From Pseudomonas sp. PSKL.D1 (GTDB taxonomy: Bacteria; Pseudomonadota; Gammaproteobacteria; Pseudomonadales; Pseudomonadaceae), in NCBI RefSeq assembly GCF_028898945.1, contig NZ_CP118607.1, positions 3,024,001 through 3,088,000 of the forward strand: 64,000 nucleotides of DNA, in the 5' to 3' direction. Shown here piece by piece: positions 1 through 64,000 of the stretch (positions are counted from its first letter, which is position 1; every line of letters starts with the position of its first letter). The notes beneath the pieces are model-generated. The model was not told where the DNA came from. It worked only from the letters and a program-made list of their open reading frames with translations, and searched no databases. The translations under genes were made by a program, and so were the position numbers.

Positions 1-23
1 CCTTTAAATCATAGACTTAAAGG
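1..23. terminator. Possible hairpin terminator at window edge
   Basis: A perfect 7-bp inverted repeat, CCTTTAA (1-7) and TTAAAGG (17-23), has a 9-nt loop. It lies just past the stop codon of the minus-strand YeeE-type gene. It could end that transcript, but it is AT-rich, and its far side is outside the window. Confidence 0.3.
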
Positions 24-42
24 CCTTATTTAAACTACTGGA

Positions 43-1257
43 TTAACAACCGGACAACGCGACGGGGCGGCGCTCACCGGCAAAGAACAACGGCCGCAGG
101 CGCACGCCAATCAGGTTGCCTGTGTAGGCCGCCACCAGCCACAGCCAGCCATGTACGCTGCCCGAGGCAATGCCGCTGAAGTAAGCACCGATGTTGCAGC
201 CATAGGCCAGGCGCGAACCGTAACCCAGCAACAAGCCGCCAATCACGGCCGCAATCAGCGAGGGCAGCGGGATCTTCAGGCTTGGAGCGAAGCGGCCAGC
301 AAGGCCGGCAGCCAGCAACGCCCCGAGCACGATACCGATGTCCATGACCGTGGTGATGTCCTGCCACACCGGCGAAGCGAGCGCTTTGGCATTGGCCGGC
401 ATTTGCCAGAATGCCCAGCTGCCAACGTCCACACCCAAGCCATTCAGGGTTTTGGCGCCCCACAGTGCAAAGGCCGAGGTGATGCCCCACGGGCGCCCGG
501 CAAGGGCCAGCGTGGCATAGTTCAGCAGCGCCAGGGCAATTGCACCCCACAGCAGTGGCCAAGGGCCGCGCAGTAAACGGCGCAGGCCTTGATGTTCACT
601 GCTCACCGGGGCTTCCAGAGCGCCGTGGCGGCGCTTTTCCAGTACCACGGTTGCCCACGCGATCAGCGCGAACACCACCACACTCACCAGCAGCGCAGGC
701 GCTACGCCCCACACCTTGACGATTGAAGTGGCCGGGAACGACGGCAGAGCAAACCACCAGTCAGCATGGTGGGTGGCGGCAACCGAGCCGATGATGAAGA
801 ACAGCAGCGTCACCAGCATCCGCGCGTTGCCACCGCCCACGGTGAACAACGTGCCCGAGGCGCAGCCGCCGCCCAGTTGCATGCCGATGCCAAAGATGAA
901 GGCACCGAACACCACCGACACGCCAGCAGGCGCGACCAGCCCCGTGACCGGGTTGCCGAACAGCGTGCCTGCCGACAGCGCCGGGAAAAACAGCAGCACA
1001 GCCAGGGTCAGCATGACCATCTGCGCGCGCAGGCCGGCACCACGGCGTTCATTGATGAACACCCGCCAGGCAGAGGTGAAGCCGAACGCGGCATGGTAAA
1101 GGGTCAAGCCCAGCGCCGCGCCGACCAGCAGCAACAGCACCTGCTTGAAGCCGGCATTGAGATTGAGAAACCAGGCACCGGCCAACAGCAGGCCCAGCGC
1201 AATGAGAGGCGCGCCGAAACGGCGCGGTTCGGGTGTGGCGGTTGCAGAAAGCCCCAT
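43..1257 (-). CDS. YeeE/YedE family sulfur (thiosulfate) transporter
   Basis: The product is a 404-aa polytopic inner-membrane protein. It has the duplicated YeeE/YedE (DUF395) architecture, with hydrophobic helices along its whole length. Two family signature loops each carry one conserved cysteine: GCASGTL at residues 131-137 (Cys132) and YGCNIGAYFSG at 352-362 (Cys354). In characterised members such loops relay thiosulfate through the membrane, so uptake of an inorganic sulfur species is the likely role. The gene lies 70 nt downstream of the OsmC-YcaO gene on the same strand and could be co-transcribed with it. A TATACT box at 1291-1296 may also give it its own promoter. The Shine-Dalgarno site before the ATG is weak. 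The family is sure; the substrate is inferred. Confidence 0.85.
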   Translation of the reverse strand: MGLSATATPEPRRFGAPLIALGLLLAGAWFLNLNAGFKQVLLLLVGAALGLTLYHAAFGFTSAWRVFINERRGAGLRAQMVMLTLAVLLFFPALSAGTLFGNPVTGLVAPAGVSVVFGAFIFGIGMQLGGGCASGTLFTVGGGNARMLVTLLFFIIGSVAATHHADWWFALPSFPATSIVKVWGVAPALLVSVVVFALIAWATVVLEKRRHGALEAPVSSEHQGLRRLLRGPWPLLWGAIALALLNYATLALAGRPWGITSAFALWGAKTLNGLGVDVGSWAFWQMPANAKALASPVWQDITTVMDIGIVLGALLAAGLAGRFAPSLKIPLPSLIAAVIGGLLLGYGSRLAYGCNIGAYFSGIASGSVHGWLWLVAAYTGNLIGVRLRPLFFAGERRPVALSGC

Positions 1258-1290
1258 GGGAATACTCGGATTACAGTAAAACGGGCGGCG

Positions 1291-1296
1291 AGTATA
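1291..1296 (-). promoter_or_regulatory. Candidate -10 box for the YeeE-type gene
   Basis: The minus strand reads TATACT here, about 34 nt upstream of the YeeE-type ATG. The hexamer 17 nt further upstream is only a weak -35 match, so this is tentative. Confidence 0.25.
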
Positions 1297-1327
1297 ACCC
1301 CATGGGCAAAATGATGTTGCGCAGCGG

Positions 1328-3517
1328 TCAGGAAGCGGCTTTGGCCCGCGCCGCGTGCAGCTTCTTGTAGCTCTCGATCAAGCGCAGGTGGCGGTCCAGC
1401 CCTTCGAGCTTCAGGCTGGTCGGGGTCAGGCCATGGAAGCGCACGCTGCCGTCGACCGAACCCAGCACTGCATCCATGCGCGGGTTGCCAAACATGCGGC
1501 GGAAGTTGGCCTCGTAGTCGGCCATGTCCAGCTCATCGTCCAGCTGCACCTCCAGCACCACGTTCAGCGCCTGGTAGAACAGGCCACGGTCCACGGTGTT
1601 GTCGTTGAACTGCAGGAATGCTTCAACCAGCTCCTTGGCATCCTCGAAGCGCTTCAGCGCCAGGCATATCAGCAGTTTCAGCTCAAGAATGGTCAGTTGG
1701 CCCCACACCGTGTTGTCATCGAACTCCACACCGATCAACGTGGTGATGGTGGTGTAATCGTCCACCTCGCAGTTGTCCAGGCGCTTGAGCAATGCGCGCA
1801 GGCCACGGTTTTCCAGGCTGTGCAGGTTGAGGATGTCGGCGCGGAAGGCCAGTGCGCGGTTGGTGTTGTCCCAAATCAGGTCTTCGACCGGGTAGATCTC
1901 GGAATACCCTGGCACCAGGATGCGGCACGCGGTGGCGCCCAGGTCGTCGTACACGGCCATGTACACTTCCTTGCCCATCGCCTCGAGGATGCCGAACAAG
2001 GTGGCGGCCTCCTGGGCGTTGGAGTCTTCGCCGTGGCCGGAGAAGTCCCATTCGACAAACTCGAAGTCGGCCTTGGCACTGAAGAAGCGCCACGACACCA
2101 CGCCGCTGGAGTCGATGAAGTGCTCCACGAAGTTGTTCGGCTCGGTCAGCGCGTGGCTTTCGAAGGTGGGCTGCGGCAGGTCGTTGAGGCCTTCGAAACT
2201 GCGGCCCTGCAGCAGTTCGGTAAGGCTGCGCTCCAGCGCCACTTCAAAGCTCGGGTGCGCGCCGAACGAGGCAAACACGCCGCCGGTGCGCGGGTTCATC
2301 AGGGTCACGCACATCACCGGGAACTCGCCGCCCAGCGACGCGTCCTTGACCAGCACCGGGAAGCCCTGCTCCTCCAGGCCCTGAATACCGGCAACAATGC
2401 CTGGGTACTTGGCCAGCACCTCTTGCGGCACATCCGGCAGGCACAGCTCGCCTTCCAGGATTTCACGCTTGACCGCCCGCTCGAAGATTTCCGACAGGCA
2501 CTGCACCTGGGCCTCGGCCAAGGTGTTGCCGGCGCTCATGCCGTTGCTCAGGAACAGGTTTTCGATCAGGTTGGACGGGAAGTACACCACCTGCTCGTCC
2601 GACTGGCGCACGAACGGCAGCGAAACGATACCCCGCTCGGTGTTGCCCGAGTTGGTGTCGTACAGGTGCGAGCCGCGCAGCTCGCCGTCGGGGTTGTAGA
2701 TTTCCAGGCAGTAGGCGTCGAGTATTTCCTGTGGGAGTGCGTCTTTCACGCCCGGCTTGAACCATTGCTCGTTCGGGTAGTGCACGAACGGCGCGTTGGC
2801 GATGTCTTCGCCCCAGAACTGGTCGTTGTAGAAGAAGTTGCAGTTAAGGCGCTCGATGAACTCGCCCAGCGCCGAGGCCAGCGCGGCTTCCTTGGTGGAA
2901 CCCTTGCCGTTGGTAAAGCACATCGGCGACTGGGCATCGCGCACGTGCAGCGACCACACGTTCGGCACGATGTTGCGCCACGAGGCGATCTCGATCTTCA
3001 TGCCAAGGCCGGCCAGGATGGCGGACATGTTGGCGATGGTCTGCTCCAGCGGCAGGTCCTTGCCGGGGATGTAGGTGGTGGTTTCGGCCACCGGCATCAA
3101 CAGGCCCAGGGCATCGGCGTCGAGGTTGTCGACTTCTTCGATGATGAACTCCGGGCCGGTCTGTACCACCTTCTTGACCGTGCAGCGGTCGATGGAACGC
3201 AGGATGCCCTGGCGGTCCTTCTCGGAAATGTCCTCGGGCAGCTCGACCTGGATCTTGAAGATCTGGTTGTAGCGGTTTTCCGGGTCGACGATGTTGTTCT
3301 GCGACAGGCGGATGTTTTCCGTAGGGATGTCGCGCGTCTGGCAGTACAGTTTGACGAAATAAGCCGCGCACAGGGCCGACGAGGCCAGGAAATAGTCGAA
3401 CGGCCCTGGCGCCGAGCCATCGCCCTTGTAGCGGATCGGCTGGTCGGCGATCACCGTGAAGTCGTCGAACTTGGCTTCAAGGCGCAGGTTGTCGAGGAAG
3501 TTGACTTTGATTTCCAT
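1328..3517 (-). CDS. OsmC-YcaO fusion protein (YcaO-type cyclodehydratase-like)
   Basis: This 729-aa protein joins an OsmC domain (about residues 1-135) to a full YcaO domain. The OsmC part has its two reactive-type cysteines, Cys50 in SALCAAY and Cys112 in RCTVKK. The YcaO part starts near YIPGKD (149) and matches E. coli YcaO closely. The ATP-binding glutamate pairs are present: E219/E222 in GEFIER and E343/E346 in SEIFER. E. coli YcaO (586 aa, no OsmC part) is linked to RimO-dependent methylthiolation of ribosomal protein S12, and YcaO domains activate amide carbonyls with ATP. The reading frame stays open to 3715, but the extra 66 residues are mostly translated REP sequence. I therefore start at the ATG beginning MEIKVNF, which opens the OsmC fold. 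It is divergent from rlhA. The exact substrate is unknown. Confidence 0.88.
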   Translation of the reverse strand: MEIKVNFLDNLRLEAKFDDFTVIADQPIRYKGDGSAPGPFDYFLASSALCAAYFVKLYCQTRDIPTENIRLSQNNIVDPENRYNQIFKIQVELPEDISEKDRQGILRSIDRCTVKKVVQTGPEFIIEEVDNLDADALGLLMPVAETTTYIPGKDLPLEQTIANMSAILAGLGMKIEIASWRNIVPNVWSLHVRDAQSPMCFTNGKGSTKEAALASALGEFIERLNCNFFYNDQFWGEDIANAPFVHYPNEQWFKPGVKDALPQEILDAYCLEIYNPDGELRGSHLYDTNSGNTERGIVSLPFVRQSDEQVVYFPSNLIENLFLSNGMSAGNTLAEAQVQCLSEIFERAVKREILEGELCLPDVPQEVLAKYPGIVAGIQGLEEQGFPVLVKDASLGGEFPVMCVTLMNPRTGGVFASFGAHPSFEVALERSLTELLQGRSFEGLNDLPQPTFESHALTEPNNFVEHFIDSSGVVSWRFFSAKADFEFVEWDFSGHGEDSNAQEAATLFGILEAMGKEVYMAVYDDLGATACRILVPGYSEIYPVEDLIWDNTNRALAFRADILNLHSLENRGLRALLKRLDNCEVDDYTTITTLIGVEFDDNTVWGQLTILELKLLICLALKRFEDAKELVEAFLQFNDNTVDRGLFYQALNVVLEVQLDDELDMADYEANFRRMFGNPRMDAVLGSVDGSVRFHGLTPTSLKLEGLDRHLRLIESYKKLHAARAKAAS

Positions 3518-3607
3518 GCGGGATTTACCGTGATTTAAGCGTGCGAAACGAGAATGGGCGGCATTATCCGGGTTTTCACCCCGGAAGTCCTGTTTACCTG
3601 TGCGGGG

Positions 3608-3665
3608 GCGCCGCTCGCGCGGCGCATCGCGGCGGTCCGACGTCTCGGTAAATCCGCTCCTACAG
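3608..3665. repeat. REP element, compound-hairpin subclass (copy 1)
   Basis: A 7-bp hairpin, GCGCCGC/GCGGCGC (3608-3625), runs into a 42-nt REP core (3624-3665). In the core, an outer GCGG/CCGC stem encloses an inner CCGA/TCGG hairpin. The core recurs at 16392-16433 and 18224-18265. It lies between the divergent YcaO and rlhA genes. Confidence 0.85.
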
Positions 3666-3693
3666 GGTGGGAGCAACTGTCTGATAGTGCCCA

Positions 3694-3724
3694 TTGGCGA
3701 GACAGGCCATTTCACCGTTACAAT
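3694..3724 (+). promoter_or_regulatory. Candidate rlhA promoter
   Basis: TTGGCG (3694-3699) and TACAAT (3719-3724) resemble sigma-70 -35 and -10 boxes. The 19-nt spacing is longer than ideal. The -10 ends 35 nt before the rlhA ATG. Confidence 0.3.
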
Positions 3725-3759
3725 GCCGCCCTACCGTGACAGCCCGAACCTATAACGAC

Positions 3760-5760
3760 ATGTCCCTTCCAAAGAACCACCTGGAACTGCTCAGCCCTGC
3801 CCGTGACGTGAGCATCGCCCGTGAGGCGATCCTGCACGGCGCTGACGCCATCTACATTGGCGGCCCGAGCTTCGGCGCGCGCCACAACGCCTGCAACGAG
3901 GTCGGCGAAATCGCCGAACTGGTCGAATTCGCCCGCCGCTACCACGCGCGCGTGTTCACCACCATCAACACCATCCTGCACGACAACGAGCTGGAGCCAG
4001 CGCGCAAGCTGATCCACCAGCTCTACGACGCCGGTGTGGACGCGCTGATCGTGCAGGACCTGGGGGTGATGGAGCTGGACATCCCGCCCATCGAGCTGCA
4101 CGCAAGCACCCAGACCGACATCCGTACCCTGGAGCGGGCCAAGTTCCTCGACCAGGCCGGCTTCTCGCAGCTGGTGCTGGCCCGTGAGCTGAACCTGCAG
4201 CAAATCCGCGCCATCGCCGCCGAAACCGACGCCGCCATCGAATTTTTCATCCATGGCGCGCTGTGCGTGGCATTCTCTGGCCAGTGCAACATTTCCCATG
4301 CCCAGACCGGGCGCAGCGCCAACCGTGGCGACTGCTCCCAGGCCTGCCGGCTGCCGTACACGCTCAAGGACGACCAGGGCCGTGTGGTGGCGTTCGAGAA
4401 GCACTTGTTGTCGATGAAAGACAACAACCAGACCGCCAACCTGGCCGACCTCGTCGATGCCGGCGTGCGCTCGTTCAAGATCGAGGGCCGCTACAAGGAT
4501 GTGGGCTATGTGAAAAACATTACCGCCCACTACCGCAAAGAGCTGGATGCCATCCTGGAAGGCCGCCCGGAGCTGGCCCGTGCCTCCAGCGGCCGCACCG
4601 AGCACTTCTTCGTGCCCGACCCGGACAAAACCTTCCACCGAGGCAGCACCGACTACTTCGTCACCGACCGCAAGGTGGACATCGGCGCCTTCGACTCGCC
4701 TACCTTCACCGGTTTGCCGGTGGGCGTAGTGGAAAAGGTCGGCAAGCGCGACATGCAGGTGGTTACCGAGGTACCGCTGACCAACGGTGACGGCCTGAAC
4801 GTGCTGGTCAAGCGTGAGGTGGTGGGCTTCCGTGCCAACATTGCAGAACCGCGTGGCGAGTTCGAGGAAGACGGCCAGAAGCGCTACCGTTACCGGGTCG
4901 AGCCCAACGAGATGCCTGAAGGCCTGCACAAGCTGCGCCCGAACCACCCGCTGTCGCGCAACCTGGACCACAACTGGCAGCAGGCCCTGCAACGCACCTC
5001 GGCCGAGCGCCGGGTGGGCGTTGAATGGCACGCCGTGCTGCGTGAGCAGCGCCTGATGCTGACGGCCAGCAGTGAAGAAGGCGTGAGCGTCCAAGTGGCG
5101 CTGGACGGCCCGTTCGGCCCGGCCAACAAGCCACAGCAGGCGCTGGACCAGTTGCACGACCTGCTCGGCCAGCTGGGTACCACGATGTACCACGCCAATG
5201 CCATCGAGCTGGATGCACCGCAGGCGTTCTTCATCCCCAACTCGCAGCTCAAGGCCCTGCGCCGCGAAGCCATCGAGGCGCTGACCGCCGCACGCATCAA
5301 GGCCCACCCGCGTGGCGCGCGCAAGGCAGAGACCACGCCGCCGCCGGTGTACCCCGAGTCGCACCTGTCGTTTTTGGCCAACGTGTACAACCAGAAGGCC
5401 CGTGACTTCTACCACCGCCATGGTGTGCAGTTGATCGACGCGGCCTACGAGGCCCACGAAGAGCACGGCGAAGTGCCGGTGATGATCACCAAGCACTGCC
5501 TGCGGTTCTCGTTCAACCTGTGCCCGAAACAGGCCAAGGGAGTGACCGGCGTGCGTACCAAGGTGGCGCCGATGCAGCTGATTCAGGGCGATGAAGTGCT
5601 GACCCTGAAGTTCGACTGCAAGCCGTGCGAGATGCATGTGGTGGGCAAGATGAAGAGCCACATCATTGACTTGCCGACGCCGGGGAGTGCGGTGGCACAG
5701 GTGGTGGGGCATATCAGCCCTGAGGATTTGCTGAAGACCATTCCTCGCGCGCCGCATTGA
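3760..5760 (+). CDS. rlhA: 23S rRNA 5-hydroxycytidine C2501 synthase, U32 family
   Basis: This 666-aa protein is a near full-length match to E. coli RlhA (YdcP, 653 aa), the U32 peptidase-family enzyme that hydroxylates C2501 of 23S rRNA using prephenate-dependent chemistry. It begins with the U32 signature (LELLSPARD, HGADAIYIGG). The four cysteines of the Fe-S site are at 169, 176, 192 and 196, within the block running from HGALCVAFSGQC to CSQACRLPY. The C-terminal part (KHCLRF...CPKQ...FDCKPCEMH) also matches. The start is the ATG of MSLPKNHLELL. An upstream in-frame start would add only 22 unrelated residues. It is monocistronic, with a perfect dyad after its stop. RlhA is favoured over the shorter tRNA hydroxylase TrhP (about 450 aa) because of length and C-terminal identity. 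Confidence 0.93.
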   Translation: MSLPKNHLELLSPARDVSIAREAILHGADAIYIGGPSFGARHNACNEVGEIAELVEFARRYHARVFTTINTILHDNELEPARKLIHQLYDAGVDALIVQDLGVMELDIPPIELHASTQTDIRTLERAKFLDQAGFSQLVLARELNLQQIRAIAAETDAAIEFFIHGALCVAFSGQCNISHAQTGRSANRGDCSQACRLPYTLKDDQGRVVAFEKHLLSMKDNNQTANLADLVDAGVRSFKIEGRYKDVGYVKNITAHYRKELDAILEGRPELARASSGRTEHFFVPDPDKTFHRGSTDYFVTDRKVDIGAFDSPTFTGLPVGVVEKVGKRDMQVVTEVPLTNGDGLNVLVKREVVGFRANIAEPRGEFEEDGQKRYRYRVEPNEMPEGLHKLRPNHPLSRNLDHNWQQALQRTSAERRVGVEWHAVLREQRLMLTASSEEGVSVQVALDGPFGPANKPQQALDQLHDLLGQLGTTMYHANAIELDAPQAFFIPNSQLKALRREAIEALTAARIKAHPRGARKAETTPPPVYPESHLSFLANVYNQKARDFYHRHGVQLIDAAYEAHEEHGEVPVMITKHCLRFSFNLCPKQAKGVTGVRTKVAPMQLIQGDEVLTLKFDCKPCEMHVVGKMKSHIIDLPTPGSAVAQVVGHISPEDLLKTIPRAPH

Positions 5761-5780
5761 GGGCCGGGGGCTGCTGCGCA

Positions 5781-5856
5781 GCCCTTTCGCGACACAAGGC
5801 CGCTCCCACAGAGTAATGCGATCTCCTGTGGGAGCGGCCTTGTGTCGCGAAAGGGC
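5781..5856. terminator. Perfect 31-bp inverted repeat between convergent genes (REP pair)
   Basis: Arms 5781-5811 and 5826-5856 are exact reverse complements with a 14-nt loop. They carry the REP-type core GGGAGCGGCC plus a TGTGTCGCGA stretch. The repeat sits between the rlhA stop (5760) and the convergent aminotransferase stop (5885), so it probably ends transcription from both sides. Confidence 0.75.
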
Positions 5857-5884
5857 CGCAACGCGGCCCCGGCAATCTCAACCC

Positions 5885-7267
5885 TTACAACAACCCCAAC
5901 CCACGTGCGGTACGATCCACCGCAATGCGCGTCTTCTCCACCAGCTCATCCAGCTCCGCATGCCCGGCCACCAGCGCCGGCGCCATGATCATCCGCCCCA
6001 GCGTCGAGCGAATGATCACCCCCTCTTCGAACCCATAAGTACGGCACTGCCACGCCAGGTCGTTCTCGTTGGCATAACGCTTGCGGCTGCCCTTGTCCTC
6101 CACGAACTGCAACGCCGCCACCAACCCCGCGCCTTGCACCTGGCCAATCAACGGGTGGTTGGCAAACACCTCGCGCAGTATGCGCTGCAGGTACGGCCCG
6201 GTGTCGTCTTTGACCCGGCTCACAATGCCCTCGTCACGCAGCGCCTTGAGGTTGGCAATGGCCACCGCCGCCGCCACCGGGTGGCCGGAATAGGTCAGGC
6301 CGTGGGCAAACACGCCGCCCCGCTCCACCAGCGCTTCGGCGATGCGCTTGCTCAGCACCAGGCCGCCCATGGGCACGTAGCCCGAGGTCAGGCCCTTGGC
6401 GATGGACAGGGTGTCGGGCTCGAAGCCGAAGTATTCGTGGGCAAACCATTCACCGGTACGGCCAAAGCCGCCAATCACCTCGTCGGCGCACAGCAGCACG
6501 TCGTACTGGCGGCAGATGCGCTGGATTTCCGGCCAGTAGCTTTCCGGCGGGAAGATCATGCCGCCCGCGCCCTGGAACGGTTCGGCGATGAAACCGGCGA
6601 CGTTTTCGGCACCCAGTTCGAGAATTTTCTCTTCCAGTTGCAGGGCGCAGCGGCGGCCGAATTCAGCCGGGGTCAAGTCGCCGCCTTCGGCGAACCAGTA
6701 CGGCTCGTCAATGTGCGCCACGTCCGGGATCATGCCGCCCATTTCGTGCATGAACTTCATGCCGCCCAGCGCCGTGGCCGCCAGGGTCGAGCCGTGGTAA
6801 CCGTTCCAGCGGCCGATCATGACCTTTTTGCTCGGCTGGCCGACCACCTGCCAGTACTTGCGCACCGTGCGAATCAGCACCTCGTTGGCCTCGGACCCGG
6901 AGTTGGTGTAGATCGCGTGGCTGTAGTGGCCCGGCAGCAGGCTGAACAGCAGCTCGGACAGCTCGATCACCGCCGGGTGGGTGGTGTGGAAGAACATGTT
7001 GTAGTAGGCCAGCTGGTCCATCTGCGCGGCGGCGGCGGCGGTCAGGTCTTTGCGGCCGTAACCGAGCTGGGTGCACCACAGGCCAGACATGCCGTCCAGG
7101 TAGCGGTTGCCGTCGTTGTCCCACAGGTACAGGCCTTCGCCACGGGTGATCACGCGCGGGCCTTCGGCGTTCAGGGCCTTTTGGTCAAGGAAGGCATGGA
7201 TGTGGTAGGCCGCGTCGCTGGCCTGGTAGTCGCGGGTGTCGCGTTGCGGCTTGAAGGGTGCGTTCAT
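5885..7267 (-). CDS. Class III PLP aminotransferase (polyamine/omega-amino acid type)
   Basis: The 460-aa protein is a fold-type I class III aminotransferase. SGSEA (123-127) binds the PLP phosphate, ADEV (261-264, Asp262) contacts the pyridine nitrogen, and IAKGLTSG places the Schiff-base lysine at 291. Overall it resembles SpuC-type putrescine:pyruvate and omega-amino acid:pyruvate aminotransferases. It probably moves a terminal amino group to pyruvate and leaves an aldehyde for the dehydrogenase encoded 16 nt upstream. The ATG of MNAPFKP is chosen because GAGGAG lies just before it; the open frame continues 46 codons upstream with no family similarity. The exact amine substrate cannot be read from sequence. 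Confidence 0.88.
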   Translation of the reverse strand: MNAPFKPQRDTRDYQASDAAYHIHAFLDQKALNAEGPRVITRGEGLYLWDNDGNRYLDGMSGLWCTQLGYGRKDLTAAAAAQMDQLAYYNMFFHTTHPAVIELSELLFSLLPGHYSHAIYTNSGSEANEVLIRTVRKYWQVVGQPSKKVMIGRWNGYHGSTLAATALGGMKFMHEMGGMIPDVAHIDEPYWFAEGGDLTPAEFGRRCALQLEEKILELGAENVAGFIAEPFQGAGGMIFPPESYWPEIQRICRQYDVLLCADEVIGGFGRTGEWFAHEYFGFEPDTLSIAKGLTSGYVPMGGLVLSKRIAEALVERGGVFAHGLTYSGHPVAAAVAIANLKALRDEGIVSRVKDDTGPYLQRILREVFANHPLIGQVQGAGLVAALQFVEDKGSRKRYANENDLAWQCRTYGFEEGVIIRSTLGRMIMAPALVAGHAELDELVEKTRIAVDRTARGLGLL

Positions 7268-7283
7268 GGGTGTTCTCCTCAGG

Positions 7284-8774
7284 TCAGCGCAGCTGGAACC
7301 AGGTGGTTTTGAGTTGGGTGTACTTGTCGAACGAATGCAGCGACAGGTCGCGGCCAAAGCCGGACTGGCGGCCACCGCCAAACGGTACGGCCACGTCCAG
7401 GGCATCGACGGTGTTGACCGACACAGTGCCAGCCTTCAGGCCACGGGCCACCCGGTGGGCACGGTTGAGGTCGTCACTCCACACCGAGGCGGCCAGGCCG
7501 TAGACGCTGTCGTTGGCCAGGCGCAGGGCCTGCTCTTCATCGTCGAAGGCGGTGATGGCCAGCACCGGGCCGAAGATTTCCTCGCGGGCCACGGCCATGC
7601 CCGGGTGCACGTCGGCGAACACGGTGGGCGCGATGAAGTTGTTCGAGCCGTTGAAGCTCAGGCGCTGGCCGCCGCACAGCAATCGGGCGCCCTCCCCCTG
7701 CGCCTGCTCGATGGCGGCCATGACGCGTGCGCTCTGGGCACTGTCGACGATGGCGCCGGCGCGGCTGGCCGGGTCCAGCGGGTCGCCGGGCAGCCACTCG
7801 CGCGCTTTGGCCAGCAGCCGCTCGACGAACTCATCGTGGATCGAGCGCTGTACATAAAGGCGCGAGTTGGCCGAGCAGACTTCGCCCTGGTTGAAGAAGA
7901 TGCCAAAGGCGGCTTTCTCGGCGGCCAGGTCCAGGTCGTGGCAGTCGTCGAACACCAGGTTCGGGCTTTTGCCACCGCATTCCAGCCACACCTGCTTGAG
8001 GTTGGACTGGGCCGAGTACTGCATGAAGTACTTGCCCACCTGGGTGGAGCCGGTGAACACCAGGCAGTCCACATCCGGGTGCAGGCCCAGCGCGCGGCCG
8101 GCGCTTTCGCCCAGCCCCGGCACCACGTTCAGCACACCTTCGGGCACGCCGGCCTCAAGCGCCAGTTCTGCCAGGCGCAGAGCCGAGAATGGCGATTGCT
8201 CGGCGGGCTTGAGCACCACGCTGTTGCCGGCAGCCAGTGCCGGGGCGACTTTCCAGGCGGCCATGTCCAGCGGGAAGTTCCACGGCACCACGGCGCCGAC
8301 CACGCCCAGTGCTTCGCGGGTGACCGTGGCCAAGGCGTTGGCGGCCGTGGGCGCCACCTCACCGTAGACCTTGTCGAGCGCTTCGCCATACCAGGCAAAC
8401 ACGTTGGCGGCGCCGGGCACATCAATGGTGTAGGCGTCCATGACCGGCTTGCCCATGTTCAGCGAGTCGAGCAGTGCCAGTTCTTCACGGTTGGCCAGAA
8501 TCAGCTCGGCCAGGCGCAGCAGCACACGCTTGCGGGCAGACGGCGCCATGCGCGCCCACGGCCCTTGTTCGAACGCACGGCGGGCCGAGCGCACGGCCTG
8601 GCCGACTTCCAGGTCACCGCAGGCCGCGACCTTGGCCAGCAATTGCTGGGTGGCCGGGTTGATGGCGTCGAACGTGACGCCGCCCTGCGCCGCCAGCGGG
8701 CGGCCGTCGATCAATGCCGTGGTGATGAAGCTTTGCCGTGCAGCACGCTGCTGCCAGTCCTGTTTTGTATGCAC
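7284..8774 (-). CDS. NAD(P)+-dependent aldehyde dehydrogenase
   Basis: This 496-aa protein is a standard ALDH-superfamily enzyme. PWNFPLD (164-170) and TGSTQVGK (241-248) form the cofactor-binding region. LECGGKSPN holds the general-base glutamate at 265, and GEVCSANS holds the nucleophilic cysteine at 300. It resembles gamma-glutamyl-gamma-aminobutyraldehyde and betaine-type dehydrogenases. The start is a GTG (MHTKQDW): a strong AAGGGAG stands six bases upstream, whereas the GTG 21 bases earlier lacks one. With the aminotransferase downstream it forms an amine-to-carboxylate unit, preceded on the same strand by a LuxR-type regulator. The substrate is inferred from context only. Confidence 0.9.
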   Translation of the reverse strand: MHTKQDWQQRAARQSFITTALIDGRPLAAQGGVTFDAINPATQQLLAKVAACGDLEVGQAVRSARRAFEQGPWARMAPSARKRVLLRLAELILANREELALLDSLNMGKPVMDAYTIDVPGAANVFAWYGEALDKVYGEVAPTAANALATVTREALGVVGAVVPWNFPLDMAAWKVAPALAAGNSVVLKPAEQSPFSALRLAELALEAGVPEGVLNVVPGLGESAGRALGLHPDVDCLVFTGSTQVGKYFMQYSAQSNLKQVWLECGGKSPNLVFDDCHDLDLAAEKAAFGIFFNQGEVCSANSRLYVQRSIHDEFVERLLAKAREWLPGDPLDPASRAGAIVDSAQSARVMAAIEQAQGEGARLLCGGQRLSFNGSNNFIAPTVFADVHPGMAVAREEIFGPVLAITAFDDEEQALRLANDSVYGLAASVWSDDLNRAHRVARGLKAGTVSVNTVDALDVAVPFGGGRQSGFGRDLSLHSFDKYTQLKTTWFQLR

Positions 8775-8780
8775 GCAGGT

Positions 8781-8787
8781 CTCCCTT
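8781..8787 (-). promoter_or_regulatory. Ribosome binding site fixing the ALDH GTG start
   Basis: The minus strand reads AAGGGAG with a 6-nt spacer to the GTG at 8774. This favours the internal GTG over the upstream in-frame GTG at 8795. Confidence 0.7.
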
Positions 8788-8839
8788 GCGGCCACGCCGG
8801 TGGCCGCTTGTTGTTCGTATTGAGGTGGTGCGCCGGGGG

Positions 8840-9688
8840 TCAGCGCCTTCGCAGGTAGCTTTCCAGCGGGTCTTTGCTCAGGCCTTCCTGGGCTTGGGCC
8901 AGGGAATCGATGAACAGTGAAAACAGCTCGGACTGCTTGGCGATGTCGAGCTTGGTGTAAAGGTTTTTACGGTGGGTCTTGACCGTGTCCTCGCTGATGC
9001 CCAGGCGCTCGGCCAGCGAGCGCGTGGAATGGCCGCGCAGCAGGTACTGGGCGATGCGGCACTCACGTTCGGTCAGCAAGGATGAGCCAAAGTTGTTCAG
9101 GGCGGCGTTGATCTGCCGGCCCAGGGCGCTTTCGAAACGCCCGCCCAGGGCGTCGATGTCCAGGTGGCTCCATTGCCGCCGTACCATCGCCACCACCCAC
9201 GGCGCCACACACTTCAGGTCGCTTACGTGCTGGCGGTCCAGGCGGCGGGTACTGGCCAGGGCAACGGCAATGGTCAGGTGCTCGTCCAGCGGCACGATGA
9301 AGTTGAGTTCGTCCTCCAGGTGCGCGTGCTGGTAAAACGCCAGGTAGTATTCGCTGCGCTTGAAGTGGTCGGGGGCCACGTCGCTCAGGCGGTAGCAACC
9401 GGGTGCCACGCCGTCCATGCAGGCACGGTAGAACGGGCACAGCAGGTAGTAGCCTTCGAGGTAGCGCTGCACGTTGCCTTCCGGCAGCCATGGGCCTTCT
9501 TCGTCTTTGACGAACAGCGCCGAGGGCAGCCCCTTGCGCGGGTACAGGAACACGGTGATGGCTTGGCACGGGGCCAGCAGGCGCAGCGCGGCGAACAGCG
9601 CTTCGACAAAGCCCGGCGTACCCTGGGCGTCGATGACGCGGGCCATCTGCGCGTACCAGTCGGGCGATTTCAGCCGGTCTTTGCTCAT
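8840..9688 (-). CDS. LuxR-family transcriptional regulator
   Basis: The protein has 282 aa with a C-terminal LuxR/FixJ helix-turn-helix from about residue 205 to 265 (LTERECRIAQYLL...LGISEDTVKTHRKNLYTKL). The N-terminal 200 residues match no receiver or acyl-homoserine-lactone domain that I recognise, so it is probably a small-molecule-sensing or orphan regulator. It is read in the same direction as the aldehyde dehydrogenase, 65 nt upstream, and is the likely local regulator of that pair. An in-frame ATG at 9733 would add 15 residues. I chose MSKDRLK because the added stretch is low-complexity. Neither start has a strong Shine-Dalgarno site. Confidence 0.8.
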   Translation of the reverse strand: MSKDRLKSPDWYAQMARVIDAQGTPGFVEALFAALRLLAPCQAITVFLYPRKGLPSALFVKDEEGPWLPEGNVQRYLEGYYLLCPFYRACMDGVAPGCYRLSDVAPDHFKRSEYYLAFYQHAHLEDELNFIVPLDEHLTIAVALASTRRLDRQHVSDLKCVAPWVVAMVRRQWSHLDIDALGGRFESALGRQINAALNNFGSSLLTERECRIAQYLLRGHSTRSLAERLGISEDTVKTHRKNLYTKLDIAKQSELFSLFIDSLAQAQEGLSKDPLESYLRRR

Positions 9689-9750
9689 TGTGGTGGTCCC
9701 GTGTCGGGGTTGTTGTGCGGTGGATTGTTGCATGGGGCCAGCGGGGGAAC

Positions 9751-9770
9751 CATCACCCTTCGGGGTGATG
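9751..9770. promoter_or_regulatory. Stable UUCG-tetraloop hairpin upstream of the LuxR gene
   Basis: CATCACCC and GGGTGATG form a perfect 8-bp stem closed by TTCG on the plus strand. It lies 63 nt upstream of the LuxR-gene ATG. No T-run follows on either strand, so its role as leader structure or terminator is unclear. Confidence 0.4.
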
Positions 9771-9786
9771 GGTGGGGGCGCCGCTG

Positions 9787-9860
9787 GCGCGACGCATCGC
9801 GGATAAATCCGCTCCTACAGTGGCCCGTGTAGGAGCGGATTTATCCGCGATGCGTTGCGC
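9787..9860. repeat. Inverted pair of REP elements
   Basis: The arms 9792-9819 and 9828-9855 are perfect 28-nt reverse complements around an 8-nt centre. The repeat extends as GCGC/GCGC past one mismatch to 9787-9860. The core is the ATTTATCCGCG subtype. It separates the divergent LuxR gene and mdcR. Confidence 0.85.
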
Positions 9861-9920
9861 AGCGACGCCCGCTCCAGCCTATGGCATGATCGCTACCACC
9901 CTTATGGATGGCCCCACCGC

Positions 9921-10832
9921 ATGCTGATCGACGAAGAACTGACCCTGAAAAAGCTCGAAACCTTCCTCGCCTTCATGCGCAGCGGCAACCTGGGCCGCGC
10001 CGCCGCCGAGCTGTCCACCAGTGCGGTGAGCGTGCACCGGGCCATCCATTCGCTGGAAAGCGCCCTGCGCTGCCCGCTGTTCAAACATGAAGGCCGCCAA
10101 CTGATCCCGCTGGAAAGCGCCTATGTGCTGGAAAAAAAGGCCCGCCAACTGATCCAGGACGCCGAGCAGATGGTGCGCCAAACCCGCGAGGCCGCGGGCT
10201 TCTATGCCGAGCGCTTTCGCCTGGGGGCCTTGTACTCGCTGACCGTGAAGACCGTGCCCAAACTGGTGATGGGCCTGAAGCTGCGGCGCAGCGAGCTGAA
10301 CATCGACCTCACCCTGGGCTCGAACGTCGACCTGCTGCAGCGCCTGAAAAACCACGAGCTGGAGGCCATTCTGGTGTCGCTGGACGAGAGCGTGGCTGAT
10401 CCGGCCTGCGAGCAACTACCGCTGTTCTCGGACGATATCTTCCTCGCCGTGCCCACCGATTCGCCGTTCGCTGAGCAGCAAGAGGTAGACCTGGCCGACC
10501 TCGCGGCCTCCACCTTCATCACCCTGACGCAAGGCTTTGCCACCCACCGCGACGGCGCCCGGGTGTTCGAGCAGGCCGGGTTCGAACCCAAGGTGGCGAT
10601 GCAGGTGAACGATATCTTCACCCTGCTGAGCATGGTCAGCTCAGGGGTGGGCTTTGCCCTGCTGCCGGGGCGGATCGCGGCGGTGTACGAAAACCGCGTG
10701 CGGTTGATCCCGCTGCAGGCGCGCTACCGCCTGCAGCAGCACATCGGGGTGGTGTTTCTCAAGGCCCGCGAGCGCGAGCCTAACCTGTTGGCACTGCTGG
10801 CCGAGTGCCGGATGTACAGCCGGGAGCAGTAG
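9921..10832 (+). CDS. mdcR: LysR-family regulator of malonate decarboxylase
   Basis: This 303-aa LysR-type regulator has an N-terminal winged helix-turn-helix (about 8-65, with LETFLAFMRSGNLGRAAAEL) and a periplasmic-binding-like effector domain after about residue 90. It lies at the distal end of the mdc operon, convergent with mdcM and only 6 nt from it. That is the position of mdcR in Pseudomonas malonate decarboxylase clusters, where it activates the operon in response to malonate. The ATG of MLIDEEL is chosen; an upstream in-frame ATG would add 22 residues derived partly from REP sequence. A T-N11-A palindrome upstream of mdcA at 18181-18195 is a plausible target. The assignment rests on family plus position. 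Confidence 0.85.
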   Translation: MLIDEELTLKKLETFLAFMRSGNLGRAAAELSTSAVSVHRAIHSLESALRCPLFKHEGRQLIPLESAYVLEKKARQLIQDAEQMVRQTREAAGFYAERFRLGALYSLTVKTVPKLVMGLKLRRSELNIDLTLGSNVDLLQRLKNHELEAILVSLDESVADPACEQLPLFSDDIFLAVPTDSPFAEQQEVDLADLAASTFITLTQGFATHRDGARVFEQAGFEPKVAMQVNDIFTLLSMVSSGVGFALLPGRIAAVYENRVRLIPLQARYRLQQHIGVVFLKAREREPNLLALLAECRMYSREQ

Positions 10833-10838
10833 GCGCGT

Positions 10839-11603
10839 TCAGCCAACCAGGCCTCTGACACAGAAATACAGAATCGAAGGCCCCATCAAGCAGCCCAGCC
10901 CGGTATGGAAGGTCGCCGTCAGGGCGCCATAGGGCACCAGCCGCCGATCGGTTGCTGCCAGCCCGGCGGTCACCCCCGAAACGGTACCGGCCAACCCGCC
11001 AAAGACCATCGCCGAGCGTGGGTTGTCCAACGCCAGCAAACGCGCCGACACCGGGGTGAAGACCATCACCAGGATCGCCTTGATCAGCCCGGTGGCAATC
11101 GACAGTGCCATCACATCGGAACTCGCCCCCAGCGCCGCCCCCGTCACCGGGCCGACGATGTATGTCACTGCGCCAGCGCCAATGGTGGTCATGCTCACCG
11201 CGTCGCGGTAGCCGAAGGCATAGGCCACGGCGGCACCGACAATGAAAGGCAGCACCGTACCCAGCAGCAACGCCACCGCGCCGATCATCCCGGCCTTGCG
11301 CGCCTCGGTGGCCTGCACCTCGAACGCCGTGGCGACGATGGCGAAATCGCGCAGCATGGCACCGCCCATAAGGCCGATGCCAGAGAACAACGCCATGTCG
11401 GCAAGGCCCTTCTGGCCACCGGTCACGGTGCCGCCCACCCAGGCCAGTACCAGGCCGATGACGATGGCAATCGCCGAGCCGTGAACCCGGCCAAACGTCA
11501 GGTACTTCGACAGCAGCACCGACAACCACATGATCGCACCGACCACCGCGAAGGCCGTGATCAGGCCGTTGTGTTCCAGCGCATTGTCAATGATTGGCCA
11601 CAT
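10839..11603 (-). CDS. mdcM: Malonate transporter subunit MadM-type
   Basis: The 254-aa hydrophobic protein has about eight or more predicted membrane helices and matches MadM/MdcM, the larger subunit of the two-component malonate:sodium symporter. It works with the small MdcL subunit encoded just upstream and brings malonate into the cytoplasm for decarboxylation. The ATG at 11603 follows the mdcL stop by two bases and has GGAGG at suitable distance. A TTG two codons earlier is less likely. It is the last gene of the mdc operon. Confidence 0.9.
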   Translation of the reverse strand: MWPIIDNALEHNGLITAFAVVGAIMWLSVLLSKYLTFGRVHGSAIAIVIGLVLAWVGGTVTGGQKGLADMALFSGIGLMGGAMLRDFAIVATAFEVQATEARKAGMIGAVALLLGTVLPFIVGAAVAYAFGYRDAVSMTTIGAGAVTYIVGPVTGAALGASSDVMALSIATGLIKAILVMVFTPVSARLLALDNPRSAMVFGGLAGTVSGVTAGLAATDRRLVPYGALTATFHTGLGCLMGPSILYFCVRGLVG

Positions 11604-11605
11604 GA

Positions 11606-12028
11606 TCAACGCCCTCCTGCAGGGGCAAGCTGCGTGCTATTGGCCGGGGGGGCCTCCAGCGGAGGCAACGGTTCGCCGCGATGGCTGCGGCTGATCAGGG
11701 CAATGGTCACCCCACACACCAGCACCGCACCAATGGCCGCCAGCAGCGCGACTGGCCCGCCGTGCAACGCGGTGACCACATTTTGCTGGGCCGCCATGGC
11801 CACCACTACGGGGATGTACATGGCACCCCAGAACCCTACGCCAAACTCGCACTCTTTGCTCATGCCGCCATTGCGGTGCATGTAGAGCCGTGCGCAGATC
11901 AGCAGGATCATGGCGATCCCGACCCCACCCACATTGGATTTGACGCCCAGCAGCACGCCCAGGAAATCGCCGACGATAACGCCGGCCAGCGTGCACACCG
12001 CCAGCAGAGCCACACCATAAATGATCAT
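11606..12028 (-). CDS. mdcL: Malonate transporter subunit MadL-type
   Basis: This 140-aa membrane protein with four predicted helices (MIIYGVALLAVCTLAGVIVG at the start) corresponds to MadL/MdcL, the small partner of MdcM. It includes the conserved loop GVKSNVGGVGIAM. The C-terminal 25 residues are polar and proline-rich, probably a cytoplasmic tail. It sits between mdcH (60 nt upstream) and mdcM (two-base gap), consistent with a translationally linked transporter pair. Confidence 0.9.
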   Translation of the reverse strand: MIIYGVALLAVCTLAGVIVGDFLGVLLGVKSNVGGVGIAMILLICARLYMHRNGGMSKECEFGVGFWGAMYIPVVVAMAAQQNVVTALHGGPVALLAAIGAVLVCGVTIALISRSHRGEPLPPLEAPPANSTQLAPAGGR

Positions 12029-12088
12029 TGTTGTTGTCCTCAGCTTGTGTCGAAGTTGTTTGTTGTTGTTCTTCGAAATGCCGCGCGG

Positions 12089-13009
12089 TCATCGGTTCTG
12101 GGCCACCTCCTGGCGCAGCAGCGCGTCAAGGGTGTCCCAGCGGGTGGCCTCGATGGCCGTCACCCTGCCCTGTTCGAACACCTGCCGTGCCAGGCCGCTG
12201 AGCACGCCGCCCGGAGGCACTTCCAGGTGCAGGCGTACGCCCCGTTCATAGGCTGTGCGCAACGTACCTCGCCAGTCGACCACCCGGGCCATGTTGTTGG
12301 CCAGGTCGTCACGCAGGCGTTGCGGGTCGAAGATTGGCCGGGCACTGCTGCCGCTGAGGTAAGTGATACACGGGCGGTGCAGCGTGACCTCGGCAAAGGC
12401 ATGGGTCAGCTCGGCGGCCGGGCCGTCGAGCAATGGGCAATGGGACGGCACGCTCACGGCCAGGCGCTTGGCCACTCCTTGGCCACGGCTGCGCGCACGG
12501 GCGGCGACCTCGGCCATGGCGGTGTCGCTACCGGCGATGACAATCTGGTTGTCGCTGTTGAGGTTGGCGATGTACACCTCGCCGCCCACCTCGGCCAGCA
12601 AGTGCTCGACCGTGGCCAGGCCCACACCACTCAGGGCGGTCATGCCATAACCGCTGGGGTAGGCCCGTTGCATCAATGCCCCGCGCAGCGCCACCAGGCG
12701 CACGGCATCGGCCAGTTCCAGCGCCCCGGCCACCACGGCGGCGGGATAGGCGCCGATCGACAGGCCCGCGACGTAGTCCGGCGCCGGGCTGCGCTGCACC
12801 AGCCAGCGTGCCCAGGCAACCCCGGCCAGCAGCAGGCAAAGCTGCACAGCGCGGGTGGATTGCAGGGCTTGAGCAGTGTCCAGTGCCAGCGCCTGCTCGT
12901 TGAGGGTGTCGCAGGCTTCCTCCAGCAAGGCCGCCGAACCTTCCGGCAGGCGATGCAGCATGCCCGGCTGCTGCGCGCCCTGCCCCGGGAACGCGAACAG
13001 GCTGCTCAC
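12089..13009 (-). CDS. mdcH: Malonyl-CoA:ACP malonyltransferase of malonate decarboxylase
   Basis: This 306-aa FabD-like acyltransferase has FPGQGAQ (7-13) near the N-terminus, the nucleophile elbow GLSIG (82-86, Ser84) and the catalytic histidine in VPSHCPLL (His190). In the mdc system it loads a malonyl group from malonyl-CoA onto the acyl carrier subunit MdcC, priming the enzyme. The start is a GTG overlapping the mdcG stop (GTGA), with GGAG eight bases upstream. The longer frame to 13099 lies inside mdcG. Confidence 0.92.
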   Translation of the reverse strand: MSSLFAFPGQGAQQPGMLHRLPEGSAALLEEACDTLNEQALALDTAQALQSTRAVQLCLLLAGVAWARWLVQRSPAPDYVAGLSIGAYPAAVVAGALELADAVRLVALRGALMQRAYPSGYGMTALSGVGLATVEHLLAEVGGEVYIANLNSDNQIVIAGSDTAMAEVAARARSRGQGVAKRLAVSVPSHCPLLDGPAAELTHAFAEVTLHRPCITYLSGSSARPIFDPQRLRDDLANNMARVVDWRGTLRTAYERGVRLHLEVPPGGVLSGLARQVFEQGRVTAIEATRWDTLDALLRQEVAQNR

Positions 13010-13620
13010 GCTGCACACTCCAGGGCGTTCCAGGGGTCCAGCACCAAGCGCGCGCCCAGCGCCGATTTGAGCAGCACCCGACGCGCCACGCAGGCCCATT
13101 CACGCAAGGCGATGGCGCCTGTTGGGGTTTCCAGTTGCACATCGATGCGGCAAGGGCCGCAGTCAAGGATATCCAGCAGCTCCCGCGCCTTGGCCCGCGT
13201 CAGGGGCAACGGGGTGCGCAGGGTCAGGTCGAGGTCGCTGGCGGCATGCAGCACATTCACGCCCGTGGCCAGTTGGTAACCGACGCCCCCGGTGGGCCCC
13301 CAGGCCAGCCCGCTGGCATCGAGCACCGGAGCCACCGAGGCCAACGCCTGCAACGCCGGGCATGGGCTTTGGCCTTGCCAGCGCAGCGCCTCGGGGCTGA
13401 CCAGGCGCTGAACATCGGCCAGGTGCATTTCAAGCCCCAGACGCTGCGCTCGCCCTTCGCCTCGCAGGCCCACCGCCACTTGCCCCGGTGCGCAGGCTGC
13501 CCGACGCACCACCACCGGTTGCCCTGCACCCACCACACGCACGGCCCACGCCGGGGCGTCGGCTGGCAAGGCGCTCAAGGGCAGCCCCCAGAGCAGGTCG
13601 TGCGGTTGTGGCCGGTGCAT
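13006..13620 (-). CDS. mdcG: Phosphoribosyl-dephospho-CoA transferase (holo-ACP synthase)
   Basis: The 204-aa protein matches MdcG, the nucleotidyltransferase-like enzyme that attaches the 2'-(5''-triphosphoribosyl)-3'-dephospho-CoA prosthetic group to the MdcC carrier serine. The SDLDLTL segment near residue 125 gives the paired aspartates expected of a metal-dependent nucleotidyltransferase. The ATG of MHRPQPHD lies one base beyond the mdcE stop. Its 3' end overlaps the mdcH GTG. The protein is rich in Ala, Arg and Pro, as is usual here. Confidence 0.9.
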   Translation of the reverse strand: MHRPQPHDLLWGLPLSALPADAPAWAVRVVGAGQPVVVRRAACAPGQVAVGLRGEGRAQRLGLEMHLADVQRLVSPEALRWQGQSPCPALQALASVAPVLDASGLAWGPTGGVGYQLATGVNVLHAASDLDLTLRTPLPLTRAKARELLDILDCGPCRIDVQLETPTGAIALREWACVARRVLLKSALGARLVLDPWNALECAA

Positions 13621-13621
13621 T

Positions 13622-14413
13622 TCAGGCCTCCTGCCACTGGCGGCGCAGTGCGGCACGAACCTCGCGGGAGGCCCGGCGGTTTTCGCCTGAAAGGCGGGTC
13701 GAAAGGTCGGTCTGCTGGCCGATGTCGCGCACGGCTTCAGCCAGGCATGCCCGCACTTGTGCGAGGTCGGCTGCGCTCGGGGCCTCTGCGTTTTGAACCG
13801 CCAGGCGCCGCCACAACAGGCCGAGGGAGGCATAGCTGTCGAGGTCATAGGCCATGGGTGGCACCTGCGCCGCCAGCGCCTCCAGTTCGTCGACACTGCG
13901 CAAGGTAATGCGCGCTGCCGCCGCCTTGCCCATGGCGTGCACCATCACGCCGCTGTCGTCCAGCGCGATCAAGCGTTGGGCCTGGTAGCCATGGGCCAGA
14001 AACGCGCCGGACATGGCTTTGCCAACCAACAAACCCACCACCGGGTGCCCGGCTAGCCGCGCCTGCGCATAAGCCTGCACGGCACCGGCCAGCGCCTGGT
14101 GGATGCCCAACGCCTCTTCGCGGCGCCCGTAGGCCTGGCTAGGCACGTCGATGACCGCAATGACGGCGCGCTTTTCGCCATCCCGGTCCAGCGCCACCGC
14201 CTCGTTCACCGCCTTGGCCAGGCCCCAGCCTTCCAGCAGGCCGACTTCGCCATCGCGGGCACGGGGGAATGGGTTGTTGGCGTCCGGCACCACGGCGATG
14301 AAGCGCGTCAGGCGGTTGTCCAGCTCGGCGTCGATTACCCGTATCGATGCGGGGTAACCTGGCAACGCTTCACCACCGGCAAGGCCCGGCAGCCAGTTCA
14401 GGGCACGGTTCAT
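13622..14413 (-). CDS. mdcE: Malonate decarboxylase gamma subunit
   Basis: This 263-aa crotonase-like carboxyltransferase subunit pairs with MdcD to form the malonyl-S-ACP decarboxylase. The segment from VVGLLVGKAMSGAFLAHGYQ to LIALDDSGVMVHAMGKAAAARIT is the typical MdcE core with its oxyanion region. The ATG overlaps the mdcD stop as ATGA, indicating translational coupling and equal subunit production. Confidence 0.93.
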   Translation of the reverse strand: MNRALNWLPGLAGGEALPGYPASIRVIDAELDNRLTRFIAVVPDANNPFPRARDGEVGLLEGWGLAKAVNEAVALDRDGEKRAVIAVIDVPSQAYGRREEALGIHQALAGAVQAYAQARLAGHPVVGLLVGKAMSGAFLAHGYQAQRLIALDDSGVMVHAMGKAAAARITLRSVDELEALAAQVPPMAYDLDSYASLGLLWRRLAVQNAEAPSAADLAQVRACLAEAVRDIGQQTDLSTRLSGENRRASREVRAALRRQWQEA

Positions 14414-15258
14414 GGGGTATCTCCTTGGTAAAGGGCACGCACGGCGGCGGCGTCGAGTTGCGGGCAGTCAGCCCCCAAGCGTTCAAGCCGCGCAAGGTAA
14501 CCGGCGTAGTCCGCCGCGCGGTCGGCGGCGGGTGTGTCCAGCAACTGCAGCACCTGTTCGCGCAGGCTCGCCACGTCGTCGTTTACATAGGCGTCCACCA
14601 GGCCACTGGCATAACGCTGCTCACCGCCTGTGAGGCTCCAGATGAAGGGGCGGTCCTTGGCGTCGTACTCGGCAATGCCGGCTTCCTGCTCGATCACCTG
14701 CGGGCCATTGAGGCCCAGCCGCGCTTCGCGGGTGACCAACAGGTGGCTGCACAGGCCGGCGGCGATGGACATGCCACCGAAACAGCCCACCGACCCGGCA
14801 ATCAGGCCGATGACGGGCTGGTGGGTACGCAGCTCAACGATGGCGGCCTGGATTTCGGCAATGGCCGCCAGCCCCAGGTTGGCTTCCTGCAGGCGCACGC
14901 CACCGGTCTCCAGCAGCAACACAGCGCAGGTCGGGGTGCCCTTGCGGTTGTCCTCGATGGCAAGCTCAAGGGCGCCGGCAATCTTGGCGCCGCCCACCTC
15001 GCCCATGCTGCCCCCCTGGAAGGCGCCTTCGATGGCGGCGACCACGGTGTTGCGCCCGGCAAGCAGGCCTTTGGCGATGACCACGCCGTCGTCAGCCTGG
15101 GGCACGATGCCCTGGCGTGGCAGCCACGGTGACATCAGCCGGTCGAATGGGCCGAGCAGTTCGCGGAAGGTGCCCGCGTCCAGCAAGGCCTGGGCACGCT
15201 GGCGGGCGCCCAGTTCGACGAAGCTGCGGCTTTGCAGCAGGCGTGCGGTGTCAGTCAT
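14410..15258 (-). CDS. mdcD: Malonate decarboxylase beta subunit
   Basis: The 282-aa protein is the carboxyltransferase-like beta subunit that decarboxylates malonyl-S-MdcC together with MdcE. It has the acyl-CoA carboxyltransferase fold features, including VTREARLGLNGPQVIEQEAG and the glycine-rich GSVGCFGGMS loop. MTDTARLL is taken as the start. It overlaps the mdcC stop by eight bases and removes nine unlikely leading residues. Confidence 0.93.
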   Translation of the reverse strand: MTDTARLLQSRSFVELGARQRAQALLDAGTFRELLGPFDRLMSPWLPRQGIVPQADDGVVIAKGLLAGRNTVVAAIEGAFQGGSMGEVGGAKIAGALELAIEDNRKGTPTCAVLLLETGGVRLQEANLGLAAIAEIQAAIVELRTHQPVIGLIAGSVGCFGGMSIAAGLCSHLLVTREARLGLNGPQVIEQEAGIAEYDAKDRPFIWSLTGGEQRYASGLVDAYVNDDVASLREQVLQLLDTPAADRAADYAGYLARLERLGADCPQLDAAAVRALYQGDTP

Positions 15259-15550
15259 GGGCGATCTCCTCGAAGCCTTGTTCAAGGCGCAGGCGCACTA
15301 CACCGGGGGTGGCGCCGAAGTCATGGATGTCGATGTTAACGGCGGGCCAGTCGCGGCCTTCGAACAAACGCTGGAACAGCTGCTGCCAGCGGGCGCCGCT
15401 GCCGTTGACCGAGGTCACCACCTGGATCTGCAACTGGCCGGCGTTACCAGGTTCGATCAGCACTTCGAGGTCGCCGGAGCTGACGCAGCCAACCAGGGTG
15501 CGGCCTCGGCCAGGCGCGCTGGCGGGGAATTGAAAGTTGAGGGTTTCCAT
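15251..15550 (-). CDS. mdcC: Malonate decarboxylase acyl carrier protein (delta subunit)
   Basis: This 99-aa small acidic protein is the acyl carrier subunit. The sequence GCVSSGDLEV puts serines at 24 and 25. In Klebsiella, Ser25 carries the triphosphoribosyl-dephospho-CoA group, and the same position is conserved here. Acetyl and malonyl groups ride on this arm between MdcA, MdcD/E and MdcH. The ATG lies one base after the mdcB stop. Confidence 0.95.
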   Translation of the reverse strand: METLNFQFPASAPGRGRTLVGCVSSGDLEVLIEPGNAGQLQIQVVTSVNGSGARWQQLFQRLFEGRDWPAVNIDIHDFGATPGVVRLRLEQGFEEIAHD

Positions 15551-15551
15551 G

Positions 15552-16436
15552 TCACAGGCTCCCGGCTTTGTCGAGGAACAGGCAGGCGGCCAGCAAGTCG
15601 GCGGCGCCGCCTGGTGAGGCGTTCAGGTGCAGCAGGTGGGCGTCAAGCTGGCGCAATTGACGGCGCCCGGCCAGCGACGCACTGCCGCCGGTTTCCAGCA
15701 CGGCGCGAGCGCCCTGCTGCACGGCATGCAGGCCTTGCGGGCCAGCGCGCCAGAGCACGCAGGTGTCGGTCAGTGCGGCCATGATGGCGAGCAAGGCATC
15801 GAGCCGGGCGTGGCTTTCGCTGACGCCTGCGGCGCGGCTGCGGCGCAGTTGCGGCAGGCCATGGTCAATCACGGCAGGAAAGCCTTGCTGGGCCTGCTCG
15901 CGGGCACCGCTGATGCCGTAACGGCGGCGCACCTGGGCACCGTGGCTGTCTTGTGCGGCGGCTGCAGGGTCGTCGATCAAGGCAATGCGGCCGGCTTTGG
16001 CGGCCACGGTTTCAGGGGCGGCCTTGGGGGCCAGCGCCTGGGCTGCAACCAGCAGGCCGAGCGCCCAGATCGCGCCACGGTGGGTGTTGACGCCGCCGGT
16101 GGTGGCCAGCATGGCGGCCTCACCTTCGCGGCCGATCTGCCCCAAGGCTGCACGCAGGGGTTGAGTGATCTGGCCGTGGGTTTGGCCGGCTTCGGCCATT
16201 TGCCGCAGGCAGGGCCACAGGGCCAGGGCCGAGGCATGCATCAGGGCCAGGGTCATGTCGGAATGGGCGCCGCTGCTGCGGCGGTCGACCAGGCCGGGTT
16301 TGGGGGACAGGTCGGCTTCGTCGATCAGGGCTTCTATGGCCAGGTCGGCGAGGTGGTCTGGCAGGGAGACCGTTTCAAACCGTGCTGGCCTCATCGCGGC
16401 GGTCCGACGTTTCGGTAAATCCGCTCCTACAGGCAT
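15552..16436 (-). CDS. mdcB: Triphosphoribosyl-dephospho-CoA synthase with REP-derived N-terminus
   Basis: The 294-aa protein matches MdcB, which makes the prosthetic-group precursor from ATP and dephospho-CoA. The family core starts at [25 protein letters not shown] and includes [13 protein letters not shown]. The best start is the ATG at 16436: it shares a base with the mdcA stop (TGATG) and has AGGAG six bases upstream. The next 14 codons are then the reverse complement of a REP element (16392-16433), giving a foreign, basic leader before a second ATG at 16394 that has no Shine-Dalgarno site. The 42-nt element keeps the frame. The enzyme body looks intact. Confidence 0.88.
16392..16433. 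repeat. REP element inside the mdcA-mdcB junction (copy 2)
   Basis: This 42-nt element differs at two positions from the copies at 3624-3665 and 18224-18265, and lies in the same orientation. It falls directly behind the mdcB start codon, so it is probably translated. With the copy at 18224 it forms a direct repeat flanking mdcA. Confidence 0.85.
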
Positions 16437-18097
16437 CACCAGCTCCTGAAGCGTGCGGGGGGGTTGTAGAGGCCGCCGGACCAGTCCACCAGGTCGGCGA
16501 TGCTGCGTGCGGCCAGCAGTTCGCGGCTGGCGTCGGTGCGGCGGATGCCGAGGTCTTCGGGCAAGGCCACCAGGCCTTGCTGGCGCAGGCGCAGGGTGTC
16601 TTTGGGGTTGTGGCGCAGGCCTATGGCCGTGACTCCGGCCACGGCGGCGATCATTTGCTGGCGTTCTTCCAGGCTGCGGGCCTTGTAGAGGTAGGCAATG
16701 CCCTCTTCGGTCAGCAGGTGGGTCACGTCGTCACCGTAGATCATCACCGGCGCCAGCGGCATGCCGGCTTTTTTCGCCACTTCCACCGCATCGAGGGTTT
16801 CCACGAAGGTGGGCTTGCCGCCCTCCTGGAAGGTTTCGACCATCTGCACCACCAGCTTGCGGCCGCGCTCAAGCAGGGTTTCGGGTACGGTCATGTCGAG
16901 CCAGGCCGGGGTGGCGTGGCGCCGCCCGCGCGGGTCGTGGCCCATGTTCGGGGCACCGCCAAAGCCTGCCAGGCGGCCACGGGTCACCGTCGAAGAATGG
17001 CCATCGCCATCCACCTGCAAGGTGGCCCCGATGAACAGGTCCACGGCGTATTGCCCGGCCAGCTGGCACATCATGCGGTTGGAGCGCAGCGAGCCGTCGC
17101 GGCCGGTGAAGAACACGTCCGGGCGCTGGGCGATGTAGTCTTCCATGCCCAGTTCGGTGCCAAAGCAATGCACGCTTTCGACCCAGCCGGTTTCGATGGC
17201 CGGGATCAGCGTCGGGTGCGGGTTGAGGGTCCAGTTGCGGCAGATCTTGCCTTTGAGGCCCAACGATTCGCCATAGGTGGGCAGAATCAGTTCGATGGCG
17301 GCGGTGTTGAAGCCGATGCCATGGTTCAGCGACTGTACGTTGTGTTTTTCATAGATGCCGCGGATGGCCATCATGGCCATCAACACGTGCACCGGCTTGA
17401 TGTGGCGCGGGTCGCGGGTGAAAAGCGGTTCGATGTAGAACGGCTTGTCGGCCACCACTACGAAGTCGACCCAGGAGGCGGGAATGTCCACCCGTGGCAG
17501 GTCGTCGGTGTGCTCCACCAACTGGTTGACCTGGGCGATCACCAAACCGTCACTGAACGCGGCGGGTTCTACCAGTGCCGGGGTGTCTTCAGTGCTGGGG
17601 CCTGTGTACAGGTTGCCCTCGCGGTCGGCCATGAACCCTGCGACCAGGGTCACGTTGGGGATCAGGTCCACCACCAGCCGGGAGTAGAGTTCGATGTAGG
17701 TGTGGATGGCGCCGACTTCCAGCAGCCCGTCTTCGAGCAACTGGCCGATGCGCAGGCTCTGCGGGCCGGCGAAGGAGAAGTCGAGCTTGCGGGCGATGCC
17801 GCGTTCGAACAGGTCCAGGTGCTCGGCACGGCTGACACTGGGCATGATCATGTGCAGGTCGTGCAGGCGCTGGGGGTCGGCTTTTGCCAGCGAACGGGAG
17901 AGAAAATCGGCCTGCTTCTGGTTGTTGCCCTCCAGCACCACCCGGTCACCCGGGGCAATCAGCAGTTCCAGCGCTTCAACGATGCGCTCGGTGGGCAGCA
18001 CCACGCCCTCGGCGAGGTGGCGGACGCGGTCGAGGCGGCGTTGTTTTTCGGCGCGCCGCCGCGACCATTGCGGCGGTGGATTCTGCGTTATGGTCAT
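16436..18097 (-). CDS. mdcA: Malonate decarboxylase alpha subunit (acetyl-ACP:malonate ACP transferase)
   Basis: The 553-aa protein is the alpha subunit that swaps acetate for malonate on the MdcC thiol, the first step of biotin-independent malonate decarboxylation. It has the CoA-transferase-like fold of MdcA/citrate-lyase alpha relatives and the characteristic segments [18 protein letters not shown] and [26 protein letters not shown] is chosen as start because GGAG precedes it by seven bases; the open frame runs 21 codons further without similarity. It is the first gene of the nine-gene operon, so the operon promoter should lie between 18098 and about 18210. Confidence 0.94.
16443..16447 (-). 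promoter_or_regulatory. Ribosome binding site of mdcB within the mdcA 3' end
   Basis: The minus strand reads AGGAG with a 6-nt spacer to the ATG at 16436. It lies inside the last mdcA codons and supports initiation before, not after, the REP element. Confidence 0.65.
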
Positions 18098-18154
18098 TGT
18101 GTGACTCCACGGGTTCGCTGTCGTGGAGGTACAGTAGGGGGATAGTTGTAGGGT

Positions 18155-18195
18155 GATCAATCAAGGTGGGGGGTTGATCGTTACGGTTACCGTAA
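18155..18195. promoter_or_regulatory. Candidate MdcR operator region upstream of mdcA
   Basis: Two dyads lie 58-98 nt upstream of the mdcA ATG. TTACGGT-T-ACCGTAA (18181-18195) is a perfect palindrome that contains a T-N11-A core, typical for LysR-type proteins. GATCAA (18155-18160) and TTGATC (18174-18179) form a second inverted repeat. Binding by MdcR is inferred. Confidence 0.5.
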
Positions 18196-18208
18196 TGGAC
18201 AGTGAAGG

Positions 18209-18265
18209 GCGGCGCGTTGCGCCGCATCGCGGCGGTCCGACGTCTCGGTAAATCCGCTCCTACAG
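18209..18265. repeat. REP element, compound-hairpin subclass (copy 3)
   Basis: A GCGGCGC/GCGCCGC hairpin (18209-18225) leads into the 42-nt core (18224-18265), which is identical to copy 1. It lies between the divergent mdcA and hydrolase genes, in the same orientation as the copy behind mdcA. Confidence 0.85.
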
Positions 18266-18385
18266 CGCAAAAACGCACGCCTCCCCTGCACTTTTGCCAA
18301 TTGTGCACGGCAAATTTGCATGACAGGATCCAGCCATCCCCCAAGGCTTCACTCGGAAAATCAATAACAAAGCAGGGAGAACGCG

Positions 18386-19456
18386 ATGACCGCGCATGCT
18401 CACACCTCGGCAACGGCGCACGTACTGGCCGAGGTCCGTAATCAGATTGGCCACCTCACCCTCAACCGCCCCGCCGGCCTCAATGCCCTGACCCTGGACA
18501 TGGTGCGCAGCCTGCGCCAGCAGTTCGACCGCTGGGCCGAAGACCCGCAGGTGCAGGCGGTGGTGCTGCGTGGTGAAGGCCCCAAGGGCTTCTGCGCCGG
18601 TGGTGACATCCGCTCGCTGCACGACAGCTACAAGGCCGGTGACACCCTGTATGAAGACTTTTTCGTCGAAGAATACGCGCTGGACCTGTGCATCCACCGC
18701 TACCGCAAGCCAGTGCTGGTGTTGATGGACGGTTTCACCCTCGGCGGCGGCATGGGCCTGGCCCAAGGCTGCGACCTGCGGGTGGTCACCGAACGCAGCC
18801 GCCTGGGCATGCCGGAAGTCGCCATCGGCTACTTCCCGGACGTGGGCGGCAGCTATTTCCTGTCACGCATCCCCGGCGAACTGGGCACCTACCTGGGCGT
18901 CAGCGGTGTACAGATCCAGGCCGCCGACGCGCTGTACTGCGGGCTGGCCGACTGGTACCTGCCCAGCGACAGCATTGCCGTGCTCGATCAGGGCCTGGAC
19001 CAGATCCGCTTTGGCGAATACCCGCTCAAGGACTTGCAGAACCTGCTGGCCAAACTCGGCACCCAGACCCTGGACGACGCCCCGCTGGAACGCCTGCGCC
19101 CGGTCATCGACCACTTCTTTGCCCTGCCCGGCCCGGCGGCCATCATCGAACAATTGCGTGCCGTCAGCCTCGGCGACAGCCATCAATGGGCGCTGGCCAC
19201 CGCCGACCAGCTGGAAAGCCGCTCGCCCCTGGCCATGGCAGTTACGCAGGAAATGCTGCGCCGGGGCCGCCACCTGGCCCTGGAGGACTGCTTCGCCATG
19301 GAGCTGCACATTGACCGCCAGTGGTTCCAGTACGGCGACATCATCGAAGGCGTGCGCGCCCTGATCATCGACAAGGACAAGCAGCCTCGCTGGAACCCGC
19401 CAACCCTGAGCGGGCTGGCACGCGAGCGGGTGGACCAATTCTTCGAAGGCCTGTGA
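18386..19456 (+). CDS. 3-hydroxyisobutyryl-CoA hydrolase (crotonase family)
   Basis: This 356-aa crotonase-fold protein is longer than true enoyl-CoA hydratases (about 260 aa) and has the 3-hydroxyisobutyryl-CoA hydrolase pattern. [20 protein letters not shown] places the catalytic glutamate at 144 and aspartate at 152, with the same spacing as Glu169/Asp177 of the human enzyme. The oxyanion region is FCAGGDI (69-75) with LGGGMG (119-124). It frees 3-hydroxyisobutyrate from its CoA ester in valine breakdown. It forms a two-gene unit with the acyl-CoA dehydrogenase 16 nt downstream, and AGGGAG precedes the ATG. General annotation pipelines often call this an enoyl-CoA hydratase. Confidence 0.88.
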
Positions 19457-19472
19457 GCCCGGGAGTACACAG

Positions 19473-20624
19473 ATGCAAGACCTGGAACTGAGCGAAGAGC
19501 AGATCATGATCCGCGACATGGCCCGGGACTTTGCCCGGGGCGAGATCGCGCCCCAGGCCCAGGCATGGGAAAAGGCCGGCTGGATCGACGATGCCGTGGT
19601 GCGCAAGATGGGCGAGCTGGGGTTGCTGGGCATGGTCGTGCCCGAGGACTTCGGCGGCAGCTACACCGACTACGTGGCCTACGCCCTGGCCGTAGAAGAA
19701 ATCGCCGCCGGCTGCGGTGCCACCGGGGCGATGATGAGCATCCACAACTCGGTGGGCTGCGGCCCCTTGCTGGCCTATGGCACGCCCGAGCAGCAGCAAC
19801 ACTGGTTGCCGCGCCTGGCCAGCGGCGAGGTGATCGGCTGTTTCTGCCTGACCGAGCCACAAGCCGGCTCCGAAGCGCACAACCTGCGCACCCGTGCCGA
19901 ACTCATTGGCGGCGAATGGGTGATCAACGGGGCCAAGCAGTTTGTCAGCAATGCCCGGCGTGCCGGCCTTGCCATCGTGTTTGCCGTTACCGACCCCGAG
20001 CTGGGCAAGAAAGGCCTGTCGGCATTCCTGGTGCCCACCGACAACCCTGGCTTCAATGTGGACCGTAGCGAGCACAAGATGGGCATCCGCGCCTCCGACA
20101 CCTGCGCGGTCACCTTCGACAACTGCCGCATCCCGGCCGCCAACCTGCTGGGCGAGCGTGGCAAGGGCCTGGCGATTGCCCTGGCCAACCTCGAAGGCGG
20201 GCGCATCGGCATCGCCGCCCAGGCACTGGGCATTGCACGCGCCGCGTTCGAGGCCGCGCTGGCCTACTCGCGGGACCGGGTGCAGTTCGGCAAGCCGATC
20301 AATGAGCACCAGAGCATCGCCAACCTGCTGGCCGACATGCAGGTGCAAACCAACGCCGCACGCTTGCTGATCCTGCATGCCGCGCGTTTACGCAGCGCAG
20401 GCAAGCCCTGCCTGTCGGAGGCTTCACAGGCCAAACTGTTTGCGTCGGAAATGGCTGAGCGGGTGTGCTCGATGGCGATACAGGTGCATGGGGGCTACGG
20501 GTACCTGGAAGATTACCCGGTGGAACGCTATTACAGGGATGCGCGCATCACGCAGATTTACGAAGGCTCGAGCGAGATCCAGCGCATGCTGATTGCCCGG
20601 GAGCTGAAGCACTACACACTGTAG
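19473..20624 (+). CDS. Acyl-CoA dehydrogenase, probably isobutyryl-CoA type
   Basis: The 383-aa FAD enzyme has the usual acyl-CoA dehydrogenase layout: an N-terminal helical domain, a middle beta domain ([13 protein letters not shown] near 130) and a C-terminal helical domain ([17 protein letters not shown]). The catalytic base is Glu364 in [10 protein letters not shown], the position used by short and branched-chain members. Pairing with 3-hydroxyisobutyryl-CoA hydrolase points to isobutyryl-CoA as substrate in valine catabolism. The missing enoyl-CoA hydratase and later steps would be encoded elsewhere. Confidence 0.88.
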
Positions 20625-20630
20625 AACCGG

Positions 20631-20665
20631 GGCCGTGCAGCCCTTTGAACAACGGCTGCACGGCC
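20631..20665. terminator. Bidirectional hairpin terminator
   Basis: A perfect 12-bp stem, GGCCGTGCAGCC (20631-20642) and GGCTGCACGGCC (20654-20665), has an 11-nt loop. It sits between the acyl-CoA dehydrogenase stop and the convergent cysS stop. No T-run follows, so strength is uncertain. Confidence 0.6.
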
Positions 20666-20674
20666 TCGCGGTGA

Positions 20675-22057
20675 TCAGTCAGCCAGGCGCCAGGTCGTCG
20701 CGCCCTTGCTGTCTTCCAGCACCACGCCCATGGCGGTCAGCTGGTCGCGGATGCGGTCGGACTCGGCCCAGTTCTTGTCGGCACGGGCCTGCAAGCGCGC
20801 CTGGATCAGTGCTTCCACTTCAGCTGCGTCAACCTTGCCTTCGGCACCGGCACGCAGGAAGTCATCGGCGTCCAGCTGCAACACGCCCAGCACATCACCC
20901 AGTTCGCGCAGGCGGCCAGCCAGGCCGGCGGCGGCGTCAACGTCGCTGTCGCGCAGGCGGTTGATTTCGCGCACCAGGTCGAACAGCACGGCGCAGGCCT
21001 CGGGCGTACCGAAGTCATCGTTCATCGCCACGCTGAAGCGTTCGACGAACGCCTCGCCACCCTGGGCGGCAACACGCGGCAGGCCGCGCAGGGCGTGGTA
21101 GAAGCGCTCCAGCGCGCCTTTGGCGTCGCGCAGGCTGTCTTCGGAGTAGTTGATGGCGCTGCGGTAGTGGCTGCCCACCAGCAGGTAACGCACCACCTCC
21201 GGGTGATACTTCTCGAGCACGTCGCGGATGGTGAAGAAGTTGTTCAACGACTTGGACATCTTCTCGCCATTGATGCGGATCATGCCGCAGTGCATCCAGG
21301 CATTGGCGTACTGCTTGCCGGTGGCGGCCTCGCTCTGGGCGATCTCGTTCTCGTGGTGCGGGAACTCCAGGTCGCTGCCACCGCCGTGGATGTCGAAGCT
21401 CTCGCCCAGGCAGCAGGTGGACATCACCGAGCACTCGATGTGCCAGCCCGGGCGGCCCGGGCCCCACGGCGAATCCCAGTAAGGTTCGCCCGGTTTGACA
21501 CCCTTCCACAGCACGAAGTCGAGCGGGTCCTGCTTGGCTTCGTCGACTTCGATGCGGGCACCGATGCGCAGGTCTTCGATCTTCTTGCGCGACAGCTTGC
21601 CGTAGCCGACGAACTTGCCAACGCGGTAGTACACGTCACCGTTGCCCGGCGCGTAGGCATAGCCCTTGTCGATCAAGGTCTGGATCATGGCGTGCATGCC
21701 GGCGATGTGGTCGGTGGCACGCGGCTCCAGGTCCGGCTTGAGGATGTTCAGGCGGCGCTCGTCCTCGTGCATCGCGTCGATCATACGCGCGGTCAGGGCG
21801 TCGAACGACTCGCCGTTCTCGTTGGCCCGGTTGATGATCTTGTCGTCGATGTCGGTGATGTTGCGCACGTAAGTCAGGTCGTAGCCGCTTTTACGCAGCC
21901 AGCGCGTCACCAGGTCGAAGGCCACCATGCTGCGGCCGTGGCCAAGGTGGCAGTAGTCGTACACGGTCATGCCGCACACGTACATGCGCACCTTGTTGCC
22001 ATCGAGCGGCTTGAAGGCTTCTTTGGTTTTGCTCAGCGTGTTGTATATGGTAAGCAC
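20675..22057 (-). CDS. cysS: Cysteinyl-tRNA synthetase
   Basis: The 460-aa class Ia synthetase charges tRNA-Cys. The HIGH motif appears as HLGH (37-40) and the KMSKS motif at 266-270. Zinc ligands fit Cys28, Cys209, His234 and Glu238 (EFPHHENE). Length equals that of the E. coli enzyme (461 aa). The start is a GTG ([10 protein letters not shown]), with AAGGAA five bases upstream that overlaps the glnS stop codon. Translation after glnS is therefore likely coupled, and the two synthetase genes form an operon. Confidence 0.97.
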
Positions 22058-22066
22058 GGCGGTTCC

Positions 22067-23770
<1,704 letters not shown>

Positions 23771-24005
23771 AGGATCCTTGAATGCACGTGTCCGGCCTGG
23801 GTAGGCCGATTGAATCAAAGGGCCTATCATAGCCGAAGCAGTCAAGCTGCTGACAGCCGAACACCGACAAACTGGCGCGATTTATCGCGTTGCGTGCAAA
23901 ATGGCCGCTGCGCGCCATGTGTCGCGGTGGCCCGATGCTGCGTCAGGTAACCACCAGCGCCCTGCGCACCCTATTCCCGTATGCCTTGAAAGAGCGAATT
24001 TCAGC

Positions 24006-24506
24006 ATGTCCAAAGTCAAACTGACCACCAACCACGGCGACATCGTCCTGCAGCTGAATGCAGAAAAAGCGCCGCTGACCACCGAAAACTTCGTTCAGTA
24101 CGTCAAGGACGGCCACTACAACGGCACCGTGTTCCACCGTGTGATCAAAGGTTTCATGATCCAGGGCGGCGGTTTCGAAGCCAGCATGAGCCAGAAGAAA
24201 ACCCGCGCCAGCATCCAGAACGAAGCCGACAACGGCCTGAAGAACACCAAGTACAGCATCGCCATGGCCCGCACCATGGAGCCGCACTCGGCTTCGGCCC
24301 AGTTCTTCATCAACGCTTCCGACAACGACTTCCTCAACCACAGCGGCAAGAACGTGCAGGGCTGGGGCTACGCGGTGTTTGGTGAAGTGACCGAAGGCCG
24401 TGAAGTGGTCGATGCCATCGAGAAGGTCGCCACCGGTTCCAAGGCTGGCCACCAGGACGTACCTAAAGACGACGTGATCATCGAGAAAGCCGAGATCATT
24501 GAGTGA
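24006..24506 (+). CDS. ppiB: Cytoplasmic peptidyl-prolyl cis-trans isomerase B (cyclophilin)
   Basis: This 166-aa cyclophilin speeds proline isomerisation during folding. The active-site segment [20 protein letters not shown] holds the catalytic Arg and the following hydrophobic pocket, and SAQFFIN is also conserved. There is no signal peptide, so it is the cytosolic form (E. coli PpiB has 164 aa). Its stop overlaps the GTG start of lpxH, giving tight coupling. MSKVKLTT is the start; the upstream extension has no similarity. Confidence 0.95.
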
Positions 24507-25225
24507 TTCTGCTGATCTCTGATCTGCACCTGCAAGAAGAACGCCCGGACATTACCCGGGCGTTTCTTGATCTGCTCGACGGCCGCGCCCGCCACGCCAA
24601 GGCGCTGTACATACTGGGCGACTTCTTTGAAGCCTGGGTGGGCGACGATGCCATGACGCCGTACCAGCAGTCGATCTGCCAGGCCCTGCGCCAGTTGAGC
24701 GACAGTGGCACGGCGGTGTACCTGATGCACGGCAACCGTGACTTCATGATCGGCCAGGATTTCTGCAAGGCAGCCGGCTGCACGTTGCTGGCCGACCCAA
24801 GCGTGATCACCCTGGGCGGTGAACAGGTGCTGCTGATGCATGGCGATACGCTGTGCACCCGCGATGTCGGCTACATGAAGATGCGCCGTTACCTGCGCAA
24901 CCCGCTCACCTTGTGGGTATTGCGGCATTTGCCGCTGGGCACGCGGCTGAAACTGGCGCGCAAGCTGCGCAATGAAAGCCGCACACAGGTACGCATGAAG
25001 GCTACCGAAATCGTTGACGTTACCCCGGAAGAAGTGCCGAAGGTAATGGCAGCGCATGGGGTGCGTACGCTGGTGCATGGCCACACCCACCGGCCGGCGA
25101 TTCACAAGCTGGTGGTGGATGGCGAGCCGGCACGGCGGATTGTGCTGGGGGATTGGGACCGGCGCGGCTGGACCTTGCAGGTGGATGGGCAAGGGTTTGT
25201 GCTGGAGCCGTTCGAGTTTTCCTGA
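24503..25225 (+). CDS. lpxH: UDP-2,3-diacylglucosamine diphosphatase
   Basis: This 240-aa calcineurin-like phosphoesterase of lipid A synthesis hydrolyses UDP-2,3-diacylglucosamine to lipid X at the membrane face. All metal ligands are present with a one-residue offset from E. coli LpxH: Asp7, His9, Asp40, Asn78, His113, His194 and His196 (SDLHL, GDFF, GNRD, HGD, GHTH). The start is a GTG overlapping the ppiB stop (GTGA). Confidence 0.96.
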
Positions 25226-25243
25226 CGCAAAGGTTGTGGCTGT

Positions 25244-25396
25244 ACCGGCCTCTTCGCGGCTAAAGCCGCTCCAACAGGGGCAGTGCTTACCTCAAGGCAA
25301 GCGCAATCCCTGTGGGAGCGGCATTAGCCGCGAAGCAAGCAACGCGGTGGCTGGCACCGGCTTCGCCGGTGTTCGCGGCTGAAGCCGCTCCCACAC
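25244..25396. repeat. Cluster of three REP elements
   Basis: Units at 25244-25280, 25306-25336 (inverted) and 25353-25396 share the CGCGGCT(A/G)AAGCCGCTCC core. The third is preceded by the hairpin CACCGGCTTCGCCGGTG. They fill the gap between lpxH and the MFS gene. Orientation alternates and spacers are irregular, so it is not a CRISPR array. Confidence 0.85.
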
Positions 25397-25452
25397 CCGG
25401 CAACCGCATCCCCTGCTATCATCGCTGTACCTTACGCAGTACAGTCGGCCGC

Positions 25453-27101
25453 ATGGACAAATACGCCCCCCGCCAGTGGCTACCCCACGAAAAGCCCAGC
25501 CTGCCCGGCTCCCCCTCCACACCCCTGCACAGCCCGGCCAAACGCCTGGCCTATGGCGTGGTCGGGCTGTTGGTGGCCATCACTGGCGGCCTGGGCAACG
25601 CGCTGGTCACCGCCAACCTGGTGTTCCTGCAGGGCGCGCTGGGGGCGACCACGGCGGAAATGGCCTGGCTGCCAGCGGCCTACGTGATGACCAACGTCTC
25701 GATCAACCTGCTGCTGGTGAAGTTTCGCCAGCAGTACGGCCTGCGCGCGTTCACCGAAGTGTTCCTCGTGCTCTATGCGCTGGTCACCTTCGCCCACCTG
25801 TTCGTCAACGACCTGAACTCGGCCATCGCCGTGCGCGCGGCCCATGGCATGGTCGGCGCGGCGCTCAGCTCCCTGGGCCTTTATTACATGATCCAGGCCT
25901 TCCCGGCGCAGTGGCGGCTCAAGGCCATGGTGTTGGGCCTGGGCGCCTCGCAACTGGCCCTGCCACTGGCGCGCATCTTTTCCGAAGACCTGCTGCAGAT
26001 CGCCGAATGGCGCGGCCTGTACCTGTTCGAGTTGGGCCTGGCATTGGCGGCGCTGGGCTGTGTGCTGATGCTCAAGTTGCCGCCGGGTGACCGCTTCAAA
26101 GTGTTCGAGCCACTGGACTTTCTCACCTTTACTCTGATGGCCAGCGGCACTGCCCTGCTCTGCGCCGTGCTGTCGCTGGGGCGCATCGACTGGTGGCTGG
26201 ACGCACCCTGGATCGGGGTGGCGCTGGCCGCCTCCATTGCCCTTGTTTTCAGCGGCCTGGCCATTGAGCACAACCGTCAGAACCCGCTGCTGATGACCCG
26301 CTGGCTGGGCAGCGCGGCGATCATCCGGCTGGGCTTGTGCGTGATTCTCATCCGCATGGTCACCTCCGAGCAGTCCACCGGCGCGGTGGGTTTCATGCAA
26401 GTGCTGAACATGGGCAGCGAACAGCTGCGCACCCTGTACGCGATCATGCTGCTGGGTGCAGTGGCAGGCCTGGCCACCAGCGCGCTGACCATCAACCCCA
26501 ACCACCTGGTAATTCCGCTGTTTGTTTCGTTGCTGGCCATGGCCACCGGGGCGTTCATGGACAGTAGCTCCAGCAACCTCACCCGTCCGGCACAGATGTA
26601 CCTGAGCCAGTTCCTGCTGGCCTTCGGCAGCACGTTCTTTCTGGGCCCGTCCATGGCGCTGGGCATCGCCATGTGCGCGCCAACCCGCGCAACCTGGTGA
26701 GCTTCTCGGTGCTGTTCGGCATCTGCAACAACCTTGGCGGGCTGATCGGCGCCGCGCTGCTGGGCACGTTCCAGACCTGGCGCGAGAAATACCATTCCAG
26801 CCATCTGATGGACCGCCTCAGCTACCTGGAACCCTTGGTAAACGCACGGGTACAGAGCGGCGGCGCCGGTTACGGCGGCCTGCTGGCCGACCCGGCACTG
26901 CGCAGCGAGGCCGGCATGCGCCTGCTGGCCAACGCTGCCACCCGCGAGGCCAATGTGATGGCCTACAACGATGTGTTCATGCTGATCGGCAGCATTGCCG
27001 TGCTGACCATGGTCTGGATCACCCTGCGCGGCTCCTGGCTTTGGTACAGCGCGCGTCAGCCGGCCGACTCCGATTCTTCCCGTGGTACTGCCAGACAATG
27101 A
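25453..27101 (+). pseudogene. DHA2/EmrB-like MFS exporter interrupted by a one-base frameshift
   Basis: Two overlapping frames make one exporter. The first (25453-26700) codes about 406 family-like residues up to GIAM, then ends in an unrelated tail (CAPTRATW). The second frame resumes at once with ANPRNLVSFSVLFGICNNLGG and runs to 27101, the expected last helices. Restoring one G after ATG at about 26673 would read GIAMVRANPRNLVSFS and give a protein near 548 aa. No slippery heptamer is present, so programmed shifting is unlikely. The far frame ends in an ATGA overlap with the HlyD gene, showing the original operon design. It may be a recent mutation or a sequencing error. The family pumps drugs or organic compounds with an HlyD partner. 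Confidence 0.85.
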
Positions 27102-28231
27102 CCGAAGAAACCCGCACAACCACCACCACCGCCCTCGCCGAAACCCCGGAAGGCGTCACACCGCCCAGCGAACCGACCAGCCCGGTGCGCTCGCGGCGTG
27201 TGCGTATCCTGTCCGCCATCAGTTTTGCCAGCGTGGCGCTGGCCGGCATTTTGCTGGTGCTGTATGCCTGGCGCCTGCCGCCGTTCAGCAGCGCCATCGA
27301 GAGCACCGAGAACGCGCTGGTGCGTGGCCAGGTCACCATCATCGGCCCACAGCTGAGCGGCTACATCGTCGATGTGCCCGTGCACGATTTCCAGTTCGTG
27401 AAAGCCGGCGACCTGCTGGTGCAGCTGGACGACCGCATTTACAAGCAGCGCCTCGCCCAAGCCATCGCCCAATTGCAACAGCAGCAGGCGGCGCTGGCCA
27501 ACAACCAACAGCAACGCAACAGTGCCGATGCCACCATCGCCCAGCGCCAGGCGGCCATCGGCGACGCCCAGGCACAGGCCGACAAGGCCCGCGCCGACCA
27601 CGGCCGCAACCAGGCACTGGTCAACGACGGCTCGGTGTCGCGCCGCGACCTGGACCTGAGCCGCGCCAGCCAGGCAGCCGCTGTTGCCAGCCTGGCCCAG
27701 GCCAAGGCTGCGCTGGCCATTGCCCGGCAAGACCGCGAAACCGTCATCGTCAACCGCGCCGCGCTGGAAGCGGCCGTGGAAAACGCCAAGGCAGCGGTCG
27801 AGCTGGCCCGCATCGACCTGGACAACACCCGCGTCACCGCGCCGCGTGATGGCCAGCTGGGGCAAATCAGCACCCGCCTGGGGGCTTACGTGAATTCGGG
27901 TGCGCAACTGATGGCGCTGGTGCCCGACACGCTGTGGGTGATCGCCAACCTGAAGGAAACACAGATGGCCAACGTGCGCATCGGCCAGCCAGCGACGTTT
28001 ACCGTCGATGCGCTGAACCACCTGAAACTGCACGGCCATGTGCAGCAGATTTCACCGGCCACCGGCTCCGAATTCGCCTTGCTGCAGGCCGACAATGCCA
28101 CGGGCAACTTCGTCAAGATCGCCCAGCGCATACCGGTGCGCATCACCGTCGACCCCGACCAACCCGAGGCCAAACGCTTGCGCCCAGGCATGTCGGTGGT
28201 GGTGAGCATTGACACTCGCGCCACGCAGTGA
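27098..28231 (+). CDS. HlyD/EmrA-family membrane fusion protein
   Basis: This 377-aa periplasmic adaptor has one N-terminal membrane anchor (about 38-58), a biotinyl-lipoyl-like segment (GYIVDVPVHDFQFVKAGDLLVQLDD), a long Gln/Ala-rich coiled-coil hairpin (about 115-230) and the beta-barrel domain (DNTRVTAPRDGQLGQIS onward). It would link the MFS pump encoded just upstream to an outer-membrane channel. The ATG overlaps the pump stop codon (ATGA). If the pump frameshift is real, this adaptor may have lost its partner. Confidence 0.9.
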   Translation: MTEETRTTTTTALAETPEGVTPPSEPTSPVRSRRVRILSAISFASVALAGILLVLYAWRLPPFSSAIESTENALVRGQVTIIGPQLSGYIVDVPVHDFQFVKAGDLLVQLDDRIYKQRLAQAIAQLQQQQAALANNQQQRNSADATIAQRQAAIGDAQAQADKARADHGRNQALVNDGSVSRRDLDLSRASQAAAVASLAQAKAALAIARQDRETVIVNRAALEAAVENAKAAVELARIDLDNTRVTAPRDGQLGQISTRLGAYVNSGAQLMALVPDTLWVIANLKETQMANVRIGQPATFTVDALNHLKLHGHVQQISPATGSEFALLQADNATGNFVKIAQRIPVRITVDPDQPEAKRLRPGMSVVVSIDTRATQ

Positions 28232-28297
28232 AGCGCATTCCACAAAGTGAGAACCCTGTCGAGATGCCGCCTTGCCATGATTGCGCCGCTCTAGCCC

Positions 28298-28325
28298 GTG
28301 GGTTCTAATTCCGACCCACCGGTTT
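28298..28325 (+). terminator. Possible terminator after the HlyD gene
   Basis: GTGGGT (28298-28303) and ACCCAC (28314-28319) form a 6-bp stem followed by CGGTTTT. The T-run is short. Confidence 0.35.
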
Positions 28326-28353
28326 TATCTTCGCCATTCAAGGACGCTTCATT

Positions 28354-28986
28354 ATGTACAGGAAGATCGTACCGCTGGCCGTGCTGGCCACCCTGGCAGG
28401 CTGTTCGGACACCAAAGACGTCAGCGAAGCCAACTTCCACAAAGCCGCCCAGGCTTACCTCGATACCCAGTACCCCCACTGTTTCGTGGTCACTTCCTTC
28501 CCCACCAAAACCCAGGACTTCGACATCGCCGGCACCAACAAGGCATTGCATGCCCTGGCCAAGGTCGGCGTGGTCAGCGAGAAGGAAATTTCCCGTACCG
28601 AAGTGCCCGAGCGCCTGTGGCAGCCAGCGCGCACCGACATCTATTACGCCTACGACCTCACCGACGAAGGCCGCAAGTACTACAAAGCCGATGCCCAGAA
28701 GATGCTCAACGGCACCACCCGTGGCGGGCTGTGTTTCGGCAAGGCGCAAGTGACCGGTATCGAGCAGTACAGCGAACCTGGCGAAATGATGGGGCAGACC
28801 ATTTCCGAGGTGACCTATGCCTACAAGATCACGGATTTGCCAGCGTGGGCGGCGGACGCAGAGGTCAAGGCCAATGTGCGTGATCTGGGCAAGGCGCTGG
28901 CCAGTAATGACGCACCGGTGAAGGAAACACGGGCGATGGTGCTGACCAACAAGGGGTGGGTGCACGAGCGCCAGTTCAGGGACTGA
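28354..28986 (+). CDS. Putative lipoprotein of unknown function
   Basis: The 210-aa protein starts with a lipoprotein signal (MYRKIVPLAVLATLAGC, lipobox LAGC with Cys17), so it should be lipid-anchored in the periplasm. The rest is soluble and moderately charged, with a central YYAYDLTDEGRKYYKADAQK stretch and two further cysteines. I do not recognise the family. AAGGA lies ahead of the ATG. It stands alone between the HlyD gene and a REP pair. Confidence 0.75.
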   Translation: MYRKIVPLAVLATLAGCSDTKDVSEANFHKAAQAYLDTQYPHCFVVTSFPTKTQDFDIAGTNKALHALAKVGVVSEKEISRTEVPERLWQPARTDIYYAYDLTDEGRKYYKADAQKMLNGTTRGGLCFGKAQVTGIEQYSEPGEMMGQTISEVTYAYKITDLPAWAADAEVKANVRDLGKALASNDAPVKETRAMVLTNKGWVHERQFRD

Positions 28987-28999
28987 GTTTTGCTGTGCC

Positions 29000-29075
29000 G
29001 GCCCTATCGCGGCTGAAGCCGCTCCTACAGGGATATCACAATGCCTGTAGGAGCGGCTTTAGCCGCGATAGGGCC
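29000..29075. repeat. Inverted REP pair between convergent genes
   Basis: Arms 29000-29031 and 29044-29075 are reverse complements with a single mismatch and a 12-nt centre. The core is CGCGGCT(G)AAGCCGCTCCTACAGG. The pair separates the lipoprotein gene from the convergent AEC transporter and may also serve as a bidirectional terminator. Confidence 0.85.
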
Positions 29076-29082
29076 ATTGGCC

Positions 29083-29958
29083 TTACATCCAGGCCGCCAG
29101 CACCACCGGCAACCAGGCAAACGACAACACCGTCGAGCACATCACCAGGTTGGCCACCTGCTCGGGTGACCGGTTGGCCCGCACCGCCATCAGGTAGTTG
29201 AACACCGCCACAGGCATGGCCGACTGCACCATCAGCACGGCCCGCTCCATCGCCTCCATGCCCAGCGCCGCCCCCACCGCCCAACCGACAGCAGCGCCCA
29301 GCACGATGCGCACACCCCCAAGCAGCATGCCGCTGCCGATGTGCTGCGGGCGGATGCTCGCCAGCGACACACCCAGCGTCAGCAGCATCAACGGGATGCT
29401 CATGCCACCCAGCAAATCGGCAGTGTTCGCCAGCCAGCGCGGCAGTTCAAAGTCCAGGAAGATGATCGGCATGGCACCGGCCAGGCTGATGACGATGGGG
29501 TTGCGTATCAACGCCTTGAACGACGCTGCCGTGCCGGAGATGGCCATGCCCACGGTGAACTGCACGATCGACAAGGTCAGGAAAAACGCCACAGCCAACG
29601 CCAGGCCATGTTCGCCAAAGGCATACAGGCTGATCGGCAAGCCCATGTTGCCGGTGTTGGGGAACATGAACGCTGGCGTCAGCACCCGCCAGTGCAAGCC
29701 CGAAACGCGGGCGGCCAGTAGCCCGGCCAGTGCCATGCCTGCGGTGCACAGTACACAGGCCAGCGCCATGCTGGTGAACACCGTTGCGTCCAGCTCGGTG
29801 CGGCTGAGGGTAGACAGCACCAGCGAAGGCGTGCCCACGGTCATGACCATGCGGGCAATGAATTCGGTGGGGTAATCCAGGCCCTTGCGGGCCCAGGCAT
29901 AGCCAATGCCGGCCACGATGAACACCGGTGCCAGCACGGCAAACAACGAAGCGAACAT
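29083..29958 (-). CDS. AEC (auxin efflux carrier) family transporter
   Basis: This 291-aa membrane protein has about ten helices in the AEC/BASS-like fold. Two similar halves each carry a broken-helix motif (FPNTGNMGLPISLYAFG near 100-116; VQSAMPVAVFNYLMA near 245-259). Bacterial members move malate, malonate or other small organic anions, but the substrate cannot be told here. The stop lies eight bases past a REP pair. No partner gene is nearby. Confidence 0.85.
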   Translation of the reverse strand: MFASLFAVLAPVFIVAGIGYAWARKGLDYPTEFIARMVMTVGTPSLVLSTLSRTELDATVFTSMALACVLCTAGMALAGLLAARVSGLHWRVLTPAFMFPNTGNMGLPISLYAFGEHGLALAVAFFLTLSIVQFTVGMAISGTAASFKALIRNPIVISLAGAMPIIFLDFELPRWLANTADLLGGMSIPLMLLTLGVSLASIRPQHIGSGMLLGGVRIVLGAAVGWAVGAALGMEAMERAVLMVQSAMPVAVFNYLMAVRANRSPEQVANLVMCSTVLSFAWLPVVLAAWM

Positions 29959-30097
29959 AACCCGGGCCTTTGCGGAAAAAGCGTCATTATGCCGCAGGGC
30001 AAAGCCACTTGGGGAAATCGCTGCGGAGCATTAGAATCGCGCCTCCTTTCCCCCCTGCCTTGCCGGTGGCCAATGTGCCACTCCCCTTGAGGTTATT

Positions 30098-31396
30098 ATG
30101 TCTCCGCGTTTGCTGGCCATGGCGCTGGCGCCCCTGCTCGGGCTGTTCATCATTGCCCTGGGCAACGGTTTCATGTCGTCCCTGACCACCTTGCGCCTCG
30201 GCGCTGCTGGCGAAACCGCCACCACCATCGGCATCGTGTCGTCGAGCTATTTCCTGGGCCTGACCCTGGGCGCCATCTTCAACGACCGGCTGATCCTGCG
30301 CATCGGCCACATCCGGGCCTACACCAGCTTCGCCTCGCTGATCGCCGCGACCATCCTGCTGCAGGGCCTGTTCTACGACACCACCTGGTGGTCGGTGCTG
30401 CGCCTGATCAATGGCTGGGCCGCTGTTGGCGTGTTTCTGGTGATCGAAAGCTGGCTGCTGCTGGCGGGCGACGCGAAAATCCGTGGGCGCCTGCTGGCGC
30501 TGTACATGATCGCCTTTTACGGTGCGGGCGTGATTGCCCAGGCCGGCCTGGGCGAAATTGCCCATTTGAGCGACAGCGCGCCGTTCATGCTGGCCGGCAT
30601 GCTCGCAGCCCTGTCGGTGCTGCCTATCGTGATCCTGCCGCGGGTTTCGCCGCTGCTGGAACAGGTCGAACCTCTCAAACCACGCCAATTGCTGGGTGTG
30701 GCACCGTCCGGGCTGGTGGGCTGCTTCGGCTCCGGGGTGGCCATTGCGGGCATTTACGCCCTGCTGCCGCTGTACCTGCAGCGCATCGGCCTGGACGTGG
30801 CCGAAGTGGGCCATATGATGGCCTGGGTGATTCTTGGCGCCATGATGCTGCAGTACCCGGTGGGGCGCTGGTCCGACCGCAAGGACCGTCAGGATGTGCT
30901 GATCGCCCTGGCGGCGCTGTGCGTGGTGCTGTCGGTGGTCATCGTGTTCCTGCCATCGCACTCGGCGGTATTGCCGGCCCTGCTGTTCCTGCTGGGCGGC
31001 GGCGTGTTCGCGCTGTACCCGGTGGCGGTCAGCCATGCGGCCGACCGTGCGCCGTCCGACGCGTTGGTGCCGATGATTCAGGGGCTGCTGCTGATCAACT
31101 CGCTGGGCTCTGCCATGGCGCCACTGGCCATCTCGCCTGCCATGACCGAGTTCGGCGAGGCCGGGTTGTTCTGGGCCTTTGCCGTGGTCAACCTGGGCAT
31201 GGTGAGCTTCTTCCTGTGGCGCCGTGGCAAGCGCCCGGCGGCCGAGCACCCGGCGCCGTTCACCGCGTCCACCACCTTCTCGCCCACCGGCGCCGAGCTG
31301 CGCGTAACGGAAGACCTGATACAGGCGGCGCAGGAGCATCCGCCGCTGGAGCCAGTCAAGGAAGCCACACCCAAGGAAGCACCGCTGGTCGGCTGA
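30098..31396 (+). CDS. YcaD-like MFS transporter
   Basis: The 432-aa protein has 12 predicted membrane helices and the MFS loop motif GRWSDRKDRQD after helix 8 (about 262-272). The sequence follows the E. coli YcaD subfamily, whose substrate is unknown. The last 45 residues form a polar, proline-rich cytoplasmic tail beyond the usual end. GAGGT stands just before the ATG. It is read alone, divergent from the AEC gene. Confidence 0.85.
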   Translation: MSPRLLAMALAPLLGLFIIALGNGFMSSLTTLRLGAAGETATTIGIVSSSYFLGLTLGAIFNDRLILRIGHIRAYTSFASLIAATILLQGLFYDTTWWSVLRLINGWAAVGVFLVIESWLLLAGDAKIRGRLLALYMIAFYGAGVIAQAGLGEIAHLSDSAPFMLAGMLAALSVLPIVILPRVSPLLEQVEPLKPRQLLGVAPSGLVGCFGSGVAIAGIYALLPLYLQRIGLDVAEVGHMMAWVILGAMMLQYPVGRWSDRKDRQDVLIALAALCVVLSVVIVFLPSHSAVLPALLFLLGGGVFALYPVAVSHAADRAPSDALVPMIQGLLLINSLGSAMAPLAISPAMTEFGEAGLFWAFAVVNLGMVSFFLWRRGKRPAAEHPAPFTASTTFSPTGAELRVTEDLIQAAQEHPPLEPVKEATPKEAPLVG

Positions 31397-31459
31397 GCGG
31401 CACCCTGCGGGCCTGGGGCAACCCAATGAATGACAGATCATCCGCTCAGGAGATTCGCC

Positions 31460-31762
31460 ATGATCCGCATTCGCCCGCTCCCGCTTCTGCTCGCCGTGCT
31501 GCTGGGTATCGGCTCGGCCACCAGCTTTGCCGCCACCGACACCAACACCGACAGCCGCCCGCAAACCGACCAGCAAGGCGGCAAGACGGCCGGGGAAGGC
31601 AGCAGCATCAACAGCCCCGGCAGTGGCCAGGACAATGACAGCAGCAACACCGGCACCGATGCCGACGACGGCGCTGCCGGTGGTTCCAACAGCACAGGCG
31701 AGGCGACCGGGTCGGGTGCCGGCCACAGCGGCGGCACCGCCGAGGACCAGGACAGCCATTGA
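31460..31762 (+). CDS. Small secreted Gly/Ser/Asp/Thr-rich protein
   Basis: The 100-aa product begins with a clear Sec signal peptide (MIRIRPLPLLLAVLLGIGSA, cleavage probably after SFA near residue 24). The mature part is low complexity, built almost only from Gly, Ser, Asp, Thr, Asn and Ala, with no hydrophobic core and no Cys. It is probably disordered and acidic. I do not recognise a family. The ATG at 31460 has CAGGAG upstream; an earlier in-frame ATG at 31430 would disrupt the signal peptide. Confidence 0.65.
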   Translation: MIRIRPLPLLLAVLLGIGSATSFAATDTNTDSRPQTDQQGGKTAGEGSSINSPGSGQDNDSSNTGTDADDGAAGGSNSTGEATGSGAGHSGGTAEDQDSH

Positions 31763-31811
31763 TGGCCACAGGGTCTAGAGTGCAGCCATCGCCCAACGCT
31801 CGGAAACCCTC

Positions 31812-32363
31812 ATGACGTTCAAGCCCTGGCTGTTTGCCGCCCTGCTGCCCTTTACGGCCCTGGCGGCCGGTACTGGCTCCGGTGCCCTGTCGATCAGTTC
31901 GTCATCATTCACTGACGGTGGCGTGATTGCCCTGCAGCAGGTCGGGCCTGACCCGGCCTGCGGTGCGGGCGAAGAGCAAACCCCGCAGTTGAGTTGGGAT
32001 AACCTGCCTGCCGGCACGCGCTCGCTGGCCTTGGTGATGTTTGACCCGGACGGAGGCAAAGGGCTTGGTGTGGTGCACTGGGTGGCCTACAACATCGACC
32101 CGGCGCTCGATGGCCTCAAGGAAGGCACCGGCGGCGTCACGTCCTCAACCATCACGGTTGGCCGCAACTCTCGCGGTACATCGGCCTATCGAGGCCCCTG
32201 CCCGCCTGCAGGCGACAACCCGCACCACTATGCCTTGACGCTGATTGCCACTGATATCCCGGTGGGCACCTTACCTGCAGAGCTCGACCGCAATGGGCTG
32301 CTGACGCTGCTTCAAGGGCATGCCTTGGGCGCCCAAAGCCTGGTAGGCCGTTACGGCCATTAA
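31812..32363 (+). CDS. YbhB/YbcL-family PEBP-like protein, periplasmic
   Basis: The 183-aa protein has an N-terminal signal peptide (ALAAG, cut near residue 19) and a phosphatidylethanolamine-binding-protein fold. Family marks are LALVMFDPDGGKGLGVVHWVAYNI and YRGPCPPAGDNPHHYALTLIATD, which include the DPD and GPCPP/H ligand-site motifs. E. coli YbhB and YbcL are the nearest known types. The physiological ligand is unknown. It follows the small secreted protein by 49 nt and may share its transcript. Confidence 0.88.
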   Translation: MTFKPWLFAALLPFTALAAGTGSGALSISSSSFTDGGVIALQQVGPDPACGAGEEQTPQLSWDNLPAGTRSLALVMFDPDGGKGLGVVHWVAYNIDPALDGLKEGTGGVTSSTITVGRNSRGTSAYRGPCPPAGDNPHHYALTLIATDIPVGTLPAELDRNGLLTLLQGHALGAQSLVGRYGH

Positions 32364-32378
32364 GTACATGCACGATCT

Positions 32379-32423
32379 GTGTAGGAGCGGATTTATCCGC
32401 GATCACCGGCACAGCCGGTGCCA
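32379..32423. repeat. Single REP element with adjacent hairpin
   Basis: A REP core, GTAGGAGCGGATTTATCCGC, is followed by the hairpin CACCGGC-ACA-GCCGGTG (32404-32420). It lies between the convergent PEBP and LysR genes and could act as a terminator. Confidence 0.8.
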
Positions 32424-32432
32424 TACGCCGCA

Positions 32433-33365
32433 TCAACGCCAATAGCGCGCATCATCGACAATTGCCGCATGCCCGGCAAACAACGCGGGCAACTGCTCCT
32501 TCAGATAATCGATCCAGGTCCGCACCTTGGCGTCCAGGTAATGCCGTGACGGGTAAATTGCATACAGCGCGTTCTCCCTCAAACGGTAAGGCGCCAGCAC
32601 CCGCCGCAACCGGCCCTGTTCGATGGCCTGGCTGGCGGTATAGAACGGCAACAGGCCAATACCCATGCCCAGCTCGGTGGCCACCAGCATGGCATCGGCA
32701 ACATTGGTCAGGAAGCTGTCGCGTGGGGCTATCACACAATGGTCAAGCCCCTCCGGGAACACCCAATCGCCTTCGTACATCGGGTAGGCCATGCGCAGGC
32801 AGCGGTGCTCGTGCAGGTCTTCGGGGCGTTCGGGCACGCCGTGGGCCTCGAGGTAGCTGGGGGCTGCGCAGGGGATGCTGAAAATATTGCCCAGCGGCAC
32901 GCCGATCATCTGCGAATCGGGCAACACTTCGTCCACGGTAATGACCACATCATGCCCCTCTGCCAGGGGGTCGGGGTTGCGCTGGGACAGCGTCAACTCG
33001 ATCACCACTTCCGGGCACACGGCGTTGTAACCGGCCACCAACGGCATCAGCAGCATGCCGACGCCATGCGGGCAATGCAGGCGCAGCCGACCCCGGGGCG
33101 TCAGGTGGGCGCCGCGCGCTTCGTCCATGGCTTCTTCGGTCAGCGCCATGATCTGCCGCGCCCGCTCCAGAAAACGCTCGCCAGCCTCGCTCATGCGCAG
33201 GCGGCGCGTGGTGCGGTGCAGCAGCCGGGTTTGCAGCTGGTTTTCCAGCTCGGCGACGATGCGCGACACCTGGGCAGCGGAAATGTCGAGGGCATTGGCA
33301 GCAGCGGCAAAGCTGCCACATTCCACCACCCGGGCGAAGGTTCGCATGGCGTGCAGCATGTCCAT
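32433..33365 (-). CDS. LysR-family transcriptional regulator
   Basis: This 310-aa LysR-type protein has its DNA-binding domain at about 3-62 (MRTFARVVECGSFAAAANALDISAAQVSRIVAELE), followed by the conserved TRRLRMSEAGERF linker and an effector domain. It belongs to the broad CrgA/DmlR-like subgroup. It is divergent from a DUF2790 gene, and a perfect 8-bp dyad lies in the shared promoter region at 33437-33459. The ATG of MDMLHAM is preferred; the open frame extends 20 codons upstream. The effector is unknown. Confidence 0.85.
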   Translation of the reverse strand: MDMLHAMRTFARVVECGSFAAAANALDISAAQVSRIVAELENQLQTRLLHRTTRRLRMSEAGERFLERARQIMALTEEAMDEARGAHLTPRGRLRLHCPHGVGMLLMPLVAGYNAVCPEVVIELTLSQRNPDPLAEGHDVVITVDEVLPDSQMIGVPLGNIFSIPCAAPSYLEAHGVPERPEDLHEHRCLRMAYPMYEGDWVFPEGLDHCVIAPRDSFLTNVADAMLVATELGMGIGLLPFYTASQAIEQGRLRRVLAPYRLRENALYAIYPSRHYLDAKVRTWIDYLKEQLPALFAGHAAIVDDARYWR

Positions 33366-33436
33366 GAAGCGGCTCCTGAGACTATTCTTGCGTTCCAGGC
33401 AGGAATCTATCACGGGTTGGGCCATTTATTGTGCAC

Positions 33437-33459
33437 TACCAATGAATACATCATTGGTA
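33437..33459. promoter_or_regulatory. Candidate LysR operator in divergent promoter
   Basis: TACCAATG (33437-33444) and CATTGGTA (33452-33459) form a perfect 8-bp inverted repeat with a 7-nt centre. It lies 72 nt from the LysR ATG and 24 nt from the DUF2790 ATG. Control of both genes by the LysR protein is inferred. Confidence 0.55.
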
Positions 33460-33482
33460 AAACATTGATAAAGGAGCCTGCC

Positions 33483-33758
33483 ATGAACATCAAACGCTCG
33501 ATCAGCCTGCTTGCCCTTACTGCCGTTTTCGCCTCCTTCACTGCCCTTGCCGACACCGCTGGCAATCAGCCGGTATCCAGCCAGCAGGAAAATTACGAGT
33601 ACGGCATGCCGCTTGATGTGGCCAAGGTCATTTCCATCACCCCGGCCAGCAACGCCGCCGACTGCCAGATCGGTACCGCGCACATGGTGTACGTCGACCA
33701 TCAAGGCCAGAAGCGCGAAGTCAACTACCGCGAAATGGGCAATTGCTCGCAGATGTGA
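33483..33758 (+). CDS. DUF2790 small periplasmic protein
   Basis: The 91-aa protein has a signal peptide (MNIKRSISLLALTAVFASFTALAD, cut near residue 23). Its mature part of about 68 residues bears the DUF2790 mark ENYEYGMPLDVAKVIS and a two-cysteine C-terminal part (CQIGTAHMVYVD, NCSQM), probably joined by a disulfide. Pseudomonads carry many such proteins; their function is unknown. AAGGAG lies at good distance from the ATG. It is divergent from the LysR gene and may be its target. Confidence 0.85.
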   Translation: MNIKRSISLLALTAVFASFTALADTAGNQPVSSQQENYEYGMPLDVAKVISITPASNAADCQIGTAHMVYVDHQGQKREVNYREMGNCSQM

Positions 33759-33759
33759 T

Positions 33760-34455
33760 TCACGCCAAAACCTGATTGATCCAACCGACCTGCCGGGCAA
33801 AACGCTGCTGTTTTTCCAGCGGGACCGCGCCTTGGGCGCGCTCGAAGTTGGCGATGGTCTGTAGCTGTTGGCGCAGCACGCGCTGCCACTTGGCGATGAA
33901 CGCCGGGCTCTTCTCGCGCATCAACACGGGCCCAAAATACAGTTCTTCCGGGCTATAGACTGAGGCTGCATCAGGTTCGGCCACGATGATTTCGTAATCG
34001 AAACGGTTTTCCCGCAGCAGCTCTTCGCTGACGATGCGGTAGCCGTTGTGCATCAACCAGGTGCGCAGCTCATGTTCACCGCCGTTGGGCTGCAAAATCA
34101 TTCGCTCGCGCCCATTGAGCCGTGCCTTGCCACGCGTCAGGATTTCGCACATGGTTTCGCCACCCATGCCGCACAGGCTGATGGCCGTAATGCAGTCCTC
34201 AGGCTCCAGCGCCTCCAGCCCATCGGCCAGGCGCACGGTGATGTGCGCCTGCAGGCCATTGCGGCGCACATTGCGCAAGGCCGACTCATAAGGCGTTTGT
34301 GCCACTTCCCCGGCCACGCCCGCCGCGATCACGCCACGCAGCGCCAGGGCCACCGGCAGGTAGCCGTGGTCCGAGCCGATATCGGCCAGCCGCGCGCCCT
34401 GCGGCACGTGCGCCGCCACGCGCTCAAGGCGCAGCGACAATGTCTGTTCGTTCAA
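33760..34455 (-). CDS. trmK: tRNA (adenine(22)-N1)-methyltransferase TrmK family (COG2384)
   Basis: The 231-aa protein is a class I SAM-dependent methyltransferase with motif I LADIGSDHGYLPVAL (23-37), CGMGGETM near 105 and the late ILQPNG motif. This matches the TrmK/COG2384 family, whose Bacillus member makes m1A22 in tRNA. The role in Pseudomonas is inferred. The start is a TTG (MNEQTLSLRLERV): AAGGGG lies six bases before it and family proteins begin there. The frame stays open for another 645 codons antisense to two real genes, which is meaningless. The stop is one base past the DUF2790 stop. Confidence 0.82.
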   Translation of the reverse strand: MNEQTLSLRLERVAAHVPQGARLADIGSDHGYLPVALALRGVIAAGVAGEVAQTPYESALRNVRRNGLQAHITVRLADGLEALEPEDCITAISLCGMGGETMCEILTRGKARLNGRERMILQPNGGEHELRTWLMHNGYRIVSEELLRENRFDYEIIVAEPDAASVYSPEELYFGPVLMREKSPAFIAKWQRVLRQQLQTIANFERAQGAVPLEKQQRFARQVGWINQVLA

Positions 34456-34461
34456 TGCAAA

Positions 34462-34467
34462 CCCCTT
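34462..34467 (-). promoter_or_regulatory. Ribosome binding site supporting the trmK TTG start
   Basis: The minus strand reads AAGGGG with a 6-nt spacer to the TTG at 34455. No ATG is available at this point in the frame. Confidence 0.55.
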
Positions 34468-34605
34468 GCTCAGCAATCGGGCGCGATTCTGACGGCCAAG
34501 GCGTGGCATTTCAATGCAAGCAAGCCAAACGGTGTGCGGCGGCTCGACCCATCCGCCCGGCTCGCGTAGGCTTGCGCCTTTCCTTCCGTTGCAAGGCAAA
34601 TTCCC

Positions 34606-34965
34606 ATGGCAGACCTGATCTACACGCCGGATTCCGACGCCGAGTCCATTTCTTCCGACGTTGCCGAGTTCAACGGCATCCTCGTCACCACGCAGATTCC
34701 CGCCGATTACGACGTCGGTATCGTCGAGCAGAGCGAAAGCATGCTGCAGGCGCTGAAGGAAGCGCTGGAAAAGGCCGGCAGCAGCATGGACCGGGTCATG
34801 CACCTGACCATTTACCTCACCGACATGGCTGACCGCGCCGCGTTCAACGAGGTGTACCAGCGCTTCTTCAAGAAGCCTTGGCCTGTACGTGCTGCCGTGG
34901 GGGTTGCCGCGCTGGCCTTCCCGGGCATGCGCGTGGAAGTGACCGCCATGGCCGCCAAGGCCTGA
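34606..34965 (+). CDS. RidA/YjgF-family protein
   Basis: The 119-aa protein has the small RidA (YjgF/YER057c/UK114) fold. The last third, RAAVGVAALAFPGMRVEVTAMAA, is the family signature region. Canonical RidA deaminates reactive enamines and imines from PLP enzymes. Here the usual Arg in the pre-terminal motif is replaced by an FPGMR arrangement, as in other RidA subfamilies, so enzyme activity is not certain. It is divergent from trmK, 150 nt away. Confidence 0.85.
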   Translation: MADLIYTPDSDAESISSDVAEFNGILVTTQIPADYDVGIVEQSESMLQALKEALEKAGSSMDRVMHLTIYLTDMADRAAFNEVYQRFFKKPWPVRAAVGVAALAFPGMRVEVTAMAAKA

Positions 34966-34977
34966 TTTTTCGATTCC

Positions 34978-35000
34978 CCCGCGCTTGTGGGCGCGGGTTT
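34978..35000 (+). terminator. Hairpin after the RidA gene
   Basis: CCCGCGC (34978-34984) and GCGCGGG (34991-34997) form a 7-bp GC stem followed by TTT. It lies 12 nt past the RidA stop and 20 nt before the TonB-receptor ATG, so it may end transcription or attenuate read-through. Confidence 0.5.
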
Positions 35001-35019
35001 CCAAGCAGGACGCTGCTGC

Positions 35020-37116
35020 ATGCATTGCCCCCCTTTTCGCCGCAAAGCGCTGATCGCTTTGCTGCCCGGCCTGGGCCTGGCTCCGCTGGCCCACGCTGAC
35101 AACACCCCCTTGAACCTCGAACCCGTGGTGGTCACCGGCGCCTACGCCCCTACCGCCAGTTTCGACCTGCCCTACTCCATCGACACCGTCGACCGCGCGC
35201 AGATTGCCGACGGCCAGTTGGGCGTCAACCTGTCCGAAGCCCTTAATCGGGTGCCAGGGCTGGTGGTGCAAAACCGCCAGAACTACGCCCAGGACTTGCA
35301 GATTTCCTCGCGTGGCTACGGCGCCCGCTCGGCCTTCGGCATCCGCGGCATCAAGCTGCTCAGCGACGGCATCCCGGCAAGTACGCCGGATGGCCAGGGC
35401 CAGGCGGCCTCGCTGAACCTCGACGTGGCCGACCGCATCGAGGTGTTGCGTGGCCCGGCATCGGCCATTTATGGCAGCAATGCCGGCGGCGTGATCCAGG
35501 TGTTCTCCCGCGACGGCAACGGCCCGCCCAAGGTGGGGGCCGAAACCACCTTCGGCAGCGACGGCTTCAACAAGAACCACCTGTACAGCGAAGGCGGCAG
35601 CGAGCGGGCCGGTTTCCTGGTGGATGCCTCGCGCATGGACACCGACGGCTACCGCGACCACAGTGCCGCCCGCCGTGACCAGACGTTTGCCAAGGTGCAT
35701 GTCAAACCCGACGACGACAGCCGCCTGGCGCTGATTTTCAGCACGCTGGAGCAAAACGGCACCGAAGATCCGCTGGGCCAGACGTGGGATGCGTACAAGC
35801 ACGACCCACGCTCGGTAGCAGACCGCGCCGAGGAGTACAACACCCGCAAGAGCATCCACCACCAGCAGGTGGGCATGAACTACGAGCGCTATGTCGGCGA
35901 CGCAACGCTGCAGTTCAACCTTTACGCTGGCAAGCGCAGCGTGATCCAGTACCTGTCGATCCCCAAAGGCACCCCCGCCAACACCCGCGGCGGTGGTGTG
36001 GTCGACTTCGACCGCGAGTTCCACGGCGGCACCCTGCGCTGGATCCAGCCCGTCAGTGCCGCACCCGGCGCCCTCACGCTGACCTTTGGCGCCGATTACG
36101 ACCGCAGCCGCGACGACCGCCGTGGTTTCCAGAACTTCAGCGGCGATACCCTGGGCGTTAAAGGCGAACTGCGCCGTGACGAGCAGGACACCGCCACCAG
36201 CCTGGACCCCTACGTGCAGGCTCACTGGGAGCTTGGCCGCTGGACCATCGACGGCGGCCTGCGCCGCAGCACCATGGAAATGGACGTGGATGACCGCTTC
36301 CTGGCCAATGGCGATGCCAGCGGGTCGAAAACGTACCAGCGCACTACCCCGACCTTGTCGGTGATGTATGCCTTCACGCCCGAACTGCATGGTTACGTGA
36401 GTGCCGGCAAAGCCTTCGAAACCCCGACCCAGGCAGAAATGGCCTACGCCCCGGGCGCACTGGAGGGCTTCAACTTTGGCCTGGAACCGGCCACCAGCAC
36501 CCAGTACGAGCTGGGCCTGAAGGCGCGGCTCGACGAACGGACACGCATCAACGCGGCGATCTTCGAGATCCGCACCGAGGACGAAATCGTCGTTGCCGCC
36601 TCTGAAGGTGGCCGCACCAGTTACCGCAATGCCGGCAAGACGCTACGCCGGGGCTTCGAGCTGAGCGTGCAGCGCGAATTGAACGCGCAATGGCAGGCAA
36701 ACCTTGCCTATACCCTGCTCGATGCCACGTACGATGAAGCCTTCAGCCAAGGCACCACCACCATCGACAAGGGCAACCAGTTGCCCGGCGTACCACGCAG
36801 CAACCTGTTCGGCGAACTGGTGTGGCAGCCGCGTTCAGGTATCAGCATGGGGCTTGAGGGCCAGTACCGCAGCAAGGTGTACGTCGAAGACAGCAACGAC
36901 CAGCATGCTGCACCCAGCTATGCCGTGTTCAACTGGCGTACGCGATTCGAGCAGCACCTCGGGCCGTGGACCCTCCATCAGTTGGTGCGGCTGGACAACC
37001 TGCTGGACCGGCAGTATGTGGGGTCGGTGATCGTGGGTGATGGCAATGGCCGTTATTACGAAGCGGCGCCGGGGCGGTCGTGGTACGCCGGGGCCGGTGT
37101 CGAATACCAGTTCTGA
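35020..37116 (+). CDS. pqqU: TonB-dependent receptor, PqqU (YncD)-like
   Basis: The 698-aa outer-membrane receptor has a signal peptide cut after AHA (residue 26), a plug domain and a beta-barrel ending in the terminal Phe of EYQF. It resembles E. coli PqqU (YncD, 700 aa), the receptor for pyrroloquinoline quinone. Near-identical blocks include VPGLVVQNRQNYAQDLQ, DGIPAS(T)PDGQGQ, RAEEYNTRKS and the late YVGSVIVGDGNGRYYE. It should bring PQQ or a like cofactor into the periplasm with TonB energy. The ATG of MHCPPF has AGGA upstream. A molybdenum dehydrogenase operon follows on the same strand 185 nt later. Ligand identity rests on similarity recalled from memory. Confidence 0.8.
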   Translation: MHCPPFRRKALIALLPGLGLAPLAHADNTPLNLEPVVVTGAYAPTASFDLPYSIDTVDRAQIADGQLGVNLSEALNRVPGLVVQNRQNYAQDLQISSRGYGARSAFGIRGIKLLSDGIPASTPDGQGQAASLNLDVADRIEVLRGPASAIYGSNAGGVIQVFSRDGNGPPKVGAETTFGSDGFNKNHLYSEGGSERAGFLVDASRMDTDGYRDHSAARRDQTFAKVHVKPDDDSRLALIFSTLEQNGTEDPLGQTWDAYKHDPRSVADRAEEYNTRKSIHHQQVGMNYERYVGDATLQFNLYAGKRSVIQYLSIPKGTPANTRGGGVVDFDREFHGGTLRWIQPVSAAPGALTLTFGADYDRSRDDRRGFQNFSGDTLGVKGELRRDEQDTATSLDPYVQAHWELGRWTIDGGLRRSTMEMDVDDRFLANGDASGSKTYQRTTPTLSVMYAFTPELHGYVSAGKAFETPTQAEMAYAPGALEGFNFGLEPATSTQYELGLKARLDERTRINAAIFEIRTEDEIVVAASEGGRTSYRNAGKTLRRGFELSVQRELNAQWQANLAYTLLDATYDEAFSQGTTTIDKGNQLPGVPRSNLFGELVWQPRSGISMGLEGQYRSKVYVEDSNDQHAAPSYAVFNWRTRFEQHLGPWTLHQLVRLDNLLDRQYVGSVIVGDGNGRYYEAAPGRSWYAGAGVEYQF

Positions 37117-37130
37117 TCAGCGGTGGATGG

Positions 37131-37147
37131 CACCGGCGATGCCGGTG
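37131..37147 (+). terminator. Short GC hairpin after the TonB receptor
   Basis: CACCGGC-GAT-GCCGGTG forms a perfect 7-bp stem with a 3-nt loop, 14 nt past the stop, with no T-run. The same hairpin type accompanies REP elements elsewhere in the window. Confidence 0.4.
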
Positions 37148-37238
37148 TTGCGCATTCCAACGGAATACTTGCCTGATCCTCTGGAGATACCGTGCTCGGC
37201 AGACCAGCGGTCATCCCCCTGTGCTAGCGTTTGTGGAT

Positions 37239-37259
37239 TGGGGAACAACGTATTCCCCA
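37239..37259. promoter_or_regulatory. Inverted repeat upstream of the molybdenum dehydrogenase operon
   Basis: TGGGGAA (37239-37245) and TTCCCCA (37253-37259) form a 7-bp dyad centred 53 nt before the ATG of the 2Fe-2S subunit. It is a possible operator; the binding protein is unknown. Confidence 0.35.
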
Positions 37260-37301
37260 CCCGACAGCAAACAACAGCAACCGTTGATCAGCAGGTGCCC
37301 C

Positions 37302-37757
37302 ATGGAACTTCGCATTAACCAGAAGACCTATCAGGTCGAGGCCGACGCCGACACGCCCCTGCTGTGGGTGATCCGTGACGACCTGGGCCTGACCGGGACC
37401 AAGTACGGCTGCGGCCTTGCCCAGTGTGGCGCCTGTTCGGTGCTGGTGGACGGCAATGTGGTGCGCGCCTGCGTCACCCCGGTGGCCGGGGTGGTCGGCC
37501 GCGAGGTGACCACCATCGAAGCCATCGAAGCCGACGAGGTGGGCAAGCGCGTGGTCGCGGCCTGGGTCGAGCATCAAGTGGCTCAGTGCGGTTACTGCCA
37601 GTCCGGGCAGGTAATGGCCGCCACGGCCCTGCTCAAGCACACCCCCAAACCCAGCGATGCGCAAATCGACGCCGCGATGGTCAACCTGTGCCGTTGCGGC
37701 ACCTACAACGCCATCCACACAGCGGTGCATGAGCTTGCCCAAGGGGAGAAAGCCTGA
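37302..37757 (+). CDS. 2Fe-2S subunit of isoquinoline 1-oxidoreductase-type dehydrogenase
   Basis: The 151-aa protein carries two [2Fe-2S] clusters. The plant-ferredoxin type uses Cys37, Cys42, Cys45 and Cys57, and the second uses Cys96, Cys99, Cys130 and Cys132 in the four-helix domain. It matches IorA-like small subunits of the xanthine oxidase superfamily. It passes electrons from the molybdenum subunit towards the cytochrome c encoded two genes on. Its stop overlaps the next ATG as TGATG. No signal peptide is seen, so it is likely co-exported by the Tat signal of its partner. Confidence 0.92.
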   Translation: MELRINQKTYQVEADADTPLLWVIRDDLGLTGTKYGCGLAQCGACSVLVDGNVVRACVTPVAGVVGREVTTIEAIEADEVGKRVVAAWVEHQVAQCGYCQSGQVMAATALLKHTPKPSDAQIDAAMVNLCRCGTYNAIHTAVHELAQGEKA

Positions 37758-40000
37758 TGAGCGCACCGTTCGATACCCCCGCGCAAACACTCAACCTGGC
37801 CGCTGGCGAAACCGTCAACCTGTCGCGCCGCCGCTTTCTCGCAGGCACGGCCATTGGCGCGCTGGTACTGGGCTTCGGCTTGCCGGTAGGCACCGGCCGT
37901 GCGATGGCCGCCGCCACAGCCGAACGCGGCACCCAGGTGCCCGCCTTCCTGGAAATCCGCCCCGACAGCACTGTGCGGCTGCTGTGCCCGTTCATGGAAG
38001 GTGGCCAGGGCACCTACACCGCCATGGCGCAAATCGTTGGTGAAGAACTGGACGTCGACCCGGCCAGCTTCCTGGTGGACAGTGCCCCGCCCGGCGAAGC
38101 CTACGTGGTGATGGACAACGGCCTGCGCATTACCGGCGGCAGCATGTCGGTGCGCATGAGCTACACCACCATGCGCCGCCTGGGCGCGCTGGCCCGCACC
38201 ATGCTGCTGCAGGCGGCTGCCGAGCAGCTGGGCGTGCCGCTGAGCGAACTCAGCACCGAACCGGGCAAGGTGGTGCACGCCGCCTCGGGCCGCACGCTGG
38301 CCTATGGCGAACTGGCCGGGCGCGCGATGGACCTGCCCGTACCGGACCCGGCCAGCGTGCAATTGCGCGACCCTGCCCAGTTCCGCTGGATCGGCAAGCC
38401 GGTGCGCCGGGTCGATGCCTACGACAAGTCCACCGGCAAGGCGCAGTACTGCATCGACATCAAGGTCGAAGGCATGCTCCACGCCGCGGTGCAGCACGCG
38501 CCGCGCCTGGGCATGACCGTGGGCAGCCTGCGTAACGAAGCCCAGGTCAAGGCCATGAAGGGCGTGCACTCGGTGCATCAGTTGCCGGGGGCCGTGGCCG
38601 TGGTCGCCGAGCGCTGGTGGCATGCCAAACGCGCGGTGGAAGCCATCCAGGTGGAATGGCAGGAAGCCGGCGCCGACTCGAAGGTGCGCGCCATGCCTGC
38701 CGATTTTTCCAGCGATGGCTGGCGCGAGCACCTGGCCGCGCAAACCGGCCCGGCCCGCGACGAAGAAAACGAAGGCGACGTGGCAGGTGCGCTGAGTGGC
38801 GCCAAGACTCAGGTCGAAGCCACCTACCACAACCAGTACCTGAACCACGCCCAACTAGAGCCGCCGTCTGCCATCGCCCGTTTCAACCCGGACGGTACGC
38901 TGGACGTCTGGCTGCCCAACCAGGCACCAGACATGTTCCGCGATGACATCGCCAAACGCACAGGCCTGAACGCGGGCCAGGTCACCCTGCACTCCCCGCT
39001 GCTGGGCGGGTTCTTTGGCCGCCACTTTCTGTACGACTCGGCCAACCCTTACCCTCAGGCCATTGCCCTGGCCAAGGCCGTGGGGCGCCCGGTGAAACTG
39101 ATCTGGAGCCGAGAGGAAGAGTTTCTGCGCGATGTGCTGCGGCCGGTGGCCGTGGTCAAGTTCCGTGCCGGGCTGGATGCCGACGGCCTGCCAGTAGCCA
39201 TCGAAGCGATCAGCGCCACCGAAGGCCCCACCGAGGCCCTTGCCGGCAAGCAAGGGGACAAGATCGACCCTACCGCGGTAGAAGGGCTGTCGGGCAAGGC
39301 TTACGCCATCGCCAACAAGCGCGTGGCGCAAATTTACGTCAAAGGCCCGGCCATGCTTGGCTATTGGCGGTCGGTGGGCAATTCGCTCAATGACTTCTTC
39401 TATGAGGCATTTCTTGACGAACTGGCCGACAAAGGCGGCAAAGACCCGTATGAACTGCGCCTGCACCTGCTGCGCGACAACCCGCGCCTGACCACGTTGC
39501 TGCAGGCGGTGGGCGAATTGTCCGGCGGCTGGAAGCGCGGGCCGTTCACGGCAGAGGATGGCAGCAAACGGGCGCGCGGCGTGGCCATGGCCTCGCCGTT
39601 TGGCTCGGAAGCGGCGGTGATTGCCGAAGTGTCGATCGAAAATGGCCAGGTCAAGGTGCATGACATCTGGCAAGCCATCGACCCGGGCAGCGTCGTCAAC
39701 CCGGCGATTGTCGAGGCGCAGGTCAACAGTGCTGTGGCACTGGGCCTGTCCCAGACGCTGGTGGAAGAAGCGGTGTTCCTCGAAGGCAAGCCCAAGGCAC
39801 GCAACTACGACCTGTACCCGATCCTGCCGCCGTCACGCATGGCCCGGGTGCATGTGCGCATCGTTGAAAGCGGCGCGAAGATGGGGGGTATCGGCGAGCC
39901 ACCATTGCCCGCCGTCGCCCCGGCGGTGGCCAACGCGGTTGCACGGCTGACCGGCCAGCGCATCCGCAGCCTGCCCCTGAGCCGCTACACCTTCAGCTGA
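37757..40000 (+). CDS. Molybdopterin subunit of isoquinoline 1-oxidoreductase-type dehydrogenase
   Basis: The 747-aa molybdenum-binding subunit belongs to the xanthine dehydrogenase superfamily, IorB branch. A twin-arginine signal (SRRRFLAG, 23-30) shows periplasmic export of the folded cofactor-loaded protein. LLGGFFGRHF is a cofactor contact loop, and GGIGEPPLP holds the catalytic glutamate at 714. Members oxidise isoquinoline, nicotinate-like heterocycles or aldehydes. The partner cytochrome makes this an acceptor-linked, not oxygen- or NAD-linked, enzyme. Substrate is not decidable from sequence, with aldehydes as a likely class. It is translationally coupled to the 2Fe-2S gene. Confidence 0.9.
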   Translation: MSAPFDTPAQTLNLAAGETVNLSRRRFLAGTAIGALVLGFGLPVGTGRAMAAATAERGTQVPAFLEIRPDSTVRLLCPFMEGGQGTYTAMAQIVGEELDVDPASFLVDSAPPGEAYVVMDNGLRITGGSMSVRMSYTTMRRLGALARTMLLQAAAEQLGVPLSELSTEPGKVVHAASGRTLAYGELAGRAMDLPVPDPASVQLRDPAQFRWIGKPVRRVDAYDKSTGKAQYCIDIKVEGMLHAAVQHAPRLGMTVGSLRNEAQVKAMKGVHSVHQLPGAVAVVAERWWHAKRAVEAIQVEWQEAGADSKVRAMPADFSSDGWREHLAAQTGPARDEENEGDVAGALSGAKTQVEATYHNQYLNHAQLEPPSAIARFNPDGTLDVWLPNQAPDMFRDDIAKRTGLNAGQVTLHSPLLGGFFGRHFLYDSANPYPQAIALAKAVGRPVKLIWSREEEFLRDVLRPVAVVKFRAGLDADGLPVAIEAISATEGPTEALAGKQGDKIDPTAVEGLSGKAYAIANKRVAQIYVKGPAMLGYWRSVGNSLNDFFYEAFLDELADKGGKDPYELRLHLLRDNPRLTTLLQAVGELSGGWKRGPFTAEDGSKRARGVAMASPFGSEAAVIAEVSIENGQVKVHDIWQAIDPGSVVNPAIVEAQVNSAVALGLSQTLVEEAVFLEGKPKARNYDLYPILPPSRMARVHVRIVESGAKMGGIGEPPLPAVAPAVANAVARLTGQRIRSLPLSRYTFS

Positions 40001-40018
40001 TCGCACAAGGAACGCCTC

Positions 40019-41356
40019 ATGACCCAGAGTCGATTCGCAAGAACCGCCGCCTGGCTCGCGCTGCCGTGCCTGGTCGCGGCAGGCCTTTTGGCCTGGTACG
40101 TCACCCGCGAGCCCGCCTCACCCTTTGATCAGCAGCCGGCCGACCCGGCGCTGGTCGCACGCGGTGAATATGTGGCGCGGCTTAGCGATTGCGTGGCCTG
40201 CCACAGCGTGCCGGATGGCAAGCCCTTTGCCGGCGGGCTGGCCATGGCCACGCCGCTGGGCACGATCCACGCCACCAACGTCACGCCAGACCCGGCAACC
40301 GGCATCGGCCGCTACAGCCTGGCCGACTTCGACCGCGCCGTGCGCCATGGCGTGGCGCCCGGTGGCCGCCGGCTCTACCCGGCCATGCCCTACCCCTCTT
40401 ACGCCAAGCTCAGCGATGACGACGTGCAGGCGCTGTATGCCTTCTTCATGAAAGGCGTGCAGCCGGTGCAGCAGGCAAACCTTGCCAGCGATATCCCTTG
40501 GCCACTGAACATGCGCTGGCCCATCGCGATGTGGAACGGCCTGTTCGCTGCCGATACCCCCTACGTGGCCAAGCCAGCGCAGGACACACAGTGGAACCGT
40601 GGCGCCTACATCGTCCAGGGCCCGGGCCACTGCGGGAGCTGCCACACGCCACGGGGCCTTGCGTTCAACGAAAAAGCACTGGACGACAACGGCAAACCCT
40701 TCCTGGCTGGCGCGCTGCTTGATGGCTGGTACGCGCCGAGCCTGCGCGGTGACCACAACACCGGGCTGGGCCGCTGGAGCGAGGCCGACATCGTGCAGTT
40801 CCTGAAAACCGGGCGCAACCGGCATGCGGTGGTGTACGGCTCGATGACCGAGGCATTCAACAACTCCACGCAGTTCATGACCGACGATGACCTGGCCGCC
40901 ATTGCCCATTACCTGAAGTCGTTGCCCGGCGACCCGCAGCGTGACGGCACACCATGGGCGTATCAGGCAGCCTCGGCCGATGCCGGCCTTGACCGCCCCG
41001 GTGCCCATACCTACGTGACCCGCTGCGCGTCGTGCCACGGCCTTGATGGCAAGGGCCAGGCCGAGTGGATGCCGCCGCTGGCCGGTGCAACCTCGTCGCT
41101 GGCCAAGGAAAACGCCTCGGCAATCAACATCACCCTCAACGGCTCGCAACGCATCGTGGCGGCGGGCCTGCCGGATGCGTATCGCATGCCCGCGTTCCGT
41201 GAGCAGCTTTCGGACCAGGAGATAGCTCAAGTGTTGAGTTTTGTGCGGGGCAGTTGGGGCAATCATGGGGGTGCGGTGGATGCTGCGGCGGTAGGCAAGC
41301 TGCGCGGGCATACCGACCCGGCCAGCAGCAGCCCGATCATTTTGCACATGCGTTGA
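40019..41356 (+). CDS. Triheme c-type cytochrome, alcohol/aldehyde dehydrogenase subunit type
   Basis: The 445-aa protein has an N-terminal membrane anchor or signal (about 9-27) and three heme c sites: CVACH (58-62), CGSCH (205-209) and CASCH (336-340). This is the pattern of membrane-bound alcohol and aldehyde dehydrogenase cytochrome subunits. It should accept electrons from the molybdenum enzyme in the periplasm and feed the respiratory chain. AAGGAA precedes the ATG, and only 18 nt separate it from the large subunit gene. Confidence 0.93.
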   Translation: MTQSRFARTAAWLALPCLVAAGLLAWYVTREPASPFDQQPADPALVARGEYVARLSDCVACHSVPDGKPFAGGLAMATPLGTIHATNVTPDPATGIGRYSLADFDRAVRHGVAPGGRRLYPAMPYPSYAKLSDDDVQALYAFFMKGVQPVQQANLASDIPWPLNMRWPIAMWNGLFAADTPYVAKPAQDTQWNRGAYIVQGPGHCGSCHTPRGLAFNEKALDDNGKPFLAGALLDGWYAPSLRGDHNTGLGRWSEADIVQFLKTGRNRHAVVYGSMTEAFNNSTQFMTDDDLAAIAHYLKSLPGDPQRDGTPWAYQAASADAGLDRPGAHTYVTRCASCHGLDGKGQAEWMPPLAGATSSLAKENASAINITLNGSQRIVAAGLPDAYRMPAFREQLSDQEIAQVLSFVRGSWGNHGGAVDAAAVGKLRGHTDPASSSPIILHMR

Positions 41357-41366
41357 ATCAGGTTGC

Positions 41367-41412
41367 CTGTACGGGCCTCTTCGCGGGTAAAGCCGCGAAG
41401 AGGCCCGTACAG
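41367..41412. terminator. Perfect 20-bp inverted repeat between cytochrome and XdhC genes
   Basis: Arms 41367-41386 and 41393-41412 are exact reverse complements with a 6-nt loop (GTAAAG) and REP-like content. It lies inside the apparent operon, 24 nt before the XdhC ATG. It may reduce read-through and set a lower level of the maturation factor. Confidence 0.6.
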
Positions 41413-41436
41413 ACAAACACAAGAGGAACCCCCACC

Positions 41437-42456
41437 ATGGAAAGCATCGACCTGCTGGTACTGCGCACCGCCCGCGACTGGCTCCAGGCTGGCGAGCGCG
41501 TTTTGCTGGCCACTGTCGCCCGCACCTGGGGCTCATCGCCGCGCCCGGTCGGCTCGATGATGGCCCTGCGCGGTGATGGCCGGGTGATCGGCAGCGTTTC
41601 CGGTGGCTGCATCGAAGATGACCTGATCCACCGCTACACCACCGCCTACCAGGGCGACGGCATGCCCAACGGCCTGCCCCGGGTGGTGCGCTACGGCGTC
41701 AGCGCGGATGAGGCGCACCGTTTCGGCCTGCCCTGTGGCGGCACGCTGGAACTGATCCTCGAATTCGAGCCACCACTATCAAGCTTCGATCACCTGCTGC
41801 CGCAACTGGACGCCGGCCAGCTGGTGCGCCGTGAACTGGACCTGGGCAGCGGCCGGGTGCAACTGGCCACCACCCTCACCCCGGACGCTTTCAGCTTCGA
41901 CGGCCAGCGCATGCTCAACACCCTCGGCCCCGGCTACCGCATGCTGCTGATTGGCGCCGGGGCGCTGGCCGAGTACCTCGCCACCATGGCCCTGTTCAAC
42001 GGCTTCAAGGTGGCGGTGTGCGACCCGCGCCCCGAGTACATGGACGGCTGGAACGTGGCGGGCGTGGAAAAGATCGTCGGCATGCCCGACGACGTGGTCC
42101 GCGCTTTCGCTCCGGACCTGCGCAGCTGCATCATCGGCCTGAGCCACGACCCCAAGCTGGACGACCTGGCCCTACTCGAAGCCCTGCATAGCCCGGCGTT
42201 TTATATTGGCGTGATTGGCTCGCGGCGTAACAGCCAACTGCGAAGGGCGCGGCTGATCGAGCATTTTGGGGAAAGCGAGGCGTCGCTGCAGCGGTTGAAT
42301 GGGCCTATCGGGATTTACATCGGCAGCAAGACCCCAGCCGAAATTGCCGTGAGCGTGATGGCGCAAGTGTTGGCGACCAAAAACGGCGTGGCGCTACCGG
42401 CGGAAGTCGACGTGACTCGCGCCAAAACCAGCCTCGCGACAGCATCAATGCTGTAA
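41437..42456 (+). CDS. XdhC/CoxI-family molybdenum cofactor maturation protein
   Basis: The 339-aa protein has the XdhC_CoxI domain at the N-terminus (VARTWGSSPRPVGSMMAL and GSVSGGCIEDDLI) and a C-terminal Rossmann domain (MLLIGAGALAEYLATMA; GVIGSRRN). XdhC-type proteins bind molybdenum cofactor, help its sulfuration and insert it into xanthine-oxidase family enzymes. Its place after the molybdenum dehydrogenase genes suggests it serves that enzyme. GAGG precedes the ATG. Its last 12 bases overlap the convergent solute-binding protein gene. Confidence 0.9.
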   Translation: MESIDLLVLRTARDWLQAGERVLLATVARTWGSSPRPVGSMMALRGDGRVIGSVSGGCIEDDLIHRYTTAYQGDGMPNGLPRVVRYGVSADEAHRFGLPCGGTLELILEFEPPLSSFDHLLPQLDAGQLVRRELDLGSGRVQLATTLTPDAFSFDGQRMLNTLGPGYRMLLIGAGALAEYLATMALFNGFKVAVCDPRPEYMDGWNVAGVEKIVGMPDDVVRAFAPDLRSCIIGLSHDPKLDDLALLEALHSPAFYIGVIGSRRNSQLRRARLIEHFGESEASLQRLNGPIGIYIGSKTPAEIAVSVMAQVLATKNGVALPAEVDVTRAKTSLATASML

Positions 42457-43245
42457 TTTCCAGCGTTCCAGGTTCCGCTTCACCAACGCTTCAGGCAACG
42501 GACCGTCCACGATCGCTTTCATCGCCGTTGCCAGGCGCGCCTGAAAAGCCGCTGTGTTGCACGGCGACGCCCGAGACATCGCCAGGTACAACCCTTCGCT
42601 GGAAACTGGCGGGGCCAGTACCTTCAACTCCCCGTCCACCCCCAAAGTCCGCACCAGCGCCATGCCGGGGTACTGTTCGTAGATCAGGAAATCATTGCGC
42701 TTGTGCAGCAACTTCTCGAACGCCTGCCTGGCACTGGGCACGGCTTCCAGCGTGAGGTTGGTCTTGGCGTAGTCATCAAACTGCTGCCCATGGCTGTTGC
42801 TGACCAGCGTGCCGCCATTATGGCCCTTCAAGTCTGCCCAGCCGCTGTAGGTAAACGCTGCTTCCTGACGCACCCAGACCACACTGGGCGTGTGCAGGAA
42901 CGCCGGGGTGATGAAGTCCACCACCTGCTGGCGTGCCTGGGTCATGAAGTAACCGGCCATCAGGTCGATCTGGCCGGTGCGCACTTCTTCCTGCGCCCGG
43001 GACCAGGGCCCGCCATAGATCACGTTTATCTGTACCCCCAGCTGCTCGCCCAGGTGCTTGAGCAGGTCGGCATTGGCGCCGATCAACTGCTGGGGGTTTT
43101 GCGGGTCGCGCCACAGGTACGGGGGGTATTCCGGGTTGCCGGTGGCGGTCAGGTGCAGGCAAGCCTCCTGCGCCACCGCGAGGGGGGCAAGCAACATCAG
43201 CGAGAGCGACAGCAGCATGGACCGGCAAAAACAGCGCGCGATCAT
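42445..43245 (-). CDS. Periplasmic solute-binding protein, family 3
   Basis: The 266-aa protein has a signal peptide (SLSLMLLAPLAVAQ, cut near residue 25) and the type II periplasmic binding fold of polar amino-acid binders (GNPEYPPYLWRD, QIDLMAGYFMTQAR). No permease or ATPase gene is adjacent, so it may be a stand-alone sensor-like protein or work with a distant transporter. The ATG at 43245 is favoured by GAGGG just upstream; a TTG six codons earlier is possible. Confidence 0.8.
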   Translation of the reverse strand: MIARCFCRSMLLSLSLMLLAPLAVAQEACLHLTATGNPEYPPYLWRDPQNPQQLIGANADLLKHLGEQLGVQINVIYGGPWSRAQEEVRTGQIDLMAGYFMTQARQQVVDFITPAFLHTPSVVWVRQEAAFTYSGWADLKGHNGGTLVSNSHGQQFDDYAKTNLTLEAVPSARQAFEKLLHKRNDFLIYEQYPGMALVRTLGVDGELKVLAPPVSSEGLYLAMSRASPCNTAAFQARLATAMKAIVDGPLPEALVKRNLERWKLQH

Positions 43246-43337
43246 CACAACCCTCAACAACAATGGCCACTTCCTGTGGACGACCGCAACCGCGGAGCCC
43301 GGCTTACCCTACAGTCTGGACCAGGATTGCACGGCCG

Positions 43338-43874
43338 TCAGCTCGAAGGGCACCCCACCCTGCCCGGCACCGCCGTCGAGCGCACGGTTTCGGCCAGCTT
43401 GCGCAGGTTGGCCTGGTGGGCGTTGACCAGCCCGCTGATGCTGTTGTCGGCCGGGGTTTTCAGGGCGGTTCGGCACGTCACTTCAGCCTCGCCCGGCCGC
43501 TTCAGGCGCCACAGGGCGTCGAGTGCCGAGTACTGGCCCGGGACGCTGTCAAAGCGCTGAACGTCCACCCGCAACAAGGTTTTCGCCCCTGGGGCCGGGC
43601 CGCCCAACAGGTCCTGCAAGGCACTGCGAAACTCATCCACCAGGTTGGCACCCCACCATTCGGTTTCGAGGATGACCAGCCCGCTGCTACCCTGGCGCAC
43701 CACCAACTGCGGGCGGTCCACCTGTGGCGGCAAGCTCACCCGCCCTACCAGCACCTGCGGGCCACCGCTCTGCAGTGGCTGGGCCGGCACCAGGGTATGG
43801 TAATTGTTGGGTGTGCTGCAGCCGGCCAGCCAGATCAGCAAGCCTACCCCGCACAGAATGCGCAGTCGATGCAT
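43338..43874 (-). CDS. pqiC: PqiC outer-membrane lipoprotein
   Basis: The 178-aa protein has a lipoprotein signal with lipobox LAGC (Cys19) and the DUF330/ABC-type auxiliary domain. In E. coli, PqiC is the outer-membrane lipoprotein partner of the PqiA-PqiB lipid transport bridge. It lies 27 nt after pqiB in the same operon, as expected. The region GPQVLVGRVSLPPQVDRPQLVVR is typical of the fold. Confidence 0.9.
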   Translation of the reverse strand: MHRLRILCGVGLLIWLAGCSTPNNYHTLVPAQPLQSGGPQVLVGRVSLPPQVDRPQLVVRQGSSGLVILETEWWGANLVDEFRSALQDLLGGPAPGAKTLLRVDVQRFDSVPGQYSALDALWRLKRPGEAEVTCRTALKTPADNSISGLVNAHQANLRKLAETVRSTAVPGRVGCPSS

Positions 43875-43901
43875 CAGATGTCACTCCTCAGGCAAGCGGC
43901 C

Positions 43902-45533
43902 TCAAGGTTTCAGGTTTTCCGCCCCGGCGGCTTTGGGGCGGCCGCGAATCAACGACTCGGGGTGCCGGCCCAGGTAGTCGGCAAGGTCGCGCAACGAGCG
44001 GGACATGCGCTCCAGCTCGTCCAGCGATTCACTCAGCCGCTCGCGTTGCGGCGAGTCCTCGGCGATGGCCGAATTGGCGGTTTGCAGGGTTTTGTTCATC
44101 TGGTCGAGCGTGACTTTTACGTCGGGCAGCGTTTTGCCGTTGAACTGTTTAAGGCTGGCGCGCAGCTCGCGCAGGCTGCCGTCGAGGTTGCCGGCGATGC
44201 TTTCCAGCGGCAGCTTGCCGACCCGTTCGATAAAGTGCTGCAGTTGCTCCTGAAGTTTTTCCAGGCTGCCGGGCATGGTGGGGATGACAATCGGCTCAGC
44301 GGCCATGTCGAAGGCCACCTTGGGCGCTTCGGGGTAGAAGTCCAGTGAGATGAACATCTGCCCGGTGATCAGGTTGCCGCTGCGCGCCTGGGCGCGCAGG
44401 CCGTGCTCCACAAAGGTCGCGATCAAGCGCCGGGCGCCGGCCAGGTCGCCTGGGGTCTGCTTGAAGGCCACGAGCATTTTCTGGTGCACCGGCCCCAGCC
44501 GCTCGGGGTAAATCACGGCGTCTACCACCACCGGGAAACTCTGCCTGGCCTGGTCATAATCCAACTGGATCGAGGTGACCTTGCCGAACTCCACGCCCTT
44601 GAATTCCACGGGTGCCCCTACCGAAAGGCCACGCATGGCCTGGTCGAAGCGCAGGCGCAAATACTGCGCCTGACCATTGGGCGGAGCCAGGGCCGTTTCT
44701 CGGTCAGCAAACAGGCGGAATTTTGCCTGGTCAGCAACAGGCTCTGCGTCCGGCGCAAAGTCAGGGGAACCGAATGCCAGCCCACCGACCAGAATGGACG
44801 ACAACGACTCAGTGTCGACCTTCAGGCCGTTGGCGCCGATCTGCATGTCTACGCCACTGGCATTCCAGAAGCGCGTGTCGGCCGTGACGAAACTGTCATA
44901 GGGCGACTGCACGAACACCCCGATTTCCACGCCTTTGCCGTCGTCCTGCAGCGCGTAGGACACCACTTCCCCCACCGGTATCTTGCGGTAATAGATCGAC
45001 GAGCCGACATCCAGCGAGCCCAGGTCACTGGCGGTCAGGATGAAACGCTTGCCCTTTTCGCCGTAGGTGATCGGCGGCGGCAGCTCCAGGCCTGTGAAGG
45101 TTTTTTCCGGGGTTTTTGCCTCCCCTGCATCGGCACCGATGAAGCTCCCGGACAACAGCGTGTCCACCCCGGATATCCCGCCCGCGCCAATGCGCGGGCG
45201 CACCACCCAGAAACGCGCACCCTGGGTGGCGAACGAACGCGCATCGTTGGACAGTTGCACCTTCACGTCCACACTGTTGCGATCACTCGCCAGGTCAACG
45301 TCGGTTACCTCGCCAATCACCACGCTGCGGTACTTGACCTGGGTCTTGTGCGCCACCAGCCCTTCGCCTGAACGAAACGAAATCGAGATCACCGGGCCTT
45401 CCTGCATCCAGCTGCGCACCACCAGCGATGCCCCCACCAGAATCGCCAGGATCGGCACGATCCACACCAGCGACACGTTCCAGCGTCGGGTGCGGATTTG
45501 CGGGCCTTCGTGCTTGTCACTCGCCTGCGCCAT
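43902..45533 (-). CDS. pqiB: PqiB, triple-MCE-domain envelope protein
   Basis: The 543-aa protein (E. coli PqiB has 546) has an N-terminal membrane helix (about 20-41) and three MCE/MlaD domains, near 47-135, 160-265 and 290-400. A long helical tail follows (LEKLQEQLQHFIERVGKL onward). Such proteins form a periplasmic tunnel that moves lipids between the two membranes. The ATG of MAQASDK is chosen because GGAGG is five bases upstream; the earlier ATG at 45545 also fits. It overlaps the end of pqiA2. Confidence 0.92.
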   Translation of the reverse strand: MAQASDKHEGPQIRTRRWNVSLVWIVPILAILVGASLVVRSWMQEGPVISISFRSGEGLVAHKTQVKYRSVVIGEVTDVDLASDRNSVDVKVQLSNDARSFATQGARFWVVRPRIGAGGISGVDTLLSGSFIGADAGEAKTPEKTFTGLELPPPITYGEKGKRFILTASDLGSLDVGSSIYYRKIPVGEVVSYALQDDGKGVEIGVFVQSPYDSFVTADTRFWNASGVDMQIGANGLKVDTESLSSILVGGLAFGSPDFAPDAEPVADQAKFRLFADRETALAPPNGQAQYLRLRFDQAMRGLSVGAPVEFKGVEFGKVTSIQLDYDQARQSFPVVVDAVIYPERLGPVHQKMLVAFKQTPGDLAGARRLIATFVEHGLRAQARSGNLITGQMFISLDFYPEAPKVAFDMAAEPIVIPTMPGSLEKLQEQLQHFIERVGKLPLESIAGNLDGSLRELRASLKQFNGKTLPDVKVTLDQMNKTLQTANSAIAEDSPQRERLSESLDELERMSRSLRDLADYLGRHPESLIRGRPKAAGAENLKP

Positions 45534-46146
45534 CGCGGCCTCCATCAGGTTGATCCCAGATCGAGCGTGGGTCGAAGCTCATGGCTGCGAACATGGTCAG
45601 CACCACAACCATGCCAAAGAAGAGGATGCCGGCCCTTGGCTCGATGGTGCCAAGGCCGCGCAGTTGCACCAATGCCGCCACCAGTGCCACCACGATGACA
45701 TCCAGCATTGACCAGTAGCCGATCAGCTCCACCGCGCGGTACAGCTGCGAGCGCTGCGGTTGCGCCCAGCTTGAGTGACGCTGGGCGGTGTACAGCAGCA
45801 GAGCAAGTGACAGGAACTTGATGGCCGGCACGCCGATGCTGGCGGTGAAGATGATCAATGCGATATCCCACGCGCCCGCCTCCCAAAATTCCAGCACGCC
45901 GCCACCGATGGTGCTGTCGGTGCCGCTGCCCAGCATTTCGGTGTGCATGACCGGTAGCAGGTTGGCCGGCACATAAAAGATCAGCGCCGCCAGCAAAAAC
46001 GCCCAGCCGCGGGCAATTGCGTTGGTTTTTCGCCGGTGCAATGGCGCACCACATCGGTCGCAGGCATGGGCGCCGGCATTGACTTCGCACGCCTTGCCGC
46101 AGCCATGGCACAGGCACAGCCCCAGTGCATCGGCTTGGGCAGGCAT
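45517..46146 (-). CDS. pqiA2: PqiA-type membrane protein, second half-size subunit
   Basis: This 209-aa protein has a zinc-ribbon-like N-terminus (CHGCGKAC and CDRCGAPL) followed by four membrane helices: one PqiA domain. E. coli PqiA holds two such domains in one 417-aa chain, so here the protein is split into two genes. It starts two bases after pqiA1 ends and overlaps pqiB by 17 nt, so the operon is tightly coupled. It would be the inner-membrane part that feeds lipids to PqiB. Confidence 0.88.
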   Translation of the reverse strand: MPAQADALGLCLCHGCGKACEVNAGAHACDRCGAPLHRRKTNAIARGWAFLLAALIFYVPANLLPVMHTEMLGSGTDSTIGGGVLEFWEAGAWDIALIIFTASIGVPAIKFLSLALLLYTAQRHSSWAQPQRSQLYRAVELIGYWSMLDVIVVALVAALVQLRGLGTIEPRAGILFFGMVVVLTMFAAMSFDPRSIWDQPDGGRDGAGE

Positions 46147-46148
46147 GC

Positions 46149-46733
46149 TTACACCTGCTCCCACAGGTCGCGAATGTCGCGCCCGGCAATGTAGATGATG
46201 AGCATGCTCAGCATTGCCAGGGCTACCAGGCCTATGCCCGGGATCACGTCCAGCAACCCCGCCAGCTTGATGACGGCCACCAGTGCGCCCAACAGGCACA
46301 CCTCCAGCATGCTCCAGGGGCGCAGCGCTTCCAGGCTGCGCATGCACAGTGCAAAACCCGGCGCGCGGCGGCCGGCCAAAGCAAAGCCCAACACCCAGCA
46401 CAACAGGCCGATTTGCAAGGCCGGGGCAAAAATGATGGCCAACGCCATGACCAAGGCAATGAAGGTGATGCTGCCGCTGCTCAGGATCAGCACCGAATCC
46501 CAAAGCGTGGCCGAATTGGAAAGGCCCTGCATGCCGATGGTCATCACCGGGTACAGGTTGGCGAACAGCAAGAGCACCGCGCCCGTAACGCTCAGTGCCA
46601 GGCGCTGCTGCACCGACAGGCTGTTGTGCCGATACAGCACCCCACCGCAGCGTGGGCACAGCGCCCGCTGGTGGTGCTTTACAGGCGTGCGCTGATACAC
46701 CGCATCGCAGTATTCACAGATGATCAGCCCCAT
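46149..46733 (-). CDS. pqiA1: PqiA-type membrane protein, first half-size subunit
   Basis: The 194-aa protein has two CXXC pairs (CEYCDAVY, CPRCGG) at the N-terminus and four membrane helices, equal to the N-terminal half of E. coli PqiA. MGLIICEYC is taken as start since it opens directly into the zinc-ribbon; the 48-codon upstream extension lacks similarity. It is the first gene of the pqiA1-pqiA2-pqiB-pqiC operon. The promoter should lie in 46734-46930. Confidence 0.88.
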   Translation of the reverse strand: MGLIICEYCDAVYQRTPVKHHQRALCPRCGGVLYRHNSLSVQQRLALSVTGAVLLLFANLYPVMTIGMQGLSNSATLWDSVLILSSGSITFIALVMALAIIFAPALQIGLLCWVLGFALAGRRAPGFALCMRSLEALRPWSMLEVCLLGALVAVIKLAGLLDVIPGIGLVALAMLSMLIIYIAGRDIRDLWEQV

Positions 46734-46900
46734 GGTGGTCCCCGATGCACGGTTTGCCAGCGGCCAGCCAAAGCTTAGTCGCAAAGCGCCATGTGCCGCG
46801 ACAAATACGATGTGCATTTGACGACAAACAGTGCGGGGAATAATGCGCCAGAGGTGGCTTGGATGCTCGGTCGTCACGCCTTGATCAGGCGCAACGTGAG

Positions 46901-46921
46901 GGCGCGGGCTTGCCCCGCGCC
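46901..46921. terminator. GC-rich hairpin after the small hypothetical gene
   Basis: GGCGCGGG (46901-46908) and CCCGCGCC (46914-46921) form an 8-bp stem with a 5-nt loop, ten bases past the minus-strand stop. There is no T-run. Confidence 0.4.
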
Positions 46922-46930
46922 TTCAGCGGC

Positions 46931-47257
46931 TTATTTGGCCAGGCGCTGGCGGGTACGCTCCGCCGCCGCCTGGAATACCCGGCGCAGGGCTTCGACCTTG
47001 TCCTTGTCATCCGGGAAGGCCTTGGCGCTGATCAGGCCTTGCAGAAAGCCCACACCCCAACCTTTGGTTTCTGACAACTCCTGGCGGGTCTCGGAATCGG
47101 CAATGTCCCCCAGGTGCAGTGCCGCCGGGTGTTCGTAACGGTCTTCGAGGGCCAGTTTGCGCAACTCCTGTAAAGCAACCTGGAACTCAGCAGCGGCAGC
47201 ATCGTCCAGGCCCAGGTGCTCGTACTGCAGCAGGCTCAGACGGTCAGTGGCGGTCAT
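46931..47257 (-). CDS. Small conserved-type hypothetical protein
   Basis: The product is 108 aa, cytoplasmic, mainly helical and charged, with no signal peptide, Cys or clear motif. A central ALHLGDIADSETRQELSETKGWG segment may be a helix-turn unit. I do not recognise the family. The ATG at 47257 has GGAG eight bases upstream. Composition and codon use fit the neighbouring genes, so it is likely real. Confidence 0.65.
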   Translation of the reverse strand: MTATDRLSLLQYEHLGLDDAAAAEFQVALQELRKLALEDRYEHPAALHLGDIADSETRQELSETKGWGVGFLQGLISAKAFPDDKDKVEALRRVFQAAAERTRQRLAK

Positions 47258-47445
47258 CAGCGAATCTCCGTTTCTCATTCAATGCAGCAGTTCAGAAAAG
47301 TCACCCATCAGCCCGTGGCACGACCGGGTGCCCGCTGCTGGTGAAGTCGGCAGGTGGCTTGTATACCACAGGTAGCACCTCGCGCCCTAGCGCAGCCCGC
47401 CATCCGGTCACGGGCTTGGATGGATTCACTCTTCATCGGTTAGTT

Positions 47446-47464
47446 TAAATTTAATTTGAATTTA
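47446..47464. promoter_or_regulatory. AT-rich palindrome, candidate TetR operator
   Basis: TAAATT (47446-47451) and AATTTA (47459-47464) flank a 7-nt centre in a strongly AT-rich stretch, 39 nt upstream of the TetR ATG. Auto-regulation of the TetR-exporter pair is the likely role. Confidence 0.45.
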
Positions 47465-47502
47465 GCATTGATTCATTTCAGGATGATTTCAATCATCTAC
47501 CC

Positions 47503-48180
47503 ATGCGAGCCCGCACCATGTCAGCCACCCCCCGCGAACCACGCAAGGACGGCGAGGCCACTCGCCAACGCATCCTTCAGGCCGCCGGCGAACTGTTTGC
47601 CGCCGTTGGCTACGCCGAAGCCAGCAACAAAGCCGTGGCTGCCAAGGCCGACGTCGACCTTGCTTCGATCAACTACCACTTTGGCAGCCGCAACGGGCTT
47701 TACCTGGCGGTGCTCGACGAAGCGCGCCGGCGCTTTCTGGACATTGCCGACCTGCAGCGGATCGTGCTTGGCGAGCAGCCAGCTACCGAAAAACTGCGCG
47801 CGCTGGTCGAGCTGGTTGTGCACAAAGCGGCTCAATCCAGGGACAACTGGCACCTGCGGGTGCTGGCGGCGGAAATCCTCGCCCCCAGCCCCCATGGCCA
47901 GGCGCATTTGCAGGCCGAAAGGCCCATGAAGTTGTCGCTGCTCAAGACACTGTTCAGCGAAATCACTGCCATCCCGGTGGACGACCCGGCGCTGACGCGC
48001 TGCATTCTCTGCGTCACCGCACCATGGGCCATGCTGCTGATCGGGCCGCGGGGTGCCTCGGGGGCGCTGCACGAGATTCTGGATATGCCCGCCGATGCGG
48101 TGTGCACCCACCTCTACCACTTCGCGCTGGCCGGTTTGCAAGCCACCGGCCAGCACCATGCCCGTCAGCAAGGCCTATGA
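47503..48180 (+). CDS. TetR-family transcriptional regulator
   Basis: This 225-aa repressor-type protein has the TetR helix-turn-helix at about 24-62 (RILQAAGELFAAVGYAEASNKAVAAKADV...INYHFGSRNGLY) and a ligand-binding C-terminal domain resembling the CecR/DUF1956 group. It overlaps the DHA2 exporter start (ATGA), so regulator and pump are made together. A 19-bp AT-rich palindrome upstream is a probable self-binding site. A second ATG at 47518 is an alternative start. Confidence 0.87.
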   Translation: MRARTMSATPREPRKDGEATRQRILQAAGELFAAVGYAEASNKAVAAKADVDLASINYHFGSRNGLYLAVLDEARRRFLDIADLQRIVLGEQPATEKLRALVELVVHKAAQSRDNWHLRVLAAEILAPSPHGQAHLQAERPMKLSLLKTLFSEITAIPVDDPALTRCILCVTAPWAMLLIGPRGASGALHEILDMPADAVCTHLYHFALAGLQATGQHHARQQGL

Positions 48181-49679
48181 CCATGAATGCCCCCGAACCC
48201 CAAGCGCAGCACCAGACCTCCCTGCCCTTGTTGCTCGGCGCCCTGATGCTGGTGATGTTCCTTGCCGCGCTGGACCAGACCATCGTCTCTACCGCGCTGC
48301 CAACCATCGTCAGCGACCTGGGCGGCCTGCGTTGGCTGTCCTGGGTCGTCACGGCCTATCTGTTGGCATCCACCGTGGTGGTGCCGCTGTATGGCAAATT
48401 TGGCGACCTGTATGGCCGCAAGCGCGTGCTACAGATTGCCATTGCCCTGTTTCTGCTGGGTTCGGCCTTGTGCGGCCTGGCCCAGGACATGACCCAGCTC
48501 ATCCTGTTCCGCGCGTTGCAGGGCCTGGGCGGTGGTGGCCTGATGGTGGTGGCGATGGCGGCCATCGGCGACGTCATTCCACCCGCCGAGCGTGGGCGCT
48601 ACCAGGGCCTGTTCGGCGGCGTGTTTGGGCTGGCGACCGTGGTCGGGCCGTTGATTGGCGGCTTTCTGGTCGAGCACCTGTCCTGGCACTGGATTTTCTT
48701 CATCAACCTGCCCTTGGGCCTGCTGGCCGTGGTGGTGATCGGCAGCGTGTTCCGGCCGCACGTGGCGCCGGTCAAGCATCAAGTGGACTACATCGGCGCG
48801 GTGTTCCTGACCATCACGCTGGGCGCATTGGTGCTGATCACCAGCCTGGGTGGCAGCTTGCTGCCCTGGGTATCGCTGGACATGCTGTGCCTGGGGCTGT
48901 TCCTGGTGATCGGCCTGGCGGGTTTCGTCTACGAACAGGGCCGCGCTGCCGAGCCGATCATGCCGTTGCACCTGTTCCGCCACCGCACCTTCGTGCTGGC
49001 AGGGCTGATCGGGCTGATCGTCGGTGTGTCACTGTTCGGTTCGGTGACCTTTCTGCCGCTGTACATGCAGGTGGTGAAGAACGCCTCGCCAACCAGCGCC
49101 GGCCTGCAAATGCTGCCATTGATGGGCGGCCTGCTGGTGACCTCGGCCATCACCGGCCGGCTGATCAGCCACTGGGGGCGCTACCGCGTGTTCCCGATCC
49201 TCGGGACCCTGCTGCAGGTGATTGCCCTGGGTTTGCTCAGCCAGCTGCAGCTGGACACGCCCACGGCGCTGATGAACCTGTACATGGGCCTGCTCGGCGC
49301 TGGGCTGGGCATGGTGATGCAGGTGCTGATCCTGGCGGTGCAAAACAGCGTCGAGCGCCGCCACATGGGGGTGGCGACATCCGGGGCCACGCTGTTTCGT
49401 TCGATTGGCGGCTCGGTCGGCGTGTCGGTGTTCGGCGCGTTGTTTTCCCACTCATTGCTGAACCAGCTCACCAGTGAATTCGCCGCCAGCGCCGGCGGGC
49501 CTGCCGCGCTGTCACCCGAAGCCGTGCATCAGTTGGCTGCGCCACAGCAGCTTCTGTACCTTGAAGCGTTCTCGGGGGCGATGCACGGGGTGTTCGTGGT
49601 GGCCGGGCTGGTGACCTGCGTGGGGTTCGGCCTGGCCTGGCTGCTGCGCGAGGTGCCCTTGCGCAGCAGCCAGGCCTGA
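48177..49679 (+). CDS. DHA2-family (14-helix) multidrug MFS exporter
   Basis: The 500-aa protein has about 14 membrane helices and the drug:H+ antiporter 2 motifs: LDQTIVSTALPTI in helix 1, GKFGDLYGRKRV in the first loop and GPLIGGFLVEHLSWHWIFFINLP (motif C region) in helix 5. It would expel toxic compounds under control of the coupled TetR protein. A start at 48183 (MNAPEP) is also possible. The unrelated frame that opens at 48024 is rejected. Confidence 0.9.
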   Translation: MTMNAPEPQAQHQTSLPLLLGALMLVMFLAALDQTIVSTALPTIVSDLGGLRWLSWVVTAYLLASTVVVPLYGKFGDLYGRKRVLQIAIALFLLGSALCGLAQDMTQLILFRALQGLGGGGLMVVAMAAIGDVIPPAERGRYQGLFGGVFGLATVVGPLIGGFLVEHLSWHWIFFINLPLGLLAVVVIGSVFRPHVAPVKHQVDYIGAVFLTITLGALVLITSLGGSLLPWVSLDMLCLGLFLVIGLAGFVYEQGRAAEPIMPLHLFRHRTFVLAGLIGLIVGVSLFGSVTFLPLYMQVVKNASPTSAGLQMLPLMGGLLVTSAITGRLISHWGRYRVFPILGTLLQVIALGLLSQLQLDTPTALMNLYMGLLGAGLGMVMQVLILAVQNSVERRHMGVATSGATLFRSIGGSVGVSVFGALFSHSLLNQLTSEFAASAGGPAALSPEAVHQLAAPQQLLYLEAFSGAMHGVFVVAGLVTCVGFGLAWLLREVPLRSSQA

Positions 49680-49684
49680 GCAAC

Positions 49685-50512
49685 TCAGGCAAAGCCGAAC
49701 AGTCTGCGTGGCGTGTCCCACATGATGGCGCGGCGCACCTCGGGGTCTGGCATCAGGCGTTCGGCCAGTTTCAGCAACGGGCCGTAGTCCACGCGCGAGG
49801 GCTGGCGAATGAACGGCCAGTCCGAGCCCCACACGCAGGCCTGCGGGCCGAATGCGTTGATCAACGCGCTCACGAAGGCGTGGCTTTGTTCGTGCAGGGC
49901 ATCGGCGGCGGCAAACTTTTGCATGCCCGACAGCTTGACGCACACGCGCCCGTGCCGGGCCAGCCCGAGCAGTGCCTGGAACCCGGCCTGCTGCACGCCG
50001 GCCGCGGCATCCGGGCGCCCGCAATGGTCGATGAGTACCTGCGCGGGGCAGCGTTCCACCAACGGCAGCACGTCGACGAGCTGGCCTTCACGCACCTGAA
50101 TCTGGGCGAACATGGCCAGTTCGGCGAGCTTGCCGAACAGTGGTTTGGCGCCGTCAAGGCTGCCCACGCCATACAGCGCCGGGTTGAAGGTGACGCCCAC
50201 CACGCCCTGCTCGCGCAGCGCTGCCAGTTGATCAAGGCTGATGCCGTGTTCGACCACCGCCACGCCCTTGAAACGCCCTTGCCCGCTGGCCAAGGCATGC
50301 AGCAGGCAGCGGTTGTCGGTGTGGTAGCCACTGTTCGGGCCAACCAGCAGCGCATGCTGCACGCCATAGGCGTCCATCACTGCATTGAACTGCTCCAGGG
50401 TACCCACCTCCTGCCCGGCGGGCGCATACGGCGCGTCGGGGTGGTAAGGGAAGCGGACGGGGTCGAACAGGTGGTTGTGGCAGTCGATCTTCGGTTCGTC
50501 AAAAATGCTCAA
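49685..50512 (-). CDS. Amidohydrolase-2 family metal-dependent hydrolase
   Basis: The 275-aa TIM-barrel protein has the metal-site HxH in DCHNHLFD (His12, His14), LIDHCGRPDA near 154 and the late WGSDWPF aspartate motif. It resembles the 2-pyrone-4,6-dicarboxylate lactonase/COG3618-type hydrolases. The start is a TTG: GAGGGAA is six bases upstream and the HxH motif follows at once as in the family. The frame continues 132 codons further, antisense to the methyltransferase gene, with no similarity. The substrate is unknown. It is convergent with the DHA2 exporter. Confidence 0.82.
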   Translation of the reverse strand: MSIFDEPKIDCHNHLFDPVRFPYHPDAPYAPAGQEVGTLEQFNAVMDAYGVQHALLVGPNSGYHTDNRCLLHALASGQGRFKGVAVVEHGISLDQLAALREQGVVGVTFNPALYGVGSLDGAKPLFGKLAELAMFAQIQVREGQLVDVLPLVERCPAQVLIDHCGRPDAAAGVQQAGFQALLGLARHGRVCVKLSGMQKFAAADALHEQSHAFVSALINAFGPQACVWGSDWPFIRQPSRVDYGPLLKLAERLMPDPEVRRAIMWDTPRRLFGFA

Positions 50513-50518
50513 AGCGTG

Positions 50519-50525
50519 TTCCCTC
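50519..50525 (-). promoter_or_regulatory. Ribosome binding site supporting the amidohydrolase TTG start
   Basis: The minus strand reads GAGGGAA with a 6-nt spacer to the TTG at 50512. Confidence 0.55.
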
Positions 50526-50636
50526 GCGCTTGCTTGCAGTGGGTGTTGATATTCACGGGTTTGAAGATACTGCAGCCAAGCGGCGGGTGAAATACGCAGT
50601 ATGCTGAACAGCATGCCCACAACGACCGGTTGCCCC

Positions 50637-51305
50637 ATGCCTACGCTTGAACAGTCGCTGCAAGACAGCTGGCACCGCAACGCCCACGCCTGGATTGATG
50701 CAGTGCGCGGCGGCGCCATCGAAAGCCGCCAGCAGGTAACGGACCAGGCCATCCTGCTTGCGATACTCGGCCGCCAGCCAGCGCGGGTGCTCGACCTGGG
50801 TTGCGGTGAGGGCTGGCTGTTACGTGCGCTGGCAGGCCGTGGCGTCGAAGCCGTCGGTGTGGATGGCGATGCCACGCTGGTCGCCGCTGCCCGCACCGCC
50901 GGGTCCACTGCCGTGCACCACGCCGGTTACGAGCAATTGGCCGAGGGTGAAGCCGATGTGGGCACAGGCTACGACCTGGTGTGCGCCAATTTTGCCTTGC
51001 TGCAGCAAGACATCATCCCGTTGCTGGCAGCCATGAATGGGCTTTTGCTGCCGGGTGGCGCTGTGGTGATCCAGACGCTGCACCCCTGGGCCGTGGCGAA
51101 CGGCGATTACCAGGACGGCTGGCGGGAAGAGACGTTTGCCGGGCTGGCCGGTAACTGGCAGCCGATGCCCTGGTACTTTCGCACCCTGGCCAGTTGGCTG
51201 AATGCGCTGGACATGGCGGGCTTCAGGTTGGCAAGCGTGCAAGAGCCGCAGCACCCGCAAAGCGCGGTGCCGCAGTCTTTGCTGATGATCGCCGAGCGCG
51301 CCTGA
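50637..51305 (+). CDS. Class I SAM-dependent methyltransferase
   Basis: The 222-aa protein has a Rossmann methyltransferase fold with motif I VLDLGCGEG (51-59) and a later LLLPGGAVVIQTLHP segment. It is similar in type to UbiG and tellurite-resistance-like methyltransferases, but the acceptor is unknown. In-frame ATGs at 50601 and 50613 are alternatives. The 50637 ATG is chosen because the sequence after it (MPTLEQSLQDSW) looks like the family start. It is divergent from the amidohydrolase. Confidence 0.78.
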   Translation: MPTLEQSLQDSWHRNAHAWIDAVRGGAIESRQQVTDQAILLAILGRQPARVLDLGCGEGWLLRALAGRGVEAVGVDGDATLVAAARTAGSTAVHHAGYEQLAEGEADVGTGYDLVCANFALLQQDIIPLLAAMNGLLLPGGAVVIQTLHPWAVANGDYQDGWREETFAGLAGNWQPMPWYFRTLASWLNALDMAGFRLASVQEPQHPQSAVPQSLLMIAERA

Positions 51306-51340
51306 ATGCATGTGGGAGTGGCTTTGAGGTAAGCACTGAA

Positions 51341-51430
51341 CCTGTAGGAGCGGATTTATCCGCGAACACCGGCAAAGCCGGTGCCATCCACCGCGTCGCC
51401 TGCTTCGCGGCTAAAGCCGCTCCTACAAAG
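51341..51430. repeat. Two REP elements, one supplying a stop codon
   Basis: The first unit, 51341-51386, has the GTAGGAGCGGATTTATCCGCG core plus a CACCGGC/GCCGGTG hairpin. The second, 51397-51430, has the inverted CGCGGCTAAAGCCGCTCCTACA core. The TAG stop of the next minus-strand gene lies in the second unit. Confidence 0.85.
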
Positions 51431-52277
51431 GCGACAACCGCAGCACACGGTTACGGCCGCCTTCTGCCAACAGGTACCCACCCTTGCCGTCCGGCACGAT
51501 GGACTGCGGTGCCTTGAGGAAGGTCAGCACCGTATGTTGCGTGCCGTCGGCATCCACACGCAGCAGGCGTGAACGGTGCGTGTTGTCTTCACTGATCCAC
51601 AAGCCCCGCGCGTCGCACATCAGGAACGTCGGGTTACGCAACCCCTGCACCACCACCGGGTCCTGGCCATCGTCACTCAGTGCGCGGATTTTGCCGCTCG
51701 CCTTTTCCGTATACAGCAACCGCCCATCCGCGCAGCGGGTAAGCCCTTCGGTTTCGCTCAGGCCCGAGCGCAACACTTCCAGCTGGCCGCTGGCCCACTG
51801 GTAACGCATGAGCCGCCCGTTGCCCTTGCGGTCTTCGATGGCATACAGGTAAGCGCCATCGTCCCAAAGGCCCTGCACGCTCTCGCCCATGAACAGCGCG
51901 GTGACCTTGCCATCACGGGCCAGGCTGACCGGCGCCTGGCCACCTTCCTGGCTGAACACCCACCCGCCTTGGGCCGCGACCATGCCATCGGGCTTGGAGA
52001 GCTTGTCCACCAGCACTTCCCGCGCGCCTTGGGCCGTAATGCGCAGGATACTGCCACGGCCATCGTCCAGCTCACGGCTGACCAGCAAGCTGCCATCTGC
52101 CTGCGGCAACAGCGATGCGGCCTTGGCCACGTCACGGTGCACCACCTCGACACTCCAGCCTTTGGCGGCTTGTACCGGAAAGAAGCTTTGCCAGGCGAAG
52201 AAACCCAAGGTGGCAGTGAGCACGGCGGCGGTGGTTTGCAAGGCAATACGGGTGCTGCGTAGACGCAGGATGGGCAT
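51423..52277 (-). CDS. Membrane-anchored beta-propeller (SMP-30/NHL-like) protein
   Basis: The 284-aa protein has an N-terminal anchor (about 10-30) and then repeated strand units typical of a six-bladed propeller (KPDGMVAAQGGWVFSQEGG, QGLWDDGAYLYAIEDRKG, ETEGLTRCADGRLLYTEKASG, LRNPTFLMCDARGLWISED). It should be periplasmic. It may be a lactonase-like or strictosidine-synthase-like fold, but catalytic residues cannot be assigned. Its stop codon is formed by a REP element, though the ending VLRLSPL looks natural for the fold. Confidence 0.78.
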   Translation of the reverse strand: MPILRLRSTRIALQTTAAVLTATLGFFAWQSFFPVQAAKGWSVEVVHRDVAKAASLLPQADGSLLVSRELDDGRGSILRITAQGAREVLVDKLSKPDGMVAAQGGWVFSQEGGQAPVSLARDGKVTALFMGESVQGLWDDGAYLYAIEDRKGNGRLMRYQWASGQLEVLRSGLSETEGLTRCADGRLLYTEKASGKIRALSDDGQDPVVVQGLRNPTFLMCDARGLWISEDNTHRSRLLRVDADGTQHTVLTFLKAPQSIVPDGKGGYLLAEGGRNRVLRLSPL

Positions 52278-52320
52278 TAATCGGGCTCCTCGGGGCAGCC
52301 TGCGATGCTAGCAAGGTGAT

Positions 52321-52400
52321 GTGAAAAAAACGTCAAATAAGTAAAATCATTTTTGGATATAAAAAGAACAAAACATTCTAACTAAATGGAATTAAAAAAT
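52321..52400. promoter_or_regulatory. AT-rich promoter island upstream of the SsuA-like gene
   Basis: Sixteen of these 80 bases are G or C, against a strongly GC-rich setting. It lies between the divergent propeller and binding-protein genes. AT-rich regions like this precede sulfate-starvation promoters bound by CysB in pseudomonads. That link is inferred. Confidence 0.4.
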
Positions 52401-52467
52401 TGAAAGCTGCGCACCGCGTCTCGTAGGCTGAAGGCACCTCTTTCACCCCGTTCAAGGATGCCTTCCC

Positions 52468-53448
52468 ATGCCCGCCCGCACGTTCTCACCCCTGCGCCGT
52501 CTGCTCGTCGGCGGCCTGCTGGCCACCTTCGCCAGTGCCCTGCTGCCCTGGGCCAACGCGGTGGCCGATGACAGCAAGACCCTGCGCATCGGCTACCAGA
52601 AATTCAACAGCATCAATATTCTCAAAGGCAGTGGAGCGCTGGAAAAAGCCCTGGCACCGCAAGGGGTGAAGGTCAGCTGGCACGAGTTCGCCGCTGGCCC
52701 GCAGTTGCTCGAAGCCTTGAGCACCGGCGCGATCGACCTGGGCCACGCTGCCGATGCGCCCTCGGTGTTCGCCCAGGCTGCCGGTAAACCGGTGGTCTAC
52801 CTGGCCGCCGAACAACCCTACCCGCGTGGCATCGGCCTGGTCGTGCGCGAGCAGGACCACCTTGCCAGCGTGCAAGACCTCAAAGGCAAGCGCGTGGCCA
52901 CCGGCCGTGGCTGGAATGCCCAATACCTGCTGGCCGTCGCGCTGGAACAGGCCGGCTTGAGCTACCAGGACATCACCCCGGCTTACGTCAACAACGCCGC
53001 CGATGCCGTGGCCGCCCTGCAGTCGGGCAGCGTGCAGGCAGTTACCCTGTGGGACCCGTTCCTGGCCGCCGCCGAAAGCCAGCCCGGCCTGAAAAACCTG
53101 CGCGATGGCAGCGGCCTGTCCAACAACCGCACCTTCTACCTGTCCACCGCTGCTTTTGCCGACCAGCACCGCGACCAGCTCAAGACATTCTTCAGCGAGT
53201 TGGCCAAGGTCAGCCAGTGGGCCAACGCCAAGCCCGCCGAAGTGGCTGCGCTGCTGTCGCCGCAACTGGGCATAAACGCCAGTGTGTTGCAGGTGGCCAG
53301 CGAACGGCGCAACTACAACGCGGTGGCCATTACCCCGCAGATCGTCGCCGAGCAGCAGAAGCTGGCCGACACCTTCCAGGGCTTGGGCCTGATCCCGCAC
53401 AAGCTGCAGGTGGCCGATGCGGTCTACCCGGCTTCCGTGCTGCCTTGA
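52468..53448 (+). CDS. Aliphatic sulfonate-type ABC substrate-binding protein
   Basis: The 326-aa periplasmic protein has a signal peptide (cut near ANA-VA, residue 31) and the SsuA/TauA-type fold: TLRIGYQKFNSINILKGSGALEKAL, FAAGPQLLEALSTGAIDLGHAADAPSVFA, VTLWDPFLAAAES. It is expected to bind an organosulfonate or related sulfur compound. AAGGA stands before the ATG. The partner gene downstream codes a flavin monooxygenase, fitting uptake plus desulfurisation, but no permease or ATPase is present here. Confidence 0.88.
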   Translation: MPARTFSPLRRLLVGGLLATFASALLPWANAVADDSKTLRIGYQKFNSINILKGSGALEKALAPQGVKVSWHEFAAGPQLLEALSTGAIDLGHAADAPSVFAQAAGKPVVYLAAEQPYPRGIGLVVREQDHLASVQDLKGKRVATGRGWNAQYLLAVALEQAGLSYQDITPAYVNNAADAVAALQSGSVQAVTLWDPFLAAAESQPGLKNLRDGSGLSNNRTFYLSTAAFADQHRDQLKTFFSELAKVSQWANAKPAEVAALLSPQLGINASVLQVASERRNYNAVAITPQIVAEQQKLADTFQGLGLIPHKLQVADAVYPASVLP

Positions 53449-53464
53449 CCGGGGACTGACCATC

Positions 53465-54829
53465 ATGCCCCGCCTCATTCGCTTCAACGCCTTCAGCATG
53501 AACGCCGCCAGCCACCAGTCGCCCGGCTTGTGGCGCCACCCGCGCAACACCAGTACGGCCTTCAACCGCCTGGATTACTGGACCGACCTGGCCCGCTTGC
53601 TGGAGCGTGGCCTGTTCGACGCGCTGTTCATTGCCGATGTGCTGGGCATCTATGACGTTTACCAGGGCGGCCCCGGCGCCGCCCTGCGAGGCGGCGTGCA
53701 GGTGCCGGTCAACGACCCGCTACTGCTGGTGCCGGCCATGGCCGGGGTCACCCGGCACCTGGGCTTTGGCGTGACCTTCTCGCTGACCTACGAACACCCC
53801 TACCCCTTCGCCCGGCGCATGTCCACACTCGACCACCTGAGCAATGGCCGGGTCGGCTGGAACATCGTTACCGGCTACCTGGACAGCGCCGCACGCAACC
53901 TGGGCCTGGCCCGCCAACTGGGCCACGACCAGCGTTACGACCTGGCCGAGGAATACCTGCAAGTGCTGTACAAACTCTGGGAAAAAAGCTGGGACGCGGA
54001 CGCCGTGGTGCTGGAGCGCGAAACCGGGCGCTACATCGAGCCGTCCAAGGTGCACGCCATCGGCCATGCCGGCGAGCACTACCAGGTGCCCGGCATGCAC
54101 CTGTGCCAACCTTCACCGCAGCGCACACCGGTGCTGTTCCAGGCGGGTGCTTCCGCGCGCGGCCAGCAATTTGCCGCCACGCACGCCGAATGCGTGTTCA
54201 TCAGCGGGCCGACGCCTACGGTGCTGCGCCGCTACGCCGATGGCATCCGCCACGCCAGCGAAGCCGCCGGGCGTGGCCGTGACGAAGTGCTGATCTACGC
54301 GCAGGCGTTGATCATCGTTGCGCCCACCGCAGAAGAGGCCCGGGCGCGCTTCGCCGAATACCGCCGTTATGTCGACCTGGATGCCGCTCTCGCCCTGCTT
54401 TCAGGCTGGACCGGTATCGATTTCGCCGGCCTTGCCCCGGACACGTACATCGAATACGTCGAGAACGACGCCGGCCGAGCAGCGCTGGCAGCCTTCACCG
54501 CTGCCGACCCCAACCGCCGCTGGACCGTGCGTGAAGCTGCAGAGTTCATCGGCCTGGGCGGCCGTGGCCCGGTGCTGGTCGGCGCCCCGGGCGAGATCGC
54601 CGACCAACTGGAGCACTGGCTCGACCAGACGGGCATCGACGGTTTCAACCTGACCTACGCCGTGCAGCCCGACGACCTGCACAACGTGGTCGATCTGTTG
54701 GTGCCCGAGCTGCAACGGCGTGGCCGCTACCCGCATGCCTATACCGACGGCACGCTGCGCCACAAGCTGTTCGGCAAGGGCGACCATCTGCCTGAACATC
54801 ATGCAGGCCAGCAGGTGCGCATTCAGTAA
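53465..54829 (+). CDS. FMNH2-dependent monooxygenase, NtaA/SnaA/DmoA family
   Basis: The 454-aa protein belongs to the bacterial-luciferase-like flavin monooxygenases of the NtaA/SnaA/SoxA/DszA branch (WRHPRNTSTAFNRLDYWTDLARLLERG, STLDHLSNGRVGWNIVTGYLD, PVLFQAGASARGQQFAA). These two-component enzymes use FMNH2 from a separate reductase to cleave C-S or C-N bonds, for example dimethyl sulfide, dibenzothiophene sulfone or nitrilotriacetate. The preceding sulfonate-type binding protein gene (16 nt gap) points to sulfur acquisition. No flavin reductase gene is adjacent. Confidence 0.87.
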   Translation: MPRLIRFNAFSMNAASHQSPGLWRHPRNTSTAFNRLDYWTDLARLLERGLFDALFIADVLGIYDVYQGGPGAALRGGVQVPVNDPLLLVPAMAGVTRHLGFGVTFSLTYEHPYPFARRMSTLDHLSNGRVGWNIVTGYLDSAARNLGLARQLGHDQRYDLAEEYLQVLYKLWEKSWDADAVVLERETGRYIEPSKVHAIGHAGEHYQVPGMHLCQPSPQRTPVLFQAGASARGQQFAATHAECVFISGPTPTVLRRYADGIRHASEAAGRGRDEVLIYAQALIIVAPTAEEARARFAEYRRYVDLDAALALLSGWTGIDFAGLAPDTYIEYVENDAGRAALAAFTAADPNRRWTVREAAEFIGLGGRGPVLVGAPGEIADQLEHWLDQTGIDGFNLTYAVQPDDLHNVVDLLVPELQRRGRYPHAYTDGTLRHKLFGKGDHLPEHHAGQQVRIQ

Positions 54830-54961
54830 ATAGATACCGGGTATTTCAACATTTAATTTGTGGATGCGTTGGGCCCGCCCCTATGCTGTCCGTGCATCCC
54901 CTGCACGCACCGGCCGGTGTGGTTCAAGGCACGGGGAGAGAACAACAAGTCGAGACCGTTC

Positions 54962-55798
54962 ATGTCGAATCATTCCTACTTCGCCCCCCACGGTGGGCAC
55001 CCGGCTCAAACCGAGCTGCTGACTGACCGTGCCATGTTCACCGAAGCCTACGCCGTCATCCCCAAAGGCGTGATGCGTGACATCGTCACCAGCCACTTGC
55101 CGTTCTGGGACAAGATGCGCATGTGGGTCATCGCCCGCCCGCTGACCGGCTTTGCCGAAACCTTCTCGCAATACATCGTCGAAGTGGCGCCGGAAGGCGG
55201 CAGCGAGCGCCCGGAAATGGACGTTAACGCCGAAGCCGTGGTGTTCATCGTCGAAGGCGAAATCGACATCACCGTAGAAGGCAAGCACCACACCCTGGGC
55301 CAGGGCGGCTATGCCTTCCTCGCACCGGGCGCCGAATGGAGCCTGCGCAACAACAGCAAGGCCAATTGCACCTTCCACTGGCTGCGCAAGCACTACCAGA
55401 AGGTCGAAGGCCTGGACATCCCCGAGTCGTTCGTCACCCACCGCGACAATGCCACCGTCATCGAAATGCCGGGCACCGAAGGCCGCTGGGTCACCACCCG
55501 CTTCGTCGACATGGCCGACATGCGCCACGACATGCATGTGAACATCGTTACCTTCCAGCCAGGCGGCGTGATTCCGTTTGCCGAAACCCACGTGATGGAG
55601 CACGGCCTGTACGTGCTGGAAGGCAAGGCCGTTTACCGCCTGAACCAGGACTGGGTTGAAGTGGAAGCCGGTGACTTCATGTGGCTGCGCGCGTTCTGCC
55701 CGCAGGCGTGCTACGCCGGTGGCCCAGGCAAGTTCAGCTACCTGCTGTACAAGGACGTGAACCGTCATGTGCACTTGACGCTGAATCCGCAGCGCTGA
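54962..55798 (+). CDS. allE: (S)-ureidoglycine aminohydrolase, bicupin
   Basis: The 278-aa protein has two cupin domains and matches the AllE/UGlyAH family (E. coli AllE 261 aa). Blocks include IPKGVMRDIVTSHLPFWD, VVFIVEGEIDITVEGK and the metal-site region FQPGGVIPFAETHVMEHGLYVLEGKA in the second cupin. It frees ammonia from (S)-ureidoglycine, a Mn-dependent step of allantoin breakdown. No other purine or allantoin genes lie in the window, so it seems to be separated from its pathway. The ATG of MSNHSYF is chosen; the longer frame has no similarity. Confidence 0.88.
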   Translation: MSNHSYFAPHGGHPAQTELLTDRAMFTEAYAVIPKGVMRDIVTSHLPFWDKMRMWVIARPLTGFAETFSQYIVEVAPEGGSERPEMDVNAEAVVFIVEGEIDITVEGKHHTLGQGGYAFLAPGAEWSLRNNSKANCTFHWLRKHYQKVEGLDIPESFVTHRDNATVIEMPGTEGRWVTTRFVDMADMRHDMHVNIVTFQPGGVIPFAETHVMEHGLYVLEGKAVYRLNQDWVEVEAGDFMWLRAFCPQACYAGGPGKFSYLLYKDVNRHVHLTLNPQR

Positions 55799-55804
55799 GT
55801 TCAC

Positions 55805-55868
55805 TGCCAGCAAGGGCTGCCTGGCAGCCCTTCGCGGGTGCATCGACGCCCGCAAAGCTTTGCTGGCA
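55805..55868. terminator. Branched palindrome able to fold as a three-way junction
   Basis: A 9-bp closing stem, TGCCAGCAA (55805-55813) and TTGCTGGCA (55860-55868), encloses two hairpins. The first is AGGGCTG/CAGCCCT (around 55814-55831). The second is GCGGGTG/CGCCCGC (55834-55840 with 55847-55853, one G-T pair). It follows allE by seven bases and probably ends its transcript. Confidence 0.55.
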
Positions 55869-55921
55869 CACCCTCGATTTGCCGCACATACTGAGCACCT
55901 ATCGTCTGCGCGGGGTTCACC

Positions 55922-56521
55922 ATGAACCGCTGCCTCCTGCTCACCGCCCTGCTGCTCCTCAGCCCCGCATTTTCGGATAGCGCCTGGCACCTGGCCTACG
56001 ACCGCGAAGGCATCCGCGTCTACCTCAGCAGCGCCCCCGACTCCCCCTACCAGCAGTTCCGTGGTGTCAGCACCATGAAAGCCAGCGTGCGCACCCTCAC
56101 CGACTTGCAGGAAAACCTGCGGGTGGCGTGCAAGTGGCTGTATGCCTGCGAACAGATGCGCCTGCTGGAAGTGGACGGTGATAGCACCTGGGTGTACCTC
56201 ACCACCAACCTGCCATGGCCCACCTTGCCACGGGACATGGTCTTGAAGGTGACTACCGAGCGGCTGGAAGACGGCACTCTGGTGCGCCACCTGAGCGCCG
56301 AGCCGGGGAAGTTACCGGAAACACCCGGGCTGATCCGCGTGCAACGGCTCAGTGGTGAGTGGGTGATGAAACCGCTGGGCGAGCGGGAAACCGAGGTGAC
56401 TTACCAGTTGCAGGCCGACCCGGCCGGGGATGTGCCCGGGTGGCTGGCCAACCGGTTCGTGGTGGATGCGCCAGTGGTCACGCTGAGGACGCTGCGTGCG
56501 GTGGCCGAGCGACAACGTTGA
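55922..56521 (+). CDS. START-domain lipid-binding-like protein, secreted
   Basis: The 199-aa protein has a Sec signal peptide (MNRCLLLTALLLLSPAFS, cut near residue 18-20) and a START/polyketide-cyclase-like domain. Marks are YDREGIRVYLSS, FRGVSTMKASV, WVYLTTNLPWPTLPRDMVL and a C-terminal helix (PGWLANRFVVDAPVVTLRTLR). Such domains hold a hydrophobic ligand. The role in bacteria is unknown. It is a single gene between allE and the NMT1-type transporter. Confidence 0.85.
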   Translation: MNRCLLLTALLLLSPAFSDSAWHLAYDREGIRVYLSSAPDSPYQQFRGVSTMKASVRTLTDLQENLRVACKWLYACEQMRLLEVDGDSTWVYLTTNLPWPTLPRDMVLKVTTERLEDGTLVRHLSAEPGKLPETPGLIRVQRLSGEWVMKPLGERETEVTYQLQADPAGDVPGWLANRFVVDAPVVTLRTLRAVAERQR

Positions 56522-56623
56522 AAGAACGAGTTTAGGAGCCTTCCTACAACAAGCAGCTCCAGCTGCCGACTATTCAGGCGTTGCCCTTTCCACCACCCTT
56601 CACGCCTTCGATCCGGAGGCGCC

Positions 56624-57625
56624 ATGAACCGCAATCTTTCGTTTTTTCTAGCCGTGCTCACCCTGACACTTACCCTGCCCGCCTGGGCGGAACCGGCCCA
56701 ACGGATGCGCATTGGCGTGGGGGGGCAGGCATCGATCTATCACCTGCCACTGGCTGTCGCGCTGCACAAAGGGTATTTCAAGGAGCAGCAGCTCGACGTG
56801 GAGGTGGTCGACTTCGCTGGCGGCGGCAAAGCCATGCAGGCGCTGCTGGCCGATGCCGTGGATGTGATTTCCGGCGCCTATGAGCACACCGTCCGCGCAA
56901 ACGCCCGCGGTATGGCTACGCAAGCCTTCGTGCTGGCCAGCGAAACCCCGCAAATTGCCATGGCCGTCTCGGCACGCCACTTCCCCGAGTACCGCTCACT
57001 GGCCGACCTGCGCGGCAAAACAATCGGCATCAGCGCACCCGGCTCCAGTACCCAGATGGTCGCCAGCCGGGTGTTGAATCAGGCCGGTGTCAGCCCTGAC
57101 GACGTATCGTTCATCGGGCTGGGAACGGGTATGGCCGCCATCGAAGCGCTGGTTTCGGGCAAGGTTCACGCCCTCGTCCACAGTGAACCGCTGATCAGCC
57201 AGTTACAGCAGCGGCCCGAAGTCACGATCGTAGCCGACACCCGCACGCCTGCGGATAGCGCACAACTGTTCGGGGGGCCGGTCCCGGCCAATGTGCTGCT
57301 TGCGCGCATGCACTACATCGAGGCTCACCCGCAGCGCATACAGCGCCTGACCAACGCGATGCTCAAGGCACTGCGCTGGTTGAACCAGGCCAGCCCCGAG
57401 GACATCGCAGCGCTGGTTCCGCAAAGCTGGCAACTGAACGACGCCCTGGTCTATCAACAGGCCTTGCGCAATGTTCTACCCGCATTGAGTGCGGACGGAC
57501 GTTTCTCAGAGGAAGGCATTGATAACCTGCTCAAAGCACTGGAAAGCTTTGATCCGACATTGACAAACCTTGCAGAGGACAACGCGAGCACCTGGACCAA
57601 CCGCTTTGTCGACAATGCACCATGA
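56624..57625 (+). CDS. NMT1/NitT-type ABC substrate-binding protein
   Basis: The 333-aa periplasmic protein has a signal peptide (cut after AWA, residue 22) and the NMT1/THI5-like fold: MRIGVGGQASIYHLPLAVALHKGYFKEQQLDVEVVDFAGGGKAMQALLADAVDVISGAYEH. It belongs to the nitrate/sulfonate/taurine/pyrimidine group, and the ligand is not known. GGAGG lies six bases ahead of the ATG. The stop overlaps the ATPase gene (ATGA), so the three transporter genes form one operon. Confidence 0.88.
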   Translation: MNRNLSFFLAVLTLTLTLPAWAEPAQRMRIGVGGQASIYHLPLAVALHKGYFKEQQLDVEVVDFAGGGKAMQALLADAVDVISGAYEHTVRANARGMATQAFVLASETPQIAMAVSARHFPEYRSLADLRGKTIGISAPGSSTQMVASRVLNQAGVSPDDVSFIGLGTGMAAIEALVSGKVHALVHSEPLISQLQQRPEVTIVADTRTPADSAQLFGGPVPANVLLARMHYIEAHPQRIQRLTNAMLKALRWLNQASPEDIAALVPQSWQLNDALVYQQALRNVLPALSADGRFSEEGIDNLLKALESFDPTLTNLAEDNASTWTNRFVDNAP

Positions 57626-58410
57626 GCCCGATTCCTGCGTTGAGCATGTGCCAGGTACAGGTCAAGCGCGGTGCCATTACCGTGCTTGAGGCTATCGATC
57701 TGCAGGTGGGCGCCGGCGAGTTCGTCTGCCTGCTTGGCCCCAGCGGCTGTGGCAAGAGCACATTGCTGGACCTCGCCGCCGGGCTCACACTTCCCACGAC
57801 GGGCAAGGTCAGTTGCCTCGGGCAACCGCTAACAGGCATCAACTTGCAAAGCGGGTATCTGTTTCAACAAGATGCGCTGTTGCCCTGGTGCACAGCACTG
57901 GAAAACGTCACCCTCTCCTTGCGCCTGCAGCGGGTTGAGCAGCGCGAGGCCAACGCAACAGGCATGCGTTGGCTTGAACAGGTAGGGCTTGCCGATTTTG
58001 CGCACTATTATCCCGCGCAATTGTCTGGCGGCATGCGTAAACGGGTAGCGCTCGCCCAGGTGCTGGTGCATGACGCGCCTGTGCTTTTGATGGATGAACC
58101 CTTCGCCGCACTGGATGCACAAACACGCCAGAGTGCGCAGGTGTTGCTGCTGAACCTGTGGGAACAACGCCGCCGGGCCGTGCTGTTCGTTACCCATGAC
58201 CTTGATGAAGCGCTAACCCTTGCCGACCGTATCGTCATGCTGGGCGCTGCACCCAATGCCCGTTGCCTGGCGTCTTTGCCAATCGACCTGCCTCGCCCAC
58301 GCTGCTTGTCGAGCGTGCGCACCCACCCGCGCTATCAGCGCTTATACCGCCGCCTGTGGCAAATGCTGCATCCGCCTTCCTCCACCTCGACTTGCGCAGC
58401 CTTGCCATGA
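57622..58410 (+). CDS. ABC transporter ATP-binding protein (NitT/TauT type)
   Basis: The 262-aa ATPase has Walker A GPSGCGKST (39-47), the Q-loop FQQDALLPW, signature LSGGM (135-139), Walker B VLLMDEP (155-161) and the H-loop in FVTHDLDEAL. This fits TauB/SsuB-like subunits, which bind the permease at the cytoplasmic face. Both ends overlap neighbouring genes by ATGA. Confidence 0.92.
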   Translation: MSPIPALSMCQVQVKRGAITVLEAIDLQVGAGEFVCLLGPSGCGKSTLLDLAAGLTLPTTGKVSCLGQPLTGINLQSGYLFQQDALLPWCTALENVTLSLRLQRVEQREANATGMRWLEQVGLADFAHYYPAQLSGGMRKRVALAQVLVHDAPVLLMDEPFAALDAQTRQSAQVLLLNLWEQRRRAVLFVTHDLDEALTLADRIVMLGAAPNARCLASLPIDLPRPRCLSSVRTHPRYQRLYRRLWQMLHPPSSTSTCAALP

Positions 58411-59225
58411 AACCTTTACCGCTATACGGCTTGCGTTTGCTACTGCTTGGCACGTTCCTGGGCACTTGGGGGCTGCTGGCACGTAATGCCGAACTGGCAT
58501 TTTTCATCGGCCACCCCTGGCAAGTGCTCGAGCGGCTGTGGAACTGGCTGGCAACGGGCAGCGGTGTGCTGGAGGTGCAATGGCAAGGGCAAAACCTCGT
58601 GGTCATGCACTTCCCAGGGACGCTTTACCCTCACCTGTTGGTAACCTTGGCTGAAACCCTCATCGCCTTGCTGATTGGCGTCGTCACGGGGCTGTTGGCG
58701 GGCTTTTGCCTAGGGCTGATGCCCGCTGTAGCGCACCTGTTATCACCATTCATCAAAGCGGCTAACGCTATACCGCGGGTCGTCCTGGCCCCCCTGTTTC
58801 TGATGTGGTTCGGGCTGGGCATGCCATCGAAAATTGCCCTGGCGGTATCGCTGGTGTTCTTTGCCGTCTTCTTCAACGTTTATCAAGGTGTGCGTGAAGT
58901 CAGCCCGGCCCTGCTGGCGAACGTCAGGCTTTTAGGTGCCAGCCGCTGGCAACTGGTGCGCCTGGTCTATCTGCCATCAGCGGCCGGGTGGGTATTTTCA
59001 AGCCTGAACATGGTCACCGGCCTGGCGCTGGCCGGCGTGGTGGTAGGCGAGTACTTGGGGGCATCGCGCGGTATCGGCTATCTGATCCTGCAGGCCGAAG
59101 CCACGTTCGATGTCAATGCGGTCATGGCAGGCATCGTCGTGCTGACGTTTTGCGCATTGTGCCTGGATGCCGTGTTCGCGCGCATTGAACGGCGGCTGCA
59201 AGCCTGGCGAAACCTCGACCCTTGA
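58407..59225 (+). CDS. ABC transporter permease (NitT/TauT type)
   Basis: The 272-aa inner-membrane permease has about six helices and the EAA-type loop VSPALLANVRLLGASRWQLVRLVYLP (about 173-198), which couples to the ATPase. The closing part (GVVVGEYLGASRGIGYLI) is typical of SsuC/TauC. It completes the importer. The gene ends 24 nt before the convergent XylS-like gene. Confidence 0.92.
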   Translation: MKPLPLYGLRLLLLGTFLGTWGLLARNAELAFFIGHPWQVLERLWNWLATGSGVLEVQWQGQNLVVMHFPGTLYPHLLVTLAETLIALLIGVVTGLLAGFCLGLMPAVAHLLSPFIKAANAIPRVVLAPLFLMWFGLGMPSKIALAVSLVFFAVFFNVYQGVREVSPALLANVRLLGASRWQLVRLVYLPSAAGWVFSSLNMVTGLALAGVVVGEYLGASRGIGYLILQAEATFDVNAVMAGIVVLTFCALCLDAVFARIERRLQAWRNLDP

Positions 59226-59249
59226 CGAAGCAACCCCAGCACCGGCAAG

Positions 59250-60203
59250 TCAGCGCTTCTTGAGGGTTTCGGAGGGCAGTTCACCAAAGCGTTGCCGGTA
59301 GATCTCCGAAAAACGCCCCAAATGCAGAAAGCCGTAATCCATTGCCAGCTCGGTGACACTGCGCACCGCGCAACTGGTATCGGCCAGGCAGGCATGTACG
59401 CGCTCCAGCTTGCGCTGGCGCACATACTGCTTGGGCGTGGTGCCCAACTGGCGGTCGAACAAGGCATAGAGCGATCGCACGCTCATGCAGGCTTGCTCTG
59501 CCAACGCCTCGGCGGCCAGTTCAAGCTTCAGATTGTGGTCTATGTAATCCAGAATCCGCTCAAGGCTGGCCCCCTGCGTGCCCAGGCTTTCGCGGCGGAT
59601 GTTGGTGTTCATCAGGGTCAACAGCTTGCTGGCGACAATCTGGCTGTAGTGGCCCTGCACGCGCGGCAGCGAGTCACCCACTTCGGCCTCGTGGCACACC
59701 ATCGCCAACAGGTTGACGAAGCCGTCCAGTTCTTCCAGCCGGTAATGGTTGCGCAAAAACCGGATGCCGCCGTCGGGCCGCTGCCAGCGTTGCTCTTCGC
59801 AGATGCCGTCAAGCAGCCGGGTCGGCACTTTGAGGATGAACTTTTCGCAGTCTTCCGAGTAGGTGAGGTCAACCGGGTCGTCCGGGTTGATCAGCAGCAA
59901 TTCGCCCGGCACCAGGTGGTGCTCACGCTGATGCCCGCGCCACAGGCAGCTGCCGTTGAGCAGCACCTGCAGGTGGTAGATGGTTTCCAGCGCCGGGGAT
60001 GTAACGCGCACGCTGCCGCCATAGCTGATGCGGCACAGGTCGAGTTCGGCAAACTTGCGGTGGCTGAGGCTGGCTTGAGGGTGGGTGGTGCGCGACAGGC
60101 CGATGCAATGCTGGCCCACGTGCCGGTTGACGTAATCGGACACGGCATAGGGGTCGGCGTGATGGAACACGCTACTGCGCTCGCTCAGCAGGCGGCTTTC
60201 CAT
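59250..60203 (-). CDS. AraC-family activator of the XylS/BenR type
   Basis: The 317-aa protein closely resembles XylS (321 aa) and BenR, activators that respond to benzoate-type effectors. Shared blocks include HADPYAVSDYVN, LDLCRISYGGSVRV, GELLLINPDDPVDLTYSEDCEKFI and, in the DNA-binding domain, RSLYALFDRQLGTTPKQYVRQRKLE and AMDYGFLHLGRFSEIYRQRFGELPS. The helix-turn-helix pair fills about residues 210-315. No benzoate or toluate genes are in the window, and no XylS-box was found nearby, so its target lies elsewhere or is new. The start is taken at the ATG 60203; a TTG two codons earlier is possible. Confidence 0.87.
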   Translation of the reverse strand: MESRLLSERSSVFHHADPYAVSDYVNRHVGQHCIGLSRTTHPQASLSHRKFAELDLCRISYGGSVRVTSPALETIYHLQVLLNGSCLWRGHQREHHLVPGELLLINPDDPVDLTYSEDCEKFILKVPTRLLDGICEEQRWQRPDGGIRFLRNHYRLEELDGFVNLLAMVCHEAEVGDSLPRVQGHYSQIVASKLLTLMNTNIRRESLGTQGASLERILDYIDHNLKLELAAEALAEQACMSVRSLYALFDRQLGTTPKQYVRQRKLERVHACLADTSCAVRSVTELAMDYGFLHLGRFSEIYRQRFGELPSETLKKR

Positions 60204-60446
60204 AGGCAAGGCACTCGGTATCGTTATTGTTCTGGTCGCCGCTTCCTACAAGCCGTAGGGCCTGTGGTCGCGGTCGTTCACGGTCAGTGTATCGAGCCGG
60301 GGTCGGGGTTCAGCAGGCAACTGACCACCGGCGCGTGTGTGACACATTAGGCAAAAAGGCAGCGTTTGGGCAATGAGATCTTTGGATTGGGTGGGCGGAT
60401 AGCGGACAGGGCTTTGGTCAACCCGGGCGATTACCGAACAGTTTGA

Positions 60447-61490
60447 TTACTGGACGGTTGCCACCCAGCCCTGGCTGCGTGCACGAAACTGGCGCGGCGC
60501 GATGGCATACAGCTCGCGAAAGCGCCGGTAAAAGTGCGGGAAGCTGACAAACCCGCTGGCCACCGCCACTTCGGTCAGCGATTTGCTGGTGTGCTGCAGT
60601 AATTGCCGGGCATGGGTCAGGCGCAGTTCCAGATAATAGCGCGGCGGTGTCGCCTGGACATGGCGCCGGAAAAGGCGCTCCAGGTGGCGGCGCGACAGCC
60701 CGGCATGTTCGGCAATTTCGTCGATGCTGATCGGGTCTTCGATATTGGCATGCATCAGCTCCAGCGCCAGGCGTACACCGCGCGGCAGGCTGGGGTCGAT
60801 TTCCGGCGTGCTGCCCGGCACATCGCTGGGCACGCGTGCCCGGTCGCAGGCCAGCATCTGCTCAACCGCCCGGCGCAGGCCTTCACCGCCTTGCTGCTCC
60901 AGCAGCGCCAGCATCATGTCCAGTGCGCTGCTGGCACCCGCGCAGGTAATGCGGCGGCCGTCCAGCACATGGGCCTGGCGGCTCAGGCGCACTTTGGGGA
61001 ACAGTTCGTTGAGCATGGCGCGGCCATCGGGGTGGAACGCGCAATCGTGGTCGTTGAGCAGGCCTGCTTCGGCGAGAAAGTAGGCGCCGTTCCACAAGCC
61101 GCCGAGCTGGCAGCCAAGCTGGTCGGCGTGGCGCAACTTGCCGCGTAGCAGCGGCGCCGCTTCCAGGCGCACGCGAAAACCGCCGCACACCAGCAGGGTG
61201 TCCAGGCCCTGCACGTCCAACTCATCCAGCGCTGTGGTGACCGGCAGTGCAATGCCCAGGTCGCTCATCACCTGCGCGCCCTCGCCTACTACGTGAATCT
61301 GGTACAGCGGGGTAGCGCTCATCAAGTTGGCGGTGACCAGGGTGTCCATGGCGGCGGTGAAGGCCATCATCGAAAAGTGCTCGCGCAACACGAAGGCCAC
61401 GCGGCGGCAGGGCAACGACAACGGCGTACGGCTGGCTGGAGCGAGGTGGGCCAGGTTGGTGTTTTTGAGGATGCTTTCGAAGTGGCTCAT
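60447..61490 (-). CDS. GlxA-family AraC-type regulator (GATase1-like plus AraC)
   Basis: The 347-aa protein has a DJ-1/PfpI (GATase1-like) N-terminal domain (about 30-215, with LDTLLVCGGFRVRLE and the nucleophile-elbow-like region GLWNGAYFLAEAGL) and an AraC helix-turn-helix domain at the C-terminus (AEHAGLSRRHLERLFRRHVQATPPRYYLELRLTHAR). This is the architecture of GbdR, CdhR, SouR and DhcR, which sense betaine, carnitine or related metabolites. It lies downstream of proVWX, so control of quaternary-amine uptake or use is likely but not proven. Confidence 0.85.
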   Translation of the reverse strand: MSHFESILKNTNLAHLAPASRTPLSLPCRRVAFVLREHFSMMAFTAAMDTLVTANLMSATPLYQIHVVGEGAQVMSDLGIALPVTTALDELDVQGLDTLLVCGGFRVRLEAAPLLRGKLRHADQLGCQLGGLWNGAYFLAEAGLLNDHDCAFHPDGRAMLNELFPKVRLSRQAHVLDGRRITCAGASSALDMMLALLEQQGGEGLRRAVEQMLACDRARVPSDVPGSTPEIDPSLPRGVRLALELMHANIEDPISIDEIAEHAGLSRRHLERLFRRHVQATPPRYYLELRLTHARQLLQHTSKSLTEVAVASGFVSFPHFYRRFRELYAIAPRQFRARSQGWVATVQ

Positions 61491-61522
61491 GGGTTGGCTC
61501 TACAGCTTGAGATTGTGCTGGC

Positions 61523-61599
61523 TGCATCGCGAATAAATTCGCTCCTACAGGTTCAGTGCCAGCGCGCTGTTCTTGTAGGAGCGGATTCATCCGCGATGC
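61523..61599. repeat. Inverted REP pair between proX and the GlxA-type gene
   Basis: Arms around 61523-61549 and 61574-61599 (GCATCGCG..GCTCCTACA and its near reverse complement) carry a few mismatches. The pair separates proX from the downstream regulator gene and may protect or end the proVWX mRNA. Confidence 0.8.
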
Positions 61600-61620
61600 T
61601 GCGAACACAAATGAAACAGG

Positions 61621-62649
61621 TTAATTGCTGGCCTGGGTGGCAGCCGCACGCGAAGCCTGCAGCCACAGGTCAAACTGCTGACGGTGCGCCGCGACCCATT
61701 CCTTGGCATGTCGGGTGATGTCGGCAGGCTTCTTTTCGCCCTGCTGCATCTTCAGGTTCTGCGCGCTCTCGTCGGCCGTGGTGATCTGCATCAGCGACAG
61801 GAACTTGGCTGCAGCGGGGTTTTCCTGGGCAAAGTCCTTGTTCAATACGGCTTCGATCTTGTCCACGGCAAAGCCCAGGTTTTTGCCTTTGTACATCGTA
61901 TCGACGGTGTTGTTGCCGTCTGGCAGGTCGGTTTTCGGCACTTCCAGCCACACCACATCCTTGTCCTCGACCAGCACGGTGGAAATCCACTGGGGCACCC
62001 AGGTGAAGTACAGGATCGGCTTGCCCTCCTTGTAGCGGGTGATGGTGTCGGCCATCAGCGCGAAGTAAGAGCCCTGGTCGACGTGCACGGCCTTGTCCAG
62101 GTCATAGGCCTTCATGTGGTGCGAGATCACCAGTTCACAACCCCAGCCGGGGTTGCAGCCGGTGAGGTTGGCCTTGCCGTCACCATCGGTGTCGAACAAC
62201 TTGGCGATTTCGGGTTTTTTAAGGTCGGTGATGTACTTGATGTGGTACTGCTCGGCGGTTTTCTTGTCGATCAGGTAACCCTGCAGTACACCCGGCATGA
62301 TGTCGCCGGCCTTGACCATCACGTCGTCACCGCCGGCCTGCTGGTAGAACTTGTCGTGCAGCTTGTCCCACAGGTGCACGGTGAAGTCGGCGTCGCCGTT
62401 GGCCAGCGCGACCATCATCACCCCGTATTCGGTTTCTTTCGGCTCCTGCACCTTGTAACCCAGCTCACGCAGGCCTTCCATGGCCACTTCGCCACGGAAG
62501 CGCTCTTCAGCGATCGACGGGAAGATCGGCGTCACCTTCACGCCTTCGCCGGGCTTGTCGGCCGAGGCGTTGGCGCACAGTGAGGCGATGACCAACGCCA
62601 GGGCACTGGCGCCTTGCAGGATGCTGCGGGAGAACGTGGATTCCAACAT
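61621..62649 (-). CDS. proX: Glycine betaine/proline-binding protein ProX
   Basis: The 342-aa periplasmic protein has a signal peptide (cut near ASA, residue 30) and strong similarity to E. coli ProX (GYLIDKKTAEQY, KLFDTDGDGKANLTGCNPGWGCE, ADTITRYKEGKPILYFTWVPQW). The aromatic cage for the quaternary ammonium group is kept: Trp94, Trp169 and Trp217 have exactly the spacing of Trp65, Trp140 and Trp188 in the mature E. coli protein. It captures glycine betaine or proline betaine for uptake. It follows proW by 57 nt. Confidence 0.94.
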   Translation of the reverse strand: MLESTFSRSILQGASALALVIASLCANASADKPGEGVKVTPIFPSIAEERFRGEVAMEGLRELGYKVQEPKETEYGVMMVALANGDADFTVHLWDKLHDKFYQQAGGDDVMVKAGDIMPGVLQGYLIDKKTAEQYHIKYITDLKKPEIAKLFDTDGDGKANLTGCNPGWGCELVISHHMKAYDLDKAVHVDQGSYFALMADTITRYKEGKPILYFTWVPQWISTVLVEDKDVVWLEVPKTDLPDGNNTVDTMYKGKNLGFAVDKIEAVLNKDFAQENPAAAKFLSLMQITTADESAQNLKMQQGEKKPADITRHAKEWVAAHRQQFDLWLQASRAAATQASN

Positions 62650-62706
62650 CGTCGCGTACCTTTTTCTGGTTGTTATGCTGTGTGCGGCAGTTCGAATGTG
62701 TGTGTC

Positions 62707-63657
62707 TCAGGCAGTCTTGCGCCGCCCTGCTTGCCCGGCGCCGAACAGGCGCAACACGCCGCCTACGGGGCCGGTGTGGTACCAGCGCAGGCTGGGGTCG
62801 GCGCTGGAGCGTGCGCCCATGGCCTGGGTCAGGCGGTCAAGGAAGATCGCCAGCAGCACCAGCCCCACGCCGCCCACGGTGGCCAGGCCCATGTCCAGCC
62901 GGCCAATGCCGCGCAGCACCATCTGGCCCAGCCCGCCCACCGAAATCATCGACGCGATCACCACCATCGACAGCGACAGCATCAGGGTTTGGTTGAGGCC
63001 GGCCATGATCGTGGTGGTGGCCAGCGGCAACTGCACGCGGGTCAGCATTTGCCACGGGGTGCAGCCAAAGGCCCGGGCGGCTTCGATCTTGTCGTCCGGC
63101 ACCTGGCGAATGCCCAGGTTGGTCAGGCGTACCAGCGGTGGCAGGGCAAACACGATGGTGACCAGCACGCCCGGCACGTTGCCAATGCCGAACAGCATCA
63201 CCACCGGCACCAGGTAAACAAACGCCGGTAGCGTTTGCATGGCGTCGAGTATCGGCCGAATGATGCGCTCCAGGCGGTCGCTGCGGGCACAGACGATCCC
63301 CAACGGGATGCCGATCACGGCGCAGAAGAACACGGATGTAAGCACCAGTGCCAAAGTGGTCATCGACTCCGACCACACCCCGATCAACCCCAGCAAGGTC
63401 AGGGTGACGAAGCACAGCAAGGCCATGCGTTTGCCTGCCAACTGCCAGCCCAGCAACGACGACAGCAGAATGCCGATGGTGGGCGGGATGCTCTGCAGGA
63501 TGAACTCGATGCCGTTGAGCACCTGGTCGATCGGCCAACGGATGGCGCGAAATACCTCACGGAAGTTGTGCACCAGGAAATTGAGAGTGGCGGTTACCCA
63601 GTCACCCAAAGGGATGGTGGCCGCCTGGAACGGGTCGAGAAGGCTGAATTCGGACAT
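62707..63657 (-). CDS. proW: Glycine betaine/proline ABC permease ProW
   Basis: The 316-aa permease matches the core of E. coli ProW (FVYLVPVVMLFGIGNVPGVLVTIVFALPPLVRLT; NQTLMLSLSMVVIASMISVGGLGQMVLRGIGRLDMGLA), with about seven helices. The EAA loop (PDDKIEAARAFGCTPWQMLTRVQLPLA) contacts ProV. The long N-terminal tail of the E. coli protein is shorter here. The ATG of MSEFSLL is chosen; the frame upstream runs back into proV. Confidence 0.94.
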   Translation of the reverse strand: MSEFSLLDPFQAATIPLGDWVTATLNFLVHNFREVFRAIRWPIDQVLNGIEFILQSIPPTIGILLSSLLGWQLAGKRMALLCFVTLTLLGLIGVWSESMTTLALVLTSVFFCAVIGIPLGIVCARSDRLERIIRPILDAMQTLPAFVYLVPVVMLFGIGNVPGVLVTIVFALPPLVRLTNLGIRQVPDDKIEAARAFGCTPWQMLTRVQLPLATTTIMAGLNQTLMLSLSMVVIASMISVGGLGQMVLRGIGRLDMGLATVGGVGLVLLAIFLDRLTQAMGARSSADPSLRWYHTGPVGGVLRLFGAGQAGRRKTA

Positions 63658-63679
63658 CAGGGCATTCCTCGTGTTGGGC

Positions 63680-64000
63680 TCAGTGGCGGCTCTGGGTTTG
63701 CAGCGGCACCACGGCCGCCTTGCGGGCTTCCTGGCACGCCAGCAGGCGGGCACTGTCGAAGTGCTTGAAGAAGGCACGCACGTAGTCGTTGGCCGGCTGG
63801 TGGATCAGTTCTTGTGGTGTGCCGATCTGCACCACCCTGCCCCCTTCCATGATTGCGATGCGGTGGCCGATGCGCACGGCCTCCTCGATGTCGTGGGAGA
63901 TGAAAATGATGGTGCGCTGCTGCTCGGCCTGCAGGCGCATCAGCTCGCCCTGCATTTCGCTGCGAATCATCGGGTCGAGTGCCGAGAAGGCTTCGTCCAT
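63680..64000 (-). CDS. proV: Glycine betaine/proline ABC ATPase ProV, 3' part only
   Basis: Only the last 106 codons are in the window; the 5' end lies beyond position 64000. The visible part begins in the Walker B region (MDEAFSALDP) and includes the switch histidine in FISHDIEEAV, then the C-terminal part IAIMEGGRVVQIGTPQELIHQPANDYV. It is followed 22 nt later by proW. A second CBS domain, as in E. coli ProV (400 aa), is absent: the chain ends about 50 residues after the ATPase core, so this is a short form. Confidence 0.9.
   Translation of the reverse strand: MDEAFSALDPMIRSEMQGELMRLQAEQQRTIIFISHDIEEAVRIGHRIAIMEGGRVVQIGTPQELIHQPANDYVRAFFKHFDSARLLACQEARKAAVVPLQTQSRH

Follow-up and report, generated by a model that had tools for sequence, protein, structure and literature searches.

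Palindromic repeats lie in frame within many protein genes of Rickettsia, where they are called Rickettsia palindromic elements. In the REPIN/RAYT system, paired inverted REPs with a spacer between them occupy extragenic space (Bertels and Rainey, 2011, PMC3116915). Repeat units inside the genes of enterobacteria are the subject of a separate study (PMC2759123), and Di Nocera et al. (2013, PMC3733652) give a list of coding REPs, in which intragenic GTAG/CGTC REPs are read as protein. The same authors describe two Xanthomonas species that differ in the REP found at roughly the same position in recB, and consider that most REPs at the 5′ ends of P. putida ORFs may be non-coding. The class of REP can also differ between related strains at orthologous RAYT genes, an "orthoswitch" that was inferred to arise by mutation followed by spread (Nunvar et al., 2013, PMC3686654).

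The REP analyzed here lies at the 5′ end of mdcB in Pseudomonas sp. PSKL.D1, within a stretch of 64,000 nucleotides (the window). Like the intragenic REPs of Di Nocera et al., it would be read as protein in frame; unlike those cases, as far as the main account in that paper describes them, the start of mdcB is marked by an overlap with mdcA, and border, frame and REP classes can be traced over 35 distinct sequences (PMC3733652). It resembles the REPIN/RAYT system in that nine relatives hold paired inverted REPs with a spacer and RAYT-like genes are present in the same genome, and differs from it in that the entire REPIN is part of the mdcB reading frame in those nine relatives (PMC3116915). 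The mdcB gene of the window itself holds a single REP rather than two inverted REPs and a spacer. As in the orthoswitch, the REP class differs at an orthologous place; there the place is beside a RAYT gene, whereas here it is within a coding gene unrelated to RAYTs, and the REPs match resident classes (PMC3686654). In-frame palindromes are shared with the Rickettsia palindromic elements (mentioned in PMC3733652), but those enter many unrelated genes, whereas only one of the 41 examined copies of class V5, the class found in the window, is in frame within a gene. No paper on a REP in mdcB was found in the open-licence literature searched, although the supplementary list of intragenic REPs by Di Nocera et al. 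might mention mdcB.

The mdcA–mdcB junction and its REP

The genome that contains the window measures 5.88 Mb, and its named relatives are almost all Pseudomonas. MdcB, together with MdcG, supplies the prosthetic group of the malonate decarboxylase carrier protein (PMC5534430). The gene was identified by its profile score (342.1 bits for TIGR03132 versus a curated cut-off of 282.35), and no match for MdcB was found among solved structures. The features of the junction are as follows.

16436..18160, minus strand: mdcA open frame (TIGR01110 mdcA, 1053.1 bits, cut-off 789.15)
16443..16447, minus strand: AGGAG Shine-Dalgarno site, 6 nt upstream of the mdcB ATG and present in relatives too
15552..16436, minus strand: mdcB, triphosphoribosyl-dephospho-CoA synthase (TIGR03132 malonate_mdcB), 294 aa counted from the first ATG
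16434..16436, minus strand: native mdcB ATG
16386..16433, minus strand: REP element with tail, read as 16 residues, its extent taken from genome matches and translation
16392..16430, minus strand: REP core of 39 nt, class V5, with a GTAG head, a predicted outer stem GCGG/CCGC and a predicted inner stem CCGA/TCGG
16392..16394, minus strand: second ATG, within the REP (GCGATG)
16353..16388, minus strand: 12 codons from the REP to the conserved LADLA

On the minus strand the 3′ end of mdcA reads TTC AGG AGC TGG TGA, and its stop codon TGA (16438–16436) overlaps the mdcB ATG (16436–16434). The initial annotation had placed an AGGAG site and an overlapping ATG here, and the coordinates bear both out. 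The REP has the head GTAGGAGCGG, behind which a palindrome with an outer and an inner stem appears in the predicted fold, as in GTAG-type REPs, though the predicted fold of the REP alone as DNA is no stronger than that of shuffles (z = −0.22). Some other copies in the genome extend the match to about 16386. The first and second ATG are 42 nt apart in one shared frame, and conceptual translation agrees with the basic, in-frame leader of 14 residues that had been proposed to lie between them. The proposal of a 42-nt REP followed by the native ATG holds in part: the REP is real and in frame and the spacing of the two ATGs is correct, but the core (16430–16392) takes in the second ATG.

This second ATG was rejected as the native start of MdcB, contrary to the initial annotation, because it is part of the REP and because, of the 29 alleles with a REP, only 6 (the window included) have Met at this codon, the other 23 being without it. 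The first ATG has the same position relative to the end of mdcA in relatives with and without a REP, and from it the frame is open in all 45 loci of the putida group described below. Since it is common to both kinds of allele, it is taken here as the mdcB start. The database protein P0002 has its start at the ATG of the REP instead; the evidence suggests that this start is wrong. The REP-coded tail would then be translated from the native ATG. The view that an enzyme of a core operon has gained an N-terminus from a mobile-type repeat is supported, with the start that overlaps mdcA retained.

The core of V5, a loop-expanded class (at most 3 mismatches over 39 nt), was found at 47 places in the same genome, the mdcB copy and 46 others, and at no place in 27 other genomes of the group; a reversed control pattern had no places. 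A search with the 66-nt mdcB REP as query, in which 40 of 481 first-look candidates were scored, gave at least 46 matches in this genome. The 47 places of V5, and 104 of class V2, are the high copy numbers expected of GTAG-type REPs, and the motif GTRGGAGCGG occurs 15 times in the 64-kb window versus 0.40 times expected. Over the core, the mdcB copy is identical to one other V5 copy. Coding context was examined for 41 of the 47 places (the remaining six had no match to the pattern of the script), and by score criteria 39 of these 41 copies are not read by any gene, so that V5 is mostly extragenic, as REPs are. A gene-like frame with a prior start is open through the REP in two copies, at mdcB, where AGGAG is well placed, and at 3627–3663 of the window. 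The latter was ruled out as a second coding copy: the OsmC/YcaO model (TIGR03549) begins at residue 68 of the open frame, after the REP, and the likely start of that gene is MEIKVNF, downstream of the REP.

A further V5 REP, oriented like the mdcB copy and some 1.8 kb away from it, lies at 18225–18263, close to where the mdcA frame starts. Elsewhere in the window, REP heads form inverted, REPIN-like pairs at 5800–5837, 9809–9838, 25312–25394, 29019–29056 and 51344–51426. The genome encodes two Y1 transposases of RAYT-like type (L249 and L250), flanked by REPs of the related GTAG/GTGG type (GTAGGAGCGAATTTATTCGCGATG and GTGGGAGCGGCCTTGTGTCGCGA), and V5 was found nowhere inside the two 3.3-kb loci.

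One site and one frame in relatives

Relatives were collected by a protein search of named genomes, from which the best 80 of 513 loci were kept, and by screening 398 genomes from the genus, 290 of which had MdcB and from which 30 loci were taken; a further search yielded no new genomes. Junctions could be read in 105 of the 110 mdcB loci. The other five (L034, L038, L059, L074 and L088), which showed no junction by pattern and were dropped, are 65–68% identical to the query and fall outside the putida-group set. This set was drawn by identity (L009–L025 and L089–L116; 45 loci with 35 distinct mdcB sequences), and forms one starred clade against eight chosen outgroup rows in the tree. A forward REP is in coding position in 29 of the 35 sequences, three of these REPs being decayed and two loop-expanded. 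Six sequences were counted as REP-less, including L114 (with a doubtful stretch) and L113 (with a possible inverted-REP remnant). Insert-free forms such as MKALNLQPLPLADHLADLAV are also found among database proteins, and in the listed loci outside the group a short N-terminus of 14 to 25 codons precedes the conserved part, e.g., MHALNLQPKTLTLAER. An extension common to all relatives and free of REP similarity, the outcome that would have spoken against the initial annotation, was not what the alignment gave. Nor is the REP a one-off insertion: across the group the junction has long been a site for REPs, whose class switches.

The distance from the end of the REP to LADLA is exactly 12 codons in 27 of the 29 REP-bearing alleles, across classes V1 to V5, and the codons to the left of the REP number from 2 to 151. 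The exceptions are L021, the sole V6 allele, with 6 codons, and L115, with 29 codons and an inverted REP behind. When forward heads were searched in all three frames with at most one mismatch, 32 were found, every one of them in phase 0, which is also the phase with the best scores of the three decayed cores. The allele of the window is without the residues that precede the REP elsewhere. A comparison of flanks, as a test of conversion versus re-insertion, does not discriminate, since the GCGRTCCCT flanks and the tail CCGGCACAGG are part of a wider REP consensus; the 12-codon border does better. As judged from these alignments, one orthologous insertion whose REP later changed class would be the most economical reading.

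In nine alleles a whole REPIN is in frame, consisting of an inverted REP (LLREHARSHR and alike), a spacer and a forward REP, and the inverted head is at nt 49 behind the ATG in all nine. In L115, the REPIN has the opposite order. In L105 (1051–1566), seven tandem forward REPs with a unit of 60 nt (20 codons) stand behind an inverted REP, all in frame. Two tandem REPs are present in the database proteins P0045 and P0053, and the tandem growth in L105 is therefore probably more than an assembly fault. In L113, within the first 26 residues of MdcB, and in P0073, the sequence VPLHGQAQAQR is a possible remnant of an inverted REP whose forward partner was lost. A protein search with the extension only, which is bound by its length, gave at least 12 matches, nine to MdcB and three to what look like ORFs that run through REP arrays. 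These three (P0123, P0124 and P0125, one of them named an antitermination protein) are probably mere open frames.

REP classes at mdcB and in the genomes

Counts of the classes by pattern in 28 genomes link the mdcB copy to the resident REPs for some classes. V3 is most abundant in exactly the four genomes with a V3-like REP at mdcB (97 to 230 copies versus at most 70 elsewhere, p = 4.9e-5), and V1 is commoner in genomes with V1 at mdcB (p = 4.4e-5), although the p-values of these tests are too small because related genomes share history. G340 is V3-rich, and its loop-expanded mdcB copy is not itself a match to the V3 pattern; G308 and G245 are V1-rich, yet their mdcB genes are without V1. V2 at mdcB has no link to the abundance of V2 (p = 0.13, 28 genomes). 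For instance, G308 has V2 at mdcB, but 119 copies of V1 and 19 of V2, and G000 has the most V2 copies (104), but V5 at mdcB. Classes V4 and V6, with two exact copies each in the genomes that use them, mdcB copy included, are too rare to tell, and G259 has four V6 copies and V3 at mdcB. The mdcB copy thus belongs to a class common in its genome for V1, V3 and V5, but not for V2.

On a tree of mdcA and the body of mdcB (43 rows), at least nine class changes among the 29 alleles and at least five changes of presence are required; the placement of the window is not fixed by this tree. The tree shows an alternation of two allele shapes within the clade of L094, L012, L022, L018, L010 and L013, which also fits an exchange of mdcB ends between species. 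Paired positions of the REP stem change together: in 21 distinct cores, 95.2% of cells are paired versus 82.6% in shuffles, and covariation is 0.369 versus 0.150, both values reached by 0 of 500 shuffles. Three of the five measures of covariation stand at 0 of 500, and two are weak, reached by 15 and 178 of 500. When the loop is set aside, the cores of all 15 intact V1 alleles differ at 0.80 of 23 bases, versus 3.80 predicted from the gene body, a figure that depends on the sample (0.22 versus 2.93 for nine chosen alleles, and 0.91 versus 3.05 when L015 and L020 of the same clade are added). Over all 27 ordinary cores the difference is 4.26 of 23 bases versus 4.30 from the gene body, so that here the REP is not better conserved than the body; this is expected from class switching, and drift might give the same value. 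The low divergence of V1 cores and the change by class therefore indicate conservation of the REP inside each class, with differences arising when the class changes. An old insertion that drifted slowly would hardly yield such a pattern, whereas a REP that is copied from resident ones, or is itself under selection, would do so.

Origin and meaning of the coding REP

The comparisons make it probable that one old REPIN insertion in a tolerant N-terminal tail was later rewritten in place by resident REPs, and that it decayed or was lost in some lineages. Early in the history of the P. putida group, a REPIN (inverted REP, spacer, REP) would have entered the coding region of mdcB at its 5′ end, behind the overlapping start codon and ahead of the conserved domain. 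Because the tail that it encodes is disordered and tolerated, the insert would have remained part of the gene, translated from the native ATG. The REP would then have been overwritten in place by the REPs of each genome, either by non-allelic conversion or by RAYT-related copying into an existing REP. The frame would be kept in such replacement because the ordinary classes are equal in length and the class of the window is 15 nt longer. In other lineages, one arm may have been lost, the REP may have decayed or disappeared, or it may have been multiplied in tandem.

Rather unlikely is repeated independent insertion, with the start of mdcB as a preferred target at which each lineage gained its own REP. 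The different classes, the opposite REPIN order of L115, the REP-less alleles scattered among REP-bearing ones with the changes of presence they imply, and empty-site-like forms such as MKALNLQPLPLADHLADLAV are consistent with it, but an exact right border in nearly all alleles and a single frame would demand extreme specificity of both site and phase. The alternating allele shapes, in a clade that is mostly well supported, are consistent with allele exchange, in which a few old mdcB REP alleles spread between species by homologous recombination. Such spread is very unlikely as the whole account, since it leaves unexplained why V5 is in none of the 27 other genomes and why V1 and V3 at mdcB are linked to the resident classes; it may act beside in-place replacement.

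Other explanations give the REP a function at mdcB. If it exerted control on translation or the mRNA, the REP would tune the initiation of mdcB through its hairpin, or would bring its own start (SD-like AGGAG, hairpin and ATG). AGGAG does occur within the GTAG-head classes and GCGATG in some, the protein recorded in the database for this genome has its start at the ATG of the REP, and Di Nocera et al. favor control over coding for most REPs at 5′ ORF ends in P. putida (2013, PMC3733652). However, the predicted accessibility of the start region does not differ between 29 REP-bearing and 66 REP-less junctions (p = 0.20 and 0.67), the initiation region is predicted to fold as RNA no more strongly than shuffles (z = −0.21), and few alleles have Met at the REP codon. 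The initial annotation placed the hairpin in the initiation region; that it matters there is not borne out by these predictions, on which hairpin control was rejected, and a control element of either kind appears quite unlikely. Most improbable is a function acquired by the encoded tail itself, for instance in binding a partner of malonate decarboxylase. Its long retention and the similarity of the peptides over the classes would fit a use, but the tail varies, is missing from 6 of 35 sequences, is present seven times over in one and is disordered in the structure model. In this model of MdcB, pLDDT is 51 and 57 for residues 1–20, and the first helix begins at residue 25. The body of mdcB is under purifying selection (median dN/dS of 0.20 over 595 pairs). 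Given the low model confidence and the constrained body, the N-terminal tail is best seen as disordered and tolerated.

A change of REP class at a fixed place has, as far as the orthoswitch study treats it, only been speculated on (PMC3686654). The 5′ REP of mdcB is a counter-example to the view that P. putida REPs at the 5′ ends of genes are mostly mis-annotation. With about even confidence, we see the 5′ end of mdcB as a long-lived coding site at which the resident REP family overwrites the REP in frame, so that the N-terminus of the enzyme would follow the repeats of its genome, a concerted evolution inside a protein. As a coding site whose border and frame are fixed and which has orthologs in many species, the 5′ end of mdcB would be a natural recorder of REP replacement.
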